Virus record (IMG/VR): IMGVR_UViG_3300046657_000041
Coordinates: 1-22,801 of that record
DNA from: a virus
DNA: 22,801 nucleotides
Direction: 5' to 3' (one strand)
Part shown: positions 1-22,801 of the stretch, in pieces
Layout: each line of letters begins with the position of its first letter
Numbering within the stretch: position 1 is the stretch's first letter
Notes under the pieces: model-generated
Told to the model about the DNA's origin: nothing
What the model saw: the letters and a program-made list of their open reading frames with translations, nothing else
Database searches by the model: none
Program-made: the position numbers and the translations under genes

Positions 1-423
1 AGGCAGTACCGCAAGGCGCCGGCGTCGACGTCGAGCCCGAAGTCTGGGCCGGTGGCTCCGTCGACGCCGGCGCCGAAGCGGGAGTTGTCTGCGCAGGAGC
101 GCTGCTGGGACTTCCTCGATCACATGGCCGTCGAGCACTGCACCGAGCTCGGGCTGATTCGCGAGAGTCAGCAACGGCCGAAGCTCTGCAACCCGAAGCT
201 CACCGCCGCCTGCACCGCCGCGGGCATCGTCGACTTCCTCCTCGACGGCAAGGCGTACACGCGGTGGGAGCACCTCGGGGTGCTGTTCGCGCTCTACCTG
301 AAGGACGAGCTCGGGCGCGTCGACCGGGACGGTCAGCTGCGCACGCCGCCCTGGCCCATCGAGCTGTTCCTCTCTGAAAACGTGCTCCGGCGGTTCAAGG
401 CGCAGGAGGAGAAAGCCGCGTGA
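1..423 (+). CDS. Partial hypothetical protein upstream of the helicase (5' end outside window)
   Basis: The frame is open from the first base of the window to a TGA at 421-423, so the gene most likely starts upstream; a GTG at 52 is an internal alternative. About 140 residues are visible. The first 30 are a Pro/Ser/Thr/Lys-rich, probably disordered linker. The rest is compact and mixed, with a Trp-rich C-terminal half (motifs YTRWEHLGVLFALYLKDEL and TPPWPIELFL). No catalytic motif or zinc site is recognisable. The stop overlaps the helicase start (GTGA), so the two are translationally coupled. A gene directly before a phage DnaB-like helicase is often a replication initiator or helicase loader, so this may be the C-terminal end of such a protein. 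That role rests on position only; I do not recognise the family. Confidence 0.6.
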   Translation, partial: RQYRKAPASTSSPKSGPVAPSTPAPKRELSAQERCWDFLDHMAVEHCTELGLIRESQQRPKLCNPKLTAACTAAGIVDFLLDGKAYTRWEHLGVLFALYLKDELGRVDRDGQLRTPPWPIELFLSENVLRRFKAQEEKAA

Positions 424-1979
424 GCCGCCGGGCTGAGACCGACCTCGAACGCGAGGGGCTCGCCGTGGGCGCCCTGCTCTCGGCCGCCGACCTCGAGAAG
501 GCCCGCCGCATCGCCGCTGTGCTTCCCCCACCCGGGGCGTTCCTCGATCAGACCGCGCGCGCCGCGGTGACGCTCTCGCTCGACCTGCTCTCGCGCGGCG
601 AGCTGCCGTCGGCCGCGACCGTCTTCACCGCCGGCACCGCGTCGACGAACCTCTTCACTCCCGAGGACCGCGAGCGGCTCCGGAGCTGGCAGATCGACTC
701 CGAGCTGACCGACCAGGAGCTCGTCGTCGTCGGCCGGCACCTGAACCTCGCCGCACGGGTGCGCCGCATCGCGGCCACCTTCAAGGCGCTCGGCGTGGCC
801 CTCGAGCGCGGCACCGACAAGGAGGGCCGCCCGTTCGGACCCGGCGAGGCCCGCGTCTGGTTCGATCAGCTGGCCCGCGCCTACAACACGGCGCACGCCT
901 CGGGCATCAGCGGCTCCGACGCTGTCGACCTCACCCGCGCGCGGCACGCCGCCGAGCTCGCCGAGGGCCGCTCGGGCTTCCTCAAGACGGGCATCGGCAT
1001 CTTCGACAACATCTTCGGTGGCTACCCGAACAAGCTCGCGGTGCTCGTCGGCGCCGGCGGCGCGGGCAAGTCGACGGTGCTCGGCACGCAGCTCGACCTG
1101 CACCAGGCCTTCGGCATCCGCTCCGTGCTCTCCTCGATGGAGGACAACCACGAGTGGCCGGTCATCCGGCACGTGGCGCTGATGCTCGGGCTGAAGTACC
1201 GCGAGACGTACTCGGGCCCGTTCCCCGATGAGCAGAAGGCGCGCGACGCCGAGGGCTTCCTCAAGGAGCGCTGGAAGAACCTCACCATTCTCTCGAAGCG
1301 CGACGGCCGCACCGTCGACGAGCACCTGCAGCTGTGGGCCCAGTACATCGTTCAGCACGGCGCGCGCGTCTTCTACATCGACAACCTCACCACCATCGAT
1401 CACCAGCAGCGGCCGCGCGAGCAGAAGCACGATGCGGCCGCGCGCACCGTCGAGAAGCTCGCCGAGTTCGCAGACCTCTGGCGGGTGACGGTCATCGCCC
1501 TCGCCCACACGAAGAACGACTGGTTCGTTCAGACGAAGGGCCAGGAGTGCCCGACGCTGAACGACGTCGCCGACACCGGCGGCGGCATCGCGTCCGAGCG
1601 TTACGCGCGCCTCGCGTTCGGCATCTGGTCCACGCGCGAGGGCGAGCTGCGCCTCACCTGCATCAAGAACATGGCCGAGGGAAAGCTGGCGATCGAGCGC
1701 AAGACGCTCGCCTTCGACGTGCACATCGACCAGGGCCTGCTCGACCCGGACTCCGGCCGTGAGGTGAACCTCGCGCAGGAGCAGCGCCTGAAGGCCGAGG
1801 CCACCGAGGCGACGAAGAAGGCGAGGCGGCAGTCGACCTTCGAGGAGAACAAGAAGCGCCAGGAGGCGTACCAGGCCGAGCAGGCGAAGAAGAAGGAAGC
1901 CGCGGCCGCTGCAGCACGGGCGAAAGAGCCGCTGCAGCACGAGCTGCTCGCCGCGCAGAACCCGAAGGAGCGCGCGTGA
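420..1979 (+). CDS. DnaB-like replicative DNA helicase (RecA-fold ATPase)
   Basis: 519-residue ATPase of the DnaB/RepA-like RecA-fold class, expected to unwind phage DNA at the replication fork as a hexamer. Residues about 10-160 form an N-terminal helical region that resembles DnaB only loosely. Residues 190-440 are the ATPase core: Walker A GAGGAGKST at 211-219, a catalytic-Glu-like segment SSMED at 238-242, Walker B FYIDNL at 318-323, a sensor-like segment ALAHTKN at 360-366, and ADTGGGIASERYAR at 384-397. Residues 450-505 are a charged Lys/Glu/Ala coiled coil, an unusual C-terminal tail. There is no primase zinc domain, so it differs from T7 gp4. It starts with GTG overlapping the preceding stop, and the next gene starts on its own stop, so it sits inside a coupled operon. 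Assignment to helicase is firm; the exact subfamily is not. Confidence 0.85.
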   Translation: MSRRAETDLEREGLAVGALLSAADLEKARRIAAVLPPPGAFLDQTARAAVTLSLDLLSRGELPSAATVFTAGTASTNLFTPEDRERLRSWQIDSELTDQELVVVGRHLNLAARVRRIAATFKALGVALERGTDKEGRPFGPGEARVWFDQLARAYNTAHASGISGSDAVDLTRARHAAELAEGRSGFLKTGIGIFDNIFGGYPNKLAVLVGAGGAGKSTVLGTQLDLHQAFGIRSVLSSMEDNHEWPVIRHVALMLGLKYRETYSGPFPDEQKARDAEGFLKERWKNLTILSKRDGRTVDEHLQLWAQYIVQHGARVFYIDNLTTIDHQQRPREQKHDAAARTVEKLAEFADLWRVTVIALAHTKNDWFVQTKGQECPTLNDVADTGGGIASERYARLAFGIWSTREGELRLTCIKNMAEGKLAIERKTLAFDVHIDQGLLDPDSGREVNLAQEQRLKAEATEATKKARRQSTFEENKKRQEAYQAEQAKKKEAAAAAARAKEPLQHELLAAQNPKERA

Positions 1980-2440
1980 AGGCCCAGCTCCTCGGCGCGC
2001 GGCGCCAGCTCGAGAAGTGCGGTTGGGTGGGGGCGAAGCTCGAGCCCTGGTGCCGCGACGGCCGCGGCCGCCGCGTGCATCACGCCGACGAGGCTGTGCA
2101 TACGTTTTCACTCTGCGGCGCGCTGCAGCTGTACGGCCAGCTCGAGCCCGCGTGGGAGCTCCTCGGCCGAGTCGTCTCTCCGGGCCTCGCCCGCCTGGCT
2201 GACTTCGTCGACGCGAACGCCAGCGCGCCCTTCGTGCCCGAGCTCGGCGACTTCGAGCCGTCAGGCGCCTTCGAGCTCGAGTCGCCGGCGGAGCGCACCT
2301 GGTGGCAGCTGCAGGCGGCCGCCGACGGCGAGTTCCTCTCTTTCACCGGCTGGCTCCTCGAGCACGGCCGCACGCGGGAGGACCTGCTGCGCACCCTCCT
2401 GACGGCAGCAGCGCGCAGCACCCGGGAGAAACGCACATGA
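1976..2440 (+). CDS. Hypothetical phage protein, DUF6197-like
   Basis: 154 residues, GTG start overlapping the helicase stop (GTGA). The N-terminal 70 residues follow the pattern of the DUF6197 family of phage and actinobacterial proteins: a helix with a conserved Trp (QLEKCGW), a short stretch ending in an Arg-rich turn and His-Ala-Asp-Glu, then FSLCGALQLYGQ around residues 43-54, matching the usual 'fC..GAl' signature. The remainder, from about residue 75, is acidic with several Trp and Phe residues and has no recognised motif. The function of DUF6197 is unknown. Position in the replication operon suggests an early accessory role. The family match is from pattern memory and is moderate. Confidence 0.65.
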   Translation: MKAQLLGARRQLEKCGWVGAKLEPWCRDGRGRRVHHADEAVHTFSLCGALQLYGQLEPAWELLGRVVSPGLARLADFVDANASAPFVPELGDFEPSGAFELESPAERTWWQLQAAADGEFLSFTGWLLEHGRTREDLLRTLLTAAARSTREKRT

Positions 2441-2919
2441 CCTTCCTCACCCCTGAAGCCCTGAAACGCGCCGGCGACGTCTGCAGGAAGTGCCGAGCCG
2501 CAATCCTCTGGGCCACCACGCCGAACGGCAAGGCGATGCCCATCGAGCCCGACCTGGTGCACGGCGGCAACATCGCGCTCCAGGTCGACGACGTCGGCAT
2601 GCTGAAGGCACGGGTCGTGCGCCCGGTCGACACGGTCGAGGCGTACGTCGCGCACTTCACGCTGTGCCCGGCGGCCGAGTACTTCCGCGACGGCGGCGCC
2701 GGCGAGGAGCAGGGCGCGGATCACGACGCGCAGCGAGGCGCGAAGCTGCGGGCGCTGCAGGTCCGCATGCCGTTCGGGAAGTTCGGCGGGCAGACCCTCG
2801 AAGAGATCGACCGTTCGCCGAGGGGCCACGAGTACCTGGTCTGGGCGCTGGGTAACCTCGAGTGGCGGCGCACCGACGTCCGCGACGCGATCGCGGTGGT
2901 CATTGGGAGGGAGTCTTGA
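2437..2919 (+). CDS. Zinc-ribbon protein with C-terminal DUF3820-like domain
   Basis: 160 residues, two modules. Residues 13-80 match a common phage zinc-binding module: C16-x2-C19 followed by the usual 'WATTPNGKAMPIEPD' type segment and closing with H73 and C77 (AHFTLCPAAEYFR). Residues 109-143 match DUF3820: a MPFGKFGGQTLEEI segment followed by EYLVWALGN, the same signature as in short proteins linked to exonuclease-like folds. The ATG at 2437 overlaps the previous stop (ATGA) and has a good ribosome site GGGAGA at 2424-2429, inside a leader that recurs upstream of other genes in this window. The combination suggests a nucleic-acid-binding protein of early replication; the activity is unknown. 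Confidence 0.75.
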   Translation: MTFLTPEALKRAGDVCRKCRAAILWATTPNGKAMPIEPDLVHGGNIALQVDDVGMLKARVVRPVDTVEAYVAHFTLCPAAEYFRDGGAGEEQGADHDAQRGAKLRALQVRMPFGKFGGQTLEEIDRSPRGHEYLVWALGNLEWRRTDVRDAIAVVIGRES

Positions 2920-3113
2920 GAGCGCGCTTCCGTCGAGCGGAGCGCACGCACGAGGGACACAGGCCTTTTCAGGTGCTCGTGCAATGCCCAGGGCAGCCGT
3001 CGCCGACGTGGTGCGCGTGCGACGGCTGGGTCGACGCGTACGCGAACGTGCACGCGCCAGGACTGATCATGCCGGCGTGGCCGCTGGTGTCGCTCGCCGC
3101 GGTGCAGCCGTGA
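2916..3113 (+). CDS. Small hypothetical protein (TTG start)
   Basis: 65 residues. The frame is open further upstream, but TTG at 2916 overlaps the previous stop (TTGA) and has a strong site GGAGG at 2906-2910 five bases before it, so this start fits the coupled layout of the operon. The protein is basic at its N-terminus (RARFRRAERTHEGHRPFQ), contains C30 and a C40-x-C42 pair (WCACDGWVDAY), and ends in a hydrophobic stretch. It resembles short phage proteins with an FQVLV/DGWV pattern but I cannot name a family. The next gene (resolvase) starts on its stop codon. Whether it is made depends on TTG initiation. Confidence 0.55.
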   Translation: MRARFRRAERTHEGHRPFQVLVQCPGQPSPTWCACDGWVDAYANVHAPGLIMPAWPLVSLAAVQP

Positions 3114-3517
3114 GCATCTCTCTCACCCTGCCCTTCCCGCCGTCGCTCAACGCGATGTACCGGGCCGGCATCAAGAACGCCTGCGCGCGGTGCCGCAAGA
3201 CGGCGATCCCGTTCACGTACCTCTCGGACGAAGCCGAGGCCTACCGCATGAGCGCGATGAACCTGCTCGAGCGCATGGGGCGGCCGCGCATTCTGAAGCC
3301 CGCCGAGGTGTGCCTCACGCTACACCTGTACCGCCCGCGCGCCGCCGGCGACCTCGACAACTACTTCAAGGGCATGCTCGACGCCCTGTCGGGCCACGCC
3401 GGCTACGAAGACGACTCACAGATCGCCGAGCTGCACGCGTACCGGCACGAGTCGAAAGAGCGGCCGCGCGCCGAGCTCGTCATCACCGACCTGAGCAAAC
3501 AGGGGTCGCTCCTGTGA
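3110..3517 (+). CDS. rusA: RusA-like Holliday junction resolvase
   Basis: 135-residue crossover-junction endonuclease of the RusA family, expected to resolve four-way junctions made during phage recombination and replication, using Mg2+. The N-terminus LTLPFPPSLNAMYR matches the RusA opening strand and 'P.p.N..yR' turn. The acidic catalytic cluster is seen as GDLDNYFKGMLDAL with D81, D83 and D91, followed by YEDDSQI with D101/D102, equivalent to the essential Asp residues of E. coli RusA. The C-terminus PRAELVIT gives the final strand. An unusual C25-x2-C28 pair lies in the insert after the first strand. The GTG start overlaps the previous stop. Length is close to the family norm (about 120-140). 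Confidence 0.9.
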   Translation: MSISLTLPFPPSLNAMYRAGIKNACARCRKTAIPFTYLSDEAEAYRMSAMNLLERMGRPRILKPAEVCLTLHLYRPRAAGDLDNYFKGMLDALSGHAGYEDDSQIAELHAYRHESKERPRAELVITDLSKQGSLL

Positions 3518-3684
3518 GCCGCGAGCGCGCCGAGTTCCTCGCGTGGCTGCTGGCCTCGGGCACACCGCTCGAGCGTGAGTCGATCGCCGAGCTCGTGAAG
3601 CACGCGCTCGACACGACGGCCGAGCAGCCCGACGTCGACGTGCAGCCCGAGCGCGACGTGCAGATGGAAGGGGGCCACGCGTGA
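3514..3684 (+). CDS. Small hypothetical protein, 56 aa
   Basis: GTG at 3514 overlaps the resolvase stop (GTGA) and the frame ends at 3684, where the next gene begins in the same overlapping way. The N-terminal half is amphipathic helical (RAEFLAWLLASGTPLERESIAELVKHAL); the C-terminal half is acidic (VDVQPERDVQ). No motif is recognised. Support comes from the unbroken overlap chain and codon usage (GC-ending codons) rather than homology. Possible small regulatory or accessory protein; function unknown. Confidence 0.55.
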   Translation: MSRERAEFLAWLLASGTPLERESIAELVKHALDTTAEQPDVDVQPERDVQMEGGHA

Positions 3685-3878
3685 TCCGCATCAACCTGTT
3701 GCACGTCGCCAAGACGAACACGTGGCTCGCCGAGTACATGGAAAATCAGGCGCGCGTGCTCAATGAAGGCGCGCGCATCCTGCGCGAGATCGCCGCGCGC
3801 AACCGGGCGCAGTTCGAGCTGAAGAGACCGTACCTCCGTCGCGCACAGCCGACGCTGCGCGAGGTCGACCACCCGTGA
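3681..3878 (+). CDS. Small hypothetical helical protein, 65 aa
   Basis: GTG start overlapping the previous stop, stop overlapping the methyltransferase start. Residues 8-50 look like one long basic amphipathic helix (VAKTNTWLAEYMENQ then ARILREIAARNRAQFELK). No cysteines, catalytic motif or membrane segment. Size and charge would suit a nucleic-acid-binding or partner protein, but that is a guess. Evidence for a real gene is the coupled start and stop at both ends. Confidence 0.55.
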   Translation: MIRINLLHVAKTNTWLAEYMENQARVLNEGARILREIAARNRAQFELKRPYLRRAQPTLREVDHP

Positions 3879-4432
3879 GCGCGCTCGTCGACGCCGGCGT
3901 GCTCGCGCGCTTCGGGCTGAACCCGAAGGACGAGCGCTACACCCGCGAGCCCACGAAGCTGTGGTGCCTCGCGAAGATGCAGCTCGAGCGCTTCACGCTC
4001 GACGTCGCCGGGTGCCCCGAGTCGCACCTGGCTCCGCGGTGGTTCGGACTGCAGCTCGACGGCAGCTTCATCGACGGCCTGTCCCGCGCCTGGAGTGGGG
4101 ACGTCTGGGCCAACGTGCCGTTCAGCATCTGGCACCTCTGGCTCCCGAAAGCATGGCTCGAGTGGAAACGCGGGCGCTGCAGCTCGATCTCGATGCTGCT
4201 GCCGAACGACAAGACCGAGCAAGAGCCCTGGCAGACCTGGGTCGCTGAGCGGCGCGATCGCCGCAGCTCGCCGCTTCGCACCTTCGAGATTCCTGGGCGC
4301 CCGCGCTTCGCGACGAACGAGACCGCCGGCGTGCAGCTCTCCCGCGGGAACGGCGGCAGCGCGTCGGGCTCGCCGTTCTTCGGTTGCTACCTGCTCGGAT
4401 GGCATCGCCGTTTTCTGCGAGGCTACGCGTGA
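3875..4432 (+). CDS. Dam-like phage DNA N6-adenine methyltransferase, with NVPF in the catalytic motif
   Basis: 185 residues with the plan of phage-type Dam methyltransferases, which transfer a methyl group from SAM to adenine N6 in DNA. Visible in order: a TREPTKLW segment (usual 'W.TP..l'), LDVAG at 42-46 as the SAM-binding strand, VWANVPFSIW at 77-86 in the place of the catalytic [ND]PP[YF] motif, SSISMLLPNDKTEQEPWQ at 103-120 as the following strand and loop, IPGRPRF at 139-145, and SPFFGCYLLGW at 166-176 as a late strand. The second residue of the catalytic motif is Val rather than Pro (codons AAC GTG CCG TTC). The enzyme may be active with a variant motif, have a changed target, or be inactive. 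It is the last gene of the overlapping early operon. Confidence 0.75.
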   Translation: MSALVDAGVLARFGLNPKDERYTREPTKLWCLAKMQLERFTLDVAGCPESHLAPRWFGLQLDGSFIDGLSRAWSGDVWANVPFSIWHLWLPKAWLEWKRGRCSSISMLLPNDKTEQEPWQTWVAERRDRRSSPLRTFEIPGRPRFATNETAGVQLSRGNGGSASGSPFFGCYLLGWHRRFLRGYA

Positions 4433-4453
4433 GCACTCGCTCCGAGCGCCCCT

Positions 4454-4499
4454 GTCCCTACGCCACGAGGCGGCACCCGTGCGGGTGTTCCCGAGGGAC
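4454..4499 (+). other. Nested inverted repeats in the gap after the methyltransferase
   Basis: The 118-base gap 4433-4550 has no gene. It contains an outer inverted repeat GTCCCT (4454-4459) with AGGGAC (4494-4499) enclosing a perfect 14-base dyad CACCCGTGCGGGTG (4474-4487). As RNA this could fold into a branched hairpin marking the end of the first operon; as DNA it could be an operator. It is followed by GTTTGTCTT rather than a true T-run, so a classical intrinsic terminator is not shown. Short dyads are common by chance in such GC-rich DNA. Confidence 0.3.
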
Positions 4500-4550
4500 G
4501 GGGGCGTTTGTCTTCCCCACCTGTTCAACCCGCAGCACCCCGGAGGCCGC

Positions 4551-4784
4551 ATGGCCAAGCCGCAGAAGCAGCTGTCTGAGCAGACGTTGAAGTACCTGGT
4601 CACCAACGCGCTGAAGAAAGACAAGTTCGAGGTCCGCGCAGCGGCCGCGGCCGACGACGGCGCCTCCATCAAGTTCGAGGCGATGTCCGAGAGCGGAATG
4701 ATCCGCGTCAAGGGCGAGCTGCGCGACCCGCAGGAGGAGCTCGAGCTCGAGGAGCAGGAGCCCGACGAGAAGGAAGAGCACTGA
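4551..4784 (+). CDS. Small acidic hypothetical protein, 77 aa
   Basis: ATG at 4551 with GGAGG at 4542-4546 inside a leader (CGCAGCACCCCGGAGGCCGC) that recurs before several genes here. The frame is open far upstream, but that part covers the methyltransferase gene and is a shadow. The N-terminal 30 residues are basic and helical (KPQKQLSEQTLKYLVTNALKKDKF); the middle is short strands; the last 20 residues are almost wholly Glu/Asp. Such acidic tails occur in DNA-mimic and scaffold-like proteins, but nothing specific is recognised. It is the first gene after the gap that ends the early operon. Confidence 0.65.
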   Translation: MAKPQKQLSEQTLKYLVTNALKKDKFEVRAAAAADDGASIKFEAMSESGMIRVKGELRDPQEELELEEQEPDEKEEH

Positions 4785-4817
4785 CCTCAGCCGTCACACC
4801 ACACGGGAGAACCGCAC

Positions 4818-5252
4818 ATGCAACGAATCGTTCAAGCGTCGGTCGGAGTCATTCGCGACGCGGAAGGCAACGAGCGCAGGGTCGCAGTCGTCGGCTGCCT
4901 CGGGTGTCGGGGGCTCATCATCGCCCTCGCCGACTTGAAGCCCATGCACCTCAACCGGGCCGAAGCGGAGGTGCTCGTCGAGTGCTGCCGCGCCGGCGAG
5001 AGCTCGCCGCTCGCGCGGCCGGCGACGCTCGAACCGAAGTGCCGGGTCATCGCGCAGAAGCCGACGGAGGGCGGGAGCTGGATGCTCTTCTTCGAGCCCG
5101 ACGGCGGCCTGGTGAAGTTCATGTGCAGCGGCCTCGGCTCGGCGGATCCGCGCTCGTCGCGGCTGGCCATGTCGCGCAAGTTCCTCGGCGAGTTCGGCGA
5201 CTTCCTGTTCACGACGCTCTCGAACATCGCGCCGCCGGCGGCGAGGGCGTGA
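4818..5252 (+). CDS. Hypothetical Cys-containing protein, 144 aa
   Basis: ATG with GGGAGA at 4805-4810 in the recurrent leader. The protein has C27-x2-C30 (VVGCLGCRGL), a C56-C57 pair, C75 and C103, enough for one metal site but in no pattern I can assign. The segment SWMLFFEPDGGLVKFMCSGLG looks like a pair of strands; the C-terminus (FLGEFGDFLFTTL) is a hydrophobic helix. The stop overlaps the next start (TGATG), so it is coupled to the following conserved phage gene. Function unknown. Confidence 0.65.
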   Translation: MQRIVQASVGVIRDAEGNERRVAVVGCLGCRGLIIALADLKPMHLNRAEAEVLVECCRAGESSPLARPATLEPKCRVIAQKPTEGGSWMLFFEPDGGLVKFMCSGLGSADPRSSRLAMSRKFLGEFGDFLFTTLSNIAPPAARA

Positions 5253-5725
5253 TGCGAAAGCCGACTCCGTTCGCAGCAGATACGAAGGTCCCCGTCGCGC
5301 AGAGCCAGGCCGAGATCGAGGCGCTGGTGAAGGGCCGCGGGGCAGAGAGCTACATGCGCGGCGACGACCAGGGGCGGGCGGTCGTCACCTGGTCGATGCA
5401 TGACCGGCGCGTGATGTTCGAGCTCCCGCTCGAGCCGGTGAAGAAGGCCGCGAAGGAGTCGCAGTCGCGGGCCGACAAGCTCGAGCGGCAGCTGTGGCGC
5501 GCGCTGTACCTCTGCATCAAGGCGAAGCTCGTCAGCGTCGAGACCGGGGTCGAGAGCTTCGAGGATGCGTTCCTCGCGCAGCTCGTCGTGCCCACGAGCG
5601 ACGGTCGCGCCGGCCGTCTCGGTCGCCTCATGAAGGGCGCGATCGAGGAGGCGTACAAGAAAGGCACGGTGCCGAACTTCGGCTCGATGGGCCTGCTCCC
5701 GAGCGGCACGGAGAAGCCCGAGTGA
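5252..5725 (+). CDS. Conserved phage protein of unknown function, 157 aa
   Basis: ATG at 5252 overlaps the previous TGA; a GTG one codon earlier (5249) is an in-frame alternative. The sequence fits a family often annotated only as 'hypothetical' in phages: TKVPVAQSQAEIEALVKGRGA near residues 11-31, then a strand pair AVVTWSMHDRRVMFELPLEP, a Lys/Arg-rich helix ending RQLWRALYLCIKAKLVSVETG, and FEDAFLAQLVVP. This order (single-domain, about 130-160 residues) is characteristic. Its role is not known; it sits with early DNA-handling genes in many phages. Family recognition is from memory of the pattern. Confidence 0.75.
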   Translation: MRKPTPFAADTKVPVAQSQAEIEALVKGRGAESYMRGDDQGRAVVTWSMHDRRVMFELPLEPVKKAAKESQSRADKLERQLWRALYLCIKAKLVSVETGVESFEDAFLAQLVVPTSDGRAGRLGRLMKGAIEEAYKKGTVPNFGSMGLLPSGTEKPE

Positions 5726-6327
5726 ACGCGACCGCCTTCTACCGCGCGTTCTACCGTCAGCTCGGCCTGCAGCTCGGGCCCGAGCCCCGACTGCCGCCGC
5801 GGCTGCCGTCGCTCCGTGACAGCTGCTCGCGTGGCCACCCTGATGCGCAGTTCGGGGTGACGAACGCCGAGGGCTACCGGCGCTGCCGGAAGTGCCTCAG
5901 CGAGAACCAGATGCGGCACGCCAAGGCGAAGGCGGCCGCCGCTGCGCTGCGCACGAAGAAGCGCCCTCGGCGGCCGCGCCGGGTCAACCGGGAAAAGTCG
6001 AAGCCCCCGCCGAGTTTTCCCGCACAGCCGCCCACGAAGGTGCTCTCGCCCGACGAGTGGCTCGAGCTGCTGAAGGTGCGCGCCTCGGCGCCGCGGCCGC
6101 CGAAGCCGAAGCCGATCAGCCCGCCGGCTAAACGTGCTGCCCCCCCCCCAGGTTTCCGCCGTGGCTCCGATCGGAACTCCCGCCGCTGGAGGTGGAGTGA
6201 AGCCGCCTCGCGACCGCGAGCAGCTCGGCATCGGCTTCTGCAACGACTGCCGGCGCCGCGAGCCGCTCTTCCGGCACAAGCAGCTCGCGCTCTGCCGCAA
6301 CTGCCACCCGTACGGAGCTGCGTGTGA
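5722..6327 (+). CDS. Zinc-binding protein (C..GHP...C..C type); frame probably broken at a 10-C run
   Basis: GTG at 5722 overlaps the previous stop. Residues 33-60 carry the signature C35-x3-H39 ... C55-x2-C58 with 'RGHP' and 'GYRRCRKC', a zinc ribbon common in phage HNH-type and related DNA-binding proteins. A Lys/Arg/Ala helix and a Pro-rich linker follow. As written the frame runs through ten Cs at 6140-6149 and ends at 6327, but after that run it becomes Arg-rich nonsense-like sequence. With one more C the protein would read RFPPWLRSELPPLEVE and stop at TGA 6198-6200, overlapping the next gene as GTGA exactly like its neighbours. The likely intended product is therefore 159 residues, ending at 6200. 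No HNH nuclease residues are seen. Confidence 0.6.
   Translation: MNATAFYRAFYRQLGLQLGPEPRLPPRLPSLRDSCSRGHPDAQFGVTNAEGYRRCRKCLSENQMRHAKAKAAAAALRTKKRPRRPRRVNREKSKPPPSFPAQPPTKVLSPDEWLELLKVRASAPRPPKPKPISPPAKRAAPPPGFRRGSDRNSRRWRWSEAASRPRAARHRLLQRLPAPRAALPAQAARALPQLPPVRSCV
6140..6149. repeat. Ten-cytosine homopolymer at a probable frameshift
   Basis: A run of ten C lies inside a gene whose frame fits its neighbours only if the run were eleven. Such tracts are prone to slippage in replication and to miscounting in sequencing, so this is either an assembly or read error, a natural length variant, or a programmed slippage site. Confidence 0.9.
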
Positions 6328-6337
6328 AGCTGCGTGA
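6197..6337 (+). CDS. 46-aa zinc-finger protein (CxxC...CxxC)
   Basis: GTG at 6197 has a textbook ribosome site GGAGG at 6188-6192, four bases before it, and overlaps (GTGA) the TGA at 6198-6200 of the upstream frame if the C-run is corrected. The protein has two Cys pairs, C15-x2-C18 (FCNDC) and C33-x2-C36 (LCRNC), spaced to bind one zinc ion, with a basic middle (RRREPLFRHKQ). A longer version could start at GTG 6134, but that part is Pro/Gly-rich and overlaps the previous gene. It is one of a run of small zinc-type proteins here; probable nucleic-acid or protein binder. Confidence 0.6.
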   Translation: MKPPRDREQLGIGFCNDCRRREPLFRHKQLALCRNCHPYGAACEAA

Positions 6338-6554
6338 GCCGGCTCCATCGCTGTTCCCCTCGGTGCAGGCCTTCGTGCGCGAGGCGCGCGCCGGCGTCTG
6401 CCCGCTGTGCGACGGGCCGTTCCCGCCGCGGGCCGAGGGCGCGTCCGGTCGGGCCCGGGTGCACTGCGGCAGCGACGACTGCCTGCGCCTGTACCAGCAG
6501 CTCGCCGCGATGGACCGGCGCCGCCGCGCTCGGTCGAAGGAGTCGTCGCCATGA
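6324..6554 (+). CDS. 76-aa zinc-finger protein
   Basis: GTG at 6324 with GGAG at 6314-6317 six bases before; it overlaps the end of the previous gene by 14 bases in another frame. Cysteines C26-x2-C29 (VCPLC) and C48-x4-C53 (CGSDDC) form a probable zinc site resembling the 'CpLCg..f......a.+CGs..C' repeat seen in small DNA-binding proteins, followed by a helix LRLYQQLAAMDRRRRARSK. The stop overlaps the next start (ATGA). The short size and basic tail suit a nucleic-acid binder. No enzyme motif. Confidence 0.65.
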   Translation: MKLREPAPSLFPSVQAFVREARAGVCPLCDGPFPPRAEGASGRARVHCGSDDCLRLYQQLAAMDRRRRARSKESSP

Positions 6555-7099
6555 AGCGCCGTCCGAAGGGCCCGAAGCTCGAGATTGCCGAGAAGCTCCG
6601 CGCGCGCCGCGGCAAGAAGAAGACCTGGCAGCGCCGGCCGACGATGGCGCTCTGCCCCATGCCCGGCTGCGAGACGATGGTCGACCAGCCGATGTGCCCC
6701 GAGCACTGGCCGCTCGTCAGCCCCGACGTGCGCCAGGAGCTCGTCGCCGCCGTGCGCGCGCTGAAGTTCGCCGGCGGCCGCCGGCCGAAGGGCGAGCTCG
6801 GCGCGAAGGTGCTCGAGCTCTACCGCATCGCAATCACCGAGGTTCAAACCGCGCTGTACAAACGAGGTGCTGAGCATGGCTCGAAACACGTCGATGGCAA
6901 CGTCGCTGCAGTCCGTCCCCTTGTCGGTCTTCACCAAGAGCTTCCGCCCGCTGGGCAACAAGGTGGCGCTCAAGCGGCACCCGAAGGACAGCATGGCCGC
7001 GCCGGGCTCATCGCTCTACCGACCCGAGAGCAAGTTGAAGAACTCGGACAGGGCCACGGTCCTGGCGCTGGGCCCGGACTGCCGCCTGATGAAGGCTGA
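6551..7099 (+). CDS. Zinc-binding (C-x4-C-x8-C-x2-H) phage protein; C-terminal half overlaps the GroES-like gene
   Basis: ATG at 6551 overlaps the previous stop (ATGA). Residues 31-60 hold C35-x4-C40 ... C49-x2-H52 (CPMPGC then MCPEHWPLVS), the signature of a short phage zinc module usually followed by 'lp..lr..i'. Here SPDVRQELVAAVRAL follows. The first about 97 residues are convincing. From about base 6842 codon choice changes (GTT, CAA, AAA, CGA, GGT) and from 6876 the frame overlaps the GroES-like gene for 224 bases, where the other frame is clearly the coding one. The true end may be near 6873, where a TGA lies in another frame, which would require a one-base change; otherwise the C-terminal 75 residues are genuinely double-coded. 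Confidence 0.6.
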   Translation: MKRRPKGPKLEIAEKLRARRGKKKTWQRRPTMALCPMPGCETMVDQPMCPEHWPLVSPDVRQELVAAVRALKFAGGRRPKGELGAKVLELYRIAITEVQTALYKRGAEHGSKHVDGNVAAVRPLVGLHQELPPAGQQGGAQAAPEGQHGRAGLIALPTREQVEELGQGHGPGAGPGLPPDEG

Positions 7100-7220
7100 G
7101 GGTGTGAAGGTCGGCGCCACCGTCGTCGTCTCGCGCTTCGCCGACGGCGACCGCGACGTCGGCGGGGACAAGTTGATGATTCTCCCCGAGACGGAGATCA
7201 TGGCGCTCGAGGAGGGGTAA
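6876..7220 (+). CDS. GroES-like co-chaperonin (Cpn10 fold)
   Basis: 114 residues. From residue 24 the sequence follows GroES: RPLGNKVALKRHPKD (strand, cf. RPLHDRVVVKR), a loop SMAAPGSSLYRPESK (38-53) where GroES has the GroEL-binding mobile loop, then ATVLALGPDCR (60-70; cf. GEVVAVGPG), KVGATVVVSRFADGD (78-92; cf. KVGDKVLFGKY) and DKLMILPETEIMAL (98-111; cf. EEYLIMREDDILAI). The first 23 residues are an extra N-terminal extension. ATG at 6876 has CGAGG at 6863-6867; GTG at 6867 is an in-frame alternative. Phages such as T4 (gp31) use their own co-chaperonin with host GroEL to fold capsid protein, a plausible role here. The hydrophobic loop tripeptide is weak (SLY), so partner use may differ. 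Confidence 0.75.
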   Translation: MARNTSMATSLQSVPLSVFTKSFRPLGNKVALKRHPKDSMAAPGSSLYRPESKLKNSDRATVLALGPDCRLMKAEGVKVGATVVVSRFADGDRDVGGDKLMILPETEIMALEEG

Positions 7221-7225
7221 ACCCC

Positions 7226-7663
7226 ATCGGCCAGCAGTACTGCTCCTACGGTGACTGCACAGACCTCGCCCGCCGCGGGGGCTACTGCTGGACGCACTAC
7301 CGCTGGTCGCGCGACGGCACGAAGCGCGTGGAGAAGAACTCGCGCAAGAACGGCATGGAACCCTTCGAGCGCCTGTTCGAAGCCCACCTGCGTCTCGCCG
7401 ACATGACCACGAACCCGGACAGCGATCGCGCCTACGAGCGCGCGAAGGACAACTTCCGGAAGGCCGCGGTCAACTACGCCGAGCAGCTGCGCCTCGACGC
7501 GGTGAAGCACGCCCAGGAGCTCGCCTGGAAGCGCGGGAAGCAGAAGGGCCGCCCCCGCAAGCGCGGCGCCGTGAGTCGGTGGACCCGGTGGCGCCGCTCG
7601 AAATTCGCGGCGCTGTTCCGTGGTGCACACCGCTCTCAAAAAGCCAGACATATGCACCGCTGA
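7226..7663 (+). CDS. Zinc-binding protein with apparent ATC start
   Basis: The frame is open from 7100 to 7663 but its first ATG/GTG/TTG is GTG 7328, which would cut off a clear zinc module: C6-x4-C11 ... C21-x2-H24 (YCSYGDC, YCWTHYRWSRDG), a common phage C-x4-C-x9-C-x2-H signature ending in 'HY.R...DG'. The only start that keeps it is ATC at 7226, eight bases after a strong GGAGGGG (7211-7217) at the end of the GroES-like gene. Product about 145 residues. Residues 45-110 are helical and charged; the last 35 are very basic with less typical codon choice. Likely DNA/RNA-binding; no nuclease residues are seen. Confidence 0.6.
   Translation: MGQQYCSYGDCTDLARRGGYCWTHYRWSRDGTKRVEKNSRKNGMEPFERLFEAHLRLADMTTNPDSDRAYERAKDNFRKAAVNYAEQLRLDAVKHAQELAWKRGKQKGRPRKRGAVSRWTRWRRSKFAALFRGAHRSQKARHMHR
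7591..7613 (+). other. Hairpin near the 3' end of the early region
   Basis: GCGCCGC (7591-7597) and GCGGCGC (7607-7613) are perfect reverse complements around a nine-base loop TCGAAATTC. It lies in the last part of the zinc-protein frame, about 90 bases before the terminase genes, so it could attenuate early transcripts. There is no T-run. GC-rich coding DNA forms such stems by chance. Confidence 0.25.
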
Positions 7664-7701
7664 ACCGGACCTGCGCCACGGGCCGGCTTGAGCTGTAGGC
7701 C

Positions 7702-8136
7702 GTGAGCAGCGAGCAGCCCCCTGCGCCCCCGGCAAAGCCGAAGCGTCCACCCCGAACGAAGCTGAACGACCGCGAGCAGGCGTTCGCCGACGCATACCGC
7801 GGCAACAAGACCCAGGCAGCGATCGAGGCCGGTTACAGCGCGAAGAGCGCGCCCACCATCGGCTCGCGCCTGTACAAGAAAGTTCAGGTCCAGGCCGAGA
7901 TTCGACGGCAGCAGCTCGAGCGGCAGAGCGCTGCGGTGATGGACCGCGACGAGATGCAGCGGCTGTTCAGCTCGACCGCACGCGACGTGCACCTGCCCAT
8001 CCGCGAGCGCGTGAACGCGGCAGTCTGGCTCGGGAAGACTCGCGGCGACTTCAGCACCAAGCTCGAGCTCAAGGGCAACCTCACGGTGCACGACTTGGCG
8101 CGCGCCGCGATGGAGCCGGAGCCCGAGCCCGAGTGA
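7702..8136 (+). CDS. terS: Terminase small subunit
   Basis: 144 residues of the terminase small-subunit family (Terminase_2 type), which recognises phage DNA ends and hands them to the large subunit. After a Pro/Lys-rich N-terminus, residues 20-68 give the helix-turn-helix signature LNDREQAFADAY, NKTQAAIEAGYS and SRLYKKVQVQAEI. The C-terminal part LPIRERVNAAVWLGKTRGDF then LELKGNLTVHDLA and an acidic tail is usual for the family. GTG at 7702 has no strong ribosome site. The stop overlaps the large-subunit start (GTGA), the standard gene order. The 38 bases before it (7664-7701) hold no recognisable element. Confidence 0.88.
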   Translation: MSSEQPPAPPAKPKRPPRTKLNDREQAFADAYRGNKTQAAIEAGYSAKSAPTIGSRLYKKVQVQAEIRRQQLERQSAAVMDRDEMQRLFSSTARDVHLPIRERVNAAVWLGKTRGDFSTKLELKGNLTVHDLARAAMEPEPEPE

Positions 8137-9701
8137 GCGACGTCACGCCCGAGCAGCGGCGCTTCCTCGTCGAGGGCATGCGCCGGTGGCAGCACGAGCC
8201 TTGGACGTACGCGCGCCAGGTGCACGGCTTCGAGCCCGAGCCGTACCAGGACGAGTTCCTTCACGCGCTCGTCGGCCTCGACGTCGAGGGCAACCCGCTG
8301 CCCATCGACCAGGTGAAGCAGCGCCTGGCGCTCGTCGCGTGCAAGGGCCCGGGCAAGTCCGCGGTGCTGGCGATCGCGATGTGGTGGTTCAAGGTCTGCT
8401 TCCCCGACTCGAAGGTCGTCGCGACCAGCATCACCTTCCCGAACCTACAGGCGAACCTGTGGACCGAGCTCGCGGTGTGGCAGCGCCGCTCGCAGCTGCT
8501 GATGGCGGCGTACGAGCACACCGAAGAGACCATCTACGAGCGCGGCCGCAGCGACGTGTCCTTCATGCTGGCCCTGGCATGGGAGCGCAGCGCGAGCCCC
8601 GAGCAGATGGCGAACAACCTCGCCGGCCTGCACGCGAACTTCATCATGGCCGTGGCGGACGAGAGCGGCGGCATCTCTCGCGCTGCCTTCGGTGCGCTCG
8701 ACGGCGTGCTCGCGAACCACAACCCGGCCGAGGGCCGCATCGCCTACCTGCTCCAGGCGGGCAACCCGACCACGGTCAACGGGCCGCTCTACGACGCGGC
8801 GACGCGCAACCGCGCTCAGTGGTGGGTGAAGCACATCACGGCCGACCCCGATCGGCCGGATCGCGCACGGCGCGTGAGCATCGAGTGGGCGCGCGCGCAG
8901 ATTGCGATGCACCCCGGCGGCCGCGAGCACCCGTGGGTGATGGTGAACGTGCTCGGCGAGTTTCCCCCGGGCGGCGCGAACAACCTCATCGCCCTGGCCG
9001 ACTGCGAGAAGGCGAAGGCTCGGCGAGTCGACGCGGCGCTCTGGCAGCAGAGCCCTCGCATCATGGGCGTGGACCCTGCCCGCTTCGGCGACGACGAAAC
9101 GGCGCTGTGCTTCCGCCAGGGCGCGGTCATCTTCAAGTTCAAGTGGTTCAGGAACCAGGACCTGATGCAGAGCGCGGGGCAGATCGCCCTGAGCATCGAG
9201 CGGTGGAAGCCGCACGCGGTCTTCGTCGAAGTGAACGGGCTCGGCGCCGGCATCGTCGATCGCCTGGTGCAGCTGCGCTACGCGGTGACGGCCGTCGACA
9301 CGGGCTCGAAGGCGCTCGGCTTCAGCCAGGTGGAGTGGAAGCTGAAGAACCGCCGCGAGGAGTGCTGGTGGCAGCTCGAGGCCTGGCTGAAGCGCGGCTG
9401 CATCCCCGACGACTCGCAGTTCATCGCCGACATGGTCGGCCCCACCTACAAGTTCACGGCCGACAACACGATCGAGCTGGAGTCGAAGCGCGACATGAAG
9501 AAGCGCGGGCTGCCCTCGCCGAACCGCGGCGACGCTGCCGCGCTGACCTTCGCCGAACCAGTGCCACACACGGGCCTACGGTCGGTGGCGGATCGGATCG
9601 AGGAGGACCGCGTGATGCAGCAGCGCCAGCGTGGGCAGCACGGGCCGACTCCGGGCCGCGGCAACCACTACAACCCGATCGCGAAGAGGTCGAACCGGTG
9701 A
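8133..9701 (+). CDS. terL: Terminase large subunit (packaging ATPase/nuclease)
   Basis: 522 residues. It drives DNA into the prohead by ATP hydrolysis and cuts it with a C-terminal RNase H-fold nuclease. The ATPase part shows the adenine-region WTYARQVHGFEPEPYQDEF near 24-42, Walker A ACKGPGKS at 69-76 and Walker B FIMAVADE at 170-177. The nuclease part shows GVDPARFGDDET with D314, FVEVNGLGAG with E366, and NRGDAAALTF with D467, the three expected acidic positions. The last 40 residues are a basic, Gln/Gly-rich tail. GTG start overlaps the small-subunit stop; the next gene starts on its own stop. Length is normal for the family. Confidence 0.93.
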   Translation: MSDVTPEQRRFLVEGMRRWQHEPWTYARQVHGFEPEPYQDEFLHALVGLDVEGNPLPIDQVKQRLALVACKGPGKSAVLAIAMWWFKVCFPDSKVVATSITFPNLQANLWTELAVWQRRSQLLMAAYEHTEETIYERGRSDVSFMLALAWERSASPEQMANNLAGLHANFIMAVADESGGISRAAFGALDGVLANHNPAEGRIAYLLQAGNPTTVNGPLYDAATRNRAQWWVKHITADPDRPDRARRVSIEWARAQIAMHPGGREHPWVMVNVLGEFPPGGANNLIALADCEKAKARRVDAALWQQSPRIMGVDPARFGDDETALCFRQGAVIFKFKWFRNQDLMQSAGQIALSIERWKPHAVFVEVNGLGAGIVDRLVQLRYAVTAVDTGSKALGFSQVEWKLKNRREECWWQLEAWLKRGCIPDDSQFIADMVGPTYKFTADNTIELESKRDMKKRGLPSPNRGDAAALTFAEPVPHTGLRSVADRIEEDRVMQQRQRGQHGPTPGRGNHYNPIAKRSNR

Positions 9702-10144
9702 AGGTGCACCTCGAGCGCGCCACGCCGGCGCACGTGCAAACGTTTGCACAGGCCTGCCCCGGGTCCGACGAGCAGCTCGCTCGCGCCGCGGGCTACGCCG
9801 GCGTGCTCGACGCCTGCCTCGACCTGCTGAGCCGCTCGACGATGGACGCGAAGGCGCTGGTAGCCGGCGACGACGTGCTGGCGCTCGCCGGGCTCTACGC
9901 GAACCAGCACCCGGCGACGATGTGGGCGCACACCGGGCCGGGCTTCAAGGGCTTCGGCGCGCTACGCGTGGTGCGGCTGCTGGTCGACCGGTGGACGCTC
10001 GAGCACGGCGAGCTCGGCCTGGCCGTGCCCACCGACAGCGACGAGCTCGTGCGCCTGGCGTCGTTCCTGGGCTTCCAGCTCCGTGGCCCAATCCTCAACT
10101 ACAGCGGCCGGCAGTACTACTCGACGGCCCGAAAGGCGGCGTGA
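9698..10144 (+). CDS. GNAT-like / DUF2833-like phage protein
   Basis: 148 residues, GTG overlapping the terminase stop. The N-terminal KVHLERATPAHVQTFAQAC and later DVLALAGLYA, GALRVVRLLVDRWTLEHGELGLAVPTDSDELVRLASFLGFQ and QYYSTARK follow the strand-helix order of small GNAT-fold phage proteins found around terminase and virion genes in podoviruses (some annotated as acetyltransferase or internal virion protein A). The acetyl-CoA loop (Q/RxxGxG/A) is not evident, so enzymatic activity is doubtful. A 16-base perfect palindrome lies in its coding sequence at 9734-9749. A second related protein is encoded at 20398-20958. Confidence 0.65.
   Translation: MKVHLERATPAHVQTFAQACPGSDEQLARAAGYAGVLDACLDLLSRSTMDAKALVAGDDVLALAGLYANQHPATMWAHTGPGFKGFGALRVVRLLVDRWTLEHGELGLAVPTDSDELVRLASFLGFQLRGPILNYSGRQYYSTARKAA
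9734..9749. promoter_or_regulatory. 16-bp palindrome resembling a LacI/PurR-family operator
   Basis: GTGCAAACGTTTGCAC is perfectly symmetric and has the central CpG and flanks of LacI/GalR/PurR-type operators (PurR consensus core GCAAACGTTTGC). It is inside the start of a coding sequence, and about one such palindrome is expected by chance in a window of this size and composition, so a binding site is unproven. Confidence 0.2.
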
Positions 10145-10398
10145 CGATGTGCTTCCAAGGGGCCGCGACGGCGACCATCAAGAACGATGCGACGCCTCTG
10201 CAGCAGGGGCGCAACCTGGTGCAGGTGCAGAAGGAGCGCGCGGGCACGCCGGCGGACGCTCCTGACTTCTCCGACAACCTGCTGCAGGAGGCGCGGAAGC
10301 GGCAGGCGGCGCAGCTGCTGCTCAAGTCGAACCGCCGCGACGCGCTGGCCAACAACCCCGGTGCTCCGGCGCCGGTCGACTACTCGCTGCTGAAGTGA
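10141..10398 (+). CDS. Small conserved podovirus protein between terminase and portal, 85 aa
   Basis: GTG at 10141 overlaps the previous stop (GTGA); ATG at 10147 is an in-frame alternative. The protein begins TMCFQGAA, has a Gln/Asn-rich first third and an Ala/Arg/Gln-rich helix LLQEARKRQAAQLLLKSNRRDAL, then NNPGAPAPVDYSLL. Many podoviruses carry a short protein here that begins 'MC(F/G)..' and contains an Arg-rich helix with 'RR.s.l...'; this fits in position, length and style, but sequence identity cannot be judged. A minor virion or assembly role is possible. Confidence 0.65.
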   Translation: MTMCFQGAATATIKNDATPLQQGRNLVQVQKERAGTPADAPDFSDNLLQEARKRQAAQLLLKSNRRDALANNPGAPAPVDYSLLK

Positions 10399-10406
10399 GG
10401 TGACGC

Positions 10407-12140
10407 TTGGCGTCCGAGTCCTACAGCAGCGTGCAGGCCGAGACGGGCGATGCCCGTCAGCGCCTCATGCTGTCGTGGGAGTCGCTCAAGCAGCAGCGCC
10501 GCTCGTGGGAGCCGGTGTGGCGCGACCTGGTCGAGCACGTGCTGCCCGACGCGGGGCGCTTCCTCCTCAGCGACAAGCTGCGCGCCGGCGAGCGGCACGA
10601 CCTCGAAATCATCAACGGCACCCCGACGCGCGCGTGCCGCGTGCTCGCCGCCGGCATGATGGCGGGCATCACCTCGCCGGCGCGGCCGTGGTTCCGGGTG
10701 ACGACGCCGGACCCGAACCTCGCTGAGGTGGGCGGCGTGCGGCTCTGGCTCGCCGAGGTCGAGGACCGCATCCGCCAGGCCCTCGCGCGCTCGAACATCT
10801 ACAAGGTGCTGTCGAAGCTCTACTACGACCTCAGCACCTTCGGGCAGTGCCCCATCTTCGTGGAGGAGGACGCAGACGACATTCTGCGCGCCTCGCTGTA
10901 CCCCATCGGCAGCTACTGCCTCACCTCGAACGCGGCCGGTCGCGTCGACGGGCTCTGGCGCGAGTGCGGCATGACGGTGCGGCAGCTCGCCCAGCGCTTC
11001 GGCACCGCGAAGCTGTCCGCGGCCACGCGCTCGAAGGTGCGCAGCGCCGCGCGGCAGGAAGACTGGGTCGACCTGCTGCACGTCGTCACGCCGCGGGCAG
11101 CTGGTGACCGCAAGGGCTACGGCGGCCGCGGCATGCCGTGGAAGAGCTGCTGGCTCGAAATCAACGCGGCGAAGACGGACGGAATCCTCGGCGAAGGCGG
11201 CTTCGAGGAGTTCCCCGTGATGGCCCCGCGGTGGGAAACCACGGGCGAGACCGTCTACGGCGTGGGCAACCCGGGGCGCGTGGCGATCGGCGACTGCAAG
11301 CAGCTGCAGCTGATGGAGTCGCGGAAGCTGCAGCTCATCGAGAAGCTGGCGGACCCGCCGATGAACGGGCCCTCGAGCATGCGCATGGAGCGGGTGAGCT
11401 TCATGCCGGGTGACGTCAACTACGTCACCGGCGCTCAGGCCCATCAGAAGTTCGAGCCCGCGTACGAGGTGCACCCTCAGGCGCTCCCCGGCCTGCGCGA
11501 GGAGCTGCGCGCGGTGCAGGAGCGCATCAACGGCGCGTACTACGCGGACCTGTGGCTGATGTTCGCCGAGGCCGACGCCGGCCAGCCCATCACCGCGCGC
11601 GAGGTGGCCGAGCGGCACGAAGAGAAGATGCTGCAGCTCGGGCCCGTGATGGAGAACCTCGAGGACGAGCTGCTCGACCCGCTCATCGACCGGGTCTTCG
11701 GCATTCTCCTGCGGAACGGCTACCTGCCGCCGCCTCCCCCGGAGCTCGAGGGCGGGGAGCTGCGCATCGAGTACATCTCGATGATGGCCCAGGCGCAGAA
11801 GATGCTCGGCACCGCGAACATCGAGCGCGTGCTCGGCACGCTGGGCAACGTCGCCGGCGTCGACGCGTCGGTGCTCGACAACTTCGACCTGGACGAGACG
11901 ATGCGCGTGTACGCCGACAACATGGGCGTCGCGCCGAAGATTGTTCGCACGAAGCGCCAGGTCGAGCGCATCCGTGCGCAGAAGGCGCTGGCGGCGCAGC
12001 AGCAGCAGAAGGCTCAGGCCATGGCCTCCGCGGCCGAGGGCGCGGCCGTGCTCGCGAGCGCGGACATGGAGGGCCGGAACGCCCTCACGCAGCTCGTGAA
12101 GAACGCGGGCCCGGTCGTCGCGGCTCAGGCGCGGCGCTGA
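10407..12140 (+). CDS. Portal / head-to-tail connecting protein (T7 gp8-like)
   Basis: 577 residues of the bacteriophage head-to-tail connecting family, the dodecameric portal of podoviruses through which DNA enters and leaves. Early motifs RRSWEPVWRDLVEHVLPDAGRF (31-52) and CRVLAAGMMAGITSPARPWF (77-96) are typical, followed by LYYDLSTFGQCPIFVEED, GETVYGVGNPGRVAIGDCKQLQ, PPMNGPSSM and ITAREVAERHEEK, the conserved late helix. The C-terminal 60 residues are a Gln/Ala/Lys-rich helix. The start is TTG at 10407, with AGTGAGG ending six bases before it; no ATG or GTG fits in frame. It follows the terminase genes directly, as in related phages. Confidence 0.92.
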   Translation: MASESYSSVQAETGDARQRLMLSWESLKQQRRSWEPVWRDLVEHVLPDAGRFLLSDKLRAGERHDLEIINGTPTRACRVLAAGMMAGITSPARPWFRVTTPDPNLAEVGGVRLWLAEVEDRIRQALARSNIYKVLSKLYYDLSTFGQCPIFVEEDADDILRASLYPIGSYCLTSNAAGRVDGLWRECGMTVRQLAQRFGTAKLSAATRSKVRSAARQEDWVDLLHVVTPRAAGDRKGYGGRGMPWKSCWLEINAAKTDGILGEGGFEEFPVMAPRWETTGETVYGVGNPGRVAIGDCKQLQLMESRKLQLIEKLADPPMNGPSSMRMERVSFMPGDVNYVTGAQAHQKFEPAYEVHPQALPGLREELRAVQERINGAYYADLWLMFAEADAGQPITAREVAERHEEKMLQLGPVMENLEDELLDPLIDRVFGILLRNGYLPPPPPELEGGELRIEYISMMAQAQKMLGTANIERVLGTLGNVAGVDASVLDNFDLDETMRVYADNMGVAPKIVRTKRQVERIRAQKALAAQQQQKAQAMASAAEGAAVLASADMEGRNALTQLVKNAGPVVAAQARR

Positions 12141-12149
12141 CCACGGGTG

Positions 12150-12155
12150 TAGTCT
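12150..12155 (+). promoter_or_regulatory. -10-like element TAGTCT for a leaderless gene
   Basis: TAGTCT ends six bases before the ATG at 12162, which has no Shine-Dalgarno sequence. This spacing would put the transcript start at or next to the start codon. No convincing -35 is visible. Similar layouts occur before 13905 and 21008. Confidence 0.45.
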
Positions 12156-12161
12156 CAGCGC

Positions 12162-12395
12162 ATGGGCTTCCGAATCGTCGACATGGGCAGGCAGACCGTC
12201 ACCGACGCCGACGGCGCAACGTTCGAGGCGTACGTCTCGCAGATTCACTGCACGAAATGCGACGAGAAGGTCGCCGAGACGAAGGTCGATACCGCGCTCG
12301 CGGCGCTCGGCGGTGACGCGCCCGGCTTCCGCGCGGCCGAAGACCGGGCGTTCATTCGCTCGGCCGAGCAGGCTCACCGCTGCCCGAAGGGCTGA
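12162..12395 (+). CDS. 77-aa Cys-containing hypothetical protein
   Basis: ATG at 12162, probably read from a leaderless transcript. Residues 1-28 look like two strands (FRIVDMGRQTVTDADGATFEAYVSQIH). C30-x2-C33 (CTKC) and the late H72-x-C74 could hold one zinc ion. The segment between is an Ala-rich helix. It lies between the portal gene and the zinc-ribbon-duplicated gene. It has no recognised family; the separate promoter suggests it can be expressed independently of the late operon. Confidence 0.65.
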   Translation: MGFRIVDMGRQTVTDADGATFEAYVSQIHCTKCDEKVAETKVDTALAALGGDAPGFRAAEDRAFIRSAEQAHRCPKG

Positions 12396-12425
12396 GGTAC
12401 GTTCGCGCGCGGGAGAACCGCACGC

Positions 12426-13445
12426 ATGAGCACCGAGAACGTCTGGAATGAGGCGCGGCTGCTGCGCGAGGTGGTGGCCGCGGTCATCAACCACCTGGCC
12501 GCCGGCGGGCACGTGGTGCGGAACGACCGGTTCTTCAAAGACCTGCGCCGCGTGCATCGCGAGTCGCGCGACCTGCAGCAGCGCATAGAGCAACACCCCG
12601 AGTACCGCCAGCTGGCACACTGGCAGAACGTCGCCTGCTGCATGGCGTTCTTCGCCGGCCTGATGCAGGGGAAGATGCAGGGCACCTGGTTGACGGTGCT
12701 CGACTCGCTGCTCGAGGTCGGCGGGGAGCAGGTGACGTCGTTCGCGATTTCGATCGCAACCGAGCTCGGCATCGAACTGCGCGAGTCGCACGACGGCGGG
12801 AAGAGCTGGGTGCCGATGCGTGAGTTCCGGCTGCAGCTTGAGCAGATACGAGACGACGAACTCTTCCGCGAGCTCCAGCGCCGCGGCTACCGGTACCGCG
12901 ACGGCGTGCTCGAGAAGCTGCAGTCCTCGGGGGTGATGCCGCGCGAGCCGTTCACGCCGGCCGCCGGCGAGCGTGTTGTGCACCTGCTCGTGCGCGATCC
13001 GGCCTTCCGCGAACGCGTCGCATGCGGCGCCGCGGGGTGGCCGCACCTGGCCCGCACGCAGAACCGCCAGGACGTGACCTGTGGGGCGTGCCGCATCTGG
13101 TCGGAGCCGCGGCAGCCAACGCTGCTCGATCACCTCGAGGCCGCCGAGGGGCGCACCGATCCCGCGGTCGCCGCGGTGATCGAGCAGCTTGCGCAGCAGG
13201 TCCCGCCCGACCTGGAAGACGAGGCACGGCGCGAACGAACACGACGTACCCCCGTGCTCGAGCAGACCGACGCCGCCGCGGTGCACGCCGAGCTCTACAA
13301 CCCGGACCGCAACGTGCCCCAGACGCTGTGCGGCGCCACGGGGCGCACGGCCCCGCCGCGTGCTGGGGTCGCGATCACGTGCCGCGTGTGCCTCGCGAGG
13401 CTCGGCTCGAGCACCCCGGTGGCGTCGCGCCCGTTCGCGCCCTGA
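12426..13445 (+). CDS. 339-aa hypothetical protein with two C-terminal zinc-ribbon-like repeats
   Basis: ATG with GGGAGA at 12411-12416 in the recurrent leader; a TACGTT (12398-12403) could be a -10. The N-terminal 160 residues are mostly helical with an aliphatic stretch VACCMAFFAGLMQGKMQGTWLTVLDSLL (69-96). The C-terminal half carries two copies of one motif: H186 ... C200-G ... C219-x2-C222 and H287 ... C302-G ... C319-x2-C322, the 'VH......lCG.....vTC..C' pattern of small zinc ribbons in phage and actinobacterial proteins. They are separated by a charged, Pro-containing linker. The function is unknown. Position after the portal but before the non-coding block suggests an accessory gene. 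Confidence 0.7.
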   Translation: MSTENVWNEARLLREVVAAVINHLAAGGHVVRNDRFFKDLRRVHRESRDLQQRIEQHPEYRQLAHWQNVACCMAFFAGLMQGKMQGTWLTVLDSLLEVGGEQVTSFAISIATELGIELRESHDGGKSWVPMREFRLQLEQIRDDELFRELQRRGYRYRDGVLEKLQSSGVMPREPFTPAAGERVVHLLVRDPAFRERVACGAAGWPHLARTQNRQDVTCGACRIWSEPRQPTLLDHLEAAEGRTDPAVAAVIEQLAQQVPPDLEDEARRERTRRTPVLEQTDAAAVHAELYNPDRNVPQTLCGATGRTAPPRAGVAITCRVCLARLGSSTPVASRPFAP

Positions 13446-13470
13446 CGCAACCCCGCGAACCGTCGAGCCG

Positions 13471-13499
13471 TGATCCGCGGATCAGACCACGGTCGTGGT
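13471..13499. repeat. Two adjacent perfect 14-bp palindromes
   Basis: TGATCCGCGGATCA (13471-13484) and ACCACGGTCGTGGT (13486-13499) are each exactly symmetric and are one base apart, 25 bases after the stop of the zinc-ribbon protein gene. They could form tandem hairpins in RNA or two dimer-binding sites in DNA. There is no T-run, so an intrinsic terminator is not indicated. Confidence 0.6.
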
Positions 13500-13504
13500 G
13501 CCAG

Positions 13505-13580
13505 CTCACCGGCTCTAGACCTCCGGGTCTAGACCTCCGGCTCTAGACCCGGTGAAAACACCGGCTCTAGACCCGGTGAG
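13505..13580. repeat. Four-copy C[A/T]CCGG[C/G]TCTAGACC array with hairpin
   Basis: Copies of the 15-mer begin at 13507, 13521, 13535 and 13559: the first three at a 14-base period, the fourth after a 10-base insert. Each centres on TCTAGA. The insert makes a perfect hairpin CCGGTG-AAAA-CACCGG (13549-13564), and the whole array is bounded by CTCACCGG (13505-13512) and its reverse complement CCGGTGAG (13573-13580). This ordered design looks like an iteron or operator array. Confidence 0.75.
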
Positions 13581-13890
13581 TCGCGGCTCCCGGGCCGCAT
13601 GATCCTCCGATCGCGATCGTGCAACCCCGCGGCGATCGCGTATGACATTTCGATCTCTTGACAGGCTCGTCGCGCATCGGCAAAAGCGTTCGGCCTCGCG
13701 CGGGCGCGCGTGCGCCGCATCGGGTGTTCCCAGCGACCGGCACAAGCAGAGCCTGCATCGCGACCCTCCCTGTAGAGAACCCGACGCCGGCGGCTTCTGG
13801 CCTTTGGTGACCCGGGTCTTCACCGACCGTGGGAGCGACCGCCGCGCCCGTCAACGTGAAGGGCCCTGGCCCCGCGCCGCGCGCTCGGAC

Positions 13891-13896
13891 TACAAC
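13891..13896 (+). promoter_or_regulatory. -10-like element TACAAC before the Bbp19-like gene
   Basis: TACAAC ends eight bases before the ATG at 13905. No good -35 is seen at the right distance. GGTGG at 13897-13901 is too close to the ATG (three bases) to be a good ribosome site, so a leaderless transcript is possible. Confidence 0.35.
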
Positions 13897-13904
13897 GGTG
13901 GTGC

Positions 13905-14234
13905 ATGGCGCCGAAGAAGCCCGCGCGGGCGATTCCGGTGGTGACTCCGCAGGAGCGGTTGCAGGCCCAGGCCGAATGGGCGCTTTCGACGGAGCAGGGG
14001 CGCGCCTGGCACTGGCACCTGCTCGACGAGGTGTGCCAGCTGAACGGGCAGACCTTCGCCGGCGAGAGCTCACACACGACGGCGTTCCACGCGGGGCGCC
14101 GCCAGGTGGGCATCGAGCTGATGCAGCTGCTGCAGCGCTTCGCACCACACCTGTATCGCCAGATGCTCGACGAGGCCCTGCATCGCTCGGAGCGGGCCCG
14201 GCCGGTGGCGCCGGTGAGGCACCCCGCGGATTAG
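13905..14234 (+). CDS. Bbp19-like phage protein
   Basis: 109 residues. The core LSTEQGRAWHWHLLDEVCQLNGQTFAGESSHTTAFHAGRRQVGIELMQLLQRFAPHLY (about 27-84) matches the Bbp19-like domain named after Bordetella phage BPP-1: 'T..Gr..l..LL...g......f......f..G.R.vg..l...l'. This small protein is regularly found beside portal and capsid genes of podoviruses; its exact role is not established. The N-terminus is basic and Pro-rich. ATG at 13905 follows the non-coding block and has its own possible -10, so it may open the head-gene transcription unit. Confidence 0.75.
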   Translation: MAPKKPARAIPVVTPQERLQAQAEWALSTEQGRAWHWHLLDEVCQLNGQTFAGESSHTTAFHAGRRQVGIELMQLLQRFAPHLYRQMLDEALHRSERARPVAPVRHPAD

Positions 14235-14264
14235 TGCAACAGGCAGGGTGAGCCTCTGTGGCGA

Positions 14265-15032
14265 ATGAACTTCGCCACCCGAGCCCTGCTCCCCCTGCTC
14301 AGCATCTCGTTGAACGACGAGGGCGGCGACGGAGGCTCGGGCGGCGGTGCCGACGGAGCTGGTGCGGGCGAGAGCTCGAGCGGCGACGGGAAGGGCTCCG
14401 GCTCGAGCGGCGGCGAGGGCGACGCGCAGGCCGAGGGCGAGAAGAAGCCCGACGCCGACGCGAAGGGCGGCGCCGGCGACGACGCCGCGAAGAAGGCCGC
14501 GGCCGAGCAGCTCGGTGCGCTGACGAAGTCCTACGAGGGCTTCAAGCTGAAGATGCCCGAGCCCCTGAAGCTCGACGAGGCGACGGCGAGCTCGTTCACG
14601 AAGGCGGCGATCGAGGCCGGCGTGAAGCCGGAGCAGTTCCAGAAGCTCGCCGACGTCTTCGCCGGCTCCGAGCTCGGGCGCCTCAAGACGATCGCCGAGG
14701 GCCTGAAGAAGGAAATCGCCGAGCAGGACCGCCTGGTGCGCGCCGACAAGGAGCTCGCCGGCGAAGACGGCAAGCAGCTCGACGCGACGGCCGCGCTCGC
14801 CCGCAAGACGATGCAGAAGTTCGCGACCCCGAAGCTGCGCGAGCTGCTCAGGACGACCCGCCTCGAGACGCACCCCGAAATGCTGCGCCTGATGGCGCGC
14901 GTCGGACGCGGCCTCGCCGAGGACAAGACCGACGACGTTCGCGAGTCCGGCGGCAAGAAGGAGCTCTCCGCGAAGGAGAAGCTGAAGGCCCGCTACTCGA
15001 ACTCGCCCGAGCTCTTCAACACGGATTCCTGA
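14265..15032 (+). CDS. Scaffold-like capsid assembly protein
   Basis: 255 residues directly before the major capsid gene, the usual place for a scaffold. Residues 18-75 are an extreme low-complexity Gly/Ser/Asp/Glu/Ala/Lys tract. Residues 88-225 follow a common phage pattern: YEGFKLKMPEPLKLDEATASSF, AIEAGVKPEQFQKLADVFAG, DKELAGEDGKQLDATAALARKTMQKFATPKLRELL, ETHPEMLRLMARVGRGLAED. The C-terminus is a short basic helix (SAKEKLKARYSNSP), like the capsid-binding tails of scaffolds. ATG at 14265 lacks a strong ribosome site. Such proteins bind capsid subunits during prohead assembly and then leave. No protease triad is visible. Confidence 0.75.
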   Translation: MNFATRALLPLLSISLNDEGGDGGSGGGADGAGAGESSSGDGKGSGSSGGEGDAQAEGEKKPDADAKGGAGDDAAKKAAAEQLGALTKSYEGFKLKMPEPLKLDEATASSFTKAAIEAGVKPEQFQKLADVFAGSELGRLKTIAEGLKKEIAEQDRLVRADKELAGEDGKQLDATAALARKTMQKFATPKLRELLRTTRLETHPEMLRLMARVGRGLAEDKTDDVRESGGKKELSAKEKLKARYSNSPELFNTDS

Positions 15033-15060
15033 CCCGCTGCACCCCTCGAGGTAGACCGCC

Positions 15061-16050
15061 ATGGCCGTTCTCAACGCTACGATGCTCTCGCTGCTGGACT
15101 CGTACAGCCGGCGCGACCCCGACGGGAAAATCGCAGCCATCGTCGAGATCCTCACCCAGCGCACCGTGGTGATGGAGGACCTCGAGATGATCGAGGGCAA
15201 CACGAAGACGGGGCACGTCATCACGACGCGCACCGCTCTGCCGGCGATTCAGTACCGCCGGTACAACGAGGGCATCGCGGTCACGAAGAGCCGCACCGAC
15301 CAGGTGACCGAGTCGATCGGCAAGATGGCCGGCATGTCGAAGGTCGACGTCGAGCTCGCCGCGCTGCACGGCGACGGCGCCGCGTTCCGCGCGAGCGAGG
15401 ACGACGCCTTCCTGCAGAGCTTCGCGAACGAGGTCGAGACCGGCTTCTTCTACAACTCGACGCTGACGAGCCCCGAGAAGTGGCAGGGCCTCGCGCCGCG
15501 CTTCGCGTCGACGACGGGCCCCGGCGGCTCGCAGGTCATCAAGATGGACGCGTCGGCCTCGGGCGCGGACCAGACCTCGCTGTGGCTCGTCGGGCACGGC
15601 CCGAAGATGGTGCACGGCATCTTCCCGAAGGGCGAGATGCTGGGGCTCAACCCCACCGACGGCGGCAAGCAGCTCACCCGCGACGCGAACAACAACGAGT
15701 TCTGGGCCTGGGTGACGAGCTGGAGCTGGAACTTCGGCGTGTGCGTCGAGGACTGGCGCTACGTCGTCCGCGTCGCGAACATCGACATGGGCAACATCCT
15801 GGCGACGGGCTCGGCGCTCATCGACGCGATGATTCGCGGGCAGCGGAAGATCTTCAAGCCGGGCGCGAAGCTCGTCTGGTACGGGAACCGCGACGTCCTG
15901 ACGTTCCTCGAGCTGCAGGCGAAGAACGCGGTCACCGGTGCCGGCCCGCTCTCGTTCCGGGACATCGGCGGGCAGCCCATCCTTCACTTCCGCGGCGTGC
16001 CCATCAAGGAGACCGACGCCCTGCTCTCCACCGAGTCCCCGCTCAGCTGA
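15061..16050 (+). CDS. Major capsid protein (BPP-1/GP20053-like podovirus family)
   Basis: 329 residues. The sequence follows a major-capsid family of BPP-1-like podoviruses: DPDGKIAAIVEILTQRTVVMEDLEMIEGNTKTGHVITTRTALPAIQYRRYNEG near residues 19-70, SRTDQVTESIGKMAGMSKVDVELAALHGDGAAFRASEDDAFL around 77-118, then FFYNSTLTSPEKWQGLAPRF, and a late FWAWVTSWSWNFGVCVEDWRYVVRVANID. The fold is expected to be HK97-like. ATG at 15061 has GAGGT at 15048-15052. A strong hairpin follows the stop at 16057-16085. Together with the scaffold before and the cement protein after, the assignment is firm. Confidence 0.9.
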   Translation: MAVLNATMLSLLDSYSRRDPDGKIAAIVEILTQRTVVMEDLEMIEGNTKTGHVITTRTALPAIQYRRYNEGIAVTKSRTDQVTESIGKMAGMSKVDVELAALHGDGAAFRASEDDAFLQSFANEVETGFFYNSTLTSPEKWQGLAPRFASTTGPGGSQVIKMDASASGADQTSLWLVGHGPKMVHGIFPKGEMLGLNPTDGGKQLTRDANNNEFWAWVTSWSWNFGVCVEDWRYVVRVANIDMGNILATGSALIDAMIRGQRKIFKPGAKLVWYGNRDVLTFLELQAKNAVTGAGPLSFRDIGGQPILHFRGVPIKETDALLSTESPLS

Positions 16051-16056
16051 CCTGAC

Positions 16057-16085
16057 GCGGGCCGCGCTCGAGCTGGGCGGCCCGC
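16057..16085 (+). terminator. Strong hairpin just after the major capsid gene
   Basis: GCGGGCCGC (16057-16065) and GCGGCCCGC (16077-16085) are exact reverse complements around an 11-base loop that itself contains GCTCGAGC. The stem starts seven bases after the capsid stop codon. No T-run follows, so it may protect the abundant capsid mRNA or cause partial rather than full termination. Phages often attenuate transcription after the capsid gene. Confidence 0.5.
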
Positions 16086-16107
16086 CCCACCCTCACCCCT
16101 CGCCTCA

Positions 16108-16127
16108 CCGCAGCACGGAGAACCGCA
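16108..16127 (+). promoter_or_regulatory. Recurrent ribosome-binding leader (CCGCAGCACGGAGAACCGCA)
   Basis: The twenty bases before ATG 16128 share a pattern with those before ATG 2437, 4551, 4818, 12426 and 16626 (GCAGCAC and/or GGGAGA followed by ACCGCA). It contains the Shine-Dalgarno core GGAGA. Genes in overlapping pairs mostly lack it; the copy at 2437 is an exception. Confidence 0.6.
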
Positions 16128-16589
16128 ATGCTCGCAGACCTCCAGAACATCTTCAGCGACAAGCAGACGCTGGTCGCTGTGGTGGGCACCGTCGTCGGCA
16201 CGAACGTCATCGACCTGCGCGCGGTGGGCACCATCCCGCAGGGTGGCTCGCCGATCGCCGACATCGGCCGCATGAAGAGCTACCAGGTGCCCGACATCAT
16301 GGTGCAGCTCACGACCACGTACCTGGCCGCCGGCGGCGCCTCGACGGTCGACTTCCAGATTCTCAACTCGGCGGCCACGAACCTCGGCTCGCCCACCACG
16401 CTCGACGCCTCGGGCCCCATCGCGAAGGCGACGCTCATCGCCGGCTACCAGGTGCCCGTCGGCCGCAACCTGCAGCCCTGCGCGCTGCGGTACCTCGGGA
16501 CGAACTACGTCATCGCGACGAACGACGGCACCGCTGGCGCCGTGTGGGCGGGCTTCGCTTCGACTCGGCAGACGACGCCGACCGTCTAA
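16128..16589 (+). CDS. Bbp16-type capsid cement (decoration) protein
   Basis: 153 residues. The beta-rich sequence TNVIDLRAVG (25-34), VQLTTTYLAAGGASTVDFQILNSAATNLGSPTTLDASGPIA, LIAGYQVPVGRNLQPCALRYLGTNYVIA and GTAGAVWAGFA follows the Bbp16-like cement protein that stabilises BPP-1-type capsids and regularly sits right after the major capsid gene. ATG has GGAGA at 16117-16121. No transmembrane or catalytic feature. The hairpin between the two genes could lower its level relative to capsid. Confidence 0.8.
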   Translation: MLADLQNIFSDKQTLVAVVGTVVGTNVIDLRAVGTIPQGGSPIADIGRMKSYQVPDIMVQLTTTYLAAGGASTVDFQILNSAATNLGSPTTLDASGPIAKATLIAGYQVPVGRNLQPCALRYLGTNYVIATNDGTAGAVWAGFASTRQTTPTV

Positions 16590-16625
16590 CCGTCAACCTC
16601 GCAGCACCGCAGCACGGAGACCAGC

Positions 16626-17369
16626 ATGTCGAAGGAAATCGAGAAGCGCCTCGCCGACCTCGAGAAGGGCCTCAAGGCCGCCGAGAAGAAGGCGAAGGCC
16701 GCCGAGGACCGTGCCGCCGCGGCCGAGGAGCTCGCCGCCAAGCTCGAGGGCGACAACAAGCGCGCCCGCGCCCAGCTGCACGACGTGAAGGTGCAGGCAC
16801 GGGGCGAGGTCGGCCGGCTGCAGTCCATGCGCGATCTGCACTCGAGCCCGAGCAACCCGTACGAGGAGGACTCGCGCGATCGGTACGAGCAGCTCAAGCG
16901 GATGACCGTCAAGACGAAGGACGGCCGTCGCCACTACTACTCGCCGCTGGCCTGCTACATCAGCGACAACGGCAAGCCCCCGTTCGTGTACTACCCGGCC
17001 GAGAGCTTCGTCTCGCTGCCCGCCGACGTCGACCCCTCGGTCACGTTCGAGCCGGTGAAGGTCGGCGGCAAAGACCCGAAGAGCGGCGTGCTCATCTTCG
17101 TGCCCATCGACACCAAGGCCGACGAGAAGGAGTACGACCCCGGCCAGGACGTCGAGGAAGATCCGAGCGGCGACCAGGTGACCAACACCGAGCTGAACGA
17201 CCGTGCCGCGGGAAAGCGCGCGAAGAACGCGCAGACCGGCCCGGGCGCGCCCGCGAAGCCGACGCCCCCTCAGCGGCCCGGCGCGAACGAGCCGACGGAC
17301 GAGCAGCAGCCGCCCGCCGACGAGAACGCTCCGGAAGGCTCGAGGCCCGCCGACACCGACGTCGGTTGA
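16626..17369 (+). CDS. Hypothetical virion-region protein with N-terminal coiled coil, 247 aa
   Basis: ATG with the recurrent leader (GCACCGCAGCACGGAGACCAGC). Residues 1-58 are an uninterrupted heptad-rich coiled coil of Lys/Glu/Ala/Leu. Residues 95-165 appear globular with strands (RRHYYSPLACYISDNGKPPFVYYP, GVLIFVPID). Residues 170-247 are acidic then Pro/Ala-rich and probably disordered. This three-part plan suits a head-completion, neck or minor capsid protein, and the position between cement protein and tubular protein supports that, but the family is not recognised. Confidence 0.65.
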   Translation: MSKEIEKRLADLEKGLKAAEKKAKAAEDRAAAAEELAAKLEGDNKRARAQLHDVKVQARGEVGRLQSMRDLHSSPSNPYEEDSRDRYEQLKRMTVKTKDGRRHYYSPLACYISDNGKPPFVYYPAESFVSLPADVDPSVTFEPVKVGGKDPKSGVLIFVPIDTKADEKEYDPGQDVEEDPSGDQVTNTELNDRAAGKRAKNAQTGPGAPAKPTPPQRPGANEPTDEQQPPADENAPEGSRPADTDVG

Positions 17370-17383
17370 GGCGGTGAGCCGCC
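17370..17383 (+). promoter_or_regulatory. Hairpin enclosing the ribosome site of the tubular protein gene
   Basis: GGCGG-TGAG-CCGCC (17370-17383) is a five-base perfect stem ending directly before GTG 17384 and containing the best Shine-Dalgarno-like bases (GGTGAG). It could restrain initiation when not melted by ribosomes finishing the previous gene at 17369. It is short and may be chance. Confidence 0.3.
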
Positions 17384-18001
17384 GTGGCGCTGACCGTCGC
17401 CGACGTGGTGAACCGGGCGCTCTCGTACGTCGGGAGCCGGCTCTTCATCACCGACATCAACGAGGACTCTGAGCAGGCCATCGTCGCGAAGGTGCACTAC
17501 AGCGCCTGCGTCGCGATGGTCCTCGGCGAGCGCTGGTGGAACTTCGCCGAGGCCTCCGCGCTGCTGAACCGCCTGAGCATCACGGCGCCCAGCGGCTGGA
17601 GCTTCGCGTACCAGCTGCCCGCGGACCTGCTCCCCGGCAAGCAGCGCTTCATCTACCCCGGCGCCCGCCCCGGCCTCACCCGCGGCTCGAAGGATGAGGT
17701 GCCGTTCTCGCTCCGCTGGATTTCGGGCAGCGGCCAGACACTGCTCACGGATCACGAGAGCCCCGAGCTCTTGTACACGCGCCTCGTCACCGAGCTCGTG
17801 TACTGGCCGGAGAAGGCGGCCGACGCGCTCGCCTGGTGCCTCGCGCCGCGGCTCGCGCTCGGCCTCAATGTGGACCTGCGCAAGGGCGTGGCGTTCGAGC
17901 AGCAGTACCAGTCGATGCTCGAGCAGGCGATGGCCGACGACATGAACAGCGTGCGCCGCGGGCCCGAGCTGAGCTCGAGCTACCAGGCCGGCCGGGGGTG
18001 A
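17384..18001 (+). CDS. Tail tubular protein A-like (T7 gp11-like) adaptor
   Basis: 205 residues. The order of motifs fits gp11-like proteins that form the ring between portal and tail nozzle: ALTVADVVNRALSYVGSRLFI at the start, AKVHYSACVAMVLGERWWNFA (35-55; typical 'y...r...L....W.FA'), FAYQLPADLLPGKQRFIY, then ELLYTRLVTELVYWPEKAADALAWCLAPRLALGL, and a final helix with FEQQYQSMLEQAMADDMNS. GTG start after a 14-base gap. It is followed three bases later by the nozzle-like gene, the usual pairing. Confidence 0.82.
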   Translation: MALTVADVVNRALSYVGSRLFITDINEDSEQAIVAKVHYSACVAMVLGERWWNFAEASALLNRLSITAPSGWSFAYQLPADLLPGKQRFIYPGARPGLTRGSKDEVPFSLRWISGSGQTLLTDHESPELLYTRLVTELVYWPEKAADALAWCLAPRLALGLNVDLRKGVAFEQQYQSMLEQAMADDMNSVRRGPELSSSYQAGRG

Positions 18002-18004
18002 GCC

Positions 18005-20401
18005 TTGAGCGTCGACCGCCAGTTCACCTTCGGCGCCGGCGAGCTCGCCGAGTCGCTGCACGGCCGCTCGGACCTCGAAATCTACCGGCGCGGCCTGCGC
18101 GTCTGCCGGAACTTCTTCCCCACCGTGAACGGCTCGCTCTTCTCGCGCCCCGGCTCGATGTACGTCGCCGAGGGGAAGTACTCGGCCACCGACGCGGCAA
18201 TCGGCGGCTCGAGCCGCACGCGCGTGCGCCTCATCCCCTTCGTGTTCGGCAACGGGCAGTCGTACGTCCTCGAGTTCGGCGACCGCTACGTCCGCTTCCA
18301 CACGAACGGCGGCACCATCGAGAGCTCGCCGGGCGTGCCCTACGAGATTGTCTCTCCGTACCCGTGGCCCGCGCTGCCCACGGTGCAGTTCGCCCAGGTC
18401 GGCAACGTGATGTACCTCACGCAGCCGGCCCAGGACGCGTACCGGCTCGAGCGCTTCACGCACACCAGCTGGACGCTGACCCCCGTCGAGTACGTGCCAC
18501 CGGCCTGGCCGGGCCTGCCGTACATGGAGCCGCGCCTCGATCCCATCACCTTCCGCGGCTTCTCCGGCTACATGTCCGAGCCGATGATCGAGGACTCGGC
18601 CGACTTCACCGGCGATGCCTCGCACCCGCTGCGCGAGTGGATTTGGGCCATCACCCTCGACGGCCAGGACAAGAAGACGGGCAAGCGCTTCGAGACGCGC
18701 CCCTTCATCATCACGAAGCAGTACGACGGCGCCGACACCTTCCCAGCGATCAACGGAACGGTCGCCGACCTGACGGATCACTTCGTCGCGCTCTACGCCG
18801 ACAAGCCCGTCATCATCAGCGCCTACCGGTTCATGATCGGCGCCGCGCCCGACTTCATCGTCACCGGGCTCAACCTGTACCGCGGCCGCGGCGCTGACGC
18901 CTTCGGCCTCGTGGGCCGTACGCTGATCGGCAAGTTCGTCGACATCGGCGACGAGCCGAACGTCGCCATCGTGCCGCCCCTCGGCACGCACCCCTTTCGT
19001 GTGCTCGAGGCGAACGGCAGCGTGCTGCGCACCGAGAAGCCGATCGCCGTCGCGTTCTACGGAGACCGGCTCGTCTTCGGTGGCGCGCACGACAACGACA
19101 AGCTCATCCGCGCGGCGACCCTCTTCATCAGCGCCCAGGGGCAGTGGGACCGGTTCGACCGGTACAAGATTCCCGTCGCCACCCAGGCGCTCGAGTTCGA
19201 CCTGGCCGTGAACACCCGCCAGGAGGTGCGCACGGTCGGCAGCTTCCAGAAGTTGCTCATCGGCACCGACGCGGCGATCCACTCCATCTGGGGGGCCGGC
19301 GGCACGCCGCTCGCGGCCGACGTCACGCCGGATCGCCGGGTCGAGGCGAGCATCGGCTGCAGCCACCTGCGCATGCTCGACGTGAAGGGCGTCCCGGTGG
19401 TCGCCGAGGGGTACCAGACCGACGCCTCGGGCACCGACGGCTTCGCGCGAGGCCTCGCCGTGCACGCGCTGCACTTCGCCGGCGGCAACGAGGGGTACCA
19501 GAACCTCTCGCTCTCCGAGCAGGCCTCGCACCTGTTCTACGGCGACGGCGGCGGCACCGAGCGCGGCCTGGTCGACTGGGCGTTTGCCGCGCGGCCCTGG
19601 CAGCTGGTGTGGGCGGTGCGGAAAGACGGCACCCTGCTCTCCCTCACGTACGAGCCCAAGACGCGGCACGCCGGCTGGGGGCGGCACGACACCGACGGGC
19701 TCTATGAAAACGTTTGCACGGTGCCCGAGGGCTCGGAGGACGCGGTCTACGTGGTGGTGCGGCGCACGATCGGCGGGGTCTCCCGGCGCTACATCGAGCG
19801 CATGACTTCACGCTCGAAGCTCGGCGGCAGCCAGACCTCGACCTTCCCGTTCGGCGTCTCGCGGCACGCCGACGACATCTGCGTCGACAGCGCGAAGTAC
19901 TACTTCGGCGCGGCGACGGCCACGCTCACCGGGCTCGATCACCTCGAGGGCAAAGAGGTGTGGCTCCTGCGCGAGGGCATGTCGCCGGCGGGCCCCTTCG
20001 TCGTCGCCGGCGGGCAGATTGCGCTCGGCGCGGCCGCGGTGCCGGTGAACACGCTCGCGTACGCGGGGCTCAAGTACACGCCCGAGATGCAGACCCTGTC
20101 GGTGGGCGGCGAGCCCCAGAAGCGCAAGAACCTGAAGGGCCTGCTGCTGTGGGTGAAGGACACGCGCGGCCTGCGGGTCGGGCCCGATCTCGTCGACGCG
20201 CAGCTCAAGCCCGTGAAGCAGCTGCGCCCCTCGAGCGGCGGCGGTGGCTACGGCGTCATCGCGAACCGCACCGAGCTGCTCAAGCTCGAGACGCTCGGCA
20301 GCTGGGACGAGCACGCGCGCGCGGCGATTCGCCAGGACCTCCCCCTGCCCTGTGCGATCATCCAGCTGACTCGCATCATCGAGGAAGGCGGCAACCAGTG
20401 A
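18005..20401 (+). CDS. Tail tubular protein B / tail nozzle-like protein
   Basis: 798 residues, the largest complete gene here. The N-terminus FTFGAGELAESLHGRSDLEIYRRGLRVCRNFFPTVNGSLFSRPGSMYVAE is the hallmark of gp12-like nozzle proteins of podoviruses, followed by strand-rich sequence RVRLIPFVFGNGQSYVLEFGDRYVRFHTNGGTI and TVQFAQVGNVMYLTQPAQDAYRLER. The middle and C-terminus are beta-rich with repeated short strands and no enzyme motif. The start is TTG at 18005 with GGGGGTGAG just before it; the length suits the family. Expected to form the tail tip after the gp11-like adaptor. Confidence 0.85.
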   Translation: MSVDRQFTFGAGELAESLHGRSDLEIYRRGLRVCRNFFPTVNGSLFSRPGSMYVAEGKYSATDAAIGGSSRTRVRLIPFVFGNGQSYVLEFGDRYVRFHTNGGTIESSPGVPYEIVSPYPWPALPTVQFAQVGNVMYLTQPAQDAYRLERFTHTSWTLTPVEYVPPAWPGLPYMEPRLDPITFRGFSGYMSEPMIEDSADFTGDASHPLREWIWAITLDGQDKKTGKRFETRPFIITKQYDGADTFPAINGTVADLTDHFVALYADKPVIISAYRFMIGAAPDFIVTGLNLYRGRGADAFGLVGRTLIGKFVDIGDEPNVAIVPPLGTHPFRVLEANGSVLRTEKPIAVAFYGDRLVFGGAHDNDKLIRAATLFISAQGQWDRFDRYKIPVATQALEFDLAVNTRQEVRTVGSFQKLLIGTDAAIHSIWGAGGTPLAADVTPDRRVEASIGCSHLRMLDVKGVPVVAEGYQTDASGTDGFARGLAVHALHFAGGNEGYQNLSLSEQASHLFYGDGGGTERGLVDWAFAARPWQLVWAVRKDGTLLSLTYEPKTRHAGWGRHDTDGLYENVCTVPEGSEDAVYVVVRRTIGGVSRRYIERMTSRSKLGGSQTSTFPFGVSRHADDICVDSAKYYFGAATATLTGLDHLEGKEVWLLREGMSPAGPFVVAGGQIALGAAAVPVNTLAYAGLKYTPEMQTLSVGGEPQKRKNLKGLLLWVKDTRGLRVGPDLVDAQLKPVKQLRPSSGGGGYGVIANRTELLKLETLGSWDEHARAAIRQDLPLPCAIIQLTRIIEEGGNQ

Positions 20402-20958
20402 TCGGCGGCACCGACGGCATCGCGCAGTACCTCGGCTGGCACGGCGAAGAGAAAACGATCGGCCGTTTCGAGCGGCCCGTGCGGCTGAACGCCGGCGACG
20501 TCATCTATAGCCAGGCGCCGGTGTTGATCGCGCATATGGACGAGCTCGACCAGGCCGCCTGCATCGCAGCCGGCGACAACCCGCGGCACATGCTCGAGCG
20601 CCTGCTGGTGCTGTCTACGAACAAGCTCTCAGTGGTGAGCGCCGAGGGCCCGGTGCTGATGATGGGCACCATCGTGAGAATCCGCGATCGCGAGCTCGCC
20701 GAGCAGGGCCTGCAGACGCCCGAGGCGCAGTTCTGGCTGGTGAGCTCCACGCGCGCGGCCGCCGTCGCCCAGGGAGCACGCGCGCTCGTGAAGCACGCCG
20801 TGCGCGAGTACCTGAAGCACTACGGCTCGATGTTCGGCTACCTGCACGACGGGCATCACCGCGCCGTCCGCCTGCTGCAGTGGCTCGGCGCCGAGCTCGA
20901 GGAGCCGAAGCCCTTCGGCCCGCTCGGCATGCCGTTCCGCCGCTTCACGCTCCGCTGA
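20398..20958 (+). CDS. DUF2833/GNAT-like internal virion-type protein
   Basis: 186 residues, GTG overlapping the nozzle stop. The C-terminal third, YLHDGHHRAVRLLQWLGAELEEPKPFGPLGMPFRRF, matches the ending of DUF2833 proteins (cf. '..n..+.r.L+wlGF.....pyGp.g.PF..F'), which have a GNAT-like fold and include T7-type internal virion protein A homologues. Earlier parts LLVLSTNKLSVVSAEGPVLMMGTI and QFWLVSSTRAAAVAQGARALVKHAV fit the preceding strands and helix. No clear acetyl-CoA loop is seen. It is the last plus-strand gene of the late operon. Confidence 0.75.
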   Translation: MIGGTDGIAQYLGWHGEEKTIGRFERPVRLNAGDVIYSQAPVLIAHMDELDQAACIAAGDNPRHMLERLLVLSTNKLSVVSAEGPVLMMGTIVRIRDRELAEQGLQTPEAQFWLVSSTRAAAVAQGARALVKHAVREYLKHYGSMFGYLHDGHHRAVRLLQWLGAELEEPKPFGPLGMPFRRFTLR

Positions 20959-20970
20959 ACAGCCGTCGCG

Positions 20971-21000
20971 TTGTCGCCCGCTCGAGCGCGGCGGTAGGGT
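20971..21000 (+). promoter_or_regulatory. Sigma-70-like promoter for the secreted-protein gene
   Basis: TTGTCG (20971-20976), an 18-base spacer and TAGGGT (20995-21000) make a credible promoter, and the hexamer ends seven bases before ATG 21008, implying a leaderless transcript or a very short leader. AGGG within the hexamer could also serve as a ribosome site if transcription starts further upstream. Confidence 0.6.
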
Positions 21001-21007
21001 TCGGCGC

Positions 21008-21430
21008 ATGCGCGTCCTGGTGCCGGCCCTGTTCCTCTGCAGCTGCGTGGCGGGAGCTCACGCCGACACGTTCGTGAAGAAGAACTTCGGCTTCGCGGGC
21101 GACCGCGAGCTGACCCTCGTCGGCCCGCCGGGCGACAGGCAGGCGCTCCGGCTCGAGCTGCAGAAGCTCGGGTTCCGCGTGCTCGAGGTCGACCAGCTGC
21201 CCGACGCGACCACGCGCTACGCCGCGGACATCGCCGGCGTGTGCAACTTCGGCTTGGTGGCCCTGAGCGGCACCGACGCCGAGCTGCACGTCTTCGTCGT
21301 GAAGATGGAGAACCGCGAGCGCGTGCTCTCCGTGCGCCTGGCGAATCGCGACTCGTGCCCCGATGCGTTCTTCACCGAGGCGGCCACGGCGATCGCCCGG
21401 TACTGGCCGGAGCAGCTCGCCGCTCAGTAG
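21008..21430 (+). CDS. Secreted protein with own promoter (moron-like), 140 aa
   Basis: The N-terminus MRVLVPALFLCSCVAGAHA is a short signal peptide: one Arg, a hydrophobic core, and A-H-A before D20 as a type I cleavage site; the cysteines at 11 and 13 do not form a standard lipobox. The mature part (about 121 residues) has mixed strand-helix pattern (ELTLVGPPGDRQALRLELQKLGFRVLEV, ELHVFVVKMENRERVLSVRLA) and two cysteines, C79 and C117, that could form a disulfide. It stands alone between the late operon and an opposing gene and ends seven bases inside that gene's 3' end. This is the layout of a lysogenic-conversion or exclusion gene, but no family is recognised. Confidence 0.75.
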   Translation: MRVLVPALFLCSCVAGAHADTFVKKNFGFAGDRELTLVGPPGDRQALRLELQKLGFRVLEVDQLPDATTRYAADIAGVCNFGLVALSGTDAELHVFVVKMENRERVLSVRLANRDSCPDAFFTEAATAIARYWPEQLAAQ

Positions 21431-22801
21431 GGGCCGGCGCCGACGTCCTCGCCCGACAAGACGTCCTGCGCCATCGTGGCGGGGTTCGCCGCGGGGTTCT
21501 CGAGCTTCTGCCCGTAGAAGAGCCCGCCGGCGACGTCGAGGGCCCCGCGCGGGTGCACGCGGCCGTTGTGCAGGTCGAGCAGGTAGCCGACGCCCTTCAT
21601 CACGGCGGCCGTCGGCAGGCCGGTCGCAAGCCCGCCGGCGCCGATGCCCGCGCGCAGCTTCTGGTCGGCCTCGGCGTCGTCGCTCGTCGCGCGCTGCAGC
21701 AGGTTGAAGATGCTCTGCACCATGCCGCTGATGGAGTTGTTGCGCGGCTCCCGCTTCCTGCCGCCGGCGACGGCCCACCAGGTCGCCTCGGCGAGCTCGC
21801 CGACGACGGGCAGCTGGCCGGTGACGCCGGTCACCGTCTTGCGCGCGAACCACTGCGGCCAGCTCTCGTCCTTCTCCTTGCCCTGCCCGCGCGCGAGCGA
21901 GCCGAGAATCGCGTAGGCGAAGACGTAGCCGAGCACGAGCCCGCCCATCGTCGCGACGGCCTGCGCGTTCTTCCCGGCGAGCACGTCGCGGCCGGTGCGG
22001 GTGCGCGTCACGTTGTAGGCCGTGTTCCAGAAGCGGAAGAACACGAGCATTGCGGAGAGCACGCCGCGATCGCGCATCACCTTCGAGCTGTCGACCACGT
22101 GCCCCGAGGGCATCAGCAGCCGCACCGCGGCCTCGGCCTCCTCGATGGCGCGCAGCTCGTCGACGCCGCCGGCGAGCGCCTGGCGCTTCGCTGCGATGTA
22201 GATGGCGGCCGAGACCTGCCGGTCGACGATCTCCTGCATGATGAACGCGTTGTCTTTGATGAACGCGTTCGCCACCCGGGCCATGGGCGGCAACCTCGAG
22301 GTGAGCTGCGAGAGGTTCGAGGCGAGCTCGCGCGCGAGGCCCTTCTTGCGCGAGAGCAGCTCGCCCTCCCCCGGCTTCCCGCGAGCTCGGCCGGCGTCGA
22401 GCTCGGCCTCGTTGACCGCCTCGATCGGGCTCGCCATCACCGCGGCGACGCCGGCGGCGAGGTGATCCGGCCGGAGCTTCGCCCCGGGCATCGCCCCGAG
22501 CACACCGGTGACAGCGTCCTCGAGCGCGTTCGGGCCCGAGAAGCCCAGCACGTTCGTGCTCATGAACCCGCGCAGCACCGACATGGCCGAGACCGCCCAC
22601 GCGACGCCCTCGGTCCCCCGCTGCTGGCCGACGTCGATCAGGTAGTCGTCGAACAGCTTCGCGCGCTCGGCGCCGAGCCGCTGCACGAGGGCCTGCTGCA
22701 TCTTCTCGTTGCGCACGAGCAGGGCCACGGAGCGGAGCGGAATGCGGAACGCGATGTCGTGCGCCACCTGCGCGATGTGCTTCTGCACGATGCCCGGGTC
22801 G
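21424..22801 (-). CDS. C-terminal part of a large polyvalent/internal virion protein (partial)
   Basis: The minus-strand frame is open from the window edge (22801) to TGA at 21426-21424, so the N-terminal part lies outside; GTG at 22788 is only an internal codon. At least 458 residues are visible. The sequence (HIAQVAHDIAF, LRSVALLVRNEKMQQALVQRLGAE, VLRGFMSTNVLGFSG, NAFIKDNAFIMQEIVDRQVSAAIYIA, VFFRFWNTAYNVTRTR) follows the C-terminal region of very large phage proteins with LPD-type domains (LPD38-like), which travel in the virion and often help DNA entry. The segment around GLVLGYVFAYAILGSLA is a probable membrane helix, with further hydrophobic stretches later. It faces the rest of the cluster and its 3' end overlaps the secreted-protein gene by seven bases. 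Confidence 0.7.
   Translation of the reverse strand, partial: DPGIVQKHIAQVAHDIAFRIPLRSVALLVRNEKMQQALVQRLGAERAKLFDDYLIDVGQQRGTEGVAWAVSAMSVLRGFMSTNVLGFSGPNALEDAVTGVLGAMPGAKLRPDHLAAGVAAVMASPIEAVNEAELDAGRARGKPGEGELLSRKKGLARELASNLSQLTSRLPPMARVANAFIKDNAFIMQEIVDRQVSAAIYIAAKRQALAGGVDELRAIEEAEAAVRLLMPSGHVVDSSKVMRDRGVLSAMLVFFRFWNTAYNVTRTRTGRDVLAGKNAQAVATMGGLVLGYVFAYAILGSLARGQGKEKDESWPQWFARKTVTGVTGQLPVVGELAEATWWAVAGGRKREPRNNSISGMVQSIFNLLQRATSDDAEADQKLRAGIGAGGLATGLPTAAVMKGVGYLLDLHNGRVHPRGALDVAGGLFYGQKLENPAANPATMAQDVLSGEDVGAGPY

Follow-up and report, generated by a model that had tools for sequence, protein, structure and literature searches.

In phage SPP1, predicted stem-loop terminators bound the late gene clusters, and non-coding stretches longer than 45 bp mostly contain promoters or terminators (PMC6316719). 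In the structural module of Bordetella phage BPP-1 (bbp21-bbp17), portal, (Bbp20), Bbp19, protease and capsid follow one another in this order, and bbp20 and bbp19 are just 42 nt apart. In the Caulobacter phages Jess A and RapA (Rauchvirus), accessory ORFs occupy the junction between the portal and Bbp19-like genes and are followed by a hairpin-rich spacer of 223 nt, which in Jess A contains a canonical terminator with a U-run. A prophage of Azoarcus sp. L1K30 (L219) likewise has an inserted gene and then, within a 96-nt spacer just before the Bbp19-like gene, a hairpin that forms a canonical terminator with a T-run.

The window, by which we mean the whole stretch of DNA analyzed here, is an IMG/VR virus record of 22,801 bp with a GC content of about 70%. 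Judged from its genes, it is a fragment of a BPP-1/epsilon15-like podovirus: a PF12236 portal, a PF25181 Bbp19-like protein, a protease and a gp7/Bbp17-type capsid protein are encoded in this order (Table 1), and tail genes are also present. Megablast against phages found no near relatives; the portal protein shares about 42% identity with its counterparts in the best annotated phages, and no more than 51% with those of viral contigs. Single-protein scans of viral contigs with the capsid protein and with P0001, the last ORF before the block described below, gave no match. The phage also encodes a GroES-like co-chaperonin (6894-7220, phrog_3188), and an HNH endonuclease stretch lies in the ORF at 5494-6327 (phrog_826, E = 2e-4), where codon usage is atypical.

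Table 1. Genes and sequence features of the window, in order of position
Feature	Coordinates	Strand	Remarks
Helicase-primase	420-1979		
RusA-like gene	3110-3517		
Dam-like gene	3875-4432		
Terminase small subunit	7702-8136		
Terminase large subunit	8133-9701		
Portal (head-tail connector) gene	10407-12140	+	PF12236 / phrog_332
P0002, accessory ORF, first cassette gene	12162-12395	+	77 aa, cysteine-rich
P0001, orphan accessory ORF, last before block	12426-13445	+	339 aa, CxxC near C-terminus
Non-coding block, 459 nt	13446-13904	.	Coding score negative in six frames; initial annotation covers first 195 nt
Perfect 14-bp palindrome	13471-13484	.	TGATCCGCGGATCA
6+2+6 inverted repeat	13486-13499	.	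ACCACG-GT-CGTGGT, centre unpaired, not a perfect palindrome
Branched hairpin from array	13504-13582	+	Fold z -7.8
Array copy 1	13509-13522	+	CCGGCTCTAGACCT
Array copy 2	13523-13536	+	CCGGGTCTAGACCT, includes GGTCTAGACC
Array copy 3	13537-13550	+	CCGGCTCTAGACCC
Array copy 4	13561-13574	+	CCGGCTCTAGACCC, inside 20-bp near-palindrome CACCGGCTCTAGACCCGGTG (13559-13578)
Second hairpin, after array	13583-13598	+	GCGGCTCCCGGGCCGC, without U-tract; fold of 13580-13645
Perfect 12-bp palindrome	13608-13619	.	CGATCGCGATCG
Short palindrome	13632-13639	.	GCGATCGC, one of 8 copies in the contig
AT-rich patch, tentative promoter	13640-13664	+	60% A+T, contains TTGACA (13658-13663)
Bbp19-like gene, first after block	13905-14234	+	PF25181 / phrog_528
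Protease gene	14265-15032	+	phrog_458
Major capsid protein gene	15061-16050	+	phrog_212

Where BPP-1 has no such block, the window has a long non-coding one directly 3′ of the P0001 stop codon. Its layout is that of Jess A and L219, accessory genes followed by a hairpin-bearing spacer before the Bbp19-like gene, but the cassette is its own, its hairpins lack a U-tract, and neither of the other two spacers contains a repeat array. We propose, with a probability of about 0.5, that this block serves as a transcription boundary, separating an accessory cassette from the capsid genes at a hot spot of gene insertion. The initial annotation did not list a boundary of this kind among its candidates, yet it fits the comparative evidence best. 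Most likely it is a phage control region of a common type with an unusual sequence.

We searched 145 sequences, comprising the window and related loci, for portal, Bbp19-like and capsid genes. The distance from portal to Bbp19-like gene is near zero in most; more than 300 nt of extra sequence is found there in 36 of 109 loci, compared with 4 of 109 at the Bbp19-capsid junction, these counts being of loci that are not dereplicated, include the window and in part reflect a small Bbp20-type gene. The portal-Bbp19 junction is thus an insertion hot spot of BPP-1/epsilon15-like podoviruses, closed by a terminator in some members. The inserted gene encodes a GDSL hydrolase by Pfam in Jess A (L130) and shows a GDSL-like motif by eye in L219; other inserted genes resemble fibre- or decoration-type and glycosyltransferase-like proteins, by sequence appearance alone. 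In both Jess A and L219 a canonical terminator follows the last inserted gene, just before the Bbp19-like gene (junction intervals L130 2734-4882 and L219 3459-4940). Terminators number 2 in 19.6 kb versus 10 in 268 kb, an enrichment that is not statistically established. A spacer or terminator of this kind is missing from most of the relatives that carry insertions, and where other relatives have a spacer ahead of Bbp19, its fold is mostly not unusual. The comparison across relatives that the initial annotation had suggested produced no counterpart of the block itself, but did reveal the same junction closed by terminators in two relatives.

The block was initially described as a palindrome-dense, non-coding and regulatory-looking region at 13446-13640, between portal-side and capsid-side genes. 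We agree with this placement and character, with coding scores of -80 to -104 across all six frames, but the non-coding stretch continues to 13904. It is the longest clear non-coding spacer of the contig, followed by spacers of 190, 159 and 118 nt; a 1168-nt gap in the gene call overlaps the HNH-like ORF. A decayed gene was sought in the block by tblastn with 17,127 queries, and the weak, mostly low-complexity matches were not accepted.

The density of palindromes, at first judged to exceed expectation, is not in itself exceptional. Both palindromes noted at 13608-13619 and 13632-13639 are present, as is the first of two reportedly adjacent perfect 14-base palindromes; the second is an inverted repeat with an unpaired centre. 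Perfect palindromes of this kind are ordinary here, because they are common in this GC-rich contig (29 of at least 12 bases), GCGATCGC recurs eight times, and other 195-nt stretches score higher than the block (28 at 2131 and 26 at 9616-9646 and 17866-17911, against 20). Under an order-2 Markov model, two such palindromes per 195 nt have P ~0.009 per stretch, so that chance alone would give about one in the ~117 stretches of the contig. What does stand out is a CTAG-centred repeat array and an excess of short inverted repeats (12 compared with an average of 1.65 in simulation, none of 1000 runs reaching 12), some of the 12 being nested readings of one repeat.

The array, correctly recognized from the outset as having four copies, is real and far beyond chance. 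Its unit CCGGsTCTAGACCy, written out as CCGG[C/G]TCTAGACC[T/C], recurs at spacings of 14, 14 and 24 nt. Every CTAG and every TCTAGA in the 22.8-kb contig lies within these copies, for a maximal-order expectation of ~9.6 CTAG and an observed four. The 16-bp array unit, allowing at most 3 mismatches, occurs nowhere else in the contig. The array can be described as two 20-bp near-palindromes CACCGGCTCTAGACCCGGTG with AAAA between them, the first of which is extended by two 14-nt repeats, and by its sequence the first unit looks as if copy 4 had been enlarged by two 14-nt slips.

Outside the window, pairs of TCTAGACC were found in at least 120 stretches of other viruses, mostly as expected by chance and, among the matches listed, none seen in a related phage; a tighter array pattern matched two contigs, with one site apiece. 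Another viral contig (L268, 2138-2161) carries a single, apparently intergenic near-palindrome, ACACCCGGTCTAGACCCGGTGT, that resembles one array unit. Blastn of the block returned just a weak 33-nt match to two mycobacterial prophages and no match among plasmids, and Rfam gave nothing at gathering score, with only microRNA matches far below it. Because no relative carrying the block was found in the collections searched, we infer its function.

Alternatively, the block may be neutral or relic DNA with no present function, left over when the cassette was inserted and a single palindrome underwent slipped-strand duplication. We consider this unlikely. The resemblance of the first array unit to copy 4 plus two slips fits such an origin, as does a block without counterpart in the collections searched when most relatives have no such spacer. 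However, phage genomes seldom carry 459 nt that serve no purpose, the copies remain near-identical and retain both palindrome and pairing, and no convincing decayed gene lies in the block.

The predicted RNA fold of the array is a large branched hairpin, whose z-score is matched by no shuffled sequence. Its closing stem, CUCACCGG-UCUAGA / UCUAGA-CCGGUGAG, surrounds two inner hairpins; written in DNA letters, the outer stem CTCACCGG.TCTAGA / TCTAGA.CCGGTGAG encloses an 11-bp hairpin and GGTG-AAAA-CACC. A second hairpin follows. The array begins ~60 nt past the P0001 stop, so a stable GC-rich hairpin 3′ of a stop codon, as in an intrinsic terminator, is present. There is, however, no U-tract after the array, where GTCGCGGCTCCC follows instead, and a terminator scan found no terminator at the array. 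Both strands of the array fold, and the fold of its single-stranded DNA is likewise better than those of shuffled sequences, so its symmetry does not single out RNA. The remaining ~300 nt of the block show no special structure (fold z +1.1).

Strong folds also occur elsewhere in the window. Immediately 3′ of the Dam-like gene (4433-4525) is a Y-shaped hairpin in which a 17-bp closing stem surrounds two hairpins and is followed by UUUGUCUU. It has the same branched architecture as the array; within 4443-4510, its z-score is -3.4 on the + strand and -0.6 on the other, a strand specificity that arises from G-U pairs working only on the + strand. A 9-bp GC-rich hairpin without a U-tract lies a few bases past the capsid stop codon (16057-16085). 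These examples suggest that hairpins are a frequent feature of gene ends in this phage. A very strong fold also spans the start of the portal gene (10395-10490, z -5.4), where it possibly limits portal translation; a strong fold is therefore no proof by itself.

Under the boundary reading, transcripts would read through the cassette, whose two ORFs are preceded by gaps of just 21 and 30 nt and which has no canonical terminator. The array RNA would then form the branched hairpin and next the second hairpin, and these may terminate the upstream message or serve as a processing signal at its 3′ end. Capsid mRNA would start from a promoter somewhere in the ~300 nt that remain, perhaps near 13640-13664. 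This patch is the clearest AT-rich one in the block and holds the sole TTGACA of the contig, which proves nothing alone since about three are expected by chance; no recognizable -10 box accompanies it. The boundary reading is supported by the longest clear spacer, the array fold, the hot spot, the terminators of two relatives, the other gene-end hairpins and the SPP1 precedent. It is weakened by the missing U-tract and -10 box, the strand symmetry, folds inside genes, and the many relatives that have neither spacer nor terminator. Tidy 14-bp repeats also count against it, as a terminator does not require them.

In the main rival explanation, selection acts on a DNA motif rather than an RNA hairpin, and the four CTAG near-palindromes would bind a dimeric repressor or activator, from phage or host, that controls a capsid promoter. 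The repressor array named in the initial annotation stays a live option, though a less likely one than the boundary. In its favor, the copies are nearly identical, occur at a single non-coding location and hold all CTAGs of the contig, although CTAG avoidance in coding DNA accounts for part of that contrast, and the array sits ~80-150 bp upstream of the TTGACA patch. Spacings of 14, 14 and 24 bp, however, fall below or near the length of a single 16-20 bp site and leave neighbours out of helical phase, and no regulator gene was recognized in the contig, which is a fragment.

The nearest known operators are the dre sites of DasR and NagR (GntR-HutC family), with the 16-bp DasR consensus A(G/C)TGGTCTAGACCA(G/C)T (PMC4398421). 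They share a TCTAGA core with the array, and copy 2 contains GGTCTAGACC, the core of this consensus, exactly. By contrast, the other three copies are one base off in this 10-bp core, the dre flanks are unmatched in all, and the array spacing is below one 16-bp site. It seems a long shot that tandem CTAG operators let a GntR/HutC-type regulator, of host or phage origin, uncouple capsid expression from that of the packaging genes; the structural operon of the phage would then in effect contain a switch tied to metabolism or lysogeny. The block offers a concrete case in which terminator, processing hairpin and operator array could be separated by simple tests.

The other functions first suggested for the block, an origin or a packaging (pac), recombination or partition-like site, gained no positive support and are very unlikely. 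Repeats and palindromes occur at such sites generally, and nothing in the block is specific to them. Headful pac sites usually lie in the terminase small subunit gene, which here is 5 kb away, so that the block is not adjacent to terminase; our search for published packaging ends of BPP-1/epsilon15-like phages found nothing usable. The helicase-primase gene is at the opposite end of the contig, there is no clear GC-skew switch, and no recombinase or ParB-like gene was recognized among the predicted genes searched. Relatives, moreover, package and replicate without the block.

The cassette upstream of the block is distinct from that of Jess A, whose genes, including the GDSL hydrolase, are unrelated to P0001; homology of P0001 to the Jess A lipase was considered and rejected. 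P0001 has no detected homologue and lies between conserved structural genes at the insertion hot spot, as a moron-type gene does. An AlphaFold model of P0001 made with no alignment was uninformative (pLDDT 37.5). Within P0002, a stretch of 28 aa matches residues 93-120 of this phage's major capsid protein at 61% identity, which gives the impression that part of the capsid gene was copied into the accessory gene.
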